The notes under the pieces are model-generated. The model saw nothing but the letters and a program-made list of their open reading frames with translations, ran no database searches and was not told the DNA's origin. Position numbers and translations under genes: made by a program. Shown piece after piece: positions 1 to 64,000 of a stretch of DNA of 64,000 nucleotides (positions are counted from its first letter, which is position 1; each line of letters starts with the position of its first letter). Where the stretch lies: assembly GCF_016019885.1 (NCBI RefSeq), contig NZ_JAEANY010000002.1:310001-374000 (forward strand), read 5' to 3'. Source of the stretch: Aurantiacibacter sediminis. GTDB lineage: Bacteria; Pseudomonadota; Alphaproteobacteria; Sphingomonadales; Sphingomonadaceae.

Positions 1-1
1 T

Positions 2-340
2 GCGGCTGCGCAGGCAGCTCGCGATGCGGCGGATGAGGCTGAGGAAGCCTGGCGCCAGCGTGAAAACGCCAATCGCGAAGCTGCGCAGGAAGTGGTGGGT
101 AAAGCCAAAGCCAAGGCGCAGAAGTCCACCGAGACGAAGCTCGCCAAGGTGCAGGCCTCGATCGACACCCAGATGGAAGAAGCCGAAGCTCGCATCGAAG
201 CGAGCCGTGCCGAAGCCGCTGCCGAAATTGAAGCCGTCGCCACTGAAGCGGCACAGGATATCGCCCAGCGCCTCGCCGGTGTGAAAGCGACCAAAACGGC
301 TGCCAAGTCGGCCGTGAAGGATGTGATGAACCGTGGCTAA
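2..340 (+). CDS. atpF2: ATP synthase F0 subunit b' (partial, 5' end missing)
   Basis: This is the C-terminal part of the b' peripheral-stalk subunit of F-type ATP synthase, which holds the F1 head to the membrane sector. The reading frame is open from base 2 to the stop, so the N-terminal membrane helix lies outside the window. What remains is almost pure charged helix rich in Ala, Glu and Lys, as expected for the long stalk coiled coil. Identity rests on this coiled-coil character and on the 8-base overlap with the following b subunit; split b'/b gene pairs are usual in alphaproteobacteria. The overlap suggests translational coupling. Confidence 0.85.
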   Translation, partial: AAAQAARDAADEAEEAWRQRENANREAAQEVVGKAKAKAQKSTETKLAKVQASIDTQMEEAEARIEASRAEAAAEIEAVATEAAQDIAQRLAGVKATKTAAKSAVKDVMNRG

Positions 341-917
341 TCCGCAGACCTCCGACATGCCAGAGGTTCTGGCAACCGATGCTCCGGCTGCGGTGACAGA
401 AGTCGATCCCGGTCAGGCCGTGAAGATGGCGGAACCTTCGCTGCTGGGCCTTGAGCCTTACCAGTGGGTTTCGGTCGCCATGGCCGTTCTGCTGCTGTTC
501 GCCTTCATTGTGGCAAAGGTGCACAAGACGATTGCGGGCGGCCTCGACAACAAGATCAAGGCGATCCGCGACAATCTGGATGAAGCCAAGCAGCTCCGCG
601 CCGAAGCAGAAGCGCTTCGGCAGGAATATGCCGACAAGATCGCCGGTGCCGAGAAGGACGCCGAAGCGATGCTTGAGAACGCCCAGAAAGAGGCGGACAG
701 CATCGTGACGAAGGCGAAGGAAGACACCGCCGCAATGGTCGCGCGCCGTGAACGCATGGCGCAGGACAAGATCGCTGCGGCAGAGCGTCAGGCTGTCGAT
801 GAGCTGAAGGCTCGCGCTGCCAACGCATCGACGGCTGCGGCCGCTAAGTTGATCGCCGCCAATCACGATGCCGCTGCCGATCGGGCGCTGGCTGATCAGG
901 TGATTGAGCAGCTTTGA
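333..917 (+). CDS. atpF: ATP synthase F0 subunit b
   Basis: The 194-residue protein has a polar N-terminal extension of about 44 residues, one membrane helix at roughly 45-65 (starting WVSVAMAVLLL), and then a long Ala/Glu/Lys-rich helical stalk. This is the layout of the F-type ATP synthase b subunit, which with b' forms the peripheral stator. The start overlaps the end of the b' gene by 8 bases, and a strong hairpin terminator follows, so this is the last gene of the F0 operon. The N-terminal extension before the helix is longer than in E. coli AtpF but common in alphaproteobacteria. Confidence 0.93.
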   Translation: MANPQTSDMPEVLATDAPAAVTEVDPGQAVKMAEPSLLGLEPYQWVSVAMAVLLLFAFIVAKVHKTIAGGLDNKIKAIRDNLDEAKQLRAEAEALRQEYADKIAGAEKDAEAMLENAQKEADSIVTKAKEDTAAMVARRERMAQDKIAAAERQAVDELKARAANASTAAAAKLIAANHDAAADRALADQVIEQL

Positions 918-938
918 TCTGACGATTACGGACATTCG

Positions 939-976
939 AAAAGCGCGCCGGATCATCGGATTTGGCGCGCTTTTTC
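939..976 (+). terminator. Rho-independent terminator after atpF
   Basis: Perfect arms GCGCGCC / GGCGCGC separated by a 14-base loop and followed by a run of five T. It ends the atp operon just downstream of the atpF stop codon. Confidence 0.9.
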
Positions 977-1030
977 GTTGGAATTGGCAGCAAACCTGCT
1001 AATGCGAGCGAATTGCAATAAGGATATCTG

Positions 1031-1591
1031 ATGAACCGCGCTTTCCTCACCAAACTCCACCTCGTCGCAGCCGCCTTTATGTTCCCGGCGGTGTTGATGT
1101 TCCTTGTGACAGGTGCGCTCTATACGTGGGGCAATAAGGGCGCCTGGTATGAAAGCTCGCAGACGGTCGCGCTGGAGCAGCCTTATGCCGAGCTTGATGA
1201 AGCAGGCCTGCGCGCCACCGCACTGGAGGCGTTGGCTGCGGCAGATCTGCCTGAACCGAGCGGTTCTTCGAGCGTTTCGGGCGAGGGTGCTGAACAGACT
1301 TTCAGTTGGACCGGCGCGCGTAGCGATCTCTCGGTAAGCGCAGGCGCCGATCCGATGAGCGCTGAAGTCGCGCTTAACGAGGCAAGCGTGCATCGCTGGT
1401 TGGTACAGCTCCACAAGGCAAAGGGCTCCGTCTGGTTCAAAGTCTACGCGACCGCGCTAGCCCTGGTGCTGTTCCTCCTCGTCGCGAGCGGCGTGGTGAT
1501 GGGCATGCAAGTGAAGGCGCTGCGCCGTCTCACTGTCATCAGCAGCACCGTTGGCGCGGTGGCCTTCGTCGGCTTCGTCCTGCTGGGCTGA
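1031..1591 (+). CDS. PepSY-associated membrane-type protein
   Basis: A 186-residue protein with an N-terminal hydrophobic helix (about 10-30), an extracytoplasmic middle region, and two hydrophobic helices near the C terminus (about 138-158 and 165-186). The conserved look of the start (HLVAAAFMFPAVLMFLVTGAL) and of 'HRWLVQLHKAKG' before the third helix resembles PepSY-associated transmembrane proteins, which are often linked to iron uptake or periplasmic redox functions. The exact role cannot be read from sequence. The gene stands alone between the atp terminator and dodecin, with AAGGAT about 6 bases before the ATG. Confidence 0.6.
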   Translation: MNRAFLTKLHLVAAAFMFPAVLMFLVTGALYTWGNKGAWYESSQTVALEQPYAELDEAGLRATALEALAAADLPEPSGSSSVSGEGAEQTFSWTGARSDLSVSAGADPMSAEVALNEASVHRWLVQLHKAKGSVWFKVYATALALVLFLLVASGVVMGMQVKALRRLTVISSTVGAVAFVGFVLLG

Positions 1592-1658
1592 CCTTAAGGG
1601 GAACTTTCGCTGCGCCCGTTGGCTTGATCTCTACCAATCGCAGAAATGGGAGAGACCA

Positions 1659-1862
1659 ATGTCCGTTGCAAAAGTCACCGAAATCATCAGTTCCTCGACT
1701 GTCGGCATCGAGGATGCCGTGAAGCAAGGGGTGGCCCGCGCATCCAAAACGCTGAACGGCATTTCCGGCGTCTGGGTGAGCGACATTAAGTGCACTGTGA
1801 ATAACAATGCGGTCACCGAATGGCGCTGCACGCTGAAAATCACTTTCGTTCTGAACGACTGA
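1659..1862 (+). CDS. Dodecin family flavin-binding protein
   Basis: A 67-residue protein matching dodecin in length and pattern: 'VAKVTEIISSSTVGIEDAVKQGVARASKTL' like the family's helix after strand one, then 'VKDIKCTVNNN..VTEWRCTLKITFVL'-like strands (here WVSDIKCTV and the Trp of TEWRC that stacks on flavin). Dodecins form hollow 12-mers that store riboflavin or FMN and protect against flavin photochemistry. The ATG at 1659 is chosen because GGGAGAG lies about 5 bases upstream; the frame is open further upstream but that part has no family similarity. Confidence 0.88.
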   Translation: MSVAKVTEIISSSTVGIEDAVKQGVARASKTLNGISGVWVSDIKCTVNNNAVTEWRCTLKITFVLND

Positions 1863-1876
1863 GACGTTCTTAGCCG

Positions 1877-2638
1877 CTAAAACGCGTCCTTTGCTGCTCT
1901 CAAGGCGGCGAAGGTCTCGTGCGGCTGCTCGCCGCCCCAGCGCGCCATCATTTCCGGATCGTCCGCCCGCAGGAAGGGGTTCGCTTCGAGTTCGCGTTCG
2001 AGCACTGTCGGCACGGTGGGTTCGCCGGCTTCGCGCTTCTGATCCACCCGTTCGGCGTAAGCCATCAGCGCATCGTTGCCGGGATCGGCGTGGAGCGCGA
2101 ATTGCGCATTCGGCTGCGTGTATTCATGCGCGCAGTAGAGCGTCGTCTCTGGCGGCAGTGCCCTGATCCGCTCGAGGCTCGCCCAGAACTGTTCCGGCGT
2201 ACCTTCAAACATCCGCCCGCAACCTAGTGCGAACACACTGTCGCCGACGAAAGCGATATCGCTGCTTGCCAGGTGATAGGCGATATGGCCAAGCGTGTGT
2301 CCGCCAACATCGATCACTGCAGCCTCGTGGTCGCCCAGTCTGACAGTGTCGCCATGCGTCACCGTCCGGTCGATCCCCGCAATCTTTGCCGCATCGCCTT
2401 CGGGCGCAGTGATCGTGCAGCCAGTTGCTGCCTTGATCGCCTCATTCCCACCGGCATGGTCCGGATGCCAATGCGTGTTCCAGATCTGCGTGATCCGCCA
2501 GCCCTTGGCTTCCGCCTGCTTCAGATACTCGTCCGCATCGGGCGTATCGATGCACGCGGTTTCGCCGCTCACCGGATCGTGGAGCAGGAAGCCGTAATTG
2601 TCGGACAGGCAGGGGAATTGATGGATTTCGAGGGTCAT
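1877..2638 (-). CDS. gloB: Hydroxyacylglutathione hydrolase (glyoxalase II)
   Basis: The 253-residue protein carries the metallo-beta-lactamase metal motif H56-x-H58-x-D60-H61 in 'NTHWHPDHAGG', a further His at about 114 (GGHTLGH), the bridging Asp at about 133 (VGDSVF) and 'CAHEYT' at about 169-174. The C-terminal part ('VPTVLERELEANPFLR') is the glyoxalase II substrate-binding extension. It hydrolyses S-lactoylglutathione to lactate and glutathione, the second step of methylglyoxal detoxification in the cytosol. It starts one base after the stop of the upstream GFA-family gene, so the two are probably cotranscribed. Confidence 0.95.
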   Translation of the reverse strand: MTLEIHQFPCLSDNYGFLLHDPVSGETACIDTPDADEYLKQAEAKGWRITQIWNTHWHPDHAGGNEAIKAATGCTITAPEGDAAKIAGIDRTVTHGDTVRLGDHEAAVIDVGGHTLGHIAYHLASSDIAFVGDSVFALGCGRMFEGTPEQFWASLERIRALPPETTLYCAHEYTQPNAQFALHADPGNDALMAYAERVDQKREAGEPTVPTVLERELEANPFLRADDPEMMARWGGEQPHETFAALRAAKDAF

Positions 2639-2639
2639 G

Positions 2640-3038
2640 TCAGCAAAACCGTCCGCGCGGGTAATTGGTTTCCGCCTCGGTCACATCGACCCATGGATGG
2701 CGACACTCCTCAAACACTGATCGCACAGGCGGCGCGCTCTCGTGTCCCTCATGCGCCCCGACGGCGATGCCGATCCCTCCGGGATGCTTTGCCGTCGTTA
2801 GCCAGAACGGTGTTCCGCAGATCGGGCAGAAACCGTGTGTCAGTTCATCTCCGCTATCGGCAACCCGCGTATATTCGGTCGCCTCGCCGGAAACCGTCAC
2901 TTGATCCGCCATGTAGTAGACCATCATTCCGAACGGAGACCCCGTCCGGCGCTGGCACGCCTTGCAATGGCACATCACACCATCGCCAGTGCCGGTGATT
3001 TCGGCGGAGAGCGCTCCGCATTGGCAGTGTGCTTTCAT
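2640..3038 (-). CDS. GFA-family (glutathione-dependent formaldehyde-activating-like) zinc protein
   Basis: The protein of 132 residues has the GFA/CENP-V cysteine pattern: HCQCG near the N terminus, CHCKACQ about 20 residues later, and CPICGTP in the second half. These Cys bind structural and catalytic zinc in the family. Some members add formaldehyde to glutathione, but many have unknown substrates. The placement directly upstream of gloB fits a glutathione-linked aldehyde detoxification pair. An alternative ATG lies six codons upstream at 3056, but GGGGG sits too close to it; family members normally begin with the 'MKAHCQCG'-type start used here. Confidence 0.85.
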   Translation of the reverse strand: MKAHCQCGALSAEITGTGDGVMCHCKACQRRTGSPFGMMVYYMADQVTVSGEATEYTRVADSGDELTHGFCPICGTPFWLTTAKHPGGIGIAVGAHEGHESAPPVRSVFEECRHPWVDVTEAETNYPRGRFC

Positions 3039-3070
3039 GCGAGCCAGCTTACACATCCCCCAGATGTAGG

Positions 3071-3106
3071 AAAGGCCCGCCTGCGGTTTGCGCAGGCGGG
3101 CCTTTC
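3071..3106 (-). terminator. Rho-independent terminator after rpsA
   Basis: Nearly perfect long hairpin with arms AAGGCCCGCCTGCG / CGCAGGCGGGCCTT around a 4-base loop, and a short T-rich tail on the minus strand. It lies 25 bases past the rpsA stop codon. Confidence 0.88.
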
Positions 3107-3131
3107 TGTTCCCTAAGCGGGAGGACGAAGC

Positions 3132-4850
3132 TTACTTGCTGTCGTCGGCCTTTTTCTCGTCGCCCTTCAGGGCTGCGCCGAGAATGTCGCCTAGCGAAGC
3201 GCCGCTGTCGGCGGAGCCGAACTGTGCAACTGCTTCCTTCTCTTCGGCGATCTGGTGTGCCTTGATCGAGAAGTTGGGCTTCTTCGAGCGATCGAAACCG
3301 GTGACCATGGCATCGACCTTCTGGCCGGTCTGGAAACGGTCCGGACGCTGCTCGTCACGGTCACGGCCGAGATCCGAGCGCTTGATGAAGCCGGTCGCGC
3401 CATCGTCGCCAACCTGAACTTCGAGGCCGCCATCGCGAACTTCGAGAACAGTGACGGTGACGACCTGGCCACGGCGCAGGCTGTCTCCGGCGCCGCCTTC
3501 TGCAGGCGCACCCTTTTCCAGCTGCTTCATGCCGAGGCTGATGCGTTCCTTGTCGATGTCGACATCGAGAACGACGGCCTGCACTTCTTCACCCTTACGG
3601 TGGAGGGCGAGGGCGTCTTCACCCGAGATGCCCCACGCGATGTCGGACATGTGGACCATGCCGTCGACGTCGCCCGGAAGGCCGATAAACAGACCGAATT
3701 CGGTCGCGTTCTTGACTTCGCCGGTGACGGTCGAGCCGACCGGATTGGCTTCGGCGAACTCTTCCCACGGGTTGCGCTGGGCCTGCTTGAGGCCGAGGCT
3801 GATGCGGCGCTTTTCGGCGTCCACTTCCAGCACCATGACTTCGACTTCTTGGCTGGTCGAGACGATCTTGCCCGGGTGGACGTTCTTCTTGGTCCAGCTC
3901 ATTTCGGAAACGTGGACCAGGCCTTCGATGCCCGGCTCCAGCTCCACGAAGGCACCGTATTCGGTGATGTTGGTGACCTGGCCAGAGACCTTTGCACCAA
4001 CCGGGTACTTGGCGCCAACGCCTTCCCACGGATCGCTTTCCAGCTGCTTCATGCCCAGCGAGATGCGCTGCGTATCGGCATTGATGCGGATGATCTGGAC
4101 GGTCACGGTCTGGCCAATTTCGATCACTTCGCTGGGGTGGTTGACGCGCTTGTAGCTCATGTCGGTGACATGCAGCAGGCCGTCGATACCGCCGAGGTCG
4201 ACGAACGCACCGTAATCGGTGATGTTCTTCACGACGCCATCGGTGATCTGGCCTTCAGCCAGCTTGTCGATCAGCTCGCTGCGCTGTTCTGCGCGGGTTT
4301 CTTCGAGAACGGCACGACGCGAGACAACGATGTTGCCGCGGCGACGGTCCATCTTCAGGATCTGGAAGGGCTGCGGCATGTCCATCAGCGGGGTGACATC
4401 GCGCACGGGGCGGATGTCGACCTGGCTGCCGGGCAGGAAGGCCACGGCGCCGTCGAGATCGACGGTGAAGCCACCCTTCACGCGGCCGAAGATGCGGCCT
4501 TCAACGCGCTTGCCTTCGCCGAACTCGCTTTCCAGCTTGTCCCACGCGGCTTCGCGGCGGGCGCGATCGCGGCTGAGCATGGCTTCGCCATCGGCGTTCT
4601 CGACGCGGTCGACGAAGACTTCGACTTCGCTGCCGACTTCGAGGCCGTGGGCGTCATCGCCACGTTCGAATTCCTTGAGGTTGACGCGGCCTTCGCTCTT
4701 GAGGCCGACATCGATAAGCGCCATGCCATTTTCGATGGCAGTGACGGTGCCCTTGACGACGCGGCCTTCGAAGCCGCCCTCGGCGCCGCCGAGTTGTTCG
4801 TCGAGCATTGCCGCGAAATCGTCGCGGCTCGGATTGGCAGAAGTTGCCAT
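3132..4850 (-). CDS. rpsA: 30S ribosomal protein S1
   Basis: At 572 residues this is a full-length S1 with six S1 (OB-fold) repeats. Recognisable repeats end with phrases such as 'DYGAFVDLGGIDGLLHVTDMSYKRV' and 'EYGAFVELEPGIEGLVHVSEMSWTKK' (shown in part), each followed by 'V.V..ID...RISLGMKQL'. S1 binds mRNA and helps load it on the small subunit. The gene is the last member of the classical aroA-cmk-rpsA neighbourhood, although here an Mpo1-like gene on the other strand and a repeat lie between cmk and rpsA. It has its own strong terminator. Confidence 0.97.
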   Translation of the reverse strand: MATSANPSRDDFAAMLDEQLGGAEGGFEGRVVKGTVTAIENGMALIDVGLKSEGRVNLKEFERGDDAHGLEVGSEVEVFVDRVENADGEAMLSRDRARREAAWDKLESEFGEGKRVEGRIFGRVKGGFTVDLDGAVAFLPGSQVDIRPVRDVTPLMDMPQPFQILKMDRRRGNIVVSRRAVLEETRAEQRSELIDKLAEGQITDGVVKNITDYGAFVDLGGIDGLLHVTDMSYKRVNHPSEVIEIGQTVTVQIIRINADTQRISLGMKQLESDPWEGVGAKYPVGAKVSGQVTNITEYGAFVELEPGIEGLVHVSEMSWTKKNVHPGKIVSTSQEVEVMVLEVDAEKRRISLGLKQAQRNPWEEFAEANPVGSTVTGEVKNATEFGLFIGLPGDVDGMVHMSDIAWGISGEDALALHRKGEEVQAVVLDVDIDKERISLGMKQLEKGAPAEGGAGDSLRRGQVVTVTVLEVRDGGLEVQVGDDGATGFIKRSDLGRDRDEQRPDRFQTGQKVDAMVTGFDRSKKPNFSIKAHQIAEEKEAVAQFGSADSGASLGDILGAALKGDEKKADDSK

Positions 4851-5251
4851 AGGTTAGAGTTCCTGTTCACATTTGCTACCGGCCACGGGTTTTACCCGGG
4901 TCTTGGTCCGTCTGTTCGCAACCATTCGCAAACCGTACGGGGCAAGAGGCCGACGTCCGTGCGAGGCCGAATGCCGCCGCCCGGGTTCCTTCAACCAGAT
5001 CGATTGCGAGAACGGACGCGCGCCTAGGCGAAACCGGGGGGAAAGGCAAGCGAAATGGGGCGGTTTGCACGAGGGCAGAGGCGGGCTTTTCCAACAGGGG
5101 TGTGACAGGTGTGACAGTGTTCTGGAGAGAAAGTCCAAACCGCGCACAATTCGGCTGCTTTCAGGGAGCCGGATAGGAGGCGTTTGCGTCATCGTGCGAA
5201 CCCTTGCACCAGCGGCAATTCTGTAGGAAAGTCCGTTGCAAGGAGAGACCC
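4851..5251. other. Intergenic region upstream of rpsA and the Mpo1-like gene
   Basis: About 400 bases between two divergently read genes. It should hold the rpsA promoter and leader (minus strand) and the promoter of the plus-strand gene. A short near-direct repeat GTGTGACA / GTGTGACA occurs around 5100-5118. No convincing coding frame or RNA gene was seen. Confidence 0.6.
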
Positions 5252-5761
5252 ATGACCCTGGCCGAAACGCTCGCCAATTACGGCGAATATCACCGCGACC
5301 ATCGCAATGTGCTGACCCATGCCGTGGGCGTGCCGATGATCGTGCTGGCGCTGGACGTGCTGCTGGCGCGGCCGGGTTTTGCCATTCCGGGGCTGGGCGT
5401 GGACGCAACGCCGGCGCTGCTACTCAATCTGTTCGCGGCGGTCTGGTACCTCCAGCTCGATACGAGATACGGCCTGCTGATGACGGTCCTTCTGGCGATC
5501 TTTTACGCTGTCGGCGCGCAGATTGCGGCGATCTCAACCCTCGCTTGGATCGGCGGGGGGATTGGCCTGTTCGCGGTGGGCTGGGCGTTTCAGTTCCTCG
5601 GCCATCACTGGGAGGGGCGCAAACCCGCCTTCGTCGACGATTTGCGCGGATTGCTGCACGGGCCGCTCTTCATGACCGTGGAAGCGCTTTGGGCGCTGGG
5701 CCTTGCCAAGGGTTTGAAGCGGGACGTTGAAGAACTGATGGCACCGCAGCCGGCGGAGTAA
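5252..5761 (+). CDS. Mpo1-like / DUF962 family membrane protein
   Basis: The 169-residue protein begins 'MTLAETLANYGEYHRDHRN' with the conserved 'Y...HR...N...H..G.P' of the DUF962/Mpo1 family, and has about four hydrophobic helices with a second His-rich stretch 'FLGHHWEGRKPAF' near residue 118. Yeast Mpo1 is an iron-dependent dioxygenase that alpha-oxidises 2-hydroxy fatty acids; the conserved His residues are its metal ligands. A bacterial function in fatty-acid turnover is inferred only. The ATG is preceded by AAGGAGAG at good spacing. Confidence 0.85.
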   Translation: MTLAETLANYGEYHRDHRNVLTHAVGVPMIVLALDVLLARPGFAIPGLGVDATPALLLNLFAAVWYLQLDTRYGLLMTVLLAIFYAVGAQIAAISTLAWIGGGIGLFAVGWAFQFLGHHWEGRKPAFVDDLRGLLHGPLFMTVEALWALGLAKGLKRDVEELMAPQPAE

Positions 5762-5785
5762 GGGCTGCTCTCCTCATCCGGAAAT

Positions 5786-5862
5786 CCTGAGCTTGTCGAA
5801 GGATTGCTTTTCACTTCTGGAAGCGCATTCGAAAACGAAGAGCAATGCTTCGACAAGCTCAG
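5786..5862. repeat. Palindromic intergenic repeat (CTTGTCGAAGG type), copy 1
   Basis: Two arms, CCTGAGCTTGTCGAAGG and its inverse around TGCTTCGACAAGCTCAG, enclose about 35 bases. A second copy with the same core lies at 11779-11863. This CTGAGCTTGTCGAAG palindrome is a widespread REP-like intergenic repeat of alphaproteobacteria. Here it sits between the convergent ends of the Mpo1-like gene and cmk and may act as a transcription end for both. Confidence 0.8.
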
Positions 5863-5873
5863 CATGACCGGAA

Positions 5874-6494
5874 TTATGAATTGGCCGCCTCAACAGCCTC
5901 AACAGCAGTCGCAATCGCCTCATCCCTGCCCAGCGCAGTCGTATCGATCACCAGCGCGCCTTCGGCCACAGTGAGCGGCGCGTCCTTGCGTCCGCTGTCC
6001 CGCGCATCGCGCGCTTCAAGATCGGTGATCATCGCAGGCAGAGACGCTTCGCGGCCACTCGCCACCATTTCATCATAGCGGCGGCGCGCGCGCACTTCGG
6101 TGGTTGCGGTGACATAGAGCTTCACCTCGGCCTCCGGCGCGATCACCGTACCGATATCGCGCCCGTCGAGCACAGCGCCGCCGGGCTGGGTTGCGAAAGC
6201 GCGCTGGCGTTCAAACAAGGCCTTGCGTACGTCCGGATGGATCGAAACCCGGCTTGCAAGCGCGCCGGTCGCTTCATTGCGCAATTCCGGATCATCGAGC
6301 ATTGCATCGGGAAAGTCTGTCGCCTTCAGCGCATCCTCGGGCGAGTCCGGATCGCCGCCATTAAGCGCCACCTGACGTCCAACCGCGCGATAGAGAAGCC
6401 CGGTGTCGAGATGCGGCAGGCCGAAATGCGCGGCGAGGGCCTTGGCGATCGTGCCTTTGCCGCTGGCCGTGGGCCCGTCGACGGCGATGATCAT
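5874..6494 (-). CDS. cmk: Cytidylate kinase
   Basis: The 206-residue protein opens with the P-loop GPTASGKGT at 7-15 and has the CMP-kinase hallmarks 'DTGLLYRAVG', 'LDGRDIGTVI' and 'RARRRYDEM'. It phosphorylates CMP and dCMP to the diphosphates in the cytosol. Its start overlaps the stop of the upstream small membrane-protein gene by four bases (ATGA), so it is translated as part of the aroA operon. The aroA-cmk-rpsA order is a conserved bacterial arrangement. Confidence 0.96.
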   Translation of the reverse strand: MIIAVDGPTASGKGTIAKALAAHFGLPHLDTGLLYRAVGRQVALNGGDPDSPEDALKATDFPDAMLDDPELRNEATGALASRVSIHPDVRKALFERQRAFATQPGGAVLDGRDIGTVIAPEAEVKLYVTATTEVRARRRYDEMVASGREASLPAMITDLEARDARDSGRKDAPLTVAEGALVIDTTALGRDEAIATAVEAVEAANS

Positions 6495-6766
6495 GGCTGT
6501 GCCTCCTGCGCCTTCTTACGATGCGCCGAAAAAGCCTTCCACAGCCCCCAAAGCGCAATTGCCGCCCAAAATCCTTCGAGCACCAGGCTCGGCCAGTTGG
6601 TGTGCACGATTAGGCTGACGGTGAGCAGCGCCGCGCCGGTCAAATTCGTCCCGTGCAGCACCCACGGGTTCGGCTTCTCCACCGCAGTCAGGTAGAAATA
6701 CGCCCCGATGATGCAGGCGGTGCCGAAGAAACCGATTATCGAAAAGATGTCGAGCGGAGTGGTCAC
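6491..6766 (-). CDS. Small membrane protein, CBU_0592-like
   Basis: A 91-residue protein with three hydrophobic stretches: 'IFSIIGFFGTACIIGAYFYL' at about 7-26, 'LTGAALLTVSLIV' at about 42-54, and 'EGFWAAIALWGLWKAF' at about 64-79. The pattern matches the CBU_0592 family of unknown function, which resembles short SemiSWEET/PQ-loop-like membrane proteins. It sits in a tight chain, sharing one base with the DUF411 stop/start and four bases with cmk, so it is certainly cotranscribed with aroA and cmk. No function can be assigned. Confidence 0.7.
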   Translation of the reverse strand: MTTPLDIFSIIGFFGTACIIGAYFYLTAVEKPNPWVLHGTNLTGAALLTVSLIVHTNWPSLVLEGFWAAIALWGLWKAFSAHRKKAQEAQP

Positions 6767-7212
6767 TACGCGCCGTAGCTCGCGAAGACATAGCGCTCGC
6801 CCGTGTCGGTGAAGGCGATCACATCATAAGCGTCGACGCGGTCGCCCATTTCCATGCCGGGGGAGCCTATCGGCATTCCCGGCACTGCGAGGCCGCGCAC
6901 ACCGGCGGGGCGTTCTTCCAGCAGGCGGGCGATCTGTTCGGCGGGGACGTGACCTTCGATCACATAGCCATCGACCAGCATGGTGTGGCAGCTCCACAGG
7001 TCCTGCGGGACGCCGGAGGATGTCTTCACCTCCTGCATCTGCGCTGTTTCGACTTCGCTGACAGTCACTTCGTTCTCGGTGCGCACGTGATCGGCCCAAT
7101 GCTCGCAGCATCCGCAATTGGGATCGCGGAACATCTCATAAGTCGCGGCCTGCACAGCGCTGGAACAGCCAGCGAGCGCAAGGAGGGCGGGGGCGATAAA
7201 ACGACGGATCAT
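6766..7212 (-). CDS. DUF411 family exported metal-binding protein
   Basis: A 148-residue protein with a signal sequence ending near residue 22 ('ALAGCSSAVQAA', with a possible lipoprotein Cys at 16). The mature part has 'DPNCGCCEHW', 'DLWSCHTMLVDGYVIEGHVPAEQI' and 'GLAVPGMPIGSPGME', the defining elements of DUF411. Members are often found with copper or other metal resistance genes, and the CxCC plus CH residues are likely metal ligands. Here it is instead embedded in the aroA-cmk operon, so a general periplasmic metal-handling role is the most that can be said. Confidence 0.88.
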   Translation of the reverse strand: MIRRFIAPALLALAGCSSAVQAATYEMFRDPNCGCCEHWADHVRTENEVTVSEVETAQMQEVKTSSGVPQDLWSCHTMLVDGYVIEGHVPAEQIARLLEERPAGVRGLAVPGMPIGSPGMEMGDRVDAYDVIAFTDTGERYVFASYGA

Positions 7213-7236
7213 TGGACTGCTCCGATAGAGTTGCGT

Positions 7237-8577
7237 TCAGCCAGAGGTAGCGACTGACAGCAGCGTTTCAAAGGTGGGAAAGCTTGTCGCAATCGGTGCC
7301 GTGTCGTCCACCTTCACACCATTGTCGCTGGCGAGGCCTGCCACGGCCATGCTCATGGCGATGCGGTGGTCGAGGTGGGTGGTGATGGCCACGCCGTCTG
7401 CCGTGCCGGGCAGGGGATCGCCTCCGGTGCCTTCGATCACCAGGCCATCGCCATATTCCTCCACCTTTGCCCCTGCCAGCGTGAGCGCGGCAGCCATCGC
7501 AGCGAGGCGGTCGCTTTCCTTGACGCGCAATTCTTCGAGCCCGCGCGTGGTGGTGGTGCCTTGTGCGAGCGATGCGGCGACGAAGAGGATCGGGAATTCG
7601 TCGACCATTGCGGGGACGACTGCCGGATCGACCTCGATCCCGGTGAGCGCCGAGTGCTTGACGCGCAGGTCCGCCACCGGTTCGCCGCCGACCTCGCGAC
7701 GGTCCAGTTCCTCGATGCTCCCACCCATATCGCGCAGCACATCGAACAGCGCGGCGCGGGTGGGGTTGAGACCGACATTTTCGATGACGAGGTCGCTACC
7801 GGGCGCCAGCAGCGCGGCGATGGTGAAGAAAGCGGCGGATGAGGGATCGCCCGGTACGGTGATGGTCTGCGGTTGAAGGTCTGCCTCGCCGTGGATCTCG
7901 ATTATGCGTTCTCCACTCTCTTCGCCAACGTCCAGCTTTGCACCGAACCCGCGCAGCATGCGTTCGGAATGATCGCGGGTGGGGACAGGCTCGATAACAC
8001 GGGTAATACCGGCGGTATTGAGGCCTGCGAGCAGGACCGCGCTTTTGACCTGCGCGCTCGCGACGGGCAGGCGATAGGTAATCGGCACGGCGGGCGAGAT
8101 ACCACGCAGCATCAGCGGCAGCGTGCCTCCGGGCGATGCCTCGAAGCTCGCGCCCATCTGGCTGAGTGGTGTGATCACGCGGCCCATCGGGCGCTTGGAA
8201 AGGCTCGGATCCCCGGTGAACACCGCGCGGATCGGATGGCTCGCTACAAGGCCCATCAGCAGCCGCGTGCTGGTGCCGCTATTGCCCATGTCGAGTGCCT
8301 GCTCCGGCTGCAGCAGCGAGCCGACGCCGACACCGTGAATGCTCCAAACGCCGTCATCGCCGCGATGGATCGTCGCGCCCATCGCTCGCATGGCAGCAGC
8401 GGTGGAGAGGACATCCTCGCCTTCCAGCAAGCCGCTCACCCGCGTTTCCCCGACCGCCAGCGCGCCCAACATCAGCGAGCGATGGCTGATCGATTTGTCG
8501 CCCGGAACGGCTATCCGCCCGGTCAGCGCGCCGCTGCTTTTGAAGCGTTTCGGGGAAGGGGTATTGGAATGGCTCAA
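7237..8577 (-). CDS. aroA: 3-phosphoshikimate 1-carboxyvinyltransferase (EPSP synthase)
   Basis: The 446-residue enzyme joins phosphoenolpyruvate to shikimate-3-phosphate, the sixth step of the shikimate pathway to aromatic amino acids. Visible signatures are PGDKSISHR at 25-33, GNSGTSTR near 100, SAQVK, 'RDHSERML', 'VPGDPSSAAFF', NPTR and 'HLDHRIAMS'. The combination GDKS, SAQxK, RxHxE and NxTR is that of class II enzymes, found in many alphaproteobacteria and Gram-positives, rather than the E. coli class I form. First gene of the aroA / DUF411 / membrane protein / cmk operon; a 290-base divergent spacer separates it from the FYDLN gene. Confidence 0.97.
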   Translation of the reverse strand: MSHSNTPSPKRFKSSGALTGRIAVPGDKSISHRSLMLGALAVGETRVSGLLEGEDVLSTAAAMRAMGATIHRGDDGVWSIHGVGVGSLLQPEQALDMGNSGTSTRLLMGLVASHPIRAVFTGDPSLSKRPMGRVITPLSQMGASFEASPGGTLPLMLRGISPAVPITYRLPVASAQVKSAVLLAGLNTAGITRVIEPVPTRDHSERMLRGFGAKLDVGEESGERIIEIHGEADLQPQTITVPGDPSSAAFFTIAALLAPGSDLVIENVGLNPTRAALFDVLRDMGGSIEELDRREVGGEPVADLRVKHSALTGIEVDPAVVPAMVDEFPILFVAASLAQGTTTTRGLEELRVKESDRLAAMAAALTLAGAKVEEYGDGLVIEGTGGDPLPGTADGVAITTHLDHRIAMSMAVAGLASDNGVKVDDTAPIATSFPTFETLLSVATSG

Positions 8578-8651
8578 CGGGCTTCCTATCTGCTCGCGCT
8601 CGGATCGATCATGTCGATAGCCGGATCAGGGCGAGCCGAAAATGGTGCTAT

Positions 8652-8720
8652 CGCGCGACCCGGAGCGGAGCGGCCTTGTTGGCCGTGAGCACCGGAAGGG
8701 CGTGATGGCGACATTTGCAG
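8652..8720 (-). repeat. 69-bp intergenic repeat, inverted copy 1
   Basis: The reverse complement of this stretch aligns without gaps to 9381-9449, with about 53 of 69 bases identical; the core CTTCCGGTGCTCACGGCC is exact. Each copy holds a hairpin with arms CGGCC / GGCCG. The pair lies on either side of the FYDLN gene and tRNA-Ala. The rest of the 8578-8867 spacer should contain the divergent promoters of aroA and the FYDLN gene; no clear pair of promoter boxes was found. Confidence 0.78.
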
Positions 8721-8867
8721 GCCGTCATGCTTCGGCTAGCGATGTGATCGCGGCTTTGACAGTGGCATGGGCCTATGGCAAGGCGCGCCCGCTCGCGATT
8801 CCGCATTCCCGGCAATCGCATACGATTTTTCCCGGAGATCGCTCCGGATGGATTAAGGACATAGACA

Positions 8868-9200
8868 ATGGTCAAGCCAGAATGGGGCACCAAGCGCACC
8901 TGCCCCAAATGCGGTGAACGCTTTTACGACCTGGGCAATGAAGACCCGGTGACCTGCATCGAATGCGGCAATGAATGGACGCCCGAGCCCGTGCTCAAGT
9001 CCAAGCAGCCGATCCCGTTCGATGAGCAGGACAAGAAGAAGAAGGACGACGACAAGGAAGCCGATTCCGATCTCGCCGATGACGATCTGGAAGATATCGA
9101 TGAGGACGACGATTCGCCCGACAACGATGTCGACCTCGGCGGCGACGATGATCTAGGCGTCGACACCGGTGATACCGGTAAGGAAGACGACGAGAATTAA
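8868..9200 (+). CDS. FYDLN acid-domain protein (TIGR02300-like)
   Basis: A 110-residue protein with a short N-terminal zinc-ribbon-like part, 'CPKCGERFYDLG' followed by 'CIECGNEW', then a Lys-rich linker and a long Asp/Glu-dominated tail ending at the C terminus. This is the layout of the FYDLN acid family, found in alphaproteobacteria and of unknown function; the name motif is FYDLG here. The tail is extremely acidic. It is transcribed away from aroA and followed by tRNA-Ala. A nucleic-acid or protein chaperone role is possible but not shown. Confidence 0.9.
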   Translation: MVKPEWGTKRTCPKCGERFYDLGNEDPVTCIECGNEWTPEPVLKSKQPIPFDEQDKKKKDDDKEADSDLADDDLEDIDEDDDSPDNDVDLGGDDDLGVDTGDTGKEDDEN

Positions 9201-9277
9201 GTTTGTTCTTGCGTCTGGGGCAGTCCTTTCATAAAGGGCCACTCCGCGTCTTTTGGGGGCGCATACAGAATTGGTTT

Positions 9278-9353
9278 GGGGCCTTAGCTCAGCTGGGAGA
9301 GCGCAACACTGGCAGTGTTGAGGTCAGCGGTTCGATCCCGCTAGGCTCCACCA
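9278..9353 (+). tRNA. tRNA-Ala, anticodon GGC
   Basis: Full 76-base cloverleaf: acceptor GGGGCCT pairs with AGGCTCC, anticodon stem CAACA / TGTTG encloses the loop CTGGCAG with anticodon GGC, the T loop is TTCGATC, and the terminal CCA is encoded. It reads GCC alanine codons. Confidence 0.96.
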
Positions 9354-9380
9354 TTTCATTGTCTTTCGGCCCTGAGTGGG

Positions 9381-9449
9381 CTGCAAATGACGGTTCGCTG
9401 CGCTTCCGGTGCTCACGGCCTGAATGGCCGTTCCGCTCCGGTTCTCGCG
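9381..9449 (+). repeat. 69-bp intergenic repeat, inverted copy 2
   Basis: Direct-orientation partner of the copy at 8652-8720, sharing the exact core CTTCCGGTGCTCACGGCC and the flanking TCCGCTCCGG. The hairpin ACGGCC / GGCCGT is at its centre. The rest of the 300-base gap up to ffh (9354-9652) shows no coding frame of merit and presumably holds the ffh promoter. Confidence 0.78.
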
Positions 9450-9652
9450 CCCCGCCATTTTCGCTTCCACTCAGAACCGAAATCCAACGAAATGGATTTT
9501 TAATTGCGATAGCCTTGTGATGAGGCGTTTGATTTGGCGGGCCCTCGCATCGAGGTGCTCACGCTGGCCGACGAGTTTTCGTCCGCCGGCGCTTTTGGCA
9601 TTTGGCTTCCCCCTACCCATATGGGCCGGGTGGGATGACAAATTGAGGAGTT

Positions 9653-11122
9653 ATGACGCGCATGTTTGATACGCTGTCTGATCGTTTGACCAATGTTTTC
9701 GACCGCCTGCGCGGGCGCGGGGCATTGAGCGAACAGGACGTGCGCGATGCCATGCGCGAAGTGCGCGTCGCATTGCTGGAGGCAGACGTTGCTCTGCCCG
9801 TCGCGCGCCAGTTCATCGAGCGCGTCACCGAACGCGCCATCGGCCAGGAAGTCGTAAAGTCGGTCACGCCCGGCCAGCAGGTCATCAAGATCGTCAATGA
9901 CGAGCTGATCGACATGCTCGGCGGCGAGGAATCGGACGGTGAGGCAACGCCGCTCAATCTCGCGGTCACGCCGCCTGCGATCATCATGATGGTCGGTCTG
10001 CAGGGTTCGGGTAAAACCACCAGTACTGCCAAGATCGCCAAGCTGCTGAAGGAGAAAGAGGGCAAGAAGGCCATGATGGCCTCGCTCGACGTCAACCGTC
10101 CGGCAGCGCAGGAACAGCTCGCTGTTCTGGGTGAGCAGGCCGATGTTGCGACCCTGCCCATCGTTCCGGGCCAGCAGCCGGTCGATATCGCCAAGCGCGC
10201 GCTCAACGCTGCCAAGCTGCAGAATATCGACGTGCTGCTGCTCGATACCGCAGGCCGCCTGCATGTCGATGAAGCGCTGATGGCCGAAATGAAGGCTGTC
10301 GCGGGCGCTGCCGATCCTGCCGAAGTGCTTCTGGTTGTCGACGCGCTGACGGGTCAGGACGCGGTCAATGTCGCGCAAAGCTTCACCGATGAAGTTCCGC
10401 TGACAGGCGTCGTCCTCACCCGTATGGATGGCGATGCACGCGGCGGTGCGGCGCTTTCCATGCGCGCTGTCACCGGCAAGCCGATCAAGTTTGCCGGTAC
10501 CGGCGAAAAGCTCGACGCGATCGAGCGCTTCCACCCGGCGCGCGTTGCCGATCGTATCCTCGGCATGGGCGATGTCGTCTCGCTGGTCGAAAAGGCTGCC
10601 GAAACGATCAAGGCGGAAGACGCCGAAGAGCTCGCTAAGAAGATGATGGCAGGCAAGTTCGACATGAACGACCTGCGCAAACAGCTTCAGCAGATGCAGA
10701 ATATGGGCGGCCTCGGCATGCTCGCTGGCATGATGCCCGGCATGAAAAAGGCCAAGGCCGCGATGGCCAATGCCGAGATGGATGACAAGGTGCTGCTGCA
10801 CATGGACGCCATCATCGGCTCCATGACGAAGAAAGAACGCGCCCATCCACAGCTGCTCAATGCCAAGCGCAAGAAGCGCGTTGCGGCGGGCAGCGGCACC
10901 TCGGTGCAGGAGGTCAACAAGATCCTCAAGATGCACCAGGAAATGGGCCGCGCGATGAAGCAGATCAAGAAAATGGGCGGGCTGAAAGGCCTTGCCGCGA
11001 TGTTCGGTGGCGGCGGCATGCCCGGAATGGGCGGCGGCGCTCCGGGTGGTATGCCCGGGTTGCCCGGAGGCGGCGCAGGCGGCCTTCCACCCGATCTCCA
11101 GAATTTGTTGAACAAGAAGTAA
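9653..11122 (+). CDS. ffh: Signal recognition particle protein Ffh
   Basis: The 489-residue GTPase has the N domain, the P-loop GLQGSGKTT at 115-123, 'DVNRPAAQEQL', 'DTAGR' and 'TRMDGDARGG' of the SRP G domain, and a methionine-rich M domain at about 325-440 that binds signal sequences and 4.5S RNA. The last 40 residues are Gly/Met/Pro-rich. It targets nascent membrane proteins cotranslationally. The ATG has GAGGAG about 6 bases upstream. It is followed closely by rpsP, an arrangement common in proteobacteria. Confidence 0.97.
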   Translation: MTRMFDTLSDRLTNVFDRLRGRGALSEQDVRDAMREVRVALLEADVALPVARQFIERVTERAIGQEVVKSVTPGQQVIKIVNDELIDMLGGEESDGEATPLNLAVTPPAIIMMVGLQGSGKTTSTAKIAKLLKEKEGKKAMMASLDVNRPAAQEQLAVLGEQADVATLPIVPGQQPVDIAKRALNAAKLQNIDVLLLDTAGRLHVDEALMAEMKAVAGAADPAEVLLVVDALTGQDAVNVAQSFTDEVPLTGVVLTRMDGDARGGAALSMRAVTGKPIKFAGTGEKLDAIERFHPARVADRILGMGDVVSLVEKAAETIKAEDAEELAKKMMAGKFDMNDLRKQLQQMQNMGGLGMLAGMMPGMKKAKAAMANAEMDDKVLLHMDAIIGSMTKKERAHPQLLNAKRKKRVAAGSGTSVQEVNKILKMHQEMGRAMKQIKKMGGLKGLAAMFGGGGMPGMGGGAPGGMPGLPGGGAGGLPPDLQNLLNKK

Positions 11123-11165
11123 TTTACATTAATTCCAAAAGTTTAATTTCGAAAGGTAATCTATC

Positions 11166-11759
11166 ATGGCAATCGCAATTCGCCTCTCCCGTGGCGGCGC
11201 AAAGAAGCGTCCGTACTACCGCATCGTGGCTGCTGACAGCCGCCGTGCGCGTGACGGCAAGTATCTCGAGCAGCTTGGCACTTACAACCCGATGCTCGCC
11301 AAGGATGACGAGAACCGCGTCAATCTGAACGAAGAGCGCATCAAATACTGGCTGGGCGTTGGCGCCAAGCCGTCCGACCGTGTCCTCCGCTTCCTCGATG
11401 CTGCCGGCATCATGGAACGTCCTGCACGCAACAACCCGAAGAAGGGTGAGCCGGGCGAAGCCGCCAAGGAACGCGCTGAAGAAAAGGCCACCAAGGCTGC
11501 TGAAGCTGAAGAAGCCAAGAAGGCAGCTGAAGAAGAAGCCAAGGCTGCTGCCGAAGCTCCTGCTGCTGATGATGCAGCCGAGAACGACGCAACCGGCTCT
11601 GTAAAGACCGAAGAGACCGCTGAAGCCGTGGCTGACGCTGTCGAGAACGAAGGCGATACCGCTGCAGACGAAACGGCCATTGCCGAGCAGACCGCAGAAG
11701 CTGGTGAGCCGAACGAAAAGGCCGACGATTCGGCCACCGAAGAGAAGTCGGAAGGCTAA
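11166..11759 (+). CDS. rpsP: 30S ribosomal protein S16 with long acidic extension
   Basis: The first 80 or so residues are canonical S16 ('[20 protein letters not shown]', 'YNPM', '[13 protein letters not shown]'). The protein then continues for over 100 residues of low-complexity Ala/Glu/Lys and Ala/Glu/Asp sequence, reaching 197 residues against about 80-90 in E. coli. Similar tails are known in S16 of Sphingomonadales. The core binds 16S rRNA during early 30S assembly; the tail's role is unknown. RBS GAAAGG precedes the ATG. First gene of the rpsP-rimM-trmD-rplS group. Confidence 0.95.
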
Positions 11760-11778
11760 TCTTTGAAATTTCCGAATG

Positions 11779-11863
11779 TCCTGAGCTTGTCGAAGGACTG
11801 CTGTTCCTTTCTAAAAATTGCTAGTCGGCAAAGAAAGGGCAGCCCTTCGACAGGCTGAGGGCA
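11779..11863. repeat. Palindromic intergenic repeat (CTTGTCGAAGG type), copy 2
   Basis: Arms GTCCTGAGCTTGTCGAAGG and its inverse around CCCTTCGACAGGCTGAGG enclose about 45 bases, sharing the core with 5786-5862. It fills most of the gap between rpsP and rimM, which are read in the same direction, and ends about 10 to 25 bases before the rimM start. Confidence 0.8.
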
Positions 11864-11887
11864 ATCGGTTTTTTGGGGCTGAAAGCT

Positions 11888-12409
11888 TTGTCCGATAGTC
11901 GAACAAAACCCATCACTCTGGCCGCCATCGCTGGTGCGCATGGTGTGGCGGGAGAAGTCCGGTTGAAGCTGTTCGGCGACGGAATAGCCGCGCTGAAGCA
12001 GCACAAGTCCCTCGGTCTTGGAAAAGGCGAGGGCACGCTTACGCTCAAGAAAGTGCGAGACGATAACAAAGGCGGCGCAATCGCGCGTTTCGCCGAGATC
12101 ACCGATCGCACCGCTGCCGAAAAATTGCGCGGCACGACGCTGACGGTTTCCCGTGATGCTCTTCCGCCGCTGGAAGAGGGGGAGTATTACTACGTCGATC
12201 TCATCGGCCTCAAGGCGGTCTCGCAAAGCGGCGAGGAAATCGGTGAGGTGATCGCGGTGCAGAATTACGGCGCTGCCGACGTCATGGAAATCGCCCGCAC
12301 CACCGGCCCCAAGGCGGGCAAGAAATTTATGGTGCCGATGCGCGCAGAAGCGGTGCCTGAATGGGATGATGCAAAGCTTGTGGTGAGCGACGATTTCGCC
12401 GAAGACTAG
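11888..12409 (+). CDS. rimM: Ribosome maturation factor RimM
   Basis: About 173 residues with the RimM N-terminal beta barrel ('ITLAAIAGAHGVAGEVRLKLF') and a C-terminal PRC-barrel ('YYYVDLIGLKAV', 'EIGEVIAVQNYGAADVMEI', 'FMVPM'). RimM helps process 16S rRNA and assemble the 30S head around S19. There is no ATG at the N terminus: TTG codons at 11873 and 11888 are the only options. The second is preferred because GGGG lies 11-14 bases upstream and the family similarity begins there. The non-ATG start right after a palindromic repeat suggests the 5' region was altered by the repeat. Confidence 0.9.
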   Translation: MSDSRTKPITLAAIAGAHGVAGEVRLKLFGDGIAALKQHKSLGLGKGEGTLTLKKVRDDNKGGAIARFAEITDRTAAEKLRGTTLTVSRDALPPLEEGEYYYVDLIGLKAVSQSGEEIGEVIAVQNYGAADVMEIARTTGPKAGKKFMVPMRAEAVPEWDDAKLVVSDDFAED

Positions 12410-12413
12410 GCGC

Positions 12414-13364
12414 ATGACCAAGCTTAACGTCGCCATCTGCCAGGCCGCGCCTGTGCCGCTCGCAATCACCGATGGAATCGACAAGGCCGAGCGACTGGCG
12501 CGCGAAGCCGTCGAGGGCGGCGCGCAGGTCGTTGCGTTTGGCGAGACATTCTTGGGCGGATACCCGCTATGGCTGGACGAGGCTCCGGGAGCTGCCTTGT
12601 GGGACCATCCGGGCAGCAAGGCGCTGCACCGCATCCTGATGGAGCAGGCGGTGGTGCCGGGGGACGAGCGGCTGCTGCCTTTGCAGGAACTGTGCGATAA
12701 AAGCGGCGCGGTGATTTCCATCGGCGCGCATGAGCGGGTGCGATCGAGCCTCTACAACAACCAATTGACCTTCCGCCCCGGCCTGCCGGTGCTCGACCAT
12801 CGCAAGCTGGTGCCCACCCATGGCGAGCGCCTCGTGTGGATGCGCGGCGACGGCTCGACGCTCGGCGTGCACCAGGCCGAGTGGGGCAATGTCGGGTCGC
12901 TCATCTGCTGGGAGCACTGGATGCCGCTTGCCCGCGCGGCGATGCACAATCTTGGCGAAAGCGTCCACATCGCCGCATGGCCGACGGTGCGCGAAAGCTA
13001 CGCCATCGCCAGCCGCCACTACGCGATGGAAGGCCGCTGCTTCGTGCTGGCGGCGGGTCTGGTGCAGACGAAGGACGATGTGTTTGACGGGCTTGAGCGG
13101 GCCGGTGGCTCGCCTGAGGGCCGTGAACTGATCGAGAGCATTGAAGCCGATGTGATCAACCGCGGCGGCTCCCTGATCGCGGCGCCCGATGCGAGCGTTG
13201 TCGGACAGGCGGGCGAGGGCGAGGAGACGCTGTTCGCCGAGCTCGACCTGTCCCTGCGCGACGAGGAGCTGGCGAGCCTCGACACCGACGGCCATTACTC
13301 GCGGCCCGATGTCTTCGAGCTGAGCGTCGATACGCGGGCGAAGGATGGGGTACGATGGGATTAG
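12414..13364 (+). CDS. Nitrilase-family carbon-nitrogen hydrolase
   Basis: The 316-residue protein has the nitrilase superfamily triad: Glu44 in FGETFLGGYP, Lys131 in 'HRKLVPTHGERLVW' and Cys165 in 'GSLICWEHWMPL'. The 'CWEHWMPLAR' context and length are typical of branch-1 aliphatic/aryl nitrilases, which hydrolyse nitriles to acids and ammonia; substrate cannot be deduced. It begins four bases after rimM and overlaps the next gene, so it is carried inside the rimM-trmD operon, an unusual location. Late insertion into the operon is likely. Confidence 0.88.
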   Translation: MTKLNVAICQAAPVPLAITDGIDKAERLAREAVEGGAQVVAFGETFLGGYPLWLDEAPGAALWDHPGSKALHRILMEQAVVPGDERLLPLQELCDKSGAVISIGAHERVRSSLYNNQLTFRPGLPVLDHRKLVPTHGERLVWMRGDGSTLGVHQAEWGNVGSLICWEHWMPLARAAMHNLGESVHIAAWPTVRESYAIASRHYAMEGRCFVLAAGLVQTKDDVFDGLERAGGSPEGRELIESIEADVINRGGSLIAAPDASVVGQAGEGEETLFAELDLSLRDEELASLDTDGHYSRPDVFELSVDTRAKDGVRWD

Positions 13365-13777
13365 CGGCTGATTTTCACATCACCACTGCCGTCGCGGCGG
13401 CGGAGGCTGTCCAATTTGGATACAATCATGACGCTAGTCAGGCATGGACCGATATTCTCGTCTCGCTTGTTCAAGGGATTGCGACACTTCCGCTCGCGCT
13501 GATCATCGTTTGGTTACTTCACCGGATAGAGTTTGATCGCTGGGCGTTTGTCAGTGCAGTTACAGCAACGATAGCGGCACTTGTCGCTACGGTGTTATTG
13601 GAACTGCTTGGTTTGAATATTTGGGGCATGGTCGTGGTGTCACTGCGGGCAATAGGATTGCATCCATTTGTCTATGAATTTTGGCCCGCCTTGGTCATCC
13701 TTCTCATCGGCTCTTTTTTGTTTGCTCTTTGGCTCAAACGCATATCCGCGAAGAGTGAAGCTAGGGTAGTTGAATGA
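13355..13777 (+). CDS. Hypothetical membrane protein
   Basis: A 140-residue protein not recognised. It has three hydrophobic helices, roughly 33-52, 62-85 and 110-128, and a basic C-terminal end ('[12 protein letters not shown]'). It overlaps the nitrilase gene by ten bases and the trmD start by four (ATGA), so it is translationally linked to both. Base composition is about 50% GC by eye, against about 60% for its neighbours, suggesting acquisition from elsewhere. An ATG at 13355 lies within the nitrilase end; no better start was seen. Confidence 0.6.
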
Positions 13778-14523
13778 CCTTCGCCGCCACCATACTCACG
13801 CTTTATCCGGAGATGTTTCCCGGGCCGCTGCGCACTTCGCTCGCGGGGCGGGCGCTCGAGGAGCAGAAGTGGTCGTGCGACACGATCCAGATCCGCGATT
13901 TCGCGACTGACAAGCACCGCACGGTCGATGATACGCCTGCGGGCGGTGGAGCAGGCATGGTGCTGAAGGCCGATGTGCTTGGCGCGGCGGTCGATCATGC
14001 CATCGCGCGCCAGCCCAAGACGCCGATCCTCGCCATGACGCCGCGTGGAAAACCAATCACGCAGGAGCGCATTCGCGAGATCGCGAGCGGCCCCGGTGTC
14101 ATCCTGCTGTGCGGCCGGTTCGAGGGGTTCGACGAGCGGCTTTTCGAAGCTCGCCCCGAGATCGAGCAGGTCAGCCTCGCCGACGTAGTCCTCTCGGGCG
14201 GAGAACCTGCCGCGCTCGCCATACTCGATGCTTGCATTCGGCTGCTTCCGGGGGTAATGGGCGCGGCTTCTAGCGGGACCGAGGAATCGTTCGAGGACGG
14301 TTTGCTCGAATACCCGCAATATACCCGACCTGCTGAATGGGAAGGGCGCACGATCCCCGAAGTGCTGCGATCAGGGGATCATGCGAAAATCGCCGCGTGG
14401 AGGAAAGCCCGCGCGGAAGACGATACTCGGTTACGCAGGCCGGATTTATGGGACCGCCACGGTGGCGATCCGGTCCAGCCTGCCTCTGGCGTGCAGCGTG
14501 AAAAGAAGGAAACGGACCAGTGA
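13774..14523 (+). CDS. trmD: tRNA (guanine-N1)-methyltransferase
   Basis: The 249-residue SPOUT methyltransferase has the trefoil-knot motifs '[14 protein letters not shown]' and '[19 protein letters not shown]', plus 'GGGAGMVLK' in the N-terminal part. It methylates G37 of tRNAs reading CNN-type codons, preventing +1 frameshifting. It overlaps both the membrane-protein gene before it and rplS after it. In most bacteria rimM directly precedes it. Confidence 0.96.
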
Positions 14524-14885
14524 ACCTGATCCAGACTCTAGAAGCCGAAGCCATTGAAGCTCTCGGCAAAGACGTTCCGGACTTCCGTCCCGGTGACACC
14601 CTGCGTGTCGGCGTGAAGGTCAAGGAAGGCAACCGCGAACGCGTTCAGAATTTCGAAGGCGTGTGCATCGCCCGCTCCAACCGCGGCATGGGCAGCAACT
14701 TCACCGTGCGCAAGATCAGCTTTGGCGAAGGCGTGGAACGTGTGTTCCCGCTCTACTCGCCGATCGTCGACTCCATCACCGTGGTTCGCCGCGGTATCGT
14801 GCGTCGCGCCAAGCTGTACTATCTGCGCGGCCGTACCGGTAAGAGCGCCCGTATCGCCGAGCGCCGGGAGAACGTGGCCAAGTAA
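14520..14885 (+). CDS. rplS: 50S ribosomal protein L19
   Basis: The 121-residue protein shows the L19 phrases '[16 protein letters not shown]', '[14 protein letters not shown]', 'FTVRKIS', '[16 protein letters not shown]' and '[16 protein letters not shown]'. L19 sits at the 30S-50S interface. It starts with GTG overlapping the trmD stop, so it is translationally coupled. Its last 56 bases, from CCG before the GRTGK codons to just past the stop, are repeated almost exactly at 17405-17460. Confidence 0.97.
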
Positions 14886-14914
14886 GGCCGCGCTTCACAC
14901 CCGACAGTTTTTAA

Positions 14915-14956
14915 GAAGGGCGCCCCCGGTTTCGACCGCGGGCGCCCTTTCTTTTG
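14915..14956 (+). terminator. Rho-independent terminator after rplS
   Basis: Hairpin with arms AAGGGCGCCC / GGGCGCCCTT (inner CCGG / CCG extension) followed by TTCTTTTG. It closes the rpsP-rplS operon. Confidence 0.88.
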
Positions 14957-15026
14957 TGTTTCCGTTGCCAGTGCAGGAAGTGCGTCCTAGGCTCCGCCGA
15001 AACAATCGGAAAGGCTCCCTATCCTA

Positions 15027-17261
15027 ATGCGTCACCTGCTTACCGCCCTTGCCGCAACCACCATGGCGACCCCCGTAATGGCCCAAGACACCACCGAAGC
15101 CGCGCCCGAACTGACATTCGAGCGGGTCTTCGCCAGCCCCTCGCTCAGTGGCCCGACTCCGCGCGCGCCGAAACTGTCGCCGGACGGACGTTACCTGACC
15201 GTGCTGCGCAATCGGGAGGATGAGCGCGAACGCTATGATTTGTGGGCCTACGATCGCGAGACGGGCGAGTGGTCGATGCTGGTCGACAGCGAGGCGCTCG
15301 GCACCGGGCGCGAGCTCAGCGAGGACGAGCGCATGCAGCGTGAGCGGGCGCGTGTCGGCAATCTGCGCGGCATCATCACCTACCAGTGGGCGGCGGACGG
15401 CGAGGGCATTCTCGTGCCGCTCGACGGCGATCTCTACCTCGCACGCATCGGCGGCGAGGTGGTGCGGCTGACCGATACGGAAGAGAGCGAGCTCAATCCC
15501 TCGCTCAGCGAAGATGGTGGCTACGTCTCCTTCGTGCGCGACCGGCGGCTGTGGGTCGGCGAAGTCGGCGCGGAGGCGCAACCGATCACGCCGGCCGAGG
15601 AGGACACAGTCCGCTGGGGCGAGGCCGAATTCGTCGCGCAGGAGGAAATGAGCCGCCTGACAGGCTACTGGTGGAGCCCGGACGATAGCCGCATCGTGGT
15701 CCAGCGCACAGATGAGAGCCCCGTCGGCATCGTCACCCGCGCGGCTATTGGCGCGACCGGGACCCAGGTTTACGATCAGCGCTATCCGGTCGCTGGAAGC
15801 GACAATGCTATCGTTCAGCTTTTCGTTATGGACCCCGATGGCGGCAATTCTGTCGAGGTCGATTTGGGCGAGAACTCGGACATCTACGTCGCCCGCGTCG
15901 ATTGGGCGCCCGATGGCAGCGCCATCTACGTCCAGCGCCAGAACCGCGAACAGACCGTGCTCGACATGCTGCGTGTCGATCCGGCGACGGGGGCAAGCGA
16001 AATCCTCTTCACCGAGAATGCTGCGATGGAGGATTACTGGATCAATCTTTCCGACAATTACAAATTTCTCGACGATGGCCGCCTGATCTGGTGGTCCGAG
16101 CGGGACGGGTTCGGACACCTTTATCTGCTCGACGATGGCGGCTGGCAGCAGCTCACCGATGGCGAATGGGTCGTCACCAGTCTCGTCGGCGTGGACCAGT
16201 CCGCGGGCCGCATCTTCTTCCAGGGCACGCGCAACGATGTGTTGGAGCAGCACGTCTACAGTGTCGACATTGCCGATCCTTCCGCAGTGCGCCTGCTGAC
16301 CGAGCCGGGGTTCACCCACGGCGCGCAGATGGATGGCGAGGGGCAGACCATGCTCGTCTCCCGCTCCAGCGACGACACGCCTCCGCAAATCTACATCGCC
16401 GACCAGACCGGCCAGCGTTTGACTTGGGTCGAGGAGAATGCGCTCGATGCGGACCACCCCTACGCGCCTTTCCTCGCCAGCCATCGTCCGACGCAATACG
16501 GCACGATAGAGGCTGAGGACGGCACGCCGCTCTATTGGGAGATGGTGACACCTGAAATGGAGCCGGGGCAGCGCTATCCGGTCTATTTCTATCACTACGG
16601 CGGCCCGGGTCCGCAGATCGTCAATCGCGGCTGGAACGGCGCGCTGCGCCAGGCCATCGTTGATCGCGGCTACATCTGGTTCGCGCTCGACAATCGCGGA
16701 TCGAACAATCGCGGTGTGGCGTTCGAACAGCCGCTTTACCGCGCGATGGGAGATGTCGAGGTTCGCGACCAGAGCGCGGGCACGGCCTTCCTGCAGACGC
16801 TCGATTTCGTCGATCCGGACATGATCGCGATCGATGGCTGGTCCTACGGTGGCTACTTGACCCTGAAGCGTCTGCAGGCCAATCCGGGGATTTATGCTGC
16901 GGGTATCAGCGGCGCGCCGGTGACCAGATGGGAGCTTTACGATACCCATTACACCGAGCGTTATATGGGCACGCCGCAAGCCGACGGTGTGGCCTACGAG
17001 GCGGCGAGCGCCATTCCGAACGCAACCGAAATCTCCGATCCGCTCCTCATCATCCACGGCATGGCGGACGACAATGTCGTGTTCGAGAACGCCACCGAGA
17101 TCATCTCGGTCATGCAGGAGAACAACGTGCCGTTCGAAATGATGCTTTACCCCGGCTACACGCACCGCGTGGCGGGCGAGCAGATTTCGCCGCATCGCTA
17201 CAACACTGTGTTCAACTTCCTCGAGCGCAATGGGATTGTGCCGCCGGAAGCGAGCGACTGA
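15027..17261 (+). CDS. Secreted S9 family peptidase (dipeptidyl-peptidase IV type)
   Basis: A 744-residue protein with a cleavable signal peptide ending at 'VMAQ' (about residue 20), an N-terminal beta-propeller domain (about 40-480, including DPP-IV-like 'EEMSRLTGYWWSPD'), and a C-terminal alpha/beta hydrolase domain. The triad is visible: Ser606 in GWSYGGY, Asp681 in HGMADDN and His713 in 'GYTHRV'. It probably removes Xaa-Pro dipeptides from peptides in the periplasm. It lies between rplS and a second copy of the rplS 3' end, which suggests it arrived by recombination at that locus. Confidence 0.93.
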   Translation: MRHLLTALAATTMATPVMAQDTTEAAPELTFERVFASPSLSGPTPRAPKLSPDGRYLTVLRNREDERERYDLWAYDRETGEWSMLVDSEALGTGRELSEDERMQRERARVGNLRGIITYQWAADGEGILVPLDGDLYLARIGGEVVRLTDTEESELNPSLSEDGGYVSFVRDRRLWVGEVGAEAQPITPAEEDTVRWGEAEFVAQEEMSRLTGYWWSPDDSRIVVQRTDESPVGIVTRAAIGATGTQVYDQRYPVAGSDNAIVQLFVMDPDGGNSVEVDLGENSDIYVARVDWAPDGSAIYVQRQNREQTVLDMLRVDPATGASEILFTENAAMEDYWINLSDNYKFLDDGRLIWWSERDGFGHLYLLDDGGWQQLTDGEWVVTSLVGVDQSAGRIFFQGTRNDVLEQHVYSVDIADPSAVRLLTEPGFTHGAQMDGEGQTMLVSRSSDDTPPQIYIADQTGQRLTWVEENALDADHPYAPFLASHRPTQYGTIEAEDGTPLYWEMVTPEMEPGQRYPVYFYHYGGPGPQIVNRGWNGALRQAIVDRGYIWFALDNRGSNNRGVAFEQPLYRAMGDVEVRDQSAGTAFLQTLDFVDPDMIAIDGWSYGGYLTLKRLQANPGIYAAGISGAPVTRWELYDTHYTERYMGTPQADGVAYEAASAIPNATEISDPLLIIHGMADDNVVFENATEIISVMQENNVPFEMMLYPGYTHRVAGEQISPHRYNTVFNFLERNGIVPPEASD

Positions 17262-17404
17262 GCAACGGCGACAGCCCTCGCGTTTCACGCGGCCCAACTC
17301 GTGATGATTTTCTGCCGCTGGAGGGCGAGACGACGATTGCCCTCTAGTACTCTTTGATCAAGTTTGGTGCTCTTGCACTACTCTTCGCATTGTATGCGCG
17401 ATGG

Positions 17405-17460
17405 CCGCACCGGTAAGAGCGCCCGTATCGCCGAGCGCCGGGAGAATGTGGTCAAGTAAG
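17405..17460 (+). pseudogene. Duplicated 3' fragment of rplS
   Basis: These 56 bases match positions 14831-14886 with 53 identities. In frame they encode [18 protein letters not shown] and a stop, against ...NVAK in rplS: two differences are synonymous and one is Ala to Val. The bias to silent changes indicates that the copy came from a functional rplS allele rather than drifting in place. The upstream part of rplS is absent, and it has no start codon. Confidence 0.9.
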
Positions 17461-17485
17461 CCAGTTTCTCAAAGCGACACAAACA

Positions 17486-17525
17486 AGGGGCGGCTTCCTG
17501 ATCGGGAAGCCGCCCCTTTCGTTTT
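17486..17525. terminator. Terminator after the rplS fragment, probably bidirectional
   Basis: Strong hairpin AGGGGCGGCTTCC / GGGAAGCCGCCCCTT with a T-rich tail on the plus strand and TTGTTTG on the minus strand. It may be the original rplS terminator and also ends the minus-strand gene at 17541. The 17262-17404 stretch before the fragment has no recognisable feature. Confidence 0.85.
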
Positions 17526-17540
17526 ATGTGTCGCTGCGGA

Positions 17541-18041
17541 TCACTTGTCGCTGCGGACTGGCCCACCCGATTGGGTCTCTGCCCGGCTGCGCACATCATC
17601 GAGGCACAGCCGCACGTGATCGCGCACGATTTCCGTAAAATTGGAAATGCGCCGCGGCTCTGAGAACACTTCGGCCGAATTGCAGTAGACCATCGATCCG
17701 AACAGCTGGTTCGGCGTGGTCAGGATCGGCATGTAATCATAGGCCTGGATGCGCACTTCGATGCTGCCGAAACACAGGTCCTGGTTCTCATCCACATTGG
17801 TGCGCGCATAAAGGATTGGCGCAGCGAAATCGTCGCTGGAAGCTTCGCGAATGCCCTGCGCGCGAATATTGGTGCGTAGTTCCTGCATCAGCTGTTGACT
17901 GGTGACGCCGCAGCGCTGGGAAGTCGCTGTCGTATCTTCCACCAGCAGACGTAGCGAAGTCGGTGCAGATTGTGCCGCTGCAGGTGCCGAAAATGCGGCG
18001 ATGCCTGCCGCCAATGCGAGTGTCGTCAGCGATTTGTGCAT
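17541..18041 (-). CDS. Exported hypothetical protein
   Basis: A 166-residue protein with a clear signal peptide (cleavage near 'PAAAQS', residue 24). The mature part has four Cys (in SQRCGV, DLCFGS, VYCNS and VRLCLDD), which could form two disulfides, and predicted alternating beta and helical segments. No family was recognised. It is a single gene, convergent with the S9 peptidase side, ending in the shared terminator. A periplasmic location is inferred from the signal peptide alone. Confidence 0.7.
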   Translation of the reverse strand: MHKSLTTLALAAGIAAFSAPAAAQSAPTSLRLLVEDTTATSQRCGVTSQQLMQELRTNIRAQGIREASSDDFAAPILYARTNVDENQDLCFGSIEVRIQAYDYMPILTTPNQLFGSMVYCNSAEVFSEPRRISNFTEIVRDHVRLCLDDVRSRAETQSGGPVRSDK

Positions 18042-18224
18042 AAAGCCCCCTCAATGCCCCCGAATTGAAAGCAAAGACTAGCACGCAAACCGCGATTGGC
18101 AATTGTCGAACAGGCGCTCACCCCCACCGTAGATCAGCTTCACACTGCGATACCACCTTTGCTGTTGCGCCTGCGAACATAGCCGCTAGGCAGCAGGCAC
18201 ATTATTTTACGGAGCGAGATCATC

Positions 18225-19250
18225 ATGGGTTACCGGGTTGCAGTTGTCGGCGCGACGGGAAATGTCGGGCGCGAAATGCTCGCCATCCTGGCAGAGCGCG
18301 AATTCCCGATGGACGAAGTGGCTGCAGTGGCCTCGGGCCGCTCGACCGGCATGGAAGTGGAAGTCGGCGACTCCGGAAAGATGGTGAAGTGCAGGAACCT
18401 CGAGCATTTCGACTTTTCCGGCTGGGATATGGCGCTGTTCGCATGCGGAAGCGAAGCGACCAAGACTTATGCGCCGAAGGCGGCGGCGGCTGGCTGCGTG
18501 GTGATCGACAATTCCTCGCTCTACCGCATGGACCCGGATGTGCCGCTCATCGTGCCGGAGGTGAACCCTGATGCGATCGACGGCTACACGGCGAAGAACA
18601 TCATCGCCAACCCCAACTGCTCGACCGCGCAGCTGGTTGTGGCGCTCGCTCCGCTGCACAAAGCGGCGAAGATCAAGCGCGTCATTGTCTCGACCTACCA
18701 GTCGGTTTCGGGCGCGGGCAAGCAGGGCATGGACGAGCTGTTCGAACAGAGCCGCGCAATCTTCGTCGGCGATCAGGTGGAGCCTGCCAAATTCACCAAG
18801 CAGATCGCTTTCAATGTCATTCCGCATATCGATGTATTCATGGACGATGGCGCCACCAAGGAAGAATGGAAAATGGTGGTCGAGACCAAGAAGATCCTCG
18901 ATCCCAAGATCAAGCTGAATGCAACTTGCGTGCGCGTGCCTGTCTTCGTCGGCCATTCCGAAGCGATCAATATCGAATTCGAAGAGGAATTGTCGGCTGA
19001 GCGCGCTCAGGAAATCCTTCGGGAAGCGCCGGGCATCATGCTCGTCGATAAGCGCGAAGACGGCGGATACGTGACCCCGGTCGAAGCCGCCGGCGATGGC
19101 GCAACCTATGTAAGCCGCGTGCGCGAAGACCCGACCGTCGATAACGGCCTTGTCTTGTGGTGCGTTTCCGACAATTTGCGTAAGGGTGCGGCATTGAACG
19201 CCGTGCAGATCGCAGAACTGCTCGGCCGCCGCCATTTGCAAAAGGGATAA
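18225..19250 (+). CDS. asd: Aspartate-semialdehyde dehydrogenase
   Basis: The 341-residue enzyme has the N-terminal NADP site 'VGATGNVGREML', the catalytic Cys132 in NPNCSTAQ, the 'STYQSVSGAGKQGMDEL' segment, and 'RVPVFVGHSEA' with the active-site His. It reduces aspartyl phosphate to aspartate semialdehyde, the branch point toward lysine, diaminopimelate, threonine and methionine. GGAG precedes the ATG by about ten bases. It is followed after five bases by a lipoprotein gene and probably heads a short operon. Confidence 0.96.
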   Translation: MGYRVAVVGATGNVGREMLAILAEREFPMDEVAAVASGRSTGMEVEVGDSGKMVKCRNLEHFDFSGWDMALFACGSEATKTYAPKAAAAGCVVIDNSSLYRMDPDVPLIVPEVNPDAIDGYTAKNIIANPNCSTAQLVVALAPLHKAAKIKRVIVSTYQSVSGAGKQGMDELFEQSRAIFVGDQVEPAKFTKQIAFNVIPHIDVFMDDGATKEEWKMVVETKKILDPKIKLNATCVRVPVFVGHSEAINIEFEEELSAERAQEILREAPGIMLVDKREDGGYVTPVEAAGDGATYVSRVREDPTVDNGLVLWCVSDNLRKGAALNAVQIAELLGRRHLQKG

Positions 19251-19255
19251 TCGCC

Positions 19256-19798
19256 ATGCGCCACATCGCTCTTCTCGCCCTTCCGCTGATGCTCACTGCC
19301 TGTGGCGATGCGCCGGGCGGTGATGGCGAAGCGACTGCACCGGAAGGGCCGGAACCGCTGGAAAATGCGACGCTGGATTTGGGCGCGGGTGGTATCGTGA
19401 TTCCGGCGCAGGCAGGATTTGAGCAGCTGGAAGTGCCTTTTGGCTCTAACCGCGCGGCGACCGAAGCGACGCTCGCCAATGTGATTGGCGGCGAAACCGG
19501 GCAGGATACGGTTCCCGATTGCGGCCCCAATATCACCGCTGTTTCCTACGAGGGGCTGACGACCTATTTCGAGGATGAAGCTTTCGTCGGATATGCGGCT
19601 AGAGAGCCCTACGTGCCGGCGCTGACGCGTTCGCAGATGTTGCAGGACCCCGGCGTGTCGCTTGTCGAAGACAGCTCGCTGGGCGAAGAGTTCACCATTG
19701 GCGAAGGCGAAGAAGTGCTTTCGGGCATGTTCGACGGCGAGGGCGACGACGCTGGTGTTGAGACGCTCTGGGCAGGCAATGCCTGCGTCATGCGCTGA
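19256..19798 (+). CDS. Putative lipoprotein
   Basis: A 180-residue protein with a lipoprotein signal: charged start, hydrophobic core and lipobox LTAC (Cys at about 16). The mature protein is acidic, with two Cys (PDCGPN and the C-terminal NACVM) that may pair. Not recognised as a named family. It starts five bases after asd and ends nine bases before the alpha/beta hydrolase gene, so all three are likely on one transcript. Location should be the outer or inner membrane facing the periplasm. Confidence 0.7.
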   Translation: MRHIALLALPLMLTACGDAPGGDGEATAPEGPEPLENATLDLGAGGIVIPAQAGFEQLEVPFGSNRAATEATLANVIGGETGQDTVPDCGPNITAVSYEGLTTYFEDEAFVGYAAREPYVPALTRSQMLQDPGVSLVEDSSLGEEFTIGEGEEVLSGMFDGEGDDAGVETLWAGNACVMR

Positions 19799-19807
19799 GG
19801 CACCGCT

Positions 19808-20569
19808 GTGAGTGACCTCAGCACACAATTCATAGAAAGCTTCGACGGCACCCGCATGGCGGTGCATCGGCTGGGCGAGGGACGGCCTGTCCTGCTGCTG
19901 CACGGCCTGTTTTCGGACGCGAACGTCAACTGGATCAAATACGGCCATGCAGCGCATCTGGCGGAGCAGGGCTTTGAAGCGATCATGCCGGACTGGCGTG
20001 TGCATGGGCACAGCGATGCGCCGCAGGATCCCTCGGCCTATCCCTCTGGAGTGCTGGTGAAAGATGCCTTCAGCGTCGTCGACCAGCTGGGGCTGGAGGA
20101 CTACGATCTGGTCGGCTTCTCGCTCGGCTCGCGCACGGCGATCAGCGCGGTGATCGCCGGGCTTAGGCCGCGCAAGCTGATCGTGACGGGTATGGGGCTC
20201 GAAGGCCTCACCAATTGGCAGAAGCGCACAGCCTTCTTCATCGACATGATCGACCATTTTGACGAGATCAAACATGGCGATCCGCGCTTCATCGCGAAGA
20301 GTTTTATGAAAACGCAGGGCATCGACCCGGCAGCTGCGCGGCATTTGCTGGTGAATGGCGTAGACAATATCGAGGTGTCGGAGCTTGCGACGATCACAAT
20401 GCCGACGCTGGTGCTGATCGGCGAAGATGACCGCGACAATGGCTCGCCTGAGCGGCTGGCGGACGCTCTGCCCGACGCGAAGGTGCGCACAATACCCGGC
20501 ACGCATATGAGCTGCGTACTCAAGTCGGAACTCGGCGAAGAGATCGCGCGCTTCCTTTTGGAGGAGTGA
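19808..20569 (+). CDS. Alpha/beta hydrolase
   Basis: A 253-residue alpha/beta hydrolase with the oxyanion segment 'LLHGLFSDANVNW', nucleophile elbow GFSLGSR (Ser about 104), an acidic residue in 'LIGEDDRDNG' and His in 'PGTHMSC'. These form a complete Ser-Asp-His triad. The substrate is unknown; it is likely a carboxylesterase or similar small-molecule hydrolase in the cytosol. It uses a GTG start nine bases after the lipoprotein stop codon. Confidence 0.88.
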   Translation: MSDLSTQFIESFDGTRMAVHRLGEGRPVLLLHGLFSDANVNWIKYGHAAHLAEQGFEAIMPDWRVHGHSDAPQDPSAYPSGVLVKDAFSVVDQLGLEDYDLVGFSLGSRTAISAVIAGLRPRKLIVTGMGLEGLTNWQKRTAFFIDMIDHFDEIKHGDPRFIAKSFMKTQGIDPAAARHLLVNGVDNIEVSELATITMPTLVLIGEDDRDNGSPERLADALPDAKVRTIPGTHMSCVLKSELGEEIARFLLEE

Positions 20570-20609
20570 TGCGGCACACTGCCTCCCGATGGATTTGACG
20601 GAGGGAGCT

Positions 20610-21614
20610 ATGCGCCAAATTGCTGCTGGGGTGGTCGCAACGCTGTTGCTCGCCGGTTGCACGCCGAAAGCAGAAATACCGGGCCCGGTCACTCCGGCGC
20701 ACGGCAGTGAAGGCACATTGTTCGTCGCGAACAAGCGCGGGGCAAGCCTTTCGCGTATCGACCTTGCAACCGGCGAGGAAACCCACCGCAATGTTTCTTG
20801 CGAAGACCCACATGAGTTGACGATTTCTCCCGACCAGAGTCGCGTGCTGGTCGCATGTTATTCAGGCCGTGCGGTCGATATCTTCAGTACTACCGACCTT
20901 GATTTCATCGGCAACGTCACACTTGGTCCCTCTGCTCGAATCCACTCTGCAATCTGGATGAGCGACGGACGGATCGTTGCTGGAGCAGAGGGGCGCGGGT
21001 CTATCTATCTTCTTGAGAACTCGCTTTCCGACGCCTCGACCGCTCTGGAAATCGGAAGTGGAGGTCCGGGGCCCCATTTGGTGGCTGTGGATGAAGCGCG
21101 AAATCTTGCTTGGGGAACGATTATCCCGGCGGGGGAGGTCATCCGATATGATCTTGAAACAGCAAGTGAAGCCGTGCGCAGCCGCATAGGTGATCAGATC
21201 GAAGCCATCGCGCTTTCACCCGATGGCGAGCAATTGTGGGTCGCGTCCAATGCGGATAGTATTGCCTATCGCCTCGATCCGATGACGCTGGAAGTGCAGG
21301 CCGAAGTACCGACCGGACAAGTGCCCATTCGGCTCGCCATGCACCCCTCGGGCGAGTTCGTAGTGAGCAGCAATTACGGCAGCGGCGATTTGACCGTGAT
21401 CGATACCTCCACGGATGAAGTATTGCGCACAATTCCGGTCTCGGGAAGTAGAGATGCGGTGCAGGTGACCCTCGTGTTCAGCGAGGACGGCGACCGCCTT
21501 TACGCCGCTGAGACCGCGACCGACACAATCGCCGAAGTGGATTTTGCGACTGGCGAAGTCCTCCGCCGCATCCGCACTGGACCGGGCGGCGACGGGTTGG
21601 CGGTGATCGATTGA
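20610..21614 (+). CDS. YVTN-type beta-propeller lipoprotein
   Basis: A 334-residue protein with lipobox LLAGC (Cys about 16) and repeated units such as 'GTLFVANKRGASLSRIDLATGEE', 'VLVACYSGRAVDIFSTTD', 'LWVASNADSIAYRLDPMTLEV' and 'LYAAETATDTIAEVDFATGEVLRRI' (quoted in part), typical of seven-bladed YVTN/SMP-30-like propellers. Such proteins are periplasmic binding or scaffolding proteins; no catalytic site is evident. The ATG at 20610 is chosen because GGAGGGAG lies directly upstream and the lipoprotein signal begins there. It shares one base with the next gene. Confidence 0.83.
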   Translation: MRQIAAGVVATLLLAGCTPKAEIPGPVTPAHGSEGTLFVANKRGASLSRIDLATGEETHRNVSCEDPHELTISPDQSRVLVACYSGRAVDIFSTTDLDFIGNVTLGPSARIHSAIWMSDGRIVAGAEGRGSIYLLENSLSDASTALEIGSGGPGPHLVAVDEARNLAWGTIIPAGEVIRYDLETASEAVRSRIGDQIEAIALSPDGEQLWVASNADSIAYRLDPMTLEVQAEVPTGQVPIRLAMHPSGEFVVSSNYGSGDLTVIDTSTDEVLRTIPVSGSRDAVQVTLVFSEDGDRLYAAETATDTIAEVDFATGEVLRRIRTGPGGDGLAVID

Positions 21615-22555
21615 TGGAACCTGTTGCTGCATTTCCTTGGATCGCCCTGTTCACGATCCTGATGTGTGGCCCGGCAGTCTGGTTGGCTCTCAAAAGCAAG
21701 GCGAGCCGATGGATCACGCTCTGCGTCACATTCTACACCGCCATGGCTTGCGTGGCGGCGCTCTATCTCGTCCCTTGGTCCTTCTACAGCTACTATCTTC
21801 TCGCGATCCTGCTTGTGATTGCGGCGGGCGGATTAATTGTAGGCGGAATCAAAAGCCGCAGTGCCGATTGGCGCCGCCCTGGAAAGCTCGGCCTGTTCGC
21901 AGCGATCGTCTTAACCCTCAGCGGCGCGTATTTTGCGGCAATGAATGTGCGCGCTCTCTCTGCAGCGCAGCCGCCTGAGGGCACCATCAACATGCAATTC
22001 CCGCTCGAAGCAGGACGATATGCTGTCACGCAGGGTGGTGCAGCCCCGCCGCTGCAAAATCCAAATGGTCACGCCGGAAACCCTTCGCAGCTCTATGCTT
22101 ATGATATCGTGGCCCTAAATTCTGGATTGCACAGCCAAACGCAATATCTGGATTGGTCCGAACTTGAGTTTAGGGAGATGTGGGACCGCGTGGTTCTCGC
22201 TCCGTGTTCCGGCACTGCGATTTGGGTTCGCGATGGCCTTGAAGACAGCCCTACAAGCGATGATGAACGCCCTGCGGGAAATGTCGTGGGCATTGAATGC
22301 GATGGCATCATCGTCAACCTTGCACACTTGCGAAATGGGAGTGTGCTTGTGAGCGAAGGCGACCAAATCGAGGCAGGCCAGCCCATTGGGAGGATCGGCT
22401 CGTCCGGGCGCACTATCGATCCGCACTTGCATATTCATGCAGAACGAGGGCCGTTCAAAGGCGACTTTTCGGACAATGAGGCCGTTCCAATCAGCTTCGA
22501 CGGGGCCTTTGCGTTTCGCAACCGTATCATGACCAGCAGCCAGCCAGCCGAGTGA
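21614..22555 (+). CDS. M23 family metallopeptidase with membrane anchor
   Basis: A 313-residue protein with about four N-terminal membrane helices (roughly 4-24, 33-56, 60-78 and 92-112) and a C-terminal M23 (LytM-like) domain. Zinc ligands visible are His and Asp in 'GHAGNPSQLYAYD' and the HLHIH motif near 273-277; a 'GSSGRTIDPHLHIH' turn precedes it. It likely cuts peptidoglycan peptides in the periplasm. It is translationally coupled to the propeller gene before it and to bciA after it (stop/start overlaps). Confidence 0.85.
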   Translation: MEPVAAFPWIALFTILMCGPAVWLALKSKASRWITLCVTFYTAMACVAALYLVPWSFYSYYLLAILLVIAAGGLIVGGIKSRSADWRRPGKLGLFAAIVLTLSGAYFAAMNVRALSAAQPPEGTINMQFPLEAGRYAVTQGGAAPPLQNPNGHAGNPSQLYAYDIVALNSGLHSQTQYLDWSELEFREMWDRVVLAPCSGTAIWVRDGLEDSPTSDDERPAGNVVGIECDGIIVNLAHLRNGSVLVSEGDQIEAGQPIGRIGSSGRTIDPHLHIHAERGPFKGDFSDNEAVPISFDGAFAFRNRIMTSSQPAE

Positions 22556-23472
22556 GCGCCAAGAGCGTCATCCTTTTCGGCGCAAGTGGCACGATCGGGC
22601 AGGCGGTTGCGCGTGAATTGGTCGAACGGGGTTATCAGACCACCTGCGTCGTACGTGCAAACGGCCGTGATGTATTCCCCGGAGCGCGAATTGAGCGGGT
22701 GCGCGATCTCGACAGCAATTCGGTGCGCGGCCTGTTCCTCGGCAAGGATTACGACGCGGTCATCTCCTGCATCGCCTCGCGCAGCGGTGTCCGCGAGGAT
22801 GCGTGGAAGGTCGATGCGATTTTCAACCAGAACATCGTGGCCGCGGCGAGTGTTGCGGGCGTGCGGCATGCGGTGCTGCTCTCTGCCATCTGCGTGCAGA
22901 AGCCGAAGCTGGCGTTTCAGACGGCCAAACTGGCCGCCGAAGCCGCCTTCAGCGAGTCAGGCCTCGCATGGACGATCGTCCGTCCAACCGCCTTCTTCAA
23001 ATCGCTCTCCGGTCAAGTGGAGCGCGTAAAGCGCGGCAAGCCCTTTCTGCTGTTCGGCGATGGCGAGCTGACGCGGTGCAAGCCGATCAGCGATCGCGAT
23101 CTGGCGCGCTTTATTGTCTCGGCTTTGGCTGATCCCTCGAAGCAGAATCGCGTCTCGCCGATTGGCGGCCCCGGTCCGGCTATTTCTCCGCGCGAACAAG
23201 GCGAAATGCTATTCGATCTACTGGGCCAAGAGCCGAGCTTCCAGCGCATCCCTGTCAAATGGATGGACCGCGCGATCGCCGCACTCGATCTCCTCGGCAA
23301 GGTCTCCGAACGCGCTGCTGCCAAGGCCGAATATGCGCGGATCGGGCGATACTATGCTACAGAAAGCATGCTGGTTTGGGACGGGGAACGAGAGGCCTAC
23401 GATGCCGCCGCGACACCCGAATTCGGCGAAGACACGCTGCGCCAGCACTACGCACGTCTCTTGCACGAATAA
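22552..23472 (+). CDS. bciA: Divinyl (proto)chlorophyllide 8-vinyl reductase, BciA type
   Basis: The 306-residue NAD(P)-binding protein opens with 'VILFGASGTIGQAVAREL' and contains the DVR/BciA signature region: 'RPTAFFKSLSGQVERVKRGK', 'LFGDGELTRCKPISDRDLA', 'KWMDRAIAALDLLGKV' and 'RYYATESMLVWD'. BciA reduces the 8-vinyl group of chlorophyll intermediates to ethyl in bacteriochlorophyll synthesis. It uses a GTG start overlapping the M23 gene stop. No other photosynthesis gene lies in the window, so it stands outside any photosynthesis cluster. A related short-chain reductase with another substrate remains possible if the strain is not phototrophic. Confidence 0.85.
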   Translation: MSAKSVILFGASGTIGQAVARELVERGYQTTCVVRANGRDVFPGARIERVRDLDSNSVRGLFLGKDYDAVISCIASRSGVREDAWKVDAIFNQNIVAAASVAGVRHAVLLSAICVQKPKLAFQTAKLAAEAAFSESGLAWTIVRPTAFFKSLSGQVERVKRGKPFLLFGDGELTRCKPISDRDLARFIVSALADPSKQNRVSPIGGPGPAISPREQGEMLFDLLGQEPSFQRIPVKWMDRAIAALDLLGKVSERAAAKAEYARIGRYYATESMLVWDGEREAYDAAATPEFGEDTLRQHYARLLHE

Positions 23473-23477
23473 TCGAA

Positions 23478-23521
23478 AACCCCCGCCAGCCGGATCGGTA
23501 AAGATCGGGCCGACGGGGGTT
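23478..23521 (-). terminator. Terminator between bciA and the SnoaL-like lipoprotein gene
   Basis: Hairpin with outer arms AACCCCCG / CGGGGGTT and an imperfect inner stem. On the minus strand it is followed by TTTTCGATT, so it mainly serves the gene at 23594. Confidence 0.65.
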
Positions 23522-23593
23522 CGGTCTGCTGAGCCCCCAAGTCAAGGTGACCAGGAAGGGAAGAGGGAGGGGCTCAGTTTTCGGTAAACCGGC

Positions 23594-24190
23594 TTACTGC
23601 GCGGAATAGGGCAGCGAGCTGTGATGCAGCACGATCACCAGATCGCCGGCATCATTACGCTCATAGCCGAATGTGTATTCCACCTTGGTTTCGTTGCCGT
23701 CAGTTCCGGTGAAGTAATAGTTACCCATGGCCATGGCGGTGTCGCCAGTGTCATCGATAAAGGTGCCTTCATTTTCCCAGCGCACATCGGTGTAAGGAGC
23801 GATTGCGAAGCCGCCATCTTCGGTACCTTCAGAACCGATGAAATAGCTGAGCGCGCCATCGAAATCGCCGCGGAACTGATCTTCGGCAGCAAGGGTCGGC
23901 TTGAACAGGATGTCCATGCCGTCTTCGTAGCCATAGAAATCATTGATGTGCGTGGTCGCCGCAGCTTCCACGTCGCCTTCATCGGTAAAAGTCTGGCCGA
24001 TGCGAACGATGCCTTCGCCCCAAGCCTGCTGAGCGGCTTCGACATCGGCAGCGGTAATCGGATTGTCGGTTTCGGTTGCAGCCGTGTCTGTACCAGCGTC
24101 GGCGCTGGTATTGTCCGTCGCGGCTTCGCCACAAGCAGCAAGTGCCAGCGCAGCAACACCAGCCATCGGGACCATAATAATCTTCTTCAT
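23594..24190 (-). CDS. SnoaL-like domain lipoprotein
   Basis: A 198-residue protein with a lipoprotein signal ('MKKIIMV...', lipobox LAAC, Cys about 19), a Thr/Asp/Ala linker, and a domain beginning 'ITAADVEAAQQAWGEGIVRIG' that matches small SnoaL/NTF2-like exported proteins. Database entries of this type sometimes carry the misleading name phosphoribosyl-AMP cyclohydrolase; no HisI motifs are seen. Function unknown, perhaps ligand binding at the cell surface. The ATG is placed at MKKII, with GGAG upstream; the frame extends seven codons further without a signal-like start. Confidence 0.78.
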   Translation of the reverse strand: MKKIIMVPMAGVAALALAACGEAATDNTSADAGTDTAATETDNPITAADVEAAQQAWGEGIVRIGQTFTDEGDVEAAATTHINDFYGYEDGMDILFKPTLAAEDQFRGDFDGALSYFIGSEGTEDGGFAIAPYTDVRWENEGTFIDDTGDTAMAMGNYYFTGTDGNETKVEYTFGYERNDAGDLVIVLHHSSLPYSAQ

Positions 24191-24572
24191 CTCAAGACTC
24201 CAAATCGTCATTCCCCCTGTTCCGGGGCAAAAAAATCGTGTTTTGGGTGATGCGCGACTGGAGCGGACGCTCGCCGAAAATCACCCTCTGCTACGTCCGA
24301 CATCACGCATAAAGCATAGCTCCATGCGCCAGAGGGGCCCGGTACGCGATGTTATAATGCCACATCTGAAAATCAGTTCCCGGCAATCGGGAAAATTTTA
24401 ACGCAGTGTTTTTCGTTACTGCGGATTTGGGCACGATGAACCGGCGCTCGCGACAATGTGAAATCAAATAAAATCAAGTCGCTACGCGGCATCTTGGCAA
24501 TGACATTCGCGCAACAAAAAGGGGCGCCGCCATCGCTGGCAGCGCCCCGTTTTTCGTTTAGCCAAAGGTCGC
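24191..24572. other. Intergenic region between the SnoaL-like lipoprotein gene and rplI
   Basis: About 380 AT-rich bases holding the lipoprotein gene's promoter region, the rplI terminator (24516-24558), and a small hairpin TTCCCG / CGGGAA around 24378-24394 followed by AAATTTTAA. No gene was found. Confidence 0.6.
24516..24558 (-). terminator. Rho-independent terminator after rplI
   Basis: Hairpin with arms GGGGCGC / GCGCCCC flanked by AAAAA on the left and TTTTT on the right, so it can stop transcription from both sides. It lies just past the rplI stop codon. Confidence 0.85.
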
Positions 24573-25247
24573 TTACGCGTCCTTGTTGTCGCTATCTTCG
24601 GCGGTCGCTTCAGCCTGCATTTCTGCAGCTTCCTCGCCATCGGCCGGAGCTTCGACCTCTTCACCTTCGGCGGTGGGCAGGTCGCCCAGTTCGCGGTCCG
24701 GATCGAGTTCGTGCTGGAAGCCGGCTTCTGCGATGGCAGCAGCTTCTTCTTCAGCAGCCTGTGCGAGGATGTCCACGCCCTGGCTCTGCAGTTCGGCTTC
24801 GTCTTCCGAACGAGCGACATTGGCCTTGATCAGCACTTCCACCTCTGGGTGGAGGCGGATGGTCACGTCGAACATGCCGATCGTCTTGATCGGTGCGCCC
24901 ATGATGACCTGCTTCTTGTCGATGTCGTGGCCCTTGTCGGTAAGACCGGCAGCCACGTCACGCACGTTGACCGAGCCGTAAAGCTGGCCAGCATTCGATG
25001 CAGCACGGATCAGGACGATTTCGGTGCCTTCGACCTTTTCGCCCTGCTTTTCAGCATCCGTACGCTTTTCAGCGTTTTCAGCTTCCAGCTTATCGCGATT
25101 GGCTTCGAAAACTTTCTTGTTGGCTTCGTTGGCGCGAAGAGCCTTCTTCTGCGGCAACAGGAAGTTACGGGCGTAGCCGTCCTTCACGGTGACGACATCG
25201 CCGATGGAGCCAAGGCCGCCAACGCGTTCGAGGAGAATAATATCCAT
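24573..25247 (-). CDS. rplI: 50S ribosomal protein L9 with acidic extension
   Basis: The first 150 residues are canonical L9: the N-terminal domain 'MDIILLERVGGLGSIGDVV', 'VKDGYARNFLLPQKKA', the long connecting helix, and the C-terminal domain with 'LYGSVNVRDVAAGL' and 'IKTIGMFDVTIRLHPEVEV'. It then runs on through an acidic Glu/Ala-rich tail to 224 residues, against about 149 in E. coli. Such tails occur in sphingomonads. L9 binds 23S rRNA and limits frameshifting. Last gene of rpsF-rpsR-rplI. Confidence 0.96.
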   Translation of the reverse strand: MDIILLERVGGLGSIGDVVTVKDGYARNFLLPQKKALRANEANKKVFEANRDKLEAENAEKRTDAEKQGEKVEGTEIVLIRAASNAGQLYGSVNVRDVAAGLTDKGHDIDKKQVIMGAPIKTIGMFDVTIRLHPEVEVLIKANVARSEDEAELQSQGVDILAQAAEEEAAAIAEAGFQHELDPDRELGDLPTAEGEEVEAPADGEEAAEMQAEATAEDSDNKDA

Positions 25248-25259
25248 ATGTCTTCTCCC

Positions 25260-25484
25260 TTACTTCACGATGTAGGGCAGCAGGCCCAGGTGGCGGGCGC
25301 GCTTGATGGCCTTGGCCAGTTCACGCTGCTTCTTGGCAGAAACGGCGGTGATACGGCTCGGCACGATCTTGCCGCGTTCGGACATGAAGCCCTGCAGCAG
25401 GCGCGTGTCCTTGTAATCGATCTGCGGAGCGTCCTTGCCGGCAAACGGGCAGGACTTGCGACGACGGTAAAACGGACGAGCCAT
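25260..25484 (-). CDS. rpsR: 30S ribosomal protein S18
   Basis: A 74-residue basic protein with the S18 pattern '[14 protein letters not shown]', '[19 protein letters not shown]' and '[26 protein letters not shown]' (quoted in part). S18 pairs with S6 on the 30S platform. Its ATG shares one base with the rpsF stop codon, implying coupled translation, and 12 bases separate it from rplI. Confidence 0.97.
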
Positions 25485-25846
25485 TAATTGTCTCCCCGAT
25501 CAGACCGCTTCTTCTTGTCGCGGTCGTTCTTCTTCATCATTACCGAGGGGCCATCGTCATGTTGTTCGACAGCGATGGTCAGCCAACGGATGATGTCTTC
25601 GTTAATCCGGTTCTGGCGCTCGAGCTCGGACACCAGCGAGCCGGGCCCGTCGATGTTGAGCATGACGAAATGCGCCTTGCGGTTACGGTCAATCTTGTAG
25701 GCGAGGGATTTGAGGCCCCAGGTTTCGGTCTTCACGACCTTACCGCCATTGGCTTCCACGATTTCCGTGGCGCCGCTGGCGAGCGCGTCTACCTGAGCCT
25801 GGCTCAGATCCTGACGCGCGAGGAATACATGCTCATAGAGAGCCAT
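25484..25846 (-). CDS. rpsF: 30S ribosomal protein S6
   Basis: A 120-residue S6: '[20 protein letters not shown]', '[19 protein letters not shown]' and '[17 protein letters not shown]', then a short charged tail ([14 protein letters not shown]). It forms a heterodimer with S18 on the 30S platform. The ATG at 25846 matches the family start; the frame is open about 50 codons further upstream, but that part is not S6-like. First gene of the operon, preceded by a structured leader. Confidence 0.97.
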
Positions 25847-25895
25847 GTCGCGCTTCCTTATACTATGCCGATCGCTGGCGATCCTGCGGCGAATT

Positions 25896-25960
25896 CCGCT
25901 GGGGCCCCTCCGGCTTTCTTCGAATTTCCGGCGGCAGGGCAAACGGCCCGATGCCAGCGG
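25896..25960 (-). promoter_or_regulatory. Candidate structured leader of rpsF
   Basis: An inverted repeat CCGCTGG / CCAGCGG encloses further GC-rich complementary segments (GGGCC / GGCCC), giving a branched hairpin about 50-115 bases upstream of the rpsF start. Leaders of this operon in many bacteria carry an S6:S18-binding RNA that autoregulates synthesis. The match to that motif is only suggestive. Confidence 0.35.
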
Positions 25961-26053
25961 AAGGGGCGCACATAGCGGGAATGGGGTGAAATGCAAGGCT
26001 TGTTTGGTGCATCGTCGTGTTCCAAACGCGGGCGTCGAAAGGGAGAGAAGCCG

Positions 26054-26641
26054 ATGTCATTCTGGAAGAAAGCACTGAACGGTTTCGATAACCGGATGAC
26101 GGCACCTCCCCCGGAGCCGAAGCTACCTGCGCCGATCCGCCAGCGCGATTGCAGCGAAGATCCGAAGCCGCATTTCCGCTTCTATCCTCACGCTTACGAA
26201 GACGGTAATTTCGAAGAGAGCGATGCGAAATGCTGGCTGTGCGGCTGCCCCTGCGGTTGGCGGTATGTCGCATCGATCTACTCGGCAGATAAGCCCGAAG
26301 TCGTTTGCGCACGATGCCTTGCCGACGGCACGCTGGGAAGCGGCACTCACGATACCGTCGCTTCGAGCAAGGTAGTCGATAAAGAACTATGGTTCGAAGC
26401 GGAGTGTTGCACACCCGGCATCAGCTCGTTCAACCCGTTCTCCTGGCCCGTGGTGGATGGTGAACCGCTGGCATATCTCGGCCATGCCGATCAGCGCGAC
26501 CTGGAAAAACGTGCGGAGGTCAAACAGGCGATGGCGGCACTCGCCAAGGAATTCGACTGGCCGGAGGTCGCGCCGCATTACGCCATGATCTTTCGTAGCC
26601 TGGACGGCAAGCACTGGCGCGCATCGATGGACCTTGACTAG
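26054..26641 (+). CDS. CbrC family protein (UPF0167)
   Basis: The 195-residue protein contains the UPF0167/CbrC pattern: '[15 protein letters not shown]', a Cys cluster 'CWLCGCPCG', then '[20 protein letters not shown]', where CxxC pairs could bind zinc. E. coli CbrC is linked to colicin E2 tolerance through the CreBC regulon; the biochemical role is unknown. The ATG at 26054 follows GGGAGAGAAG. Transcribed divergently from rpsF. Confidence 0.82.
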
Positions 26642-26703
26642 AGACATTGGCGGAACCGGCAGCTAAGCCCCCGGTTGGAAAACGAAAACAGGGAGACCAA
26701 CAC

Positions 26704-27672
26704 ATGCCATCCGGCCTTGCCGCGCTTCTCGACGACGTATCGATCATCGCGCGAACCGCGTCGGCCTCGGTCGATGACATTGCCGCTGCCGCAGGGCGTG
26801 CGGGCTCCAAGACTGCGGGCGTGGTGATCGACGATGCGGCGGTGACGCCTAGCTATGTCACGGGCCTTTCGCCGGCGCGCGAATTGCCGATTATCTGGAA
26901 AATCGCACGGGGTAGCTTCTTCAACAAGCTCGTCATCCTACTTCCCGCAGCGTTATTGCTGAGCGAGTTCCTGCCATGGCTAATCATACCCATCCTGATG
27001 CTGGGCGGCGCTTTCCTTTGCTATGAAGGCGCGGAGAAAGTGCTCGAAAAGCTCGGCGGAAAGAAGCACGGCAAGAACCTGGAAAGCCCGATCGAGGACC
27101 CGGAGCAGTTCGAAAAAGAGCGCGTCCAGGGCGCGATCCGCACCGATCTGATCCTCTCTGCCGAAATCATGGCCATCACGCTGAGCGAAGTTGCGACCGA
27201 GACGCTTATCACCCGGGCGGGGGTGCTCGCCATTGTCGGGATCGCGGTGACTGTCGTTGTCTACGGGGCGGTGGCGCTGATCGTGAAGATGGATGATGTC
27301 GGACTGCACCTCGCCAAGGAGGGGCGGACTGACGCGGGACGGAGTTTTGGCAGAGGGCTGGTCAACGCTATGCCGCATCTGCTCACCGCGCTTTCGCTGA
27401 TCGGCACCGTAGCCATGCTGTGGGTCGGCGGCGGGATCATTATCCACGGGACGCATGAGCTGGGCTTCCTTCTGCCGGAGGAAGCGATTCATTCCGCGCA
27501 GCATTGGGTCGAAACCATTGCCGGCGGGCTCGGCGGCATTCTTGGCTGGCTTACTTTTGCCAGCCTCTCAGCCGTGCTGGGCCTGGCTTTGGGCGCGGTG
27601 ATCGTGTTCGTGCTGCACAATTTGCTGGGGCTCGGCCACACCGAAGAGCACGGCGAGGCCGCAGCGCACTAA
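26704..27672 (+). CDS. DUF808 family inner-membrane protein (YedI-like)
   Basis: A 322-residue protein beginning 'MPSGLAALLDDVSIIARTA', the recognisable DUF808/YedI start, with 'DDAAVTPSYVTGL' and about six to seven hydrophobic helices between residues 75 and 315. Function is unknown; it may be a transporter-like membrane protein. The ATG at 26704 follows CAGGGAG. It sits 62 bases after the CbrC gene, on the same strand. Confidence 0.88.
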   Translation: MPSGLAALLDDVSIIARTASASVDDIAAAAGRAGSKTAGVVIDDAAVTPSYVTGLSPARELPIIWKIARGSFFNKLVILLPAALLLSEFLPWLIIPILMLGGAFLCYEGAEKVLEKLGGKKHGKNLESPIEDPEQFEKERVQGAIRTDLILSAEIMAITLSEVATETLITRAGVLAIVGIAVTVVVYGAVALIVKMDDVGLHLAKEGRTDAGRSFGRGLVNAMPHLLTALSLIGTVAMLWVGGGIIIHGTHELGFLLPEEAIHSAQHWVETIAGGLGGILGWLTFASLSAVLGLALGAVIVFVLHNLLGLGHTEEHGEAAAH

Positions 27673-27678
27673 GCCTGA

Positions 27679-27978
27679 TCAGGCCGCCGCGCGGTGGGTG
27701 CGGCGTTCATCCGCAATCCACGCATCCTTGTCCGTCCAGCTGCGCGCGTCAGAGCTTTCAACGCGGCCATCTGGATGGAGGACGAACCATACATCCTCGT
27801 CCGCCGCGCGCGGATCAAGCGTGATCGGGGTGAGGCGGCGATCCTTGCCAACCTGCCAGCCGAGCACGTTGGTGTAGATCAGATCGACCTGGTTATCGTC
27901 GAAATAGGCGGAGACCAGATAGGTGCCGGGATGCGCATCGAACATGCCGATGCCGCTTTCGCGATAGCTTTTCTGCAC
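27679..27978 (-). CDS. Conserved hypothetical small protein
   Basis: A 99-residue protein, unrecognised, with an apparent beta-rich middle ('TYLVSAYFDDNQVDLIYTNVLGW' in part, 'DVWFVLHPDGRVES') and a basic C terminus. A GTG start at 27978 is supported by GGGAGG seven bases upstream. It converges with the DUF808 gene, six bases apart. No signal peptide or membrane helix is visible, so it is likely cytosolic. Confidence 0.6.
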   Translation of the reverse strand: MQKSYRESGIGMFDAHPGTYLVSAYFDDNQVDLIYTNVLGWQVGKDRRLTPITLDPRAADEDVWFVLHPDGRVESSDARSWTDKDAWIADERRTHRAAA

Positions 27979-28056
27979 CTTTGAGCCTCCCGTGAATTGC
28001 GGTGAAGCGCCCGTTTACCCTGCAAAACCTTGCGAAAGGTTTATGCAGATTGTCGG

Positions 28057-29472
28057 TTAAAGCCGCGCCAGAAGATCTTCGGCGAATTCGGTCAGCGTAT
28101 CGTCACGTGCGCCCATCACGACCACGCGATCTCCCGGCTTCGCGTTCTCGACGATGAAATCGCCGCAGCCTTCGCGGGTGTTGATGTGAAGCGCCTTTCC
28201 GCCTGCGTCGTGGATCATATCGATGATCCGCTCGCTGCCGGTACTGCGATCGACCGTGCCGCCAAAATAGACCGGGTCGCACAGGATGGTGAGATCGGTC
28301 TCATCCAATTCCTCGGCGAAGGTTTCGGCGAGTTCGTGGCCCATCTGGCGCAGAGGACCATAGCCGTGCGGCTGGAAGAAGGCGATCACGCGCCCATCGT
28401 GGCTTTTGAGGGTTTTAAGCGTCGCACGCGCCTTTTCCGGATTGTGCCCGAAATCGTCGATCACGGTCACCCCGCTCGCGCTTGTGCCGACGATATCGAA
28501 GCGCCGGGCGAGGCCTTTAAAGTCCGCCAGCGCGGTAACGGCATCCCCAACCGGCACGCCCGCAGCATTGGCAGCGGCGATCGCGGCGAGGGCATTGGAG
28601 AGGTTGTGCCGCCCCGGCATGGCAAGGCGCAGCGCATGCTCGCTGTCGTCGCGTCGGTCGATCACGAGCGCGGCCTGCCTGGTCGGCCCATCGGCAATAC
28701 TGCCCTTTGCGATGCCAAGCGCGGCGCAGCTATTTTCGATCCCGAAGGTCAGCGGCTCATTCGCCTGTGCGACCAGGCGGAAGGCCTCGACATCATCCGC
28801 ATTCACCACGCCGCGATCTGCGACGCTCAGGAAATTGCCGAACAATTCGCGCAGTTCCTCCATGCTCTTGTGATCGAGGCTGACGTTGAGCAGCAAAGCT
28901 ACAGAAGGCCGGTAAAGCGCGATCGAACCATCGCTTTCGTCGACCTCGGACACGAAAGTGCTGCCGTCACCCATGATGGCGCTGGCAAAGGGGCGGTCCT
29001 TGGAGACGAAGTTCTTCATCACCGCACCATTCATGACGGTGGGCTTCTTACCCGTCGCTTCCATGATCCAGCCGAGCATGGCGGTGGTGGTCGATTTGCC
29101 GCTCGTCCCGCCAACGGCGAGCGAGCAGGGCGCTTGGTTGAACAGCCGCGCGAGCAATTCGGCACGGGTCAGGCGCTCGCAGCCCAGTTCCTTTGCCTTG
29201 GCGATTTCCGGGACGGTGTCCTCTATTGCGGCAGAGGCGATCAGGATCTGGTCGCCCGAGGTGATGCCGCTGCCATCCTGCGGGAACAGCCGGAAACCCT
29301 GCCGCTCCAGCACCGCGAATTTCTCAGGCGTGCGGCCTTGGTCGAAACTGCGGTCCGACCCGGCCACTTCGCCGCCAAGGCCTTTCACGATCTGCGCGAG
29401 CGGCAGCATGCCGGACCCGCCGATGCCGCAGAAGAAATAGGGATGGGCAATCACGCTGGAGCTATCATTCAT
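28057..29472 (-). CDS. mpl: Mur ligase, probably UDP-MurNAc:tripeptide ligase (Mpl-like)
   Basis: The 471-residue protein has the Mur ligase N domain ('FFCGIGGSGMLPLAQIV'), the ATP loop GTSGKST at 122-128, a central 'LNVSLDHKSMEEL', and a C domain with 'VIDDFGHNPEKARATL'. Both MurC (adds L-Ala) and Mpl (re-attaches recycled tripeptide) share these. Mpl is favoured because a divergent neighbour 58 bases away encodes an LD-carboxypeptidase that makes the tripeptide, and because the dcw cluster that houses murC is not here. The ATG at 29472 fits the family; the frame is open further upstream. Confidence 0.8.
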   Translation of the reverse strand: MNDSSSVIAHPYFFCGIGGSGMLPLAQIVKGLGGEVAGSDRSFDQGRTPEKFAVLERQGFRLFPQDGSGITSGDQILIASAAIEDTVPEIAKAKELGCERLTRAELLARLFNQAPCSLAVGGTSGKSTTTAMLGWIMEATGKKPTVMNGAVMKNFVSKDRPFASAIMGDGSTFVSEVDESDGSIALYRPSVALLLNVSLDHKSMEELRELFGNFLSVADRGVVNADDVEAFRLVAQANEPLTFGIENSCAALGIAKGSIADGPTRQAALVIDRRDDSEHALRLAMPGRHNLSNALAAIAAANAAGVPVGDAVTALADFKGLARRFDIVGTSASGVTVIDDFGHNPEKARATLKTLKSHDGRVIAFFQPHGYGPLRQMGHELAETFAEELDETDLTILCDPVYFGGTVDRSTGSERIIDMIHDAGGKALHINTREGCGDFIVENAKPGDRVVVMGARDDTLTEFAEDLLARL

Positions 29473-29530
29473 GGGGGTTGTGCCTATGCGGATGGTGGCG
29501 CTTTGTGAAGCGGATGTTAGAGGTAAATGG

Positions 29531-30343
29531 ATGACAACACGCATTGCCTGCCTGTGCCCCGGAAAGCCGGTCCTGCGTGATCGGGCGGACGCCGTCCTTG
29601 CCATGGCGCAGGCCGAATTTCCCGATGTGGAGCTGCGCTTCCATACGCAATGCTTCCTTGAGCAAGGCCATTTCGCAGGCGACGATGCCACAAGGCTCGA
29701 TGCTTTGGTCTCCACCGCCAACGATCCCGGGATCGACGCGATCTGGTTCGGCATGGGCGGATATGGCTCCAACCGCATCGCTGGCGAGGCAATCCCGCTG
29801 CTGGGCGAGGCAGCGTGCGACAAGACATACCTCGGCTATTCGGACAATGGCTATCTGCTCGGCGCGCTCTACACGCACGGCATCGGCAAGCCGGTGCACG
29901 GACCGCTCGCTGGCGATATCAAACGCGAAGGCGGCGACGATGCGGTGCGCCGCGTCCTGAAATATCTATCCGGGCAGAATGTCCCGCTGGAAAGCGGCCT
30001 CGATGATCGCTCCACGGTCGCATTCAATCTGATGACGCTCGCGATGCTAGTCGGCACGGACTTGATGCCGGACCTCACCGATCACGTCGTGTTGGTCGAA
30101 GAAGTGGCTGAGCATCTCTACGCCGTTGACCGGCTCTTTTTCCACGTCACGCAGAACCTGAAAGGTGTCGCAGGTATCCGCCTAGGCCGCGTGTCCGATG
30201 TGCCGGATAACGACCGTCCGTTCGGCGCAACCGCAGAAGAAATCGCGCGATACTGGTGCGCGAAATCGGGCATTCCCTATCTCGGCCGCGCGGATATCGG
30301 GCACGATAGTGCCAACGCAATCGTTCCCTTTGGCAAACGCTAA
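29531..30343 (+). CDS. ldcA: LD-carboxypeptidase (S66 family, LdcA-like)
   Basis: A 270-residue protein with the S66 pattern: 'IWFGMGGYGSNRI', the catalytic Ser in LGYSDN (about 98), a Glu in 'VVLVEEVAEHLYAVDRLFFH' and the His in 'GHDSANAIVPFG'. S66 enzymes remove the terminal D-Ala from murein tetrapeptides in the cytosol, producing the tripeptide for reuse. Divergent to the Mpl-like ligase, with which it forms a plausible recycling pair. The ATG follows AGAGG. Confidence 0.87.
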   Translation: MTTRIACLCPGKPVLRDRADAVLAMAQAEFPDVELRFHTQCFLEQGHFAGDDATRLDALVSTANDPGIDAIWFGMGGYGSNRIAGEAIPLLGEAACDKTYLGYSDNGYLLGALYTHGIGKPVHGPLAGDIKREGGDDAVRRVLKYLSGQNVPLESGLDDRSTVAFNLMTLAMLVGTDLMPDLTDHVVLVEEVAEHLYAVDRLFFHVTQNLKGVAGIRLGRVSDVPDNDRPFGATAEEIARYWCAKSGIPYLGRADIGHDSANAIVPFGKR

Positions 30344-30395
30344 CGTTGCGGGACGAGCCGCAGACGCATAGGTGCACCCGCCAAAGGAGATTTTC

Positions 30396-31328
30396 ATGAT
30401 TGCATTCGTTTTCCCGGGTCAGGGCAGCCAAAAGGTCGGCATGGGGGCAGAGCTTGCCGAAGCCAGCAGCGCAGCGCGCGAAGTATTCCAGGAAGTCGAT
30501 GACGCGCTCAACCAGAAGCTGTTCAACCTGATGGGCGAGGGGCCGGAAAGCGAACTGACGATGACGGCCAATGCCCAGCCCGCGATCATGGCGAACGGCA
30601 TGGCGGTGGCACGCGTTCTGGAGGCGGGCGGAGTAAACCTGTCCGAAAAGGGTGAAGCAGTCGCCGGTCACTCGCTGGGTGAATATTCGGCGCTGGCTTC
30701 CGTCGGGGCATTCAGCCTCACTGACACAGCCAAGCTGCTGCGCACGCGCGGCATTGCGATGCAGGATGCCGTTCCCATCGGCGTGGGCGGCATGTGTGCG
30801 CTGCTTGGCGCAGATCTCGAAAAGGCGCAGGCGCTGGCCGATGCAGCTGCCGAGAGCGAAGTGTGCGAAGTCGCCAATGACAATGATCCCGGTCAGGTCG
30901 TGCTGTCGGGTCATCTCTCCGCGATCAATCGCGCGGTGGAACTGGCGAGGGATCACGGCATCAAGCGCGCAATCAAGCTGCCCGTCTCGGCACCTTTCCA
31001 TTGCTCGCTGATGGAGCCTGCAACGCAGCGCATGAACCTGGCGCTCAATGACACCAAGCCGAACGCTTTCCGCCTGCCGGTCTATTCGAATGTCACCGCC
31101 GCTGCCGTTACCGATCCTGCTACCGAGCGCGATTTGCTGGTCGAACAGATTACCGGCCGAGTACGCTGGCGTGAAAGCGTGATGGCGATGAGCGATGCGG
31201 GGATCACCCACTTTATCGAGCTGGGCGGAAAAGTGCTCGGCCCGATGATCAAGAAGATCGCGCCTGATGCCACGATCACCAGTGTTGTGACGATGGAAGA
31301 TATCGAGGCGCTCGCCAAAGAATTGTAA
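30396..31328 (+). CDS. fabD: Malonyl-CoA:ACP transacylase
   Basis: The 310-residue enzyme has 'FVFPGQGSQKVGMG' at the start, the nucleophile Ser93 in GHSLGEYSAL, and the catalytic His in APFHCSLM. It transfers malonyl groups from CoA to acyl carrier protein for fatty-acid synthesis. AAAGGAGA lies five bases before the ATG. In most bacteria fabG follows directly; here a large lipoprotein gene intervenes. Confidence 0.97.
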   Translation: MIAFVFPGQGSQKVGMGAELAEASSAAREVFQEVDDALNQKLFNLMGEGPESELTMTANAQPAIMANGMAVARVLEAGGVNLSEKGEAVAGHSLGEYSALASVGAFSLTDTAKLLRTRGIAMQDAVPIGVGGMCALLGADLEKAQALADAAAESEVCEVANDNDPGQVVLSGHLSAINRAVELARDHGIKRAIKLPVSAPFHCSLMEPATQRMNLALNDTKPNAFRLPVYSNVTAAAVTDPATERDLLVEQITGRVRWRESVMAMSDAGITHFIELGGKVLGPMIKKIAPDATITSVVTMEDIEALAKEL

Positions 31329-31357
31329 GCACTTGCAATTTGCTGCAAAGCCCTTCA

Positions 31358-31374
31358 ATGTAACAATGTTACAT
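31358..31374. promoter_or_regulatory. Perfect palindrome upstream of the propeller gene
   Basis: ATGTAACAATGTTACAT is a perfect inverted repeat (7-base arms, 3-base centre) lying 14 bases before the ATG of the beta-propeller gene and 29 bases after fabD. The shape and position suit a dimeric repressor operator; the regulator is unknown. Confidence 0.55.
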
Positions 31375-31388
31375 AGGAAGGGTTGGGT

Positions 31389-33326
31389 ATGCTGAACAAG
31401 GTTCGATTCGGGGCTGCGCTGCTTGTTGGAACACTCGCGCTGGCTGGCTGCCGCGCGGCCGATGAACTGTCGGTGCCAGACGGCGATGGCGCAGGCCTAG
31501 AGGCGTTCGCCAGCGAGGATGCTTTTGAGCGTTTTGCTGAGCGGATGGAGGAACTCCAGGGCAGCCAGCAAACGGAATATGTGACGACCGTAGACATCCA
31601 GGAGGACGCTGTAGCCGAGGCAGCTCCTCCGCCGCCGGTTGCACCGCCACCGCCTGCCGCTCTTGAGGCATCTGCTGCGCCGCGCGCAGAAGGCGAGCAA
31701 ATCACCAACACGCAGGAGCAGGGCGTAGACGAGGGCGCGATCGTTAAGGATGCGGGCGATTATCTCGTTATCCTTCGACGCGGTCGCATTTTCACCGTGC
31801 GGCACGGCGGCAATATGCTCGATTCCGTAGATAGCAGCGATGCCTTTCCGCCCGGCGAATTCGTGCCCGGCACGTGGTATGATGAAATGCTGGTGCGCGG
31901 GAACCAGATCATCGTCGTCGGCTACAGCTACGGCGATTTCGGCACCGAGATAAACCGCTTCACCCTCGGTGATGATGGCTCGATTTCTTATCGCGACACA
32001 CATTACCTGCGGTCTGGCGATTATTATTCGTCGAGCAATTATGCGAGCCGGATGATCGGCGATGAGCTGATCTTCTACGCACCCGTTTATATGAATTGGG
32101 CGGACTGGCGCTCGACCATGCCCGCTCTGCGGCGCGGCGGAGCGAATGGCGAGGTGGTGGACCTTGTCGAACCGGAAAGCATCTACGCCACTCCCGCCAC
32201 TTTGCGCGGCAAATACCCGGTCGGTGTAGCCCATACCGTGACGCGCTGCGATCTCTCGGCAGCAGAGCTGGAGTGCGAGGCCGACGCGGTTCTGGGCGGC
32301 TGGGGTCGTGTATTCTACGTCAGCCCGCGCGCGGTCTATCTGTGGACCGAGCAGCCATACATGCCGGACGCCGAAGAACGCGATCCTGCGCAGCTTTATC
32401 GCCTCCCGCTTGATGGCTCGCGCCCCGGCGCCGTGCCGGTCGAAGGCGCGCCGGTGGATCAATTCTCCTTCAGCGAAGACCGCACGGATGACATTCTGCG
32501 TGTGATCGTGCGTGGGGATAGCAATCAGGGCGGCGAGGGCATGTGGGGCGCGGAATTCTCATCTGGCGATGTCGGCCTGCTGACCATCCCAATGGACAGC
32601 TTTACAGACGGCTCTGAACGCATCCCGCAAGAGGCGATGCGCGAATTGCCGAGCGTGGTCGGCTACCGTTTCCACAACCGCTTCGTGCCCGGCTATTTGC
32701 TCTACACTGCCGCGAACTATGGCAGTGAAAGCGACGGACGCTTTTTCTACGCCGTCCCGCTCGATGGGCGCGAGGCGCAGCGGATCGACTTGCAGCACGG
32801 CGTGACCCGGTTCGATATCATGGGCAGCGATGCAGTGGCGATCGGGCCTGCAAGCGGCGGCGCATTGGGCTTCTCAGCCGTGTCGCTGGGCGAGGATGTG
32901 ACCATCGAAGACGTCTACCTGCTGCCGTCTGCCAGCGAAGGCGAACAGCGCAGCCAGGCGTTCTTCTACCGGCCCGATAGCAATTCACGCGGCGGGCTGT
33001 CCGGTACGCTGGGCCTGCCCGTCACTCGCACAAGCACAGGCAGCGGGGGCGAGTTCCTCGGCAATGCGTCCGCCATCTTTTTCCTCCGGCGCGAGGATCG
33101 CGAGTTCAGCCCTGCAGGCGATCTCGTCTCGCGCGCGAAAGCAGGAGTGGATGACAATTGCGTCGCGTCCTGCGTCGATTGGTACGGCAATGCCCGGCCC
33201 ATCTTCCTGCGCGACCGGATCTTCGCCCTGATGGGATATGAACTGGTCGAAGGCCGTATCGAAAATGGCACAATCCGCGAAGTGCGCCGCACCAACTTCA
33301 CCCCGCGCGGCCGCGGAGAACGATAG
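31389..33326 (+). CDS. Secreted beta-propeller domain lipoprotein
   Basis: A 645-residue protein with a lipobox (LALAGC, Cys about 21), a Pro/Ala-rich linker near residues 75-100, then 'NTQEQGVDEGAIVKDAGDYLVILRRG', the entry to a 'secreted protein with C-terminal beta-propeller' (COG4880-like) domain of about 530 residues. Archaeal and bacterial members are extracytoplasmic; function is unknown. AGGAAGGG precedes the ATG at 31389. It sits between fabD and fabG and has its own upstream palindrome, so it is probably separately controlled. Confidence 0.82.
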   Translation: MLNKVRFGAALLVGTLALAGCRAADELSVPDGDGAGLEAFASEDAFERFAERMEELQGSQQTEYVTTVDIQEDAVAEAAPPPPVAPPPPAALEASAAPRAEGEQITNTQEQGVDEGAIVKDAGDYLVILRRGRIFTVRHGGNMLDSVDSSDAFPPGEFVPGTWYDEMLVRGNQIIVVGYSYGDFGTEINRFTLGDDGSISYRDTHYLRSGDYYSSSNYASRMIGDELIFYAPVYMNWADWRSTMPALRRGGANGEVVDLVEPESIYATPATLRGKYPVGVAHTVTRCDLSAAELECEADAVLGGWGRVFYVSPRAVYLWTEQPYMPDAEERDPAQLYRLPLDGSRPGAVPVEGAPVDQFSFSEDRTDDILRVIVRGDSNQGGEGMWGAEFSSGDVGLLTIPMDSFTDGSERIPQEAMRELPSVVGYRFHNRFVPGYLLYTAANYGSESDGRFFYAVPLDGREAQRIDLQHGVTRFDIMGSDAVAIGPASGGALGFSAVSLGEDVTIEDVYLLPSASEGEQRSQAFFYRPDSNSRGGLSGTLGLPVTRTSTGSGGEFLGNASAIFFLRREDREFSPAGDLVSRAKAGVDDNCVASCVDWYGNARPIFLRDRIFALMGYELVEGRIENGTIREVRRTNFTPRGRGER

Positions 33327-33401
33327 GCGAGACAGTTGACCCCGCAGCGTTCTGGCGCAACAGCGGTGGCCAATCGCGAAACAACAATGAAAGCACTCGC
33401 C

Positions 33402-34166
33402 ATGTTCTCACTCGAAGGAATGAATGCCCTTGTCACCGGTGCCAGCGGAGGCATCGGTTCCTCGATCGCCCGCGCGCTCGCTTCGCAGGGCGCGCGGCTG
33501 GCGCTGTCGGGCTCGAATGGTGACAAGCTGAGGGCGTTCCGTGAGGAGCTGAATCACGAATTCGCCCATCACGATCATGACGGCCATGTCGAGGTGACCT
33601 GCAATCTGTCCGACAGCACGCAGGTGGAAGAGCTGGTGCCCGCTGCGGTCGATACGCTCGGCGGGATCGATATCCTCATCAACAACGCCGGTATTACGCG
33701 CGATAATCTCGCGATGCGGATGAAGGATGAGGAATGGGACGAGGTGATCCGCATCAATCTCGAGGCCGCTTTCCGCCTGATGCGCGCGAGTGTCCGCCCG
33801 ATGATGAAGGCGCGCTTCGGCCGCATTATCAACATCACCAGCGTTGTCGGCACCACCGGCAACCCGGGCCAGATGAATTACACGGCGGCCAAGGCAGGTC
33901 TTGTCGGCATGTCCAAAAGCCTCGCGCAGGAAGTGGCAAGTCGCGGCATTACCGTGAACTGTGTCGCACCCGGCTTTATCCGCACGGCGATGACCGATGC
34001 GCTGGATGACAAGCAGAAAGACGCGATCAACGCCCGCATCCCGATGGGCCGCATGGGCGAGGGCGACGATATCGGTGCCGCAGTCACCTATTTGTCGAGC
34101 AAGGAAGCAGGCTATGTCACCGGCCAGACCATTCACGTGAATGGCGGCATGGCGATGTTGTCTTAG
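33402..34166 (+). CDS. fabG: 3-oxoacyl-[acyl-carrier-protein] reductase
   Basis: A 254-residue short-chain reductase with 'TGASGGIGSSIARAL' for NADPH binding, 'NNAGITRDNLAMRM', the catalytic Ser in 'ITSVVG', and Tyr-Lys in YTAAK. It reduces 3-oxoacyl-ACP during fatty-acid elongation. 'NNAGITRDNL' and 'PGFIRTAMTD' are FabG-specific. The start at 33402 (MFSLEG) matches the family; another ATG lies five codons upstream and neither has a strong ribosome site. Confidence 0.93.
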   Translation: MFSLEGMNALVTGASGGIGSSIARALASQGARLALSGSNGDKLRAFREELNHEFAHHDHDGHVEVTCNLSDSTQVEELVPAAVDTLGGIDILINNAGITRDNLAMRMKDEEWDEVIRINLEAAFRLMRASVRPMMKARFGRIINITSVVGTTGNPGQMNYTAAKAGLVGMSKSLAQEVASRGITVNCVAPGFIRTAMTDALDDKQKDAINARIPMGRMGEGDDIGAAVTYLSSKEAGYVTGQTIHVNGGMAMLS

Positions 34167-34573
34167 TTTTTCGAAGCCGCACCCGCGGCTTCGTCCTCGG
34201 TGCTATTCGCTCCGGCGGGACTTCGTTCCGCCTGCGCGGCACCTGTGGGCTTCGCGGTTGCTCGCTGTCGCTAACCTTCGGCCAGCGAGCTCTGCGCTCC
34301 CTACAATCGGTGTCGCGGAGCACGGGCGCGAAGCGGAGCGAAGCGCGTCTGGCGAGGACGAGCGCGCGGATGCGCGATCGCAAGACAAGCTACCCCGGAT
34401 GTGGCTGCTTGAGACAAATTTTTCACTTTTCCCCAAGGAATCCCCGTCTGGCGCGGCCTTGGCTTGCCCGTATCACCGCCTCCGCTAAGGATGGTTCACG
34501 CAATTTACCGGCGTTGGTGGGCGATTCCGGCCTGTCCGGCACACCGCAGCGCCCGAGAAGGGAATGATTGTCC
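34167..34573. other. Intergenic region with multiple hairpins before dnaN
   Basis: About 400 bases with no gene but several inverted repeats: CGAAGCCGC / GCGGCTTCG at 34172-34193, GGCGGGA / TTCCGCC at 34214-34232, and GCTCGCTG / CAGCGAGC at 34260-34290. The GCTTCGTCCTCG near 34189 also partly pairs with GCGAGGACGAGC near 34349, giving an overall inverted architecture. The first hairpin may end fabG transcription, though it lacks a T run. Confidence 0.55.
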
Positions 34574-35701
34574 ATGAAGGTCACCATCGAACGCGCAGAG
34601 CTGCTTCGCAGCCTCTCCCACGTCCAGAGCGTGGTGGAACGCCGCAACACGATCCCCATCCTCTCTAACGTGCTGATCGAAGCTGAGGCTGGCGGGCATG
34701 TGCGGATCATGGCGACCGACCTCGATTTGCAGGTTGTCGATAATCTGCAGGCCAATGCGGTGGACAGCGAAGGCTCCATCACCGTGTCGGCGCACCTGCT
34801 GTTCGACATTGCCCGCAAGCTTCCCGATGGCAGCGAAGTCAGTCTAGAAACGGGCGACAATCGTATGACGATCAAGGCCGGGCGCAGCCGCTTCTCGCTG
34901 CCGACCCTGCCGCGCGACGATTTCCCGGTGATTGTCGAAGGCGATCTGCCGACAAGCTTCTCACTGCCAGCAGCAACGCTGGCCGAAATGATCGACCGCA
35001 CGCGTTTTGCCATTTCGACTGAGGAAACGCGCTACTATCTCAACGGCATTTTCTTCCACGTAGCGGATGAAGATGGCGGCGTGCTGAAGGCTGCGGCCAC
35101 CGATGGTCACCGTCTTGCCCGCTTTACTCTCGCTCGCCCGGAGGGCGCCGAGGGCATGCCCGACGTGATCGTACCACGCAAAGCCATTGCCGAGCTGCGC
35201 AAGCTGCTTGAAGAGGCCAATGAAGGCAACGTTCAGGTCGACCTCAGCCCGAGCAAGATCCGTTTCGCGCTTGGGGGAGAGGGCGGTGTCGTCCTCACCA
35301 GCAAGCTGATCGACGGGACTTTCCCCGACTACAGCCGCGTTATTCCCACAGGTAATGATAAGCTGCTGAAAGTCGACCCGAAGAGCCTGTTCGCCGGCGT
35401 GGACCGTGTGGCGACAATCGCCACCGAGAAAACCCGCGCGGTGAAAATGGGCCTCGATACGGACAAAGTCACGCTGACGGTGACCTCGCCCGACAATGGC
35501 AACGCTGTTGAGGAAGTGTCCTCGCAATATGGCTCGGACGCTCTCGAAATTGGCTTCAACGCCGGTTACCTGAAAGACATTCTCGCGCAGCTGAGCAATG
35601 ACACCGTGGAGCTGCACTTCGCCGATGCCGGTGCACCGACGCTGATACGCGAAGATGAGAAAAGCCCAGCGCTTTACGTGCTGATGCCGATGCGGGTCTG
35701 A
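34574..35701 (+). CDS. dnaN: DNA polymerase III beta subunit (sliding clamp)
   Basis: The 375-residue protein begins 'MKVTIERAELLRSLSHVQ' and has 'VVERRNTIPILSNVLIEA', 'GRSRFSLPTLPRDDFP', 'FAISTEETRYYLNGIFF', 'ATDGHRLA' and the C-terminal 'YVLMPMRV', all clamp hallmarks. It rings DNA and tethers polymerase III and repair factors. dnaA and recF are not adjacent, as is common in alphaproteobacteria. The ATG at 34574 is preferred over TTG at 34568. Confidence 0.97.
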   Translation: MKVTIERAELLRSLSHVQSVVERRNTIPILSNVLIEAEAGGHVRIMATDLDLQVVDNLQANAVDSEGSITVSAHLLFDIARKLPDGSEVSLETGDNRMTIKAGRSRFSLPTLPRDDFPVIVEGDLPTSFSLPAATLAEMIDRTRFAISTEETRYYLNGIFFHVADEDGGVLKAAATDGHRLARFTLARPEGAEGMPDVIVPRKAIAELRKLLEEANEGNVQVDLSPSKIRFALGGEGGVVLTSKLIDGTFPDYSRVIPTGNDKLLKVDPKSLFAGVDRVATIATEKTRAVKMGLDTDKVTLTVTSPDNGNAVEEVSSQYGSDALEIGFNAGYLKDILAQLSNDTVELHFADAGAPTLIREDEKSPALYVLMPMRV

Positions 35702-35725
35702 CCCTGGCTTTCCAGAGACGCTGTT

Positions 35726-36154
35726 ATGCCGCTTTGGACTTTCTTTCTGCTGCCCCTAGGCTTCGTCGCCATCTGGCTCGCGACAGGCTTTTTTCTCGCT
35801 CATTTTTCCGGCTGGAACAGCCTCGCGGAGACATATCCTGATCGCCCGATCGCTGCACACAAACGACTGGATTGGGTAAGCGCCGTCATCAGGCGCCAAG
35901 GACGGCGCGGCCTGCGCTTTCAGAAGAGCCTCGCGATGGAGGCCGGCCCCGACGGGATGCGGATCAAGCCGCCGCGCTTCCTCATGCCCTTTGCAAGTGC
36001 TGTCACGGTGCCAGGTGCCGAGATTGAGGCTGCCGAGAGCGGAAAACTTATTTATCCGATGGTCTTGAATATCGGGCGCGATCAGGACTGGCAGATCGGC
36101 CTGCGTCGCGGCAGTTGCGATGCTATCATGTCTGCTTTGAAGTCAGCGGCTTAA
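35726..36154 (+). CDS. Hypothetical single-pass membrane protein
   Basis: A 142-residue protein with one N-terminal hydrophobic helix (about 3-26) and a soluble part of about 110 residues that contains a basic stretch 'RRQGRRGLRFQK' and a C-terminal region with alternating beta-like segments. Not recognised. It starts 25 bases after dnaN and may be cotranscribed with it. Confidence 0.6.
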   Translation: MPLWTFFLLPLGFVAIWLATGFFLAHFSGWNSLAETYPDRPIAAHKRLDWVSAVIRRQGRRGLRFQKSLAMEAGPDGMRIKPPRFLMPFASAVTVPGAEIEAAESGKLIYPMVLNIGRDQDWQIGLRRGSCDAIMSALKSAA

Positions 36155-36169
36155 CGCTCAGCTCGCCAA

Positions 36170-37486
36170 TCAGTTGGCCGCGCGGATCATCGCCTCGATA
36201 TCGACGAATTTCTCTCGCGGTGCGTCTGCCTGTGCGGCGGCAAGTTCAGCCTCTTCGATCTTCTTCCAATCCTGAAATGTGACGGGATCGAGATCCCTTT
36301 TGGCAGCCAGCGCATCGAAACCCTTGCGCCCAGTCTTTTGTCCTCGTCCGAGCACGCCGGTCTCGATATCTGAGACGATGTGGTCGGCAATGCCAAAACC
36401 GTCAGGCTTGTTGGTGCCGATAGTCCCTGACGGGCCGCGCCGGGCCCAACCGACGCAATAGAGGCCGGGCAGGATGCGGCCATCATCGTTGTGAAAGCGG
36501 CCAGCGCGCTCATCGAAAGGGACGCCGGGAATCGGAACGCTGCGATAGCCGATACAGCTGATGACCATACTCGCTGAGATGGTGCGGGTCTTGCCGGTGC
36601 CGACCGCGCGACCCTTTTCCAGCCTGGTTTCCTCGATTGCGAATTTGGAAACCGTGCCGTCTCCGCTCAGCGCTTTGGGCTGCGAGAAGAATGCAAATTC
36701 GATCGCAATCGGTTGCTCGGCGCGAATATGCTCAGGAATTGCGGCATATTCGCGTATCAGGTTGACGGACTTTCGCAGTCCCGGCTCCAGCATGGCGTCC
36801 TCACCGATATCCGGCAGGTCATCGGGATCCACATGCGGGGCGGCGCGATGAAGCTCGCCAAGTTCGCCAAGCTCCTTCGGTGTCATCATGATCTGATGGG
36901 GTCCGCGCCTGCCAAGGATCACGATGCGCTCGATCTTGCTCTGGCGCAGCGCTTGGCGAGCATGGGCGACCAGATCGCTGCCTGAAAGCTCCTCCGTCGT
37001 TTTCGCCAGCATGCGCGCTACATCGAGCGCGACATTGCCCATTCCGATGACGACAGCGGTATCACCGGAAAGATCGGGATCGAGATCGGCGAATTGTGGG
37101 TGGCCGTTATACCAACCGACAAATGCCGCGCTGCCGAAGACATTGCCCAAATCCTCGCCCGGCAAGCCCAATTGGCGATCTTGCGGAGCGCCTGTAGCAA
37201 GCACGACGGCATCGTAAAGCTCTCGCAATTCATCGACAGAAATGTCGCGCCCGACCGCGATATTGCCGACGAAGCGCACATTGTCCGTCAGGGCCGTCTT
37301 CTCATATCTCAGCGAGACCGCCTTGATGGACTGGTGATCGGGTGCAACGCCGGTACGGATAAGCCCGTAGGGGACGGGAAGCATGTCAAACACATCGACA
37401 CGCACGTTTTCGCCCAGCTTCTTCTGCAAAGCCTCGGCGGTGTAGTAGCCCGCAGGGCCAGAACCGATAATCGCGATATGCCGCAT
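36170..37486 (-). CDS. FAD-dependent NADPH-ferredoxin reductase (FprA / adrenodoxin-reductase type)
   Basis: The 438-residue flavoprotein has the FAD-binding 'HIAIIGSGPAGYYTAEAL', the NADPH-binding 'VVIGMGNVALDVARMLAK', 'YGLIRTGVAPDHQSIK', 'RRGPHQIMMTPKEL' and 'CVGWARRGPSGTIGTNKPD'. These are diagnostic for the adrenodoxin reductase / FprA family, which passes electrons from NADPH to ferredoxins, for instance for P450s or biosynthetic monooxygenases. It stands alone, convergent with the gene at 35726. Confidence 0.92.
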   Translation of the reverse strand: MRHIAIIGSGPAGYYTAEALQKKLGENVRVDVFDMLPVPYGLIRTGVAPDHQSIKAVSLRYEKTALTDNVRFVGNIAVGRDISVDELRELYDAVVLATGAPQDRQLGLPGEDLGNVFGSAAFVGWYNGHPQFADLDPDLSGDTAVVIGMGNVALDVARMLAKTTEELSGSDLVAHARQALRQSKIERIVILGRRGPHQIMMTPKELGELGELHRAAPHVDPDDLPDIGEDAMLEPGLRKSVNLIREYAAIPEHIRAEQPIAIEFAFFSQPKALSGDGTVSKFAIEETRLEKGRAVGTGKTRTISASMVISCIGYRSVPIPGVPFDERAGRFHNDDGRILPGLYCVGWARRGPSGTIGTNKPDGFGIADHIVSDIETGVLGRGQKTGRKGFDALAAKRDLDPVTFQDWKKIEEAELAAAQADAPREKFVDIEAMIRAAN

Positions 37487-37725
37487 GGCCTCTCCCGATG
37501 GATGCTCAGCATCAATCTCGGTTCGACTATTAATCCAATGTCAGCGCACGGCAATCCGGCAAAAGCAGCTTTGCCCCACCGATTTCGCGCCAATTTGGCT
37601 CTCCGCCGATTAACCGTTTTTCAAAGAGGAAATGCCATGTCGGCCAAATGCGACGCGCGACCGGTCCTGCCGATACGAAAAATGCGCCCGATTCCGCTCC
37701 TGTGAGCCAGCGGAACGGGAGGCCT

Positions 37726-40374
37726 ATGCGCGCCGACGCTAGGCGTAAGGCAGCTTCAACACCAGCGAAGGATCGCCGAAAGGGGCCGCGCCGGGTCCAG
37801 CAGGTAGACCGGGCGGCGCAGGCTCCATCGGTCGATAATAATGCGAAAAATCCATTCCCGCGCCGATGGAATTACCTCATCCTCGCGGTACTGGCCGCAG
37901 TGGCAATTTCAGGCCTTTTCGCAGAGCGATTGCCTTCGTTGCTGACCGTCGCCTTACTTGTATTCGGCTTCTTGAGTCTGCTGCAAATCGGGCAAGTCTA
38001 TGATCGTGTATTGCATCGGGGAGCGTGGGGAAAAGCGATTGGCCTGATCGCCGCAGTCGTGCTGCCGCTCTTCACAATTGCGGCGGCACTGGGGCGCTGG
38101 GCAGCGGATGGCGGACTCCCCTGGGAAGCGATGCTGGCCAGCCTGCTGACGCTCACCGGCGTTGCAAGCGCGTACCTGCGGCGGCAGCCCTTCGCCATTT
38201 TTGCGGCGCAATTCGCCATCTGGGTCGCGATCGTCGTCACGCACTTTTCAGTCGTCGGGATGGTCGCGCTGGCGGTGGCTTCGATTGTGGCCGTGCTCGT
38301 CAGCCGCGAACAATTTATCGAGCAGATCAAGGAACGCGATCGCCGTGATGCACAGGATCGGGTCCAGACGCGTGCTCGAGACATTTTGGCTGATTATGAA
38401 GAAACGGGCCAGGGCTGGTTCTGGGAAACCGACAGACGCTCTTTGTTGACCTATGTCTCACCTCCGGTTGCAAAGGCTCTCAAACGCAATCCTGACCGTT
38501 TGATCGGCCAGCCACTGACTTGCCTCTTCAATCTCCAGGACAATGGGAGTGAAGGTGAGCGCACACTGATGTTTCACCTTTCCGCGCGGTCTGGCTTCAC
38601 CGAGCTGCCGGTTCGCGCCGCTATCACGAAGGAAGAGCGCTGGTGGTCGGTATCCGGTCGTCCGATTTACAGCCAGAATGATGAATTCGTTGGTTTCCGT
38701 GGGTCGGGCACCGATCTGACCGAGCGGAAGCGGAGCCGCGAGCAGGCCAACAGACTGGCAAGCTATGATGCTTTGACGGGACTCGCCAACCGCCTGCAAA
38801 TGTCACAGGGGCTGGAAAAAATCCTTACGGCGCGGACAGAAGATGCTCGCCAATGCGCCATCATGCTGCTCGATCTCGACCGTTTCAAGCAGGTGAATGA
38901 TACGATGGGCCACCCGGCAGGCGATGCCTTGCTGAAACTGGTGTCCCAGCGGCTTGAAAGAGCGGTCGGCCAACTGGGCCAGGTGGGCCGATTGGGCGGC
39001 GATGAATTCAAAGTCATCGTGCCGAGCCAGAGCAGCGACGATGTCCTCCAGGCTCTTGCCCGCGACATCATTCACTCGCTCTCGCAGCCATATTCGATCG
39101 ACGGGCAACGCGTGGTTATCGGCGCATCGGTGGGCATCGCAGTCGCTCCGCAACACGGCCGGAGCTCCGAAGAGCTTATCCGCAATGCCGACCTCGCGCT
39201 TTACGCCGCAAAGGACGGGGGAAGAGGCCGCTTCCACGTCTATTCCGAAGACTTGCATGCCGAGGCGGAAGCGAAAGCGAAGCTGGAAGAGGACCTGCGC
39301 GACGCGGTCGCCAAGGAAGAGCTTGAATTACATTACCAGCCAATAGTCGCCCTCGCGACGAGCAAGATTTCCGGTTTCGAAGCGCTGCTGCGTTGGCAGC
39401 ATCCCGAGAAAGGCTGGATCTCGCCAGAGCGCTTTGTCGCCGTTGCCGAGGATAGCGGCCTCATCCAACAGATTGGCGAATGGGCATTGCGCCGCGCCTG
39501 TCAGGACTTGGCGCAATGGCCCCACCAGGTTTGCGTGGCGGTGAATGTTTCTCCGCTGCAGTTTGCCAATACCGCTCTGCCACGCATTGTCGCCAGCGCT
39601 ATTTCCGATGCCGGCGTAAGCGCAGGCCGCCTGGAGCTTGAAATCACAGAAAGCGTGTTTTTGGGTGATGACAAGGGCACCGACGCGATGTTCGCCGAGC
39701 TTAAGCGGATCGGTGTACGTCTGGCGCTGGACGATTTCGGAACAGGCTATTCGTCGCTCGGCTACCTGCGGACCGCACCCTTCGATAAGATCAAGATCGA
39801 CCAGAGCTTTGTGCGCGGCATGACTGAGGAGGGGAGCCGCAATGGCGCGATCATTTCCTCGATCACGAGCCTCGCCAACGCATTGGGAATGCATACGACG
39901 GCAGAGGGCGTTGAGAACCACGATGAGCTCGATCTCATCCGTGCGCACGGCTGTAGCCATGTCCAGGGCTATATCTATGATCGCCCTTTGACTTTCGAAG
40001 CTGCGAGCGCCCGCGTTGCCGGAAACCTGTTTGCCGAGCCAAAAGGGCCGAAATCCGCCCGTGCGACGCGCCACAAAATGCTTCGCAAAGTCTTGTTGGA
40101 TCACAGCGGGCACAGGTATAACGGCACAGTTCGCAATCTCTCGGTCACGGGAGCGATGATCGAAGGCCTGTGGAATGTGCCGAATGGCACGACTTTCCAG
40201 CTGCAATTGGCGACGGACTTCACGATTAGCTGCACCGTACGTTGGTCGATGGATGACCGAATGGGCGTCCAGTTCTCCAGTCCGCTGCAGAAGGATCGGG
40301 ACGGACAAATGGCCGCGCTTAAGGGCGCGCCTCCCGATCACCTCAACATCGACGAGCTTCGCAAGGCGAGTTGA
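37726..40374 (+). CDS. Membrane c-di-GMP protein: TM-PAS-GGDEF-EAL-PilZ
   Basis: An 882-residue protein. After a basic N terminus come about six membrane helices (roughly 47-215), a PAS-like sensor (about 235-350), a GGDEF domain (about 360-515; intact RLGGDEF), an EAL domain (about 530-770; intact EALLRW, EITES, DDFGTGYSS and KIDQSF), and a C-terminal PilZ domain with NLSVTGA. It may both make and break c-di-GMP; the RxxD inhibitory site before GGDEF is absent. In its PilZ the first Arg of the usual RxxxR is His (HKMLR), which may weaken binding. The ATG at 37726 is chosen for the GGGAGG upstream. Confidence 0.9.
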   Translation: MRADARRKAASTPAKDRRKGPRRVQQVDRAAQAPSVDNNAKNPFPRRWNYLILAVLAAVAISGLFAERLPSLLTVALLVFGFLSLLQIGQVYDRVLHRGAWGKAIGLIAAVVLPLFTIAAALGRWAADGGLPWEAMLASLLTLTGVASAYLRRQPFAIFAAQFAIWVAIVVTHFSVVGMVALAVASIVAVLVSREQFIEQIKERDRRDAQDRVQTRARDILADYEETGQGWFWETDRRSLLTYVSPPVAKALKRNPDRLIGQPLTCLFNLQDNGSEGERTLMFHLSARSGFTELPVRAAITKEERWWSVSGRPIYSQNDEFVGFRGSGTDLTERKRSREQANRLASYDALTGLANRLQMSQGLEKILTARTEDARQCAIMLLDLDRFKQVNDTMGHPAGDALLKLVSQRLERAVGQLGQVGRLGGDEFKVIVPSQSSDDVLQALARDIIHSLSQPYSIDGQRVVIGASVGIAVAPQHGRSSEELIRNADLALYAAKDGGRGRFHVYSEDLHAEAEAKAKLEEDLRDAVAKEELELHYQPIVALATSKISGFEALLRWQHPEKGWISPERFVAVAEDSGLIQQIGEWALRRACQDLAQWPHQVCVAVNVSPLQFANTALPRIVASAISDAGVSAGRLELEITESVFLGDDKGTDAMFAELKRIGVRLALDDFGTGYSSLGYLRTAPFDKIKIDQSFVRGMTEEGSRNGAIISSITSLANALGMHTTAEGVENHDELDLIRAHGCSHVQGYIYDRPLTFEAASARVAGNLFAEPKGPKSARATRHKMLRKVLLDHSGHRYNGTVRNLSVTGAMIEGLWNVPNGTTFQLQLATDFTISCTVRWSMDDRMGVQFSSPLQKDRDGQMAALKGAPPDHLNIDELRKAS

Positions 40375-40479
40375 CGTAAGAACGCCTTGTTAACTTAGGT
40401 CTTTGGTAATCCGTTTAAGCTACAAAGCCTCATTCGCCGATCATTCGTGCTTGGCAGGGTTTGGAAGGAAGGCATTTCC

Positions 40480-42717
40480 ATGGGCGTGCGCGGCATGTTT
40501 AGGAATCTTGGCGGCAATGGTGCCGAGCAGGTTCGCGTGCCCGATGCAGAAGCTGCCGCGCGGGACATCAGCCCGATCGCCACCAAGGATCGACTGGCCA
40601 TACTCGATGCCATCGAAGGTGAAGGTCTCGCATGGTTCTGGGCGAGTGATTCGGATGGCCATCTGACGTATCTTTCGCACGGCGCACTGAAAGCGTTCAA
40701 ACAGCGCCAGCATGTCATCGGCGAAAAACTGAACGCGCTGCTGGAAACCACGAAAGACGGCACTGGCGAAGGTCACGATCGGCCGTTATCCTTCTTGCTC
40801 AGCAAACGTTCCAAGATCGTCGATCAGCCAGTCCGTGTGCTTGTCGGAACTGATGCTGATGATAATGCGGATGAGGTGTGGTGGTCCATCACGGCCAATC
40901 CGCAATTCGATGCGAATGAGAAGTTTACCGGTTATCGCGGTAGCGTGAAGGACATTACGGACGAGCATCGCGAGCGCCAGAACTCCTCGCGCATGGCGGA
41001 GTATGACTCGCTCACCGGACTGGCCAATCGCCACCGGATGACGCGGCGCCTCACGGCAATTCTCAATGCGTACAGGGTCGAAAAGCGTAGCTGCGCGCTC
41101 ATGATGCTGGACCTCGACCGTTTCAAGCAGGTGAACGATACGCTCGGCCATCCGGCTGGCGACGAATTGCTCCGCCAAGTCTCGCAGCGCCTCGAACGCA
41201 TTGTGCCCTCAGGCTCCGAAATTGGCCGCCTGGGTGGCGATGAATTTCAGGTCATCATGCCCGATCTCGATGATCGCGGGGCCCTTGGCGAACTTGCCAA
41301 TCGCATCATTTCGATGATTTCGCAGCCTTATTCCATCGAAGGTAGCCGCGCGATTATCGGGACATCCATCGGCATCGCAATCGCGCCGTATGATGGCATC
41401 GAGCCAAACGAATTGATCAAAGCGACCGACCTTGCGCTTTATGCTGCCAAAGGTGGTGGGCGCGGACAGTTTCGATTCTATTCCAATGATTTGAAGGAAA
41501 GTGCTGAGGATCGACGCGAAATCGAAGAAGACCTTCGCGACGCATTGCAGCGCAGCGAGCTGGAAATGCATTACCAGCCCGCCGTGGACAGCAAGACGCA
41601 CCAGGTCAAAAGTTTCGAAGCGCTGATGCGCTGGGATCATCCGACGCATGGCTCGATCAGTCCCGGAACATTCATCCCGATTGCCGAGGACAGCAACCTT
41701 ATCGATGCGCTTGGCGAGTGGGCTCTTCGCCAAGCATGCGAAGATGCGGCCAAATGGCCCGGGGAAATCACCGTTTCGGTCAATGTCTCCGCCCAGCAAT
41801 TCGTCAGCGACAATCTGCCGACTGTGGTCGAAAATGCCCTGTCCAATTCGGGTCTTCCGGCGCGCCAGCTCGAGCTGGAAATCACCGAAAGCGTGTTCAT
41901 GGGTGACGTGACCGCGACCGATGCAATGTTCCGCAAGCTGAGCAAGCTTGGCGTTAAGTTGGCGCTCGATGATTTCGGCACCGGCTATTCCTCGCTCGCC
42001 TATCTGCGCCGGGCGCCGTTCGACAAGATCAAGATCGATCAGAGCTTCGTGCGCGGTTGCACGCAGGAGGGGAATTCCAGCGCAGCCATAATCACCGCGA
42101 TCATCAGCCTTGCGCGCGCCATGAAGATGTCCACAACCGCCGAGGGTGTCGAGGCGATGGATGAGCTTGAAAAAATCGCCGCTCTCGAAGCTGATATGGT
42201 CCAGGGGTTCATCTTTTCGCGTGCGGTGCCGCAGGCCGACGTGCTGGAAAAATTGAGCACTGGTGAGATGCATTACGAGCCTGTCGGCCCGGCCAAGCAC
42301 CGCGCCGATCGCCGGACGCTATTCCGCCGCGTCAGCGTGATCCATGAAAATCACCATTACACGGTGATGCTGCGCGATCTTTCCAGTTCCGGCGCGCGGA
42401 TAGAGGGGCTGGTGGATGTTCCGGTGGGAACGCAGCTAGTGCTCGACCTGGGCGAGGGGCAGCTGGTCGTTTGCACCGTCGTTCGCTCGCAGGATGCGAC
42501 GCAGGGCCTGTCTTTTGAGGAGCCGCTCGTCAGTGACGGGGCAGGGGGCCTGTGCACCAGGCACCGCGTATCGCCTTACATGCTGGCTGCTGCGGGCATG
42601 CCACTGCAAGCACTGCCGGCGGGTAATTATTCGCTGCCGAAAGATCATGGCGGACCGGCGACGACCCCACGGTTCATGCAGGTCGATGTGAGCGCCAGGT
42701 CCGCTCGCGCTGGTTGA
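40480..42717 (+). CDS. Soluble c-di-GMP protein: PAS-GGDEF-EAL-PilZ
   Basis: A 745-residue paralogue of the preceding protein without membrane helices: PAS-like (about 35-165), GGDEF (about 170-330, intact RLGGDEF), EAL (about 345-590, intact EALMRW, EITES, DDFGTGYSS) and PilZ (about 610-690) with a full RTLFR and DLSSSGA. It too lacks the RxxD inhibitory site. The C terminus has about 55 further residues of no recognised type. It follows 105 bases after its paralogue, so a tandem duplication with loss or gain of the membrane part is likely. ATG chosen for AAGGAAGG upstream. Confidence 0.9.
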   Translation: MGVRGMFRNLGGNGAEQVRVPDAEAAARDISPIATKDRLAILDAIEGEGLAWFWASDSDGHLTYLSHGALKAFKQRQHVIGEKLNALLETTKDGTGEGHDRPLSFLLSKRSKIVDQPVRVLVGTDADDNADEVWWSITANPQFDANEKFTGYRGSVKDITDEHRERQNSSRMAEYDSLTGLANRHRMTRRLTAILNAYRVEKRSCALMMLDLDRFKQVNDTLGHPAGDELLRQVSQRLERIVPSGSEIGRLGGDEFQVIMPDLDDRGALGELANRIISMISQPYSIEGSRAIIGTSIGIAIAPYDGIEPNELIKATDLALYAAKGGGRGQFRFYSNDLKESAEDRREIEEDLRDALQRSELEMHYQPAVDSKTHQVKSFEALMRWDHPTHGSISPGTFIPIAEDSNLIDALGEWALRQACEDAAKWPGEITVSVNVSAQQFVSDNLPTVVENALSNSGLPARQLELEITESVFMGDVTATDAMFRKLSKLGVKLALDDFGTGYSSLAYLRRAPFDKIKIDQSFVRGCTQEGNSSAAIITAIISLARAMKMSTTAEGVEAMDELEKIAALEADMVQGFIFSRAVPQADVLEKLSTGEMHYEPVGPAKHRADRRTLFRRVSVIHENHHYTVMLRDLSSSGARIEGLVDVPVGTQLVLDLGEGQLVVCTVVRSQDATQGLSFEEPLVSDGAGGLCTRHRVSPYMLAAAGMPLQALPAGNYSLPKDHGGPATTPRFMQVDVSARSARAG

Positions 42718-42835
42718 CCATCGGGTGCAAAAGTCGCCGTCTTCTCGGCTCTCTTTCAAGTGCCTCAGAAATCGCACGGTATGGCCTACAAGACATGCTG
42801 ACATTTGCTGCGGCCACAGCTAATGGCACTCGCAA

Positions 42836-44653
42836 ATGACTGACCTTTCCAAAATTCGCAATTTCTCGATTATCGCGCATATCGATCATGGCAAGTCGAC
42901 CCTCGCCGACCGGCTGATCCAGGTTTGCGGCGGCCTGACCGAGCGCGAGATGTCCGAGCAAGTCCTGGATAACATGGACATTGAGAAGGAGCGCGGCATC
43001 ACCATCAAGGCGCAAACCGTGCGCCTCAACTACACGGCCAAGGATGGCGAGACCTATGAGCTGAACCTCATGGACACGCCGGGCCATGTCGATTTCGCGT
43101 ATGAGGTCTCCCGCTCTCTGGCGGCGTGCGAGGGCGCCCTGCTGGTGGTCGATGCGGCGCAGGGCGTTGAGGCGCAGACGCTCGCGAACGTCTATCAGTC
43201 GATCGAGCATGATCACGAAATCGTGCCCGTTATCAACAAGATCGACCTTCCTGCAGCCGAACCCGAACGGGTGAAGGAAGAGATCGAAGAGGTCATCGGC
43301 CTCGATGCGTCCGAAGCGGTGCTGACCAGCGCCAAATCGGGCATCGGCATCGAAGATGTCCTCGAAGCGATCGTGGCGAAAATCCCCGCGCCGGGCGGAG
43401 ACCGCGATGCGCCGCTGAAAGCGATGCTCGTCGATAGCTGGTACGATCCCTACCTCGGCGTCGTCATCCTGGTGCGTGTGATCGATGGAGTCCTCAAGAA
43501 AGGGCTCGACATCAAATTCATGCAGGGCGGGACGCAGCACCTGGTGGACCGCGTGGGCTGCTTCAATCCCAAGCGCGTCGATCTTCCAGAAATCGGCCCG
43601 GGCGAAATCGGCTTCATCACCGCGCAGATCAAGGAAGTCGAACAGGCCCGCGTGGGTGACACCATCACCACGGTGAAGGGCGGGGCCGAGACCGCGCTCA
43701 AGGGCTATAAGGAAGTGCAGCCGGTGGTGTTCTGCGGGCTTTTCCCGGTGGACGCGGCAGACTTCGAAAAGCTGCGCGAAAGCATCGGCAAGCTGCGTTT
43801 GAACGATGCGAGCTTCAGCTACGAGATGGAAAGCAGCGCCGCGCTCGGCTTCGGTTTCCGCGCCGGATTCCTCGGCCTGCTGCACCTCGAAATCATCCAG
43901 GAACGGCTCAGCCGCGAATATGATCTCGACCTGATTACTACTGCACCATCAGTGGTTTACCGCGTACACCTCGCCCACACCAAGAACGAAGATGCGGAAA
44001 CGCGGGACATCCATAACCCTGCCGACTGGCCGGACGTCAACCGGATCGAGATGATCGAAGAGCCATGGATCAAGGCGACGATCTACACGCCTGACGAATA
44101 TCTCGGCGCGATCCTGAAATTGTGCCAGGACCGGCGCGGCGTGCAGACGAACCTCACCTATGTCGGCGGGCGCGCGCAGGTCACCTATGAATTGCCGCTC
44201 AACGAAGTGGTGTTCGACTTTTACGACCGCCTAAAATCGATCAGCCGGGGCTACGCCTCCTTCGATTACGACCAGATCGGCCTTCGCGAAGGCGACCTCG
44301 TGAAAATGAACATCCTCGTCAATGCGGAGCCGGTCGACGCGCTATCGCTGATCGTCCACCGCTCCGTCGCCGAAGAACGCGGCCGCGGCATGTGCGAACG
44401 CCTGAAAGACCTCATCCCCCGCCACCTCTTCAAGATCCCCGTTCAGGCAGCCATCGGCGGCAAGATCATCGCCCGCGAAACAATCGCCGCTCTGCGCAAG
44501 GACGTGACCGCAAAATGCTACGGCGGCGATATCTCGCGCAAGAAGAAGCTGCTGGAAAAGCAGAAGAAGGGGAAGGCGCGGATGAGAGAATATGGCAATG
44601 TTTCAATTCCCCAAGAAGCGTTTATAGCTGCTCTGAGAATGGGGGAAGAGTGA
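42836..44653 (+). CDS. lepA: Elongation factor 4 (LepA)
   Basis: The 605-residue translational GTPase has AHIDHGKST at 14-22, '[13 protein letters not shown]', '[16 protein letters not shown]', 'NKIDLP' and the LepA-specific C-terminal '[18 protein letters not shown]' and '[15 protein letters not shown]' (in part). It back-translocates or rescues stalled ribosomes. The last 70 bases or so are only about 44% GC and use codons (TTT, ATA, GCT, AGA) unlike the rest of the gene, matching the low-GC island that follows. The stop overlaps the next gene's ATG. Confidence 0.97.
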
Positions 44654-45816
44654 TGGCCGCCGAGCAAGCTGACGGATCCGAACAAGAATGGTGGCAGGAG
44701 TTGCCGCTCAACATGAGCGTGCCAATCGATCCGAATAAGCTAGCCTTCGACAAGAAGAACCCTCGGTATACAGGCGACAAAGGTTTGCCTCATGATACTG
44801 AGGCTGAAATTATAGAGTTTTTGAATGAGACTTCCGACTTAGGAGAACTCCTTCAATCAATATCGACCAGCGGATTTGTCGATATTGAGCCACTAATAGT
44901 TATGGGACAGGGCGAAGAGCTTATTGTCTTGGAAGGCAATCGCCGATTGGCGGCGCTGCGCGTGCTTTCAGGTCACCCTTCCGCGTTAGAGGCAGGTCTC
45001 ATTGCTCCCCCTATGAGCGCGGACGTCGTAACGTCGCTCGAAACTGTGCGTGCATATCGCGTTCAGTCTCGTCCCGACGCCCGCAACTTCATTGGTTTCA
45101 AGCACATCAACGGGGCACATCGATGGGACTCACTGGCTAAGGCGCGCTTCGCTACAGAGTGGTTTAAGGAGGAAAAAGCCAAGACCGGCGGCCTGAGCCT
45201 CCAAGATATTGCGAAACGCATGGGCGACAGACACTCAACGTTGTTACGGATGGTACATGGTTTCCTGGTTCTGGAGCAGGCAATTCAGACTGGCAATTTT
45301 TCAATAGAAGACCGCGAGAAGGGGAGGCAGTTCGCCTTTTCGCACTTGTACACGGCACTCACGCGCCCGGGATACCGAAAGTACCTAGGCCTACCTGAAA
45401 TGAACAAGGAATTTGAACCAACGGAAAATCCTGTCGCCGAGGAAAAACTTCCAGCGCTCAAACAAGTCATGTTGTGGCTATACGGTTCTGAGTCGGACAG
45501 TACCGCAGCAATAATACGCTCACAGAATCCGAACGTGAAACAACTTGGCGAAGTGCTGGAGCGTCCAAAAGCTTGCAGAATTCTCCTTGAGAGTGGCGAC
45601 TTAGCTCGTGCCTATCAGGAAGTTGATACGCCACTCCGACAATTCGAGCGACGCATTGTCGAGGCCCACGGAGCTCTCGAAGAGTCCTTAAAGAAGGCAT
45701 CGGCCTTCGACGGGAGCGACGCTACGCTTATGGATCTTGCCGAAGAAATAGATGCAAATGCAGACAATCTGCTTTTGATCATGAAGTCTCGTGCTGATCG
45801 GGTTGGCCAAGCTTGA
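44653..45816 (+). CDS. ParB/Srx-like DNA-binding protein
   Basis: A 387-residue protein with ParB-like N-terminal features: 'FDKKNPRY' near 32-39, 'IEPLIVMGQ', and the ParB box EGNRRLAAL at 94-102, plus 'FKHINGAHRWDSLAKA' at 149-164, followed by a helix-turn-helix-like segment 'LQDIAKRMGDRHSTLLRMV' at 183-201. Such proteins act outside chromosome partition in phage and defence modules as nucleases, CTPases or DNA-binding adaptors. It begins at the ATG overlapping the lepA stop and shares TTGA with the next gene. GC is about 45-50%, well below the flanks. Not the chromosomal ParB: no parA is adjacent. Confidence 0.8.
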   Translation: MAAEQADGSEQEWWQELPLNMSVPIDPNKLAFDKKNPRYTGDKGLPHDTEAEIIEFLNETSDLGELLQSISTSGFVDIEPLIVMGQGEELIVLEGNRRLAALRVLSGHPSALEAGLIAPPMSADVVTSLETVRAYRVQSRPDARNFIGFKHINGAHRWDSLAKARFATEWFKEEKAKTGGLSLQDIAKRMGDRHSTLLRMVHGFLVLEQAIQTGNFSIEDREKGRQFAFSHLYTALTRPGYRKYLGLPEMNKEFEPTENPVAEEKLPALKQVMLWLYGSESDSTAAIIRSQNPNVKQLGEVLERPKACRILLESGDLARAYQEVDTPLRQFERRIVEAHGALEESLKKASAFDGSDATLMDLAEEIDANADNLLLIMKSRADRVGQA

Positions 45817-46787
45817 TCCTAGGGCCTTCTATAGATGACGGCGAACTCAGCCTAGTCGATTGGCTGGAATTGAGTGCGTTCTTTGCTGACGAGCGAATGG
45901 TCCGCCTTGATGAAATCGAGAATGCATTGGACATCGAGCAAGAAACCGAACTCGAGGATATTTCAGAAGCCGATAGTCTTGAGGAAGATCGAGCCGCACT
46001 GCTCGCCAATGAGGTTGGGCGACGGACCAATGTGCTTGCCGACGCTTACCCATTCTCGATTTCCGAAAACGGGGAAAAGCTGAGCTTCTTGCCGGAACTA
46101 AATTTCGGACGGCTCAGTTACCTTATTTGCTTAATTCTCAACAATTCTTGGACTTCCGGACGTTTGCAAGCTCCACTACGTCTCACAAACGAAGAGCTAC
46201 GGTCGGCCCGTGATATCTTTGAAGTGGTGTCATTGTTTGCTGCGCTAGGTCGAACAGGGGGGCCGGGATTTCTGCTCGGAACAAATCGAGCTGGTGCGGA
46301 GGCTTTGCTCAGGAGACTGCGAGACGTTTGCGAGAAGGTAGGCGAAGGGCGAGCACGAGATGCGGTCCCAGCTGCCGCTCCGCCTGCTGCAAATGATGAC
46401 GGTGTCGACATAATCTCGGTTGAGTTGGAGCCGGACGGTCCGCCGATGCGTGTGTTCTCTTTTGGTCAATCAGCATCGGGACAGAACTTCAAAGACAAGC
46501 CAATAAAGAATCTAGTCGAGGGCTTTTTGGACATTTGGTTCGACACTCAACCTCAGAACACCGAAGCTGCAATGTATATACCAGCAATTCTTGATCAGAA
46601 TGATCTGCGCTATTACAACGGACGACTTGGTCTGATGATCCACAGACCAAGGCTGGCTGCTTATGCCCAACGCGGGTTTGAGTTATATCTGCAGAACCAA
46701 GAGTTGGTCCACTACGTTGACGACGTTGACGCGCCGCAAGCATTTTACAACGCTTATCTTCGAAGAATCGAAACCGATGTTGCCTAG
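45813..46787 (+). CDS. Uncharacterised protein, candidate PD-(D/E)XK-like nuclease
   Basis: A 324-residue protein with no confident family. Its N-terminal part is acidic and helical (about 10-65). The stretch 195-230, 'DDGVDII' ... 'FSFGQSASGQNFKDK', has the spacing of restriction-like folds, in which an Asp pair in a GVD-type strand is followed by a strand with (E/Q)-x-(K/S) and a later Lys. The last third, with 'YIPAIL' and 'GLMIHRPRLAAY', is also reminiscent of hypothetical nucleases in defence loci. A TTG start overlaps the ParB-like stop. It converges with the methyltransferase, one base apart. The nuclease call is inference from motif spacing only. Confidence 0.45.
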   Translation: MILGPSIDDGELSLVDWLELSAFFADERMVRLDEIENALDIEQETELEDISEADSLEEDRAALLANEVGRRTNVLADAYPFSISENGEKLSFLPELNFGRLSYLICLILNNSWTSGRLQAPLRLTNEELRSARDIFEVVSLFAALGRTGGPGFLLGTNRAGAEALLRRLRDVCEKVGEGRARDAVPAAAPPAANDDGVDIISVELEPDGPPMRVFSFGQSASGQNFKDKPIKNLVEGFLDIWFDTQPQNTEAAMYIPAILDQNDLRYYNGRLGLMIHRPRLAAYAQRGFELYLQNQELVHYVDDVDAPQAFYNAYLRRIETDVA

Positions 46788-46788
46788 T

Positions 46789-47655
46789 TCACGTGGGTCT
46801 AATAAGCAGCTCAGATTCCAGTCGTTTCTCACTCAAGCTGTATTGCAATGGATTGTCATTGATTGACGCAAAGCTATACAGACGGCGAATGAGATCAGCA
46901 CGGTCGTAGGTAATTAACCAACCTCCCAAAGAGGTCTTCTTTCGAACGAGCTGCGCCAGCTTCTTATGAGCGATTTCCTCCATTGAATTGAAATAGAGAC
47001 GACCTCCCATTTGGACGTACGGCGGATCAATGAAGAAGAAGGTGCGCTTTGCATCCTTGGGCAAATATGCGCGTATGAATTCAAGCGCGTCGAGATTTGT
47101 TAGCCTGATTGAGTCTCGGTGGGCCCCAATCCACTCAACTCTCTTTGCAATCGTTTCGCGATAGAACCGAGCATCAAGCTTCCAGGCCCCTTCTTGAGCA
47201 TAACCGCCAATCGGTCCAGCCCCAGTAATGATTCCCGACCTATTCGTTCTGTTCATGTAGAAAGTGGCGAAACCGAGTTCGAAGGTCGACCGACCTGTTT
47301 TGGGATTGTCTACGACCTCTTTCATTGCGTACCAAGTCTCGAGGTCAAGAGGGGTCGTCCTTATGCGTTCAGCGAAGCGGTCTGTTTGTTCGAGAATTGC
47401 CTGCCATGCCGAAAAAATTCTTATGTCTGCATCGTTAAGAGCTATACTCTCAACGAATTCGCCCGCTAGCAATTCAATCGCGGCCCCCGCTCCACCAGCG
47501 AATGGCTCAGCATAATCCGTGATTTCAGCTGCAAGTGACTTGATGGTTTCGGCGATCTCGGGAAGCATAAATGCCTTCCCGCCGGGATAGCGGAAAGGAG
47601 ATTTGCCAAAGTTGTCCTTGGCGAAGTTTCTGGAAACGCGCGAGATTGCGATCAC
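46789..47655 (-). CDS. D12-class DNA adenine N6-methyltransferase
   Basis: A 288-residue Dam-like enzyme with FRYPGGK at 21-27, the AdoMet motif 'EPFAGGAGAAIELL' at 50-63, NDAD at 74-77, the 'YMNRTNRSGIITG' segment at 133-145, and the catalytic DPPY at 210-213. All motifs of D12-class (alpha-order) adenine methyltransferases are intact. It is not CcrM, which has another motif order. In this context it would protect host DNA from, or mark it for, the neighbouring proteins. Low GC, like its two partners, and convergent to them. Confidence 0.9.
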   Translation of the reverse strand: MIAISRVSRNFAKDNFGKSPFRYPGGKAFMLPEIAETIKSLAAEITDYAEPFAGGAGAAIELLAGEFVESIALNDADIRIFSAWQAILEQTDRFAERIRTTPLDLETWYAMKEVVDNPKTGRSTFELGFATFYMNRTNRSGIITGAGPIGGYAQEGAWKLDARFYRETIAKRVEWIGAHRDSIRLTNLDALEFIRAYLPKDAKRTFFFIDPPYVQMGGRLYFNSMEEIAHKKLAQLVRKKTSLGGWLITYDRADLIRRLYSFASINDNPLQYSLSEKRLESELLIRPT

Positions 47656-47770
47656 CTAGGCTTGGTTTCGCTGACGGATCTAGTGTCAAGGAAAAAAATG
47701 GTCAATTCAAACGGTCGTACCTCTTGAAACGAGCGGCCGGACCATTGCATTCTTGTCACAGCGTTATCGC

Positions 47771-48598
47771 CTACCCCCAATCCTCATCCTTCAGCCTTCT
47801 CACCCTCGGCGCATCCTCCTCACCCTCCGGCTCTTCTTCCCGCCAGCCCGGCAGGAGCTTTTTCATCTCCTCGCTCGGGCCGAGCACGCCCATGTCGGGG
47901 TCGTCTGCGGGATCCGCGCCGGGTGAGGCGTCCGCGTCGTCCATCCACGCATTGGGTTCGGCCTGGTCGCGTTCGAAGCTTTGTTCGTAGGCCTCTTTCA
48001 GGCGGCGGGTTTCGGGGCTCATCATGGCTTCGCGGCGCTCGCGCATTTTGTCGATCTTGGCATTGATGCGGGCGATTGTGTCGCCGCGGTTCTTGCGGTG
48101 GGCGGCCACGCGTTCGCGCTCCCACTCCTTGCGCCATTCCTTCTTCTCTTGCGCGAGGCGGTGCTTGTCGAGCGCATTCAGGCCTTTCGCTCCATCCGCC
48201 GCGAAGCGATTGGGGGCGCGGTTTCTCAGCATGAACATGAGCAGGCGATCGTTGTAGATCGTGCGTTTGCCCACCAGCTTGCCGTAGGAATAGACGGGCA
48301 CGTCCACGCCGTTCAGCGCACGGTCCATCGCCACGTCCTCCACCCGTTGCATGCCGAGATCGAGCGCGGCCTGCCACGCCTTGCGGAAGGTCTTCGCCTC
48401 CGGGTGGCGGCGCAGGAGGTAGGCGCTCTCCGGCGTCATCCCCACGCTGTTCGCCGCCGCGCGGACGGAGCCGTAATCGGCCAGCGCTTCGATAAAGAGC
48501 TGCTGGCGCTCGGGTGTCCAGCCGTCGTGCCGCTGGCACTTGCGCGGGACGGGGGTGAAGGCGGGAAGGGTGGTCTTGGGTTTGTTGGGTGAGGGCAT
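47771..48598 (-). CDS. Helix-turn-helix protein of sphingomonad type
   Basis: A 275-residue protein beginning 'MPSPNKPKTTLPAFTPVPRK' and containing 'HDGWTPERQQLFIEALADYG', a helix-turn-helix 'VRAAANSVGMTPESAYLLRR' and 'FRKAWQAALDLGMQRVEDVA'. This resembles terminase small-subunit-like DNA-binding proteins that occur, often in several copies, in Sphingomonadales genomes. The rest is a highly charged helical region rich in Arg, Glu and Lys, and an acidic tail. Function unknown. GC is like the chromosome, so it probably lies outside the low-GC island. Confidence 0.72.
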   Translation of the reverse strand: MPSPNKPKTTLPAFTPVPRKCQRHDGWTPERQQLFIEALADYGSVRAAANSVGMTPESAYLLRRHPEAKTFRKAWQAALDLGMQRVEDVAMDRALNGVDVPVYSYGKLVGKRTIYNDRLLMFMLRNRAPNRFAADGAKGLNALDKHRLAQEKKEWRKEWERERVAAHRKNRGDTIARINAKIDKMRERREAMMSPETRRLKEAYEQSFERDQAEPNAWMDDADASPGADPADDPDMGVLGPSEEMKKLLPGWREEEPEGEEDAPRVRRLKDEDWG

Positions 48599-48670
48599 AG
48601 CAAAGGGCTCCGGATGGCGAAAAACCCTCCGGTGCCCGTGTGACCATTATGTAGGAAAGAGCGCGCCTGT

Positions 48671-48865
48671 TCAGCCGCCGGTCGAGGACTTGTTCGCCTC
48701 GACATATTCGCTTTCGATCGTGTTGTATTGCGTCTCGACTTCGTTGCCGAGCGAGAGCATCACGCCTGCGACGGCTACGCCGATAAGCATGGCAACCACA
48801 CCGTATTCGACTGCGGTCGCACCGGCTTCAGCCTTTGAAAGGCGCTGGATAAATTTGCGAAACAT
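48671..48865 (-). CDS. Flp/Fap-type IVb pilin
   Basis: A 64-residue protein with the Flp pilin pattern: short basic leader, 'AEAGATAVEYGVVAMLIGVA' with the Glu of the class IVb processing site region and Tyr, followed by one hydrophobic helix and a polar tail. It would be processed by a TadV-type prepilin peptidase and polymerised by the Tad machinery. No tad genes are nearby, so this is an isolated pilin gene. Confidence 0.9.
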   Translation of the reverse strand: MFRKFIQRLSKAEAGATAVEYGVVAMLIGVAVAGVMLSLGNEVETQYNTIESEYVEANKSSTGG

Positions 48866-49361
48866 GCGGCAAAGCCCTTTGGCTGGATGAATAGTGGCGA
48901 AAGCTATGCCGTAGGTTAGTAAACATCGCGTTTACGCTGACGGCTAGAGGCTAACCGCGGGTCAGGGATGACCGCTTCGTTTGAAATGGACAAAAGGCCG
49001 ATATGCTTGCACCCGCGCCAACGAGCGCGATTTGCAAACTTATCACACTTGTGACTGCTTTTCTCACTGGGATTTGCTGGAGAGACAGCGTGACACGCCC
49101 TGCAAGCAATTGAGAATCCGATGAAAAATGGCCAGAGCAACCTGAATTTCAATTTTACGGTAGCTTGTCACAATTGTTTCAAAAATGTCACACGAATTCG
49201 TCGCGTGTGAAACTTGTGCGCTCTGCGATTGTGCGTTGCGATGCGAAATGCTTTGGGGCTTTGTCAGGAAGGAGGATTTAGGTTGCCAGTCCAGATGATC
49301 GAAGAATCCGCGGTCCGGTGCCTCTTTCCATCAGTTTCTCCCACTTACCAGGAGCACATGA
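48866..49361. other. Long AT-rich intergenic region upstream of the TonB receptor
   Basis: About 500 bases between the divergent pilin and TonB-receptor genes. It is more AT-rich than its surroundings and has repeated TGTCACA-like words around 49161-49215. No gene was found; it should hold both promoters and the receptor's regulatory sites. Confidence 0.6.
49188..49210. promoter_or_regulatory. Inverted repeat TCACACG-N9-CGTGTGA upstream of the TonB receptor
   Basis: Perfect 7-base arms with a 9-base spacer, about 150 bases before the receptor ATG, in a region with additional TGTCACA words. This looks like an operator for a dimeric regulator; the regulator and nutrient are unknown. Confidence 0.45.
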
Positions 49362-52304
49362 ATGTTTAATCGTAAAACCAAGGCTTCGCTGCTCGCGTCG
49401 TCGGTGATCTTCGGATCGCTGGTCGCAGCACCGGCGATGGCTCAGGACGATCAGTCCGATGATCCGACGATCGAGTCGGGCGCCGCTGACGAGCGTATCG
49501 TCGTTACCGGTACGCGTATTCAGCGCCGCAACGTCGAAACCGCAGCCCCGGTCGCTGTTGTCGACAGTGAAGAATTCCAGCTGGCTGGTGCAGTCAACGT
49601 CGAGAACGTTGTGAACACGCTGCCGCAGGTTGTTCCGGGCATCACCTCTTTCTCGAACAACCCGGGCAACGGTACCGCATCGGTTGACCTTCGCGGTCTC
49701 GGCGCGACCCGTACCATGCTGCTGGTCAATGGCCGCCGCTGGATGTTCTACGATACAAACCAGGTCGTCGACCTCAACACGATCCCGCAGTTCCTGCTGG
49801 AATCGGTTGACGTTGTGACCGGTGGTGCTTCGGCCGTTTACGGTTCGGACGCTCTTGCTGGTGTTATCAACTTCCGTCTGCGTGATCTCGACGGTGCCGA
49901 AGTTGGCGGTCAGTACTCGATTACTGAGCGCGGCGATGGCGATCGTTGGCAGGTCCACGGCGCAATCGGCACCGATTTTGCCGGTGGCCGCGGTAACGTG
50001 ACCGTTTTCGGTGAGTACTTCAATCGTGAAGACATCTTCCAGGGTGACCGCGATTTCTCGAACTTCGCCCTCGGCGGTTCGCCGCTGCAGCAGCTTGGTT
50101 CGTCGCTCCCGCCTGAAACCCGCCTGACCTATCTCGGTGACGGCGATGAAACCGGCACTTCGTTTGATGGTCCGAACTCGGGTCTCGCGATCTTCGGTTC
50201 GCCGGGTTCGCTTCGCGAATACCAGACCCCTGGTGACTTCTACAACTACGCTCCGGTAAACTACCTGCAGCTTCCGCAGGAACGTTACCTTCTGGGTGGT
50301 TATGCAAGCTACGAAGTGGCTCCGGCTCTCGAACTTTACACGGAAGTGACCTACGTCAACAACCGTGTGGACTCCGAGTTGGCTCCGACGCCGATCCTTG
50401 TGAACACCTCCCTCGATATCGACTCGTTGGTGGCCAATGGCTTCATCGATGCAGCTACCGAAGCTGAATTCCGCTCGCTTGACGCGACGGAAACCGGCAC
50501 AGACCAGAACGACGGCCTTATCGACGTTCAGGTCCGTCGTCGTCTGGAAGAAGCTGGCGGTCGTCGTAACCTCGACGAGCGTAACTCCTTCCGCGTTCTG
50601 GCCGGTGCTCGCGGTGATATCACCGACTTCCTGAGCTACGACGCATACTACCTGTATTCGCGTACCCGTAACTCAAACATCCAGCAGGGTAACGCTTCTG
50701 TTTCGCGTTTCACCGCTGCGATCAACGGCACGGGTGACGAGCAGATCAACATCTTCGGTGCAGGTACCCTGACGCCGGATATGGTCGATGTGTTCCGCAT
50801 TCAGGCACAGAACGGCGATATCTCCGATCTGCAGGTTGCAAACGTTGCCCTGTCCGGCTCGTTCGGTGATTTCGCTCTCGGCGTTGCCGAGCCGGTGGGT
50901 TTCGCTGTCGGTGCTGAATACCGCGAAGTGAACTCGCGCTTCATTCCTGACGAATTCCTCGCTTCGGGCGACGTTGCCGGCTTTAACGCTGGTGAGCCGA
51001 CCGACGGTGGTTACAACGTTCAGGAAGTGTTCGCCGAGCTTAACGTGCCGTTCGAAACCGAAAGCGGTATGCGCTTCGAAGCAAACGCGGCAGCGCGTTA
51101 TTCGGACTACTCGCTCGACACTGTCGGCGGCGTGTGGACCTATGCTGGCGGCCTGCAGTTCGCTCCGATCGAAGACATCCGTTTCCGCGTGCAGTATCAG
51201 CGCGCAGTTCGTGCCCCGAACGTGGCCGAACTGTTCCAGGGTTCGGCTATCGGCTTCCCGGGTGCAAACGATCCGTGCGCAACCACAGCTGCTTCGTCCG
51301 GCACGCTGCGCACGCTTTGTGCCGCTAACGGCGTAGACACCGACCTGCTCGACGATCTCGGCTCAAGCGATCCCGCAGTGGTCGCTGGCGCTCAGAACCA
51401 GATCCAGCCAGACGGCCAGATCGCGGCTCTGTTCGGCGGTAACCCGAACCTGGCGGAAGAAACCTCGGACTCCTGGACCTTCGGCGTCGTGCTGCAGCCG
51501 TCCTTCATTCCGGGTCTCACGATCACGGCTGACTACTTCGACATCACCGTCGAAGATGCGATCACCACGATCAGCCTGCAGCAGGCTCTGGACATCTGCT
51601 TCAACGATGTGCAGGACCTCTCGGCTCCGCAGTGTGCCGGCTTCGTCGGTCGTCGTGACACAACCGGCTCGTTCGGTCGTCCGCCGCTGCCGACCCCGAA
51701 CCTCGGTGGTGCGAACATCGCAGCCCTGACCGTTTCGGGTATCGACCTTCAGATCAACTACGGCATTGACCTCGGCTTCTCGCTGCTGGGCAATGGCGCT
51801 TCCGATCTGGATCTGTCGTTCCTCGGCACGTGGAACGAAGTTGCGAACTTCTCGCCTGACCAGGCGGATCCGACCAACGTCGTCGAATGTGCTGGCCAGT
51901 TCGGTCTGAACTGTGGTGAGCCGACCCCGTCCTTCAAGTGGACTGCTCGTGCGAACTACATCGATGGCCCGCTGACCGTCTCGACCCGCTGGCGTCACCT
52001 GTCGGCTGTCGATGATGACGATCCGTTCACCGACTACTTCGTTGAGCGTATTGCAGCTTACGATCTCATCGATCTGACGCTGTCCTACGACTTCAACGAA
52101 ACCGTGACCTTCACGGTTGGTGTGAACAACCTGTTCGACACGTTGCCGAGCTCGCCGGAGTTCAACTCCGACGGCCAGGTCATCAACGACACGAACACCC
52201 TGCTTTTGGGTGACTTCAACAACGCTGAGCAGATGAACACCTACCCGTCGACCTACGACGTGCTTGGTCGTGACTTCTTCGCATCGGTCGTGGTCCGCTT
52301 CTAA
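49362..52304 (+). CDS. TonB-dependent outer-membrane receptor
   Basis: A 980-residue protein with a signal peptide ending at 'APAMAQ' (about residue 29), a plug domain ('RIVVTGTRIQRRN', 'DLRGLGATRTMLLVNGRR', 'DVVTGGASAVYGSDALAGVINF', quoted in part) and a long beta barrel ending in '...FFASVVVRF', with the C-terminal Phe needed for BAM recognition. It imports a nutrient using TonB energy; the substrate is unknown. AGGAG lies nine bases before the ATG. Codon use is strongly biased to CGT, GGT and AAC, unlike neighbours, indicating high expression. Its own terminator follows. Confidence 0.95.
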   Translation: MFNRKTKASLLASSVIFGSLVAAPAMAQDDQSDDPTIESGAADERIVVTGTRIQRRNVETAAPVAVVDSEEFQLAGAVNVENVVNTLPQVVPGITSFSNNPGNGTASVDLRGLGATRTMLLVNGRRWMFYDTNQVVDLNTIPQFLLESVDVVTGGASAVYGSDALAGVINFRLRDLDGAEVGGQYSITERGDGDRWQVHGAIGTDFAGGRGNVTVFGEYFNREDIFQGDRDFSNFALGGSPLQQLGSSLPPETRLTYLGDGDETGTSFDGPNSGLAIFGSPGSLREYQTPGDFYNYAPVNYLQLPQERYLLGGYASYEVAPALELYTEVTYVNNRVDSELAPTPILVNTSLDIDSLVANGFIDAATEAEFRSLDATETGTDQNDGLIDVQVRRRLEEAGGRRNLDERNSFRVLAGARGDITDFLSYDAYYLYSRTRNSNIQQGNASVSRFTAAINGTGDEQINIFGAGTLTPDMVDVFRIQAQNGDISDLQVANVALSGSFGDFALGVAEPVGFAVGAEYREVNSRFIPDEFLASGDVAGFNAGEPTDGGYNVQEVFAELNVPFETESGMRFEANAAARYSDYSLDTVGGVWTYAGGLQFAPIEDIRFRVQYQRAVRAPNVAELFQGSAIGFPGANDPCATTAASSGTLRTLCAANGVDTDLLDDLGSSDPAVVAGAQNQIQPDGQIAALFGGNPNLAEETSDSWTFGVVLQPSFIPGLTITADYFDITVEDAITTISLQQALDICFNDVQDLSAPQCAGFVGRRDTTGSFGRPPLPTPNLGGANIAALTVSGIDLQINYGIDLGFSLLGNGASDLDLSFLGTWNEVANFSPDQADPTNVVECAGQFGLNCGEPTPSFKWTARANYIDGPLTVSTRWRHLSAVDDDDPFTDYFVERIAAYDLIDLTLSYDFNETVTFTVGVNNLFDTLPSSPEFNSDGQVINDTNTLLLGDFNNAEQMNTYPSTYDVLGRDFFASVVVRF

Positions 52305-52340
52305 GCTGACCTCACCGGGCGAAAGCTCACACAGAAAAAT

Positions 52341-52375
52341 GGCGGGGGACCTTCGGGTCTCCCGCCTTTTTCTTT
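52341..52375 (+). terminator. Rho-independent terminator after the TonB receptor
   Basis: Hairpin GGCGGG...CCCGCC with the stable CTTCGG-type loop and a TTTTTC tail. It separates the receptor from the convergent minus-strand operon. Confidence 0.9.
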
Positions 52376-52476
52376 GCGACGATCAGATTGTCCTGTGAGT
52401 TACGTCTCACGAGCGCGCAGGATAAGTCTCGCGGCAAAGCTGAGGTGCCGCGATGCGGACGCTGATGGGCAGCAGG

Positions 52477-53403
52477 TCAGCTGCTCAGAGTATAAACGTG
52501 AAACGTGGCGAACGGATCGGGTGATCGACCGTCAGTCAGCATGGCTTCCTGATTATAGACGAAGCCCGCATCCTCGAGCACTTTAGCAAACTGGTCGCCA
52601 TCGCTTGCGACCGCAGAGGCGCGTTCGAGAGAAGCTATCCGTCCCAGTTCGTTGCGCGCCTGTGCTTCGATATCATCCAGCACTGCCAGGACCTGGTCGG
52701 GCGTATCGTTGCGACCGAAATGGAGGGTCTGGCGAATGGCTTCGGCGATTTCCCAAGCAGCGGATTTTTCACCGTGTGCAGCGATGCCTCTTCGCGGTGC
52801 TTCGACGATCGCCTGCGGTATCGCGGCAATCCCGGCATCGCGCAGGCCGAGACTTTTCCTGGCGATAGCGAGGAGTTCGTTTTCTTCGATCGCCCAGGCG
52901 ATCTGATCGCGTCGCTTGCGATTATGCGCGACAATCGGACCGCTCAAGCGATGCGTGATCAGTCCAAGTTTTCCGCCGGGGGAAAGCACGCGCGCAGCTT
53001 CTCGCGCACCCGCTTCGATGTCGCCATATTCGAACCCGAACTGGCTGGTGATCGCGGCAAAGTCATCATCGGGGAAGGGCAGGTCTGCGATATCGACACC
53101 GCCACGCAAAGTAACGCCTTTCGGCGCATCAGGCAGCGCAGTTGCGCGGTCAACGCCTGTCAGGTCGAGGTCGCGGCGTTTTTCCTTGATCTGCTGCAAC
53201 ACCACGCCGCCGCCCGTTGCGAGATCGAGTATTTTTGCGCCTTTCGGAAGCGAGCGAGTAAAGCTTTGCCAAACGCGTTTCTGTGTGTCGGCAATGCCTT
53301 GCCAGCCGCTCGGCAGGCAGCCAGTGCCCTCTTGCGATTGGCCACCGCGATCCTGTCTTTCCCAGAACGTGTTCCAGGCTTCGCTGTCTTCTTTCCCTGT
53401 CAT
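52477..53403 (-). CDS. Class I SAM-dependent methyltransferase
   Basis: A 308-residue protein with motif I 'ILDLATGGGVVL' (about 58-69), an acidic 'LTGVDRA' strand end, 'LPFPDDDFAAITSQFGFEY' and 'EAARVLSPGGKLGLITHR', the Rossmann methyltransferase pattern of the UbiE/COQ5-like type. The C-terminal 130 residues are helical and unassigned. The substrate is unknown. Last gene of a three-gene overlapping operon with two 2OG-oxygenase-type proteins. Confidence 0.85.
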   Translation of the reverse strand: MTGKEDSEAWNTFWERQDRGGQSQEGTGCLPSGWQGIADTQKRVWQSFTRSLPKGAKILDLATGGGVVLQQIKEKRRDLDLTGVDRATALPDAPKGVTLRGGVDIADLPFPDDDFAAITSQFGFEYGDIEAGAREAARVLSPGGKLGLITHRLSGPIVAHNRKRRDQIAWAIEENELLAIARKSLGLRDAGIAAIPQAIVEAPRRGIAAHGEKSAAWEIAEAIRQTLHFGRNDTPDQVLAVLDDIEAQARNELGRIASLERASAVASDGDQFAKVLEDAGFVYNQEAMLTDGRSPDPFATFHVYTLSS

Positions 53404-55106
53404 ATCGCCTCACTAGGCGCGGTCACATCGAATGCAACGGTCATCCGCCTACCGTCGGCAAAGGGCCGCGTTCCATGATAAAGCGTGCTCGGGAACAGGG
53501 CGAGCGCCCCCTCGCGGGGTTGGAGTGTGAAAAGTGGATCCAATTCAAGGGGCAAATCGATAGGAGGCCGTCCCAGCTCAATCCAGCCTTCGTGTCCCTC
53601 CGTGGCGCCGACTTCGTCCGGTAATTCGCAGTAAAGCGCGCTCGAAATGATCCCTTCAGGATGGATATGTGTCGCATGGCGGTCTCCGCCGCCGCCAAGC
53701 CTGACAGACCACGATCCCGAGACGGTCCACCGTGCAGTCCGGTAGCGCAGCAGCGGATGAGTTTCATCGACTGCAGGAAGGCTGGCGCGATACTCTTCCA
53801 ACGTTGAAAGCACCGCATCGCGCAGCGCCTGAAACTCCGGCTCATGGCGATCGAACAGATTGCCACGGGTCTGCGTTCCGCCTCGCAGCGACTGGCCTAT
53901 CGGCATGGCGGAGCGATCATGCAATTGCTTCAGCCGGTCTACAGCGGGCGGGAGCACGGTATGCGCGTCATGCAGGTCGACCATGGCGACGAGGCCCCGT
54001 TGACCGTGAAGCCAATCTGCGCGTGGATCGTCGGCCATGCGCCACAGAATGCCGCGAATGGCCCATGCGGTGACGCTGAACGGATTATGGGCCAGGGCTC
54101 GCTCTATCGCTTTATCTGCACGTCCATGCTCGCCCAGGCGCACGGCGTGCCGCGCTTCTTGCGTCCAGCGCTGCTCGTTATCTGGGCGCATTTCTTGAAA
54201 AAGGCTTTCGGCGTGGTCCAACTCGCCCAAAGCCCCAGCATAGGTCGCTTCCATAAGCGTAAAGTGATCGACCTTGGGGAAATGCTTTCGTGCCCGTTCG
54301 ACGACTTCAAGTGCTTCGGGATAATCCTCGAGACCCGCCAGCAATGTCGCATGCTCGTAAGCAATGTTGGGATCTTGTGGGACCTTTGCCGCGGCCTCCG
54401 CATAATGCGCAGTATAATCGGTCTCGCCTACAGCCAGACGCAATTGCGCAAGCAGTTTGAGCGCATCGGTCCATTGCGGAACCTGTTTCACCAGCATTTC
54501 GGCTATCTTGCGCGCTTCGTCGGTGCGACCCTCTGCATCGAGCGCTTGCGCTTTACCATACCACTGATAGGCATCGCTGCGGTCCCGGGTAAGATTGGCA
54601 TCGAAGCGAGCCACAGCATCGGGCTCGCCCCGTTCGAGAGCGACGGTCGCCCGGCCGTGCAGTGCGCGTATACGTTCCGGTTCGAGCGAGAGCGCCTTGT
54701 CATACCAATGCGCAGCAGCAGCAAGATCGCCGGAGCCGCGCTCTGCCAAGCCGCGTGTCGAGCAGTAAGCCGGACTGTCCTTTGCCTGATCCTCTATCTT
54801 TTTCAGCACCGCTATCGCTTCGCGAAATTGCTTTGCCGTACTCAGCGCGATCGCTTGATCTATCGCGAAGGGGATATTCTCCGGAGCAAGCTGCGCGGCT
54901 TGACGGAAATGCTCCACCGCACTCCCGGCGTCTGTCTGGCTCAGATACCATTTGCCGAGCGCGTGATGCAGGCCCGGCTCTTTCGGATGCTTCTCAAGGC
55001 CTGCCAGCAATATCGCACGCGCAGCGTCGCGATTGCCGGAGCGCTCAGCCGCCTGCGCCTTCATGAAGATATTGCGCGCTTCCTCGCTCACCGATCGCGC
55101 AGCCAT
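53400..55106 (-). CDS. TPR protein with putative 2OG-Fe(II) oxygenase domain
   Basis: A 568-residue protein. Residues 1-340 form about eight TPR helices pairs ('AARAILLAGLEKHPKEPGLH', 'AAHWYDKALSLEPER', 'ALHGRATVALERGEP' and so on), a protein-binding platform. The C-terminal 190 residues match putative 2OG-Fe(II) oxygenases, with metal-ligand candidates in 'HATHIHPEGIISSALY' and a distal His in 'PSTLYHGTRPF' followed by 'RRMTVAFDV'. It could hydroxylate a protein or peptide. It overlaps the gene upstream by 19 bases and the one downstream by four. Confidence 0.82.
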   Translation of the reverse strand: MAARSVSEEARNIFMKAQAAERSGNRDAARAILLAGLEKHPKEPGLHHALGKWYLSQTDAGSAVEHFRQAAQLAPENIPFAIDQAIALSTAKQFREAIAVLKKIEDQAKDSPAYCSTRGLAERGSGDLAAAAHWYDKALSLEPERIRALHGRATVALERGEPDAVARFDANLTRDRSDAYQWYGKAQALDAEGRTDEARKIAEMLVKQVPQWTDALKLLAQLRLAVGETDYTAHYAEAAAKVPQDPNIAYEHATLLAGLEDYPEALEVVERARKHFPKVDHFTLMEATYAGALGELDHAESLFQEMRPDNEQRWTQEARHAVRLGEHGRADKAIERALAHNPFSVTAWAIRGILWRMADDPRADWLHGQRGLVAMVDLHDAHTVLPPAVDRLKQLHDRSAMPIGQSLRGGTQTRGNLFDRHEPEFQALRDAVLSTLEEYRASLPAVDETHPLLRYRTARWTVSGSWSVRLGGGGDRHATHIHPEGIISSALYCELPDEVGATEGHEGWIELGRPPIDLPLELDPLFTLQPREGALALFPSTLYHGTRPFADGRRMTVAFDVTAPSEAI

Positions 55107-55822
55107 CCACTGATTGCATAGCGCCCTTTCGGTGCGAAGGGCGGGACGTAAGTGACCGCGTGATCCTGCGGGACGGCGAAGAGGTTGAGCGTATTGAACT
55201 CAGGCTTGAAGCCGACTTCCACATTGCCGGCATCGTCGAAAAAAGTGAGATAACCGCCCCAGTCCGGATGCCAATTATCTATCGTCAGATTGAGCACGTA
55301 TGCAACGCGCCACCCCTCTGCGACATGGCTGTCATTATGTTTGCCGAGAAAGTGCTGCGCGGCAAAACAGCTGGCATGTCCATCGGCCTTTGCCAGCTCG
55401 GCAATTCCGGTGATGTCGCGCATAAAGCCGAGAAATTCTTCGGCATTCAGATGCTCGAGCAGCACTGCGTACGGCCCACCCTCGTCCCACCCTTTTTGCA
55501 AGCCTTCCACCATGGAGTAACGCAGCGCGCGATATGCGTAATCGCCCTTGGCCGCTGCCTGATCGGTTTCCCGTCCCATCTCCATGGCCTGCCGCTGGAT
55601 TGCCTGGTCGCGCAGTTCCGCGGGGCGAAAATTGCGCGGCTTCGCAGTCGATCCTGCTTGCAGCGCGATGCCCCATTCGGTGTGCTTTTCCATGATCTCG
55701 CGCAGTTCGCGCGCTGTTTCCTCAGTCAGGAAATCGCGCACTTGCAGACGCTGCTTCTCGGCGAATTCCTTCGCCAGCGCCGCGCGATCAAGATCGGGAT
55801 TGAGCTCAAACAGCTTCTTCAT
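55088..55822 (-). CDS. 2OG-Fe(II) oxygenase (prolyl hydroxylase type)
   Basis: A 244-residue protein beginning 'MKKLFELNPDLDRAALAKEF', with the 2OG oxygenase facial triad: HxD in 'GKHNDSHV', distal His in 'PQDHAVTYVPPFAPKGRYAI' and the 2OG-binding Arg five residues before its end (GRYAISGW). It resembles prolyl-4-hydroxylase-type enzymes often found near TonB-dependent receptors in Caulobacterales and Sphingomonadales. First gene of the operon, at an ATG chosen because the family similarity begins there; the frame is open about 29 codons upstream. Confidence 0.85.
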   Translation of the reverse strand: MKKLFELNPDLDRAALAKEFAEKQRLQVRDFLTEETARELREIMEKHTEWGIALQAGSTAKPRNFRPAELRDQAIQRQAMEMGRETDQAAAKGDYAYRALRYSMVEGLQKGWDEGGPYAVLLEHLNAEEFLGFMRDITGIAELAKADGHASCFAAQHFLGKHNDSHVAEGWRVAYVLNLTIDNWHPDWGGYLTFFDDAGNVEVGFKPEFNTLNLFAVPQDHAVTYVPPFAPKGRYAISGWLRDR

Positions 55823-55949
55823 CGTGGCATGGGCTATAGAAAGCAGAGACGAAGAGTGCCACCCATTACAGCGTGCGCGGAGCTGCTGGGGAAATTGCGC
55901 CCAGCCCACGCTACTTCACTTGGCGTTCAGGCCTGCTCTAGCTATAGGC

Positions 55950-56756
55950 ATGGGCATGAGCGTTTCGAAACCCGTCCGCGCTGCAATGGCTGCAGCTGTA
56001 TCATCCCTCGTTCTGACCGGCTGCGCAGGTGGCAGCGCGAATGAGCCGAATGATCTCGCCTATGTCGCGCGGGACGTGGAATCGCTGTACAATGCGGCAA
56101 AGCAGCGCCTCGATCGCGGCGACTTGCAAGTGGCTGCGGCCCTGTTTGACGAAGTGGAGCGCCAGCACCCCTATTCGCCTTGGGCGCGCCGCGCACAGTT
56201 GATGAGCGCTTTCAGCTATTACGCCGCGCGCGAATATAACCAGGCGATCCGTTCCGCGGCGAACTTCCTGTCGATCCACCCGGGTAATCGCGATGCGCCC
56301 TATGCCTACTACCTCATTGCGCTCAGCTATTACGAGCAAATCAGCGATGTGGAGCGGGATCAGGCCATCACCCGGCAGGCGCTCGCTGCGCTGAACGAAA
56401 TCGTGCGCCGTTATCCAGACAGCCCATACGCTGCCGATGCGCGGGTCAAGATTGACCTCGTCAATGATCACCTTGCCGGCAAGGAAATGGAAATCGGCCG
56501 CTTTTATGAGCGGACCGGCCAATGGCTCGCCGCGCAGCTGCGGTTCCAGAACGTGATCGAGCAGTACCAGACCACCAGCCACGCGCCTGAGGCGCTCTAT
56601 CGTCTCGTCGAAACCAGCCTTTCGATCGGCGTGCCGGAAGAGGCGCAGCGCTACGCAGCCGTTCTCGGCGCAAACTATCCGGGCAGTGAATGGTATGAGC
56701 GCGCCTATGAGCTGATGCAGGAGCACCAGCCTGAACGCGTCGCATCCGGCGGTTAA
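55950..56756 (+). CDS. bamD: Outer-membrane assembly lipoprotein BamD
   Basis: A 268-residue lipoprotein with lipobox LTGC (Cys about 26) and five TPR-like helical repeats: 'LYNAAKQRLDRGDLQVAAALFDEVERQHPYSPWARRAQ' in part, 'YYAAREYNQAIRSAANFLSIHPGNRDAPYA', 'QALAALNEIVRRYPDSPYAADARVKIDLVNDHLAGKEMEIGRFYERTGQWLAAQ'-like stretches. This is the BamD/YfiO/ComL pattern; with BamA it inserts beta-barrel proteins, such as the TonB receptor upstream, into the outer membrane. ATGs at 55950 and 55956 are both possible. Its last four bases overlap the end of the PilZ gene on the other strand. Confidence 0.93.
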   Translation: MGMSVSKPVRAAMAAAVSSLVLTGCAGGSANEPNDLAYVARDVESLYNAAKQRLDRGDLQVAAALFDEVERQHPYSPWARRAQLMSAFSYYAAREYNQAIRSAANFLSIHPGNRDAPYAYYLIALSYYEQISDVERDQAITRQALAALNEIVRRYPDSPYAADARVKIDLVNDHLAGKEMEIGRFYERTGQWLAAQLRFQNVIEQYQTTSHAPEALYRLVETSLSIGVPEEAQRYAAVLGANYPGSEWYERAYELMQEHQPERVASGG

Positions 56757-57082
56757 GCGACTTTCGCTTGCGCGGGTTCTTCGCCGCGCGCTGCAGTAAT
56801 GATCTCGAGCAATTCGGCTTGATATAGGGGCCGCGTAAGACGCAGTCCGGCACATCCCTTGCGCGACCAGCGAATGATCGCGGGAAAGGAGTGCCCATCG
56901 CCCGTGGTCAGCGTGACTTCGTCGTCAATTTCGAATTGCGCATCGCCAAGGTTGCTGACCCGCGCGCCATCCTGCGACAGCTCTATCAGCAAGCACTCAA
57001 GTGTTCGCGCGCCGGTTCTTTTCATCTTTGACGGGCTGCGCACAGCAAAGCGCTGGTGAGCCCTGATTGTGAGCACCGCCAT
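56753..57082 (-). CDS. Stand-alone PilZ domain protein
   Basis: A 109-residue PilZ domain with the Arg motif RFAVR near residues 11-15 and 'ELSQDGARVSNLG' in place of (D/N)xSxxG, so one conservative change at the acidic residue. It is likely still a c-di-GMP-binding adaptor. It forms a pair with the second PilZ gene 68 bases upstream and converges with bamD. Confidence 0.85.
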   Translation of the reverse strand: MAVLTIRAHQRFAVRSPSKMKRTGARTLECLLIELSQDGARVSNLGDAQFEIDDEVTLTTGDGHSFPAIIRWSRKGCAGLRLTRPLYQAELLEIITAARGEEPAQAKVA

Positions 57083-57150
57083 GGTGCAATCCCCCTGAAG
57101 CGAGAGCCCATACCGTCATAAATTGGTTAAGAATCGCTAAGCGCAGCGGT

Positions 57151-57498
57151 TTACGACGCGTATTCGAGCTCCGGCCCGTCACTCGACAGGCGCCGGGACG
57201 CCAGCCAATCGGTCAGCTCCTGTAGCCGCAAGGCTTCTTCGAAACGCAGTCCCGCAATTGTTGCGCGCGTCCAACGCACACGGGCCGTACGGCTTTTCCC
57301 GCAAGGCGTCGTTACGGTGACGATATCGCCGGGCTTATAGGTTTCGCATTCCAGCTGGCTGACGCGGGCGCACTCCTGCGAAATCTCGATCAGCAGGCCA
57401 GCGGCCTTGGCTGAGTCTGCCAGCATTTCGGCAGGTTGGAGTTCAATCGGAAGATTGTGTGCGTAGCGCCGATGCGCCCGCGCAAAGAATTGCGCCAT
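57151..57498 (-). CDS. Stand-alone PilZ domain protein, degenerate
   Basis: A 115-residue PilZ-like protein. The second Arg of the RxxxR motif is Asn (RYAHN), and the second motif reads EISQECA, with the Gly replaced by Cys. Loss of these residues suggests it does not bind c-di-GMP in the usual way, as in tandem non-binding PilZ proteins. The ATG at 57498 is chosen because GGGACGGG lies upstream; 14 codons further upstream the frame is open without a family match. Confidence 0.75.
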   Translation of the reverse strand: MAQFFARAHRRYAHNLPIELQPAEMLADSAKAAGLLIEISQECARVSQLECETYKPGDIVTVTTPCGKSRTARVRWTRATIAGLRFEEALRLQELTDWLASRRLSSDGPELEYAS

Positions 57499-57635
57499 TC
57501 GTCCCGTCCCATCTCGACCCCCGTCTGTATTTATCCACAAGTTAACGGAGGAATCGATTCGAGTCGAATCGGCATAGTCGGTCGCTGCGCGTTGCGCCGC
57601 CCGATGCAGCGTCGTAATGACATGGCAGACACATC

Positions 57636-59300
57636 ATGCTGACCACGCTTTCCATCCGTAATATCGTGCTGATCGACGCGCTCGACCTTGAGTTCGGGCG
57701 CGGTCTCGGCGTGCTGACGGGGGAGACGGGCGCGGGTAAATCCATTCTGCTGGATGCGCTGGGGCTGGTGCTGGGCGCGCGGGCGGACAGCGCATTGGTC
57801 CGCGGTGGGGAAGAGCAGGCGAGTGTTTCCGCAAGCTTCGAATTTGACGCGATGCCCTCTGCAATCACCGAAGCCCTAGCAGATGCAGAGGTCGAGCTAG
57901 AGCCGGGCGAGCCGCTGATCATCCGCCGCCGGTTAAAGGCCGATGGTGGCAGCAAGGCGTGGGTAAACGACCAGCCCGTGGGCGTCGCGCTGCTGCGGCA
58001 ATTGGCTGGAGCGCTGGTGGAACTGCACGGCCAGCACGATGATCGCGGTCTGGTCAATCCGAAGGGGCACCGCGACTTGCTCGATCGCTATGCCGGAGCG
58101 AATGTCGCGAAGGTCGCTGCCGCGTGGAACGCATGGCATACGGCGCGCAAGGCGCTGGAAGTGGCGCAGGCGGATATCGAACAGGCGAGGGCCGATCAGG
58201 ACCTGCTGCTCGCGCACCTATCCGAACTGACCAATATCGAGCCGGTCGAGGGCGAGGAAGAGCAGCTCGCCGGCGCGCGCTCGGACATGCAGAAGGGGGA
58301 GAAGCTGGCGGGCGATCTGGAGGAGCTGCGGCTCGTCTGGGATGGGTCGGAAGCGCCGCTCGCCCGGCTACGCAGCGCGGCGCGCAAGCTTGACCGGATA
58401 GCGCCCGAACACCCTCTGCTGGCCGATGCTCTGGCGAGCCTGGACCGCGCGGTGATAGAGGCGGGCGAAGCGGAGGAGAAGCTGGAAGCCGCCGCCGAGG
58501 CGCTGACGCATGACCCGCTGGAGCTCGACCGGATCGAAACACGTCTGTTCGAACTGCGCGCGCTCGCCCGCAAGCACGATTGCCAGGTGGACGACCTGCC
58601 CGAAGTGATGCGGACCCTGCGCGCAAGGCTCGACGCGATCGAGCAGGGCGATGCCGATCTCGCCGATCTGGAGAAAGCGGAAAAAGCGGCGGGCGAAACC
58701 TATCGCAAAGCGGCGGAGGCCCTGCACAATGCACGCGTGAAGGCAGGCGGAAAGCTGGACAAGGCAGTGGCATCAGAGCTCGCGCCGCTCAAACTTGATG
58801 CCGCGCGTTTCCAGACTTCGGTTACTGTGCTGCCCGAAGAACGCTGGGGCGCGAGCGGCATGGACGCGGTCGAATTCCTGATCGCAACCAATCCGGGCGC
58901 GGACTTCGCGCCGCTCAACAAAATTGCATCGGGCGGCGAGCTCTCGCGGTTCATCCTGGCGCTGAAAGTGGCGCTGGCAGAGCAGGGCGGGGCGGCAACG
59001 GTGATCTTCGACGAAATCGACCGCGGCGTCGGCGGCTCGGTGGCGAGCGCGATTGGCGAGAGGCTGGCGCGGCTGGCAAGCGATGGGCAGTTGCTGGCCG
59101 TGACCCACTCACCGCAAGTCGCGGCGCGTGGCTCTACGCATTATTTGATCGCGAAGTCGTCGAGCGGGACTGTTACGAAGACGTCCGTTGCACGACTCGA
59201 TGCTGAAGGTCGGCAGGAGGAAATTGCCCGGATGCTCAGCGGGGCCGAAGTTACTCCCGAAGCGAGAGCACAGGCGGATCGTTTGCTGGAGGGGGTGTGA
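57636..59300 (+). CDS. recN: DNA repair protein RecN
   Basis: The 554-residue SMC-like ATPase has the Walker A GETGAGKSIL at 29-38, a long coiled-coil middle (about 150-360), and the C-terminal 'GGELSRFILALKVALA', 'VIFDEIDRGVGG' and 'LLAVTHSPQVAA' ABC signature, Walker B and switch His regions. RecN acts in double-strand break repair. No strong ribosome site was seen at the ATG. Its stop overlaps the start of the DUF559 cassette. Confidence 0.96.
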   Translation: MLTTLSIRNIVLIDALDLEFGRGLGVLTGETGAGKSILLDALGLVLGARADSALVRGGEEQASVSASFEFDAMPSAITEALADAEVELEPGEPLIIRRRLKADGGSKAWVNDQPVGVALLRQLAGALVELHGQHDDRGLVNPKGHRDLLDRYAGANVAKVAAAWNAWHTARKALEVAQADIEQARADQDLLLAHLSELTNIEPVEGEEEQLAGARSDMQKGEKLAGDLEELRLVWDGSEAPLARLRSAARKLDRIAPEHPLLADALASLDRAVIEAGEAEEKLEAAAEALTHDPLELDRIETRLFELRALARKHDCQVDDLPEVMRTLRARLDAIEQGDADLADLEKAEKAAGETYRKAAEALHNARVKAGGKLDKAVASELAPLKLDAARFQTSVTVLPEERWGASGMDAVEFLIATNPGADFAPLNKIASGGELSRFILALKVALAEQGGAATVIFDEIDRGVGGSVASAIGERLARLASDGQLLAVTHSPQVAARGSTHYLIAKSSSGTVTKTSVARLDAEGRQEEIARMLSGAEVTPEARAQADRLLEGV

Positions 59301-59315
59301 GCATGCGCTCGCCAG

Positions 59316-59353
59316 TTTCCCCCTCCTCTTCAGAGGAGGGGGCAGGGGGTGGT
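59316..59353 (+). repeat. Left terminal inverted repeat of the DUF559 cassette
   Basis: The 38 bases contain a hairpin CCCCTCCTC-TTCA-GAGGAGGGG and the end GGGGGTGGT. Reversed and complemented, 59717-59755 matches it except for two paired substitutions in the stem (C to T opposite G to A) and a one-base indel. The compensatory pair indicates the hairpin is conserved. Confidence 0.88.
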
Positions 59354-59665
59354 GGCACGCAAGGAGATGCCCTTCGAAAGCGTGCCTCCGAAATGCGCCA
59401 AAACCAGACCGAACCCGAGAAGCGCCTTTGGTCTGAATTGCGGGGGAAGCGATTGTCAGGATACAAATTTCGCCGCCAGAAAGTGATAGGCAATCGCATG
59501 TCGATTTTTTCTGTCCAGCCAAGGCGCTCATCATCGAAGTCGATGGCGATACCCATGATGCTAGCGTCGATAAGCAGCGAGATTCCGATATGAAACGGCG
59601 TTACGGGTATCGCACGGTGCGCTTTTCCAATCACGAGGTGATGACAAATATGGAAGGCGTCTTGA

Positions 59666-61816
<2,151 letters not shown>

Positions 61817-61836
61817 GCTGCATCGCCTGCCATTTG

Positions 61837-62508
61837 CTAATCGTTCGGCATGATATGCACTTCGCGCACCGCTGCCGTATCCGGCTGGTTCAGCGCGAAG
61901 ACCACCGCATTGGCGACATCTTCGGGCTGGATCTTACTCGGCTTGGGCTCGTCGAAGAAGGGCGTATCGACCATTCCGGGCGAAATGACGGTGCAGCGGC
62001 CCTGCCACTCGCGCATTTCCTCTGCCAGGTTTCCGGCAAAACCATGCACGAACCATTTGGTCGCTGAGTAGATCGAGCCCTTGAAATGCTCGCGGCCTGC
62101 CTTGGAGCCGGTGACGATGAAATGGCCCTTGGTTTTCTTGAGATGCGGCAGGGTGGCGTGCGCGGCGTAAAGCACGGCGAGGATGTTGATGTGGATCATG
62201 TCGTGCCATTCATCCGGATCTCCATTCTCGACGCCGGGATGTTCAACACCGGTTCCGGCATTGGCGAAAACGCCATCGAGCGCGCCGAATTTCTCGACCG
62301 TGGCGTTCACCGCGTCGGTGAGCTGGTCGCGCTTGGTGACATCGGTGGGAAGGGCAATTGCAGAGTCGCCGATCTCGGCTGCGAGATCATTCAGCTTGTC
62401 TTCCGAGCGAGCGAGCAGCGCGACGTTCCAGCCAGCATTTGCCGCAGCGCGCGCGGTGGCGGCGCCGATGCCGGTGGATGCGCCTGTGATGAGGAGGGTC
62501 TTGGCCAT
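61837..62508 (-). CDS. Short-chain dehydrogenase/reductase
   Basis: A 223-residue SDR with 'TLLITGASTGIGAATARAAA' (TGxxxGxG), 'NAGTG' and the catalytic Tyr-Lys in YSATK; Ser is in 'IVTGSKAG'. Length and 'HGFAGNLAEEMREW' suggest a classical SDR with unknown substrate. The ATG at 62508 matches the family start; the frame extends over 60 codons upstream without similarity. Confidence 0.87.
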   Translation of the reverse strand: MAKTLLITGASTGIGAATARAAANAGWNVALLARSEDKLNDLAAEIGDSAIALPTDVTKRDQLTDAVNATVEKFGALDGVFANAGTGVEHPGVENGDPDEWHDMIHINILAVLYAAHATLPHLKKTKGHFIVTGSKAGREHFKGSIYSATKWFVHGFAGNLAEEMREWQGRCTVISPGMVDTPFFDEPKPSKIQPEDVANAVVFALNQPDTAAVREVHIMPND

Positions 62509-62582
62509 GGATATTCTCTTTGATTGCGAGTGAATGTTCGCTTCGAGAATGAGTGAGGGCCTGCTGTAGTTCCTACCCTGGC

Positions 62583-63302
62583 TTACGAACCTTGCGTTGC
62601 CGCAGGCGCAGGAATCCATTTCATCACGCCGCCTGCCATCGGGGTCCACAATCCCATCGGAATGCCTGCCTCGGCCAATTGCGCGCCGACCCAAGTATTG
62701 CAGGTCATGCCCATCGTGTATTCGCCCAGCGCCTCATAATAGGCATCTTCGGCATAGGTGCCGGTCAGGATTTCGCGCTCGCCCGCAGGTGTTTCCGGCA
62801 AATGCGATTCGATCGCGCCGATGAGGCGGGCGTATTGCTCTCGGCTAATGGTGAGCGGGCGGTGATAATCACTGGGGGCAGGGCGCACGTAATGGCTGAC
62901 GCGCACGAGTGAGTCTCCGCCAACAGTGGCAATGCGCAGGGCCGTTGCCGCCTCAAGATCGCCCCATGTCGGCACGTTGAGGAAAACCTCGCGCTCACCA
63001 TAGCCGATGGCGAGGTGAGTCGGCGTTCCATAGGGGGTGGGGAGCGAAGCGCTGGGAAAGGTTTCGCGCCAGTCCTTCTGATCGGTGACAACGGGTACGA
63101 TGATCGAGGTGTGGGTGCCGTTCGTCTCCACCATAATGTCGACGCCGTCCGCAGGCGGGGCCCAATCTGCATTTTGTGGGATCGAGCTGCCCACCCATGC
63201 CGCGACCGGATACCCGACCACTACCATGGCCAGCATGGCGAACAGGCCCAATGCGACGCGAAGCGCGTAGCGGCCTAGGTGGAACTGTTCTGCTTTAGCC
63301 AT
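62583..63302 (-). CDS. DUF2459 (TIGR02117) family membrane protein
   Basis: A 239-residue protein with one N-terminal membrane helix (about 15-37) and a conserved exported domain: 'IMVETNGTHTSIIVPV', 'HLAIGYGEREVFLNVPTWGDL', 'CNTWVGAQLAEAGIPMGLWTP'. These are characteristic of DUF2459, whose Cys/His residues could be catalytic, but the function is unknown. Its start overlaps the prmA stop by 28 bases. Confidence 0.87.
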   Translation of the reverse strand: MAKAEQFHLGRYALRVALGLFAMLAMVVVGYPVAAWVGSSIPQNADWAPPADGVDIMVETNGTHTSIIVPVVTDQKDWRETFPSASLPTPYGTPTHLAIGYGEREVFLNVPTWGDLEAATALRIATVGGDSLVRVSHYVRPAPSDYHRPLTISREQYARLIGAIESHLPETPAGEREILTGTYAEDAYYEALGEYTMGMTCNTWVGAQLAEAGIPMGLWTPMAGGVMKWIPAPAATQGS

Positions 63303-64000
63303 AGGATCGACCAGTCCCCTGCCGTCAGCCGGTCATGCAACACGCATCCGGCATCGCGATAGGCCTTGGTTACATCGGCCTCCTGCGTGGTCAACAGGCC
63401 GGATAGCAGGATGTCCCCCCCCGGCACGACAGCGCCAGCAAAGTCCTGCGCCATATCGATCAGCGGTGCCGCGAGGATATTGGCGATCAGCAGGTCGAAC
63501 GGCGCTGCGGATTGCAGTGCGGGATCGTCCATCCCGTCCGCCACCAGCATGGTGAGTGTGCCTTTGCCACTGCCCATCGCGATTCCATTGCCCTCCGCAT
63601 TGCCGATGACGGCAGGTTCGCAGACCGGATCGATATCGGACGCAGTGGCAATGGTCTCGGGCCAGAGATGCAGCGCCCCGAAGGCGAGCAGGCCTGTCCC
63701 GGTGCCGATATCGGCGGTGCTTTGCGGGGAAAGGCCCTGCTGCTCCATCCTGTCGAGCATCACGAGGCAGCCCCATGTGGTCTCATGATGACCGGTGCCA
63801 AAGGCTTGAGCAGCGGGAATGCAGAAATTGCGAATGCCTGCCGCATCGCTCGGCGCGTGATCGGGCGTGTGGACATAGAACCGTCCGGCAGTGATCGGTT
63901 TCACCCCGCGCTGGCTTTCGGTGACCCAGTCGGTCTCGGGCAGCTCTTCTTCTTCGAGTTCGGGCTGGTTGTCCCCGAATAGCGCAAGCACCGCGCGGCG
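63275..64000 (-). CDS. prmA: Ribosomal protein L11 methyltransferase (partial, 5' end missing)
   Basis: About 240 C-terminal residues, open to the end of the window. Motifs are 'FGTGHHETTWGCLVMLD' (the PrmA substrate/AdoMet segment), 'TADIGTGTGLLAFGALHLWP' for AdoMet binding, 'ASDIDPVC' and 'DLLIANILAAPLIDMA' with the PrmA NILA motif. It trimethylates ribosomal protein L11. It probably shares a transcript with the DUF2459 gene, which it overlaps. Confidence 0.92.
   Translation of the reverse strand, partial: RRAVLALFGDNQPELEEEELPETDWVTESQRGVKPITAGRFYVHTPDHAPSDAAGIRNFCIPAAQAFGTGHHETTWGCLVMLDRMEQQGLSPQSTADIGTGTGLLAFGALHLWPETIATASDIDPVCEPAVIGNAEGNGIAMGSGKGTLTMLVADGMDDPALQSAAPFDLLIANILAAPLIDMAQDFAGAVVPGGDILLSGLLTTQEADVTKAYRDAGCVLHDRLTAGDWSILWLKQNSST

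Follow-up and report, generated by a model that had tools for sequence, protein, structure and literature searches.

Gene Arrangement and Composition of the Cassette

The window analysed here, a 64,000-nucleotide stretch of the Aurantiacibacter sediminis genome, carries three adjacent genes of low GC-content immediately after lepA, which raises the question of whether they work together as a defence system and, if so, of which kind. Gene A (44653–45816, forward strand) encodes a protein of 387 aa, and its ATG and the TGA stop of lepA overlap by one base; since the reading frame continues without a stop as far back as a GTG at 44392, within lepA, the start given is a choice. Gene B (45813–46787, forward strand; 324 aa) starts with TTG, in a TTGA overlap with the stop of A. 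Gene C (46789–47655, reverse strand; 288 aa) starts with GTG and is convergent on B, the two stops being separated by the single base 46788. The open reading frames thus confirm the arrangement proposed in the initial annotation, namely three adjacent genes, two coupled by a TTGA overlap and the third convergent with a one-base gap.

The GC-content measured in 500-base windows is 46–54% inside the cassette and mostly 55–65% outside. The low GC reported initially therefore holds, although the difference falls a little short of the “45–50% against 60%” given there. The whole interval from lepA to the downstream terminase-like gene has a GC-content of 51.0%, against 58.7% for the end of lepA and 59.4% for the 2.5 kb past the interval. 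A second dip, to 51%, lies outside the cassette near 48750–49500. All three are genuine, intact genes whose composition is foreign. A scan for sigma-70 promoters gave one promoter-like site in comparison with 2.0 in shuffled sequences, and terminator-like sites numbered eight in comparison with 4.0; neither a promoter nor a terminator is claimed.

Gene A Encodes a Predicted ParB-like Protein

Protein A consists of a ParB/Srx-type N-domain with an invariant EGNRR motif (residues 94–98), a central HTH (about 183–212) and a helical C-terminus. The AlphaFold2 model (pLDDT 93.6) is of the ParB/Noc type: all 20 of the 20 Foldseek matches at E ≤ 0.001 were ParB/Noc/Spo0J proteins, with E-values from 2.8e-6, and the ParB N-domain and HTH fold of the ParB/Noc CTPase family was found in A in the same search. 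The ParB/Srx-like protein with an HTH recognised from the letters alone is thus borne out by the modelling. The phosphate motif of this CTPase family is named GERR; it is absent from A, in which EGNRR stands at the place of AGERR in the ParB of 4umk. Among PADLOC profiles, A matched PDC-M38A (1.2e-16, residues 59–378) and PD-Lambda-5_A (3.7e-16, residues 25–188).

The HTH is one of the better conserved parts of A, with an identity of 0.51 between proteins accompanied by the same methylase type and 0.47 between those with different types. A role of the HTH as reader of the methylase motif is disfavoured, since it barely varies with methylase type.

Gene B Encodes a Candidate Nuclease

Protein B contains D195, D199, Q219 and a relocated lysine, K229, which make up a PD-(D/E)XK-like motif. 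In the alignment of B proteins, D199 and Q219 are present in 101 of 101 rows and D195 in 99. The lysine occupies the canonical QxK position only in 27 rows and a position shifted by about eight residues in 72, while one row has both and one neither; the canonical place is thus filled in 28 of 101 rows, the window protein not among them. Exactly one of the two positions is filled in 99 of 101 rows, which are not 99 independent events, as the rows with the canonical lysine form almost a single clade. A catalytic lysine that changed its place would leave such a one-lysine-only pattern.

The AlphaFold2 model of B has a pLDDT of 95.2. The top Foldseek match among solved structures was the restriction endonuclease MspJI (4f0p; E 7.9e-5, probability 0.99). 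Two matches were obtained at E ≤ 0.001, both to MspJI, but with TM-scores of 0.16–0.22 and an rmsd of 11.7–13.4, so the fold is supported rather than proven. Sequence searches with B gave no Pfam match at E ≤ 0.05, none among PDB sequences and nothing useful in NCBIfam. Foldseek against viral models gave no match at E ≤ 0.001, the best (2.7e-3) being a helicase; below it in the list, restriction-type nucleases were mixed with unrelated proteins. A model for B is absent from PADLOC 2.0, and the PADLOC profile mREase_II matches one of the 101 B proteins (1.2e-4). B is accordingly described as a candidate PD-(D/E)XK-like nuclease of restriction type with a weak structural match. The conserved motif and the MspJI match agree with the nuclease-like character first suggested by motif spacing, and the modelled fold does not speak against it.

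Gene C and the Exchange of Methylases

The intact methyltransferase noted at first sight can be assigned to the D12 class of adenine-N6 DNA methyltransferases by its match to Pfam MethyltransfD12 (PF02086, 1.4e-14). Among PADLOC profiles, C is nearest to PD-Lambda-5_B (3.6e-90, residues 18–285); its match to TIGR00571 dam (2.1e-11) is under the cut-off of that model.

The methylase beside the A–B pair is of D12, N6/N4 or C5 type. On a tree of A (126 rows, quick search, no bootstrap) the N6/N4 group needs nine changes, at least six of them on well supported branches; judged from this tree, D12 and N6/N4-type methylases are repeatedly exchanged. C5 methylases occur only in a single clade of A, where 41 of the 48 rows have C5 and 7 have no methylase, which suggests that the switch to C5 may have occurred once.

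Pairing of A and B across Phyla and Phages

The initial annotation proposed co-occurrence of homologues as a check, and the relatives, recovered using alignment A3 of A as the query, bear the association out. A and B are neighbours in 153 of the 160 A-anchored loci, with counts of 74 among the 80 cellular and 79 among the 80 viral ones, and a methylase lies within 400 bases of the pair in 65 cellular and 76 viral loci (80 each). When B was taken as the starting point, A adjoined 9 of 10 matches. Scans with single proteins, B against genome contigs and A against viral contigs, yielded no relatives. The coupling spans 14 named phyla and, by these comparisons of sequences, the pairing of A and B is conserved and not a chance association. 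One fusion protein of 707 aa (L034) joins A to B, which suggests that the two act together.

The scan placed no methylase within 400 bases in 16 of 162 A–B loci. In three of these an overlong A start masked the methylase (L062, L063 and L068), in one the D12 gene is in two pieces (L049) and in four the methylase lies 0.9–1.4 kb off (L075, L080, L137 and L159); eight loci are left without a methylase after these corrections.

Prophage Wphi of E. coli W, which is P2-like, carries the C5 form of the cassette, made up of ORF98, ORF96 and mth and placed between the portal gene Q and the replication gene A of the phage. This interval is P2 defence hotspot 1 in the available text of Vassallo 2022 (PMC9519451).

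The lepA-Linked Slot

In the window, the cassette is bordered upstream by lepA (elongation factor 4; 42836–44653, forward strand; TIGR01393, 4.9e-289) and downstream by a chromosomal gene resembling a terminase small subunit (47771–48598, reverse strand; phrog_4044, 6.6e-18). The 3′ end of lepA (44591–44653, forward strand) has a foreign codon composition. GC3 of the 19-codon block 44591–44647 is 0.32, whereas the eight preceding lepA blocks range from 0.68 to 0.89, and this tail is the lowest of 61 genomes (the other 60: mean 0.79, sd 0.12, minimum 0.42). The foreign segment seems to start within lepA, and the incoming DNA appears to have replaced approximately the last 20 codons with the lepA frame kept. 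A duplicated lepA tail 3′ of the cassette was sought in the window and none was found.

Of 60 genomes of the family, 22 have the terminase-like gene downstream of lepA at a distance of up to about 8 kb. Among the sampled genomes, all four of the four family copies occupy the slot between lepA and the terminase-like gene, yet they are strongly divergent. Two of the four A matches in 199 family genomes (G033 and G162, 25–26% identity) are without B and C in the stretch of DNA examined. Other defence genes occupy the same slot in relatives, and the lepA 3′ end is a compact chromosomal defence hotspot; no description of it was met in the titles and abstract beginnings of the literature matches listed. 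In passing, no integrase was recognised at this site. The hotspot, the carriage by P2-like phages and the varying methylase type had all been overlooked in the initial annotation.

As a general insertion site for the cassette lepA was rejected: it was seen beside none of the 160 A-anchored loci, for which flanks of at most about 5 kb were covered. These loci include one of Sphingopyxis granuli (L019), possibly a relative of the window’s family.

Comparison with Known Systems

The closest relationship is to PD-Lambda-5, a system with measured anti-phage activity, studied in MG1655 lacking mrr as host background, according to the available text of Vassallo 2022 (PMC9519451). Both A proteins share the EGNRR ParB-like N-domain (hhalign probability 99.9 over 222 columns), and both systems have a D12 methylase, C matching PD-Lambda-5_B. 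The match of A to PD-Lambda-5_A does not extend over the full length (residues 25–188 on profile positions 8–176 of 440). In PADLOC the system comprises two proteins, whereas the cassette has the separate nuclease candidate B as its putative effector; PD-Lambda-5_A (profiles of 428–578 positions) has another C-terminal part and no B, and many relatives of the cassette have a C5 or N6/N4 methylase where C is a D12 enzyme. The common N-domain with a different C-terminal part points to the same sensor part being joined to different effectors. PD-Lambda-5_A was also considered as an A–B fusion and rejected, the hhalign probability of its C-terminal part against B being 0.3. A single D12 gene is flanked by a PD-Lambda-5_A-like gene on one side and an A–B pair on the other in 13 loci. 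By profile comparison, C and the N-domain of A group with PD-Lambda-5 and the cassette is its relative, a kinship missed in the initial annotation.

The PADLOC candidate PDC-M38 gave the top E-value for A, with residues 59–378 on profile positions 57–360, and 92 of 94 A proteins match PDC-M38A at 1e-10 or better. The PDC-M38A profile has 715 positions, however, about half of which are absent from A, and none of the 101 B proteins match it at E ≤ 0.001. Type II restriction-modification systems are likewise compact and combine a nuclease with a methylase, here the candidate B and C with its PF02086 domain on its own strand, but in the cassette the candidate nuclease gene is coupled to a ParB-like partner. 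B resembles MspJI/Mrr-type (type IV) enzymes in its best structural match and in its D(x19)Q spacing, which is like that of the Mrr motif; it differs in that the QxK lysine is moved in the 72 shifted B rows, a modified-base reader domain was not recognised in B and the cassette has a methylase partner.

GmrSD and DndB provide examples of a ParB_n-type domain within nuclease or modification systems in defence, in the available texts of PMC12373910 and PMC12839542. In GmrSD the motif is DGQQR and an HNH domain is present (available text of PMC12373910), whereas the cassette has EGNRR, a ParB/Noc-like HTH, a separate PD-(D/E)XK-like partner and a methylase. The ParB-like/nuclease/methylase set was not described in the titles and abstract beginnings of the literature matches listed, bioRxiv and most subscription journals lying outside this search, and a published account is possible. 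The main text of PMC9122126 contains no occurrence of ParB, methylase or methyltransferase.

Proposed Mode of Action and Alternatives

The A–B pairing across phyla, the A–B fusion, the adjacent methylase, the carriage in hotspots and the fold and motif assignments argue for a restriction-like reading, in which A, B and C are probably partners in one anti-phage system guarded by methylation. We favour, with reasonable though far from full confidence, a compact system resembling restriction-modification: C would guard self DNA, and A would permit B to attack unprotected DNA. C would methylate a motif in the host DNA, and A and B would form a restricting complex; A, possibly using a nucleotide, would load on or scan DNA and license B to cut where the mark is missing, the methyl group shielding self DNA from cleavage by B. 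A broader proposal can be put forward only tentatively: cutting by the PD-(D/E)XK nuclease may be decided by a nucleotide-switched DNA clamp of ParB/Noc type and not by a fixed recognition domain of the nuclease, with methylases of unrelated kinds, whether D12 N6-adenine, C5-cytosine or N6/N4 type, able to mark self. The cassette would then represent a widespread class, and PD-Lambda-5 would use the same ParB-like sensor with a different effector.

An unlikely but serious alternative is a dual or abortive system, in which A senses a phage event, such as loss of methylation or a phage anti-restriction protein, and frees B to kill the infected cell by acting as a general DNase, while C mainly quiets the sensor. 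The occurrence of the A N-domain in PD-Lambda-5_A-like proteins with another C-terminal part and no B fits such a sensor, as does the failure of the A HTH to track methylase type. Against it, B resembles a restriction-type DNase, and most loci retain a methylase beside A–B despite the exchanges of its type, as in restriction-modification.

MspJI is a modification-dependent enzyme, and its place as top match of B, with the single mREase_II match, would suit cleavage of modified foreign DNA by B, C being a separate or antagonistic methylase. This is improbable, given that a methylase of varying kind stays beside A–B in most loci and that a type IV enzyme next to its own trigger would cut the host unless the marks differ. 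Equally improbable is a non-defence cassette hitch-hiking on mobile DNA (A a partition or regulatory protein, the usual roles of ParB, C an orphan methylase and B structural or regulatory): a search for functional data on any A–B pair found none, but the coupling across phyla, the invariant nuclease-type residues of B and the location in two defence hotspots, P2 and lepA-linked, speak against it.

If the methylation-guarded restriction reading is true, a switch of ParB type, familiar above all from the segregation of chromosomes, would have been recruited to control restriction in many phyla, with sensor, nuclease and methylase as exchangeable parts. Relatives of the cassette occur in many bacterial phyla and phages, and the Wphi C5 form in E. 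coli W makes the idea directly testable. Among complete E. coli genomes, 103 of 5,426 contain at least 80% of the Wphi segment.

Gene content and composition of the cassette

The cassette comprises gene A, encoding a ParB-like protein of 387 aa (44653–45816, + strand), gene B, encoding a nuclease candidate of 324 aa (45813–46787, +), and the convergent gene C, encoding a D12 adenine methylase of 288 aa (46789–47655, −). The three ORFs and their junctions, checked on the sequence, lie where the initial annotation had placed them. The GC-content per 500 bases is 46–54% within the cassette versus mostly 55–65% outside it, with a second dip near 49 kb, outside the cassette. The set is probably a restriction-modification-like system, related to PD-Lambda-5, the known anti-phage system combining a ParB-like protein with a D12 methylase (Vassallo 2022).

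Properties of the encoded proteins

Sequence profiles detect a ParB N-domain in protein A (PDB 4umk; E = 8.1e-6 with alignment A3 and 2.9e-4 with alignment A5). The AlphaFold2 model of A, built from 94 sequences (pLDDT 93.6), matches Noc, Spo0J and ParB in complex with CDP or CTP-gamma-S. Its 20 matches at E ≤ 0.001 belong without exception to the ParB/Noc/Spo0J kind, with a target-normalised TM of 0.29–0.53. Where the ParB of 4umk has AGERR, A has EGNRR. Residues invariant in the 94 sequences include D33, P37, R38, E79, EGNRRL (94–99), A101, H151, W158 and K163. Protein C is a D12 methylase by Pfam (1.4e-14) and matches the PADLOC model PD-Lambda-5_B at 3.6e-90; it scores under the NCBIfam Dam cut-off (44.1 vs 114.85 bits), and 7m6b is the solved structure closest to it in sequence (8.4e-15).

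Protein B has no match in Pfam, PADLOC or NCBIfam, and matches phrog_14650 (function not assigned) at 4.6e-21. Among solved structures, its confident model (101 sequences, pLDDT 95.2, pTM 0.93) matches only two MspJI chains at E ≤ 0.001 (4f0p; E = 7.9e-5 and 2.9e-4, prob 0.99), at low TM and high rmsd. Weaker matches, likewise with low TM and high rmsd, include VC1899, PA endonuclease, BsaWI, SgrAI, Can2 and BsmI, many of which are PD-(D/E)XK nucleases, amid unrelated proteins. Stronger evidence than the structural match for a putative nuclease is the motif: D195 is conserved in 99 of the 101 aligned sequences and D199 and Q219 in all 101, with an Mrr-like D/Q spacing. The QxK lysine occurs in 28 rows; of the 73 that lack it, 72 carry a lysine 9–12 residues past the Q instead, the shifted lysine of the window's B being K229. 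In 99/101 rows one of these places, but not both, is occupied; since the rows are related to one another, the pattern represents a few evolutionary events, not 99. B represents a candidate nuclease family with no Pfam match and, at 0.001, a single weak PADLOC 2.0 match (mREase_II, 1.2e-4, in one of the 101 B proteins); no published description of the three-gene set was found in the literature searched, the coverage of which was incomplete.

Co-occurrence of A, B and a methylase

The search with alignment A3 returned 471 A relatives in genome contigs and 109 in viral contigs, and adjacency was counted in the best 80 of each (n = 160; L065, a duplicate record of L009, is labelled as L009). B adjoins A at 74/80 cellular and 79/80 viral loci, and a methylase lies within 400 bases at 65/80 and 76/80, respectively. 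Seven loci are exceptions: one holds a 707-aa A-B fusion beside a convergent D12 methylase (L034:4953-7076, Brevundimonas sp. SSC2), in two the contig end cuts A itself (L036, L073), in two the contig stops 322 and 672 bases past A (L135 and L050), and at L057 and L096 B was genuinely not found.

Both sets, together with phage, plasmid and genome hits and without the duplicates L001, L003, L004 and L065, gave 162 labelled A-B loci. The methylase, labelled from motifs in its sequence and by searching with C, is of the C5 kind in 68, D12 in 58, SPPY (N6/N4) in 19 and DPPY in one; Pfam bore out all labels checked, four SPPY (PF01555, N6_N4_Mtase) and three C5 (PF00145). No methylase was seen within 400 bases in the other 16, eight of which have one that this rule overlooked, that is located 0.9–1.4 kb off or that is broken into pieces. 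The convergent order of the window is kept in 83 loci. On a tree of A (126 rows, quick method), five methylase labels including 'none' need 20 changes; the SPPY group takes nine, at least six of them forced by starred branches, which argues that D12 and N6/N4 partners interchange. C5 loci are confined to one 48-row clade.

Of the cellular loci, 73 have an entry: 69 of them are spread over 14 named phyla and four have no phylum. Many are from metagenome-assembled genomes, in which binning errors are possible. Matches to the B family occur in 6/296 genomes of the order and 6/398 of the phylum, ten distinct genomes together. A adjoins B in nine of the ten, the window included, and the tenth (G467) holds a 71-residue fragment; a methylase adjoins A-B in eight, and in G534 none was found by motif in 14 kb. 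Single-protein searches of 199 genomes of the family (Sphingomonadaceae) matched B in two and A in four, two of the latter (G033, G162) having no B or C in the surrounding DNA examined. On a Microvirga lotononidis plasmid (L008:5980-6955), B is present as two overlapping ORF pieces, the neighbouring D12 gene is intact and A was not found; this is perhaps a decayed cassette with a surviving methylase.

Three phages also carry an A-B pair with a convergent C5 methylase: Wphi (gp98, gp96, mth), Pseudomonas phage vB_PaeM-D14A and Escherichia phage vB_EcoM-12474III. The trio of vB_EcoM-12474III is flanked by portal gene Q and replication gene A; Vassallo 2022 (PMC9519451) describes this site, bounded by the genes for the replication endonuclease and the portal, as a defence hotspot that houses tin and old. 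The Wphi segment is found at ≥80% coverage in 103/5,426 complete E. coli genomes, including strain W; in the ten rows examined, the annotations read ParB N-terminal domain protein, hypothetical protein and cytosine methyltransferase.

Relation to PD-Lambda-5 and proposed mechanism

At ≤1e-10, 92/94 A proteins match PDC-M38A, and 92/94 match the best PD-Lambda-5_A model. In hhalign comparisons, an alignment of 13 PD-Lambda-5_A-like proteins (A6), many closely related mutually, matched A with a probability of 99.9 across 222 N-terminal columns and gave no match to B (probability 0.3). Filing the window set as PD-Lambda-5 was therefore rejected. In thirteen loci, mostly from Actinobacteria (L046, L047, L048, L051, L054, L055, L058, L060, L062, L063, L067, L068 and L086), a single D12 gene has an A-B pair on one side and a PD-Lambda-5_A-like gene on the other, as if two effectors shared one methylase. 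The N-terminal-only match of A, the lack of a B match, the PADLOC counts and these four-gene loci together indicate that the set is a sister arrangement of PD-Lambda-5 with a different putative effector.

The preferred mechanism is methylation-guarded cutting, in which a putative A-B complex would cut foreign DNA and methylation would guard the cell's own. Across methylase types (29 loci), the mean identity of A is 0.49 in the HTH, 0.43 in the N-domain and 0.31 in the C-terminus, and HTH identity is 0.51 between loci of the same methylase type and 0.47 between different ones. B is most variable outside its catalytic core (0.22–0.28 for residues 8–150, 110–190 and 231–324; core 0.42). Given the conserved HTH of A and the variable regions of B, target recognition may lie in B, with A as a shared switch, or else A may respond to a signal different from the methylase motif, as in an abortive scheme. 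The simplest scheme, in which the HTH of A reads the motif of the methylase, is disfavoured by the conservation of the HTH across methylase types.

The lepA slot

In the window, the cassette is bordered by lepA on one side and a terminase-small-subunit-like gene on the other. The four B carriers found in the family (G000, G078, G377 and G389; three genera) all have the trio in this slot, with identities among them of 32–44% for A, 21–34% for B and 49–64% for C; two carriers of the same genus share 35%, 22% and 52%, respectively. Separate insertions would explain this divergence, and so could fast evolution in place, since the terminase-like neighbour has itself diverged to merely 50–60% identity, although the C-terminal 172 residues of LepA in the carriers are 94–97% identical to those of the window.

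At 0.32, the GC3 of the final 19-codon block of the window's lepA is below that of every other tail in a comparison of 61 (the remaining 60 have a mean of 0.79, an sd of 0.12 and a minimum of 0.42; the binomial value against this mean is 1.2e-5, the block being chosen after looking). The foreign stretch thus seems to start upstream of gene A, the incoming DNA apparently having supplied its own lepA 3′ end with the frame preserved. A search of the window downstream of the cassette turned up no second lepA end. Extra lepA 3′ ends lie downstream in 7/97 genomes (fragmented G022 left out; six of the seven were read at the nucleotide level), a pattern that fits recombination in lepA replacing or doubling its end.

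In 60 genomes of the family, out of 97 with lepA, the terminase-like gene occurs within ~8 kb of lepA in 22. The interval is 2.6–8.6 kb in 21 of these and empty in one (L240), where the match covers the N-terminal part of the terminase-like gene only. Twenty cargo proteins from 11 of these intervals, out of 61 proteins of ≥160 aa, were scanned. In 8/11 intervals they matched PADLOC models for defence genes, whether known or candidate, including HEC-01, NsnA, and a type II REase model together with Vsr and a C5 methylase; L225, L229 and L241 gave no match among the scanned proteins. The lepA 3′ end (44591–44653 in the window; L208–L267 in family genomes) is a defence hotspot in the family. The cassettes between lepA and the terminase-like gene carry known and unassigned genes and are often GC-low. 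In five slots (L211, L214, L220, L225 and L229), a conserved protein of ~295 aa adjoins the terminase-like gene; its L211 copy (L211:3406-4299) matches a PADLOC HNH model at 4.8e-14.
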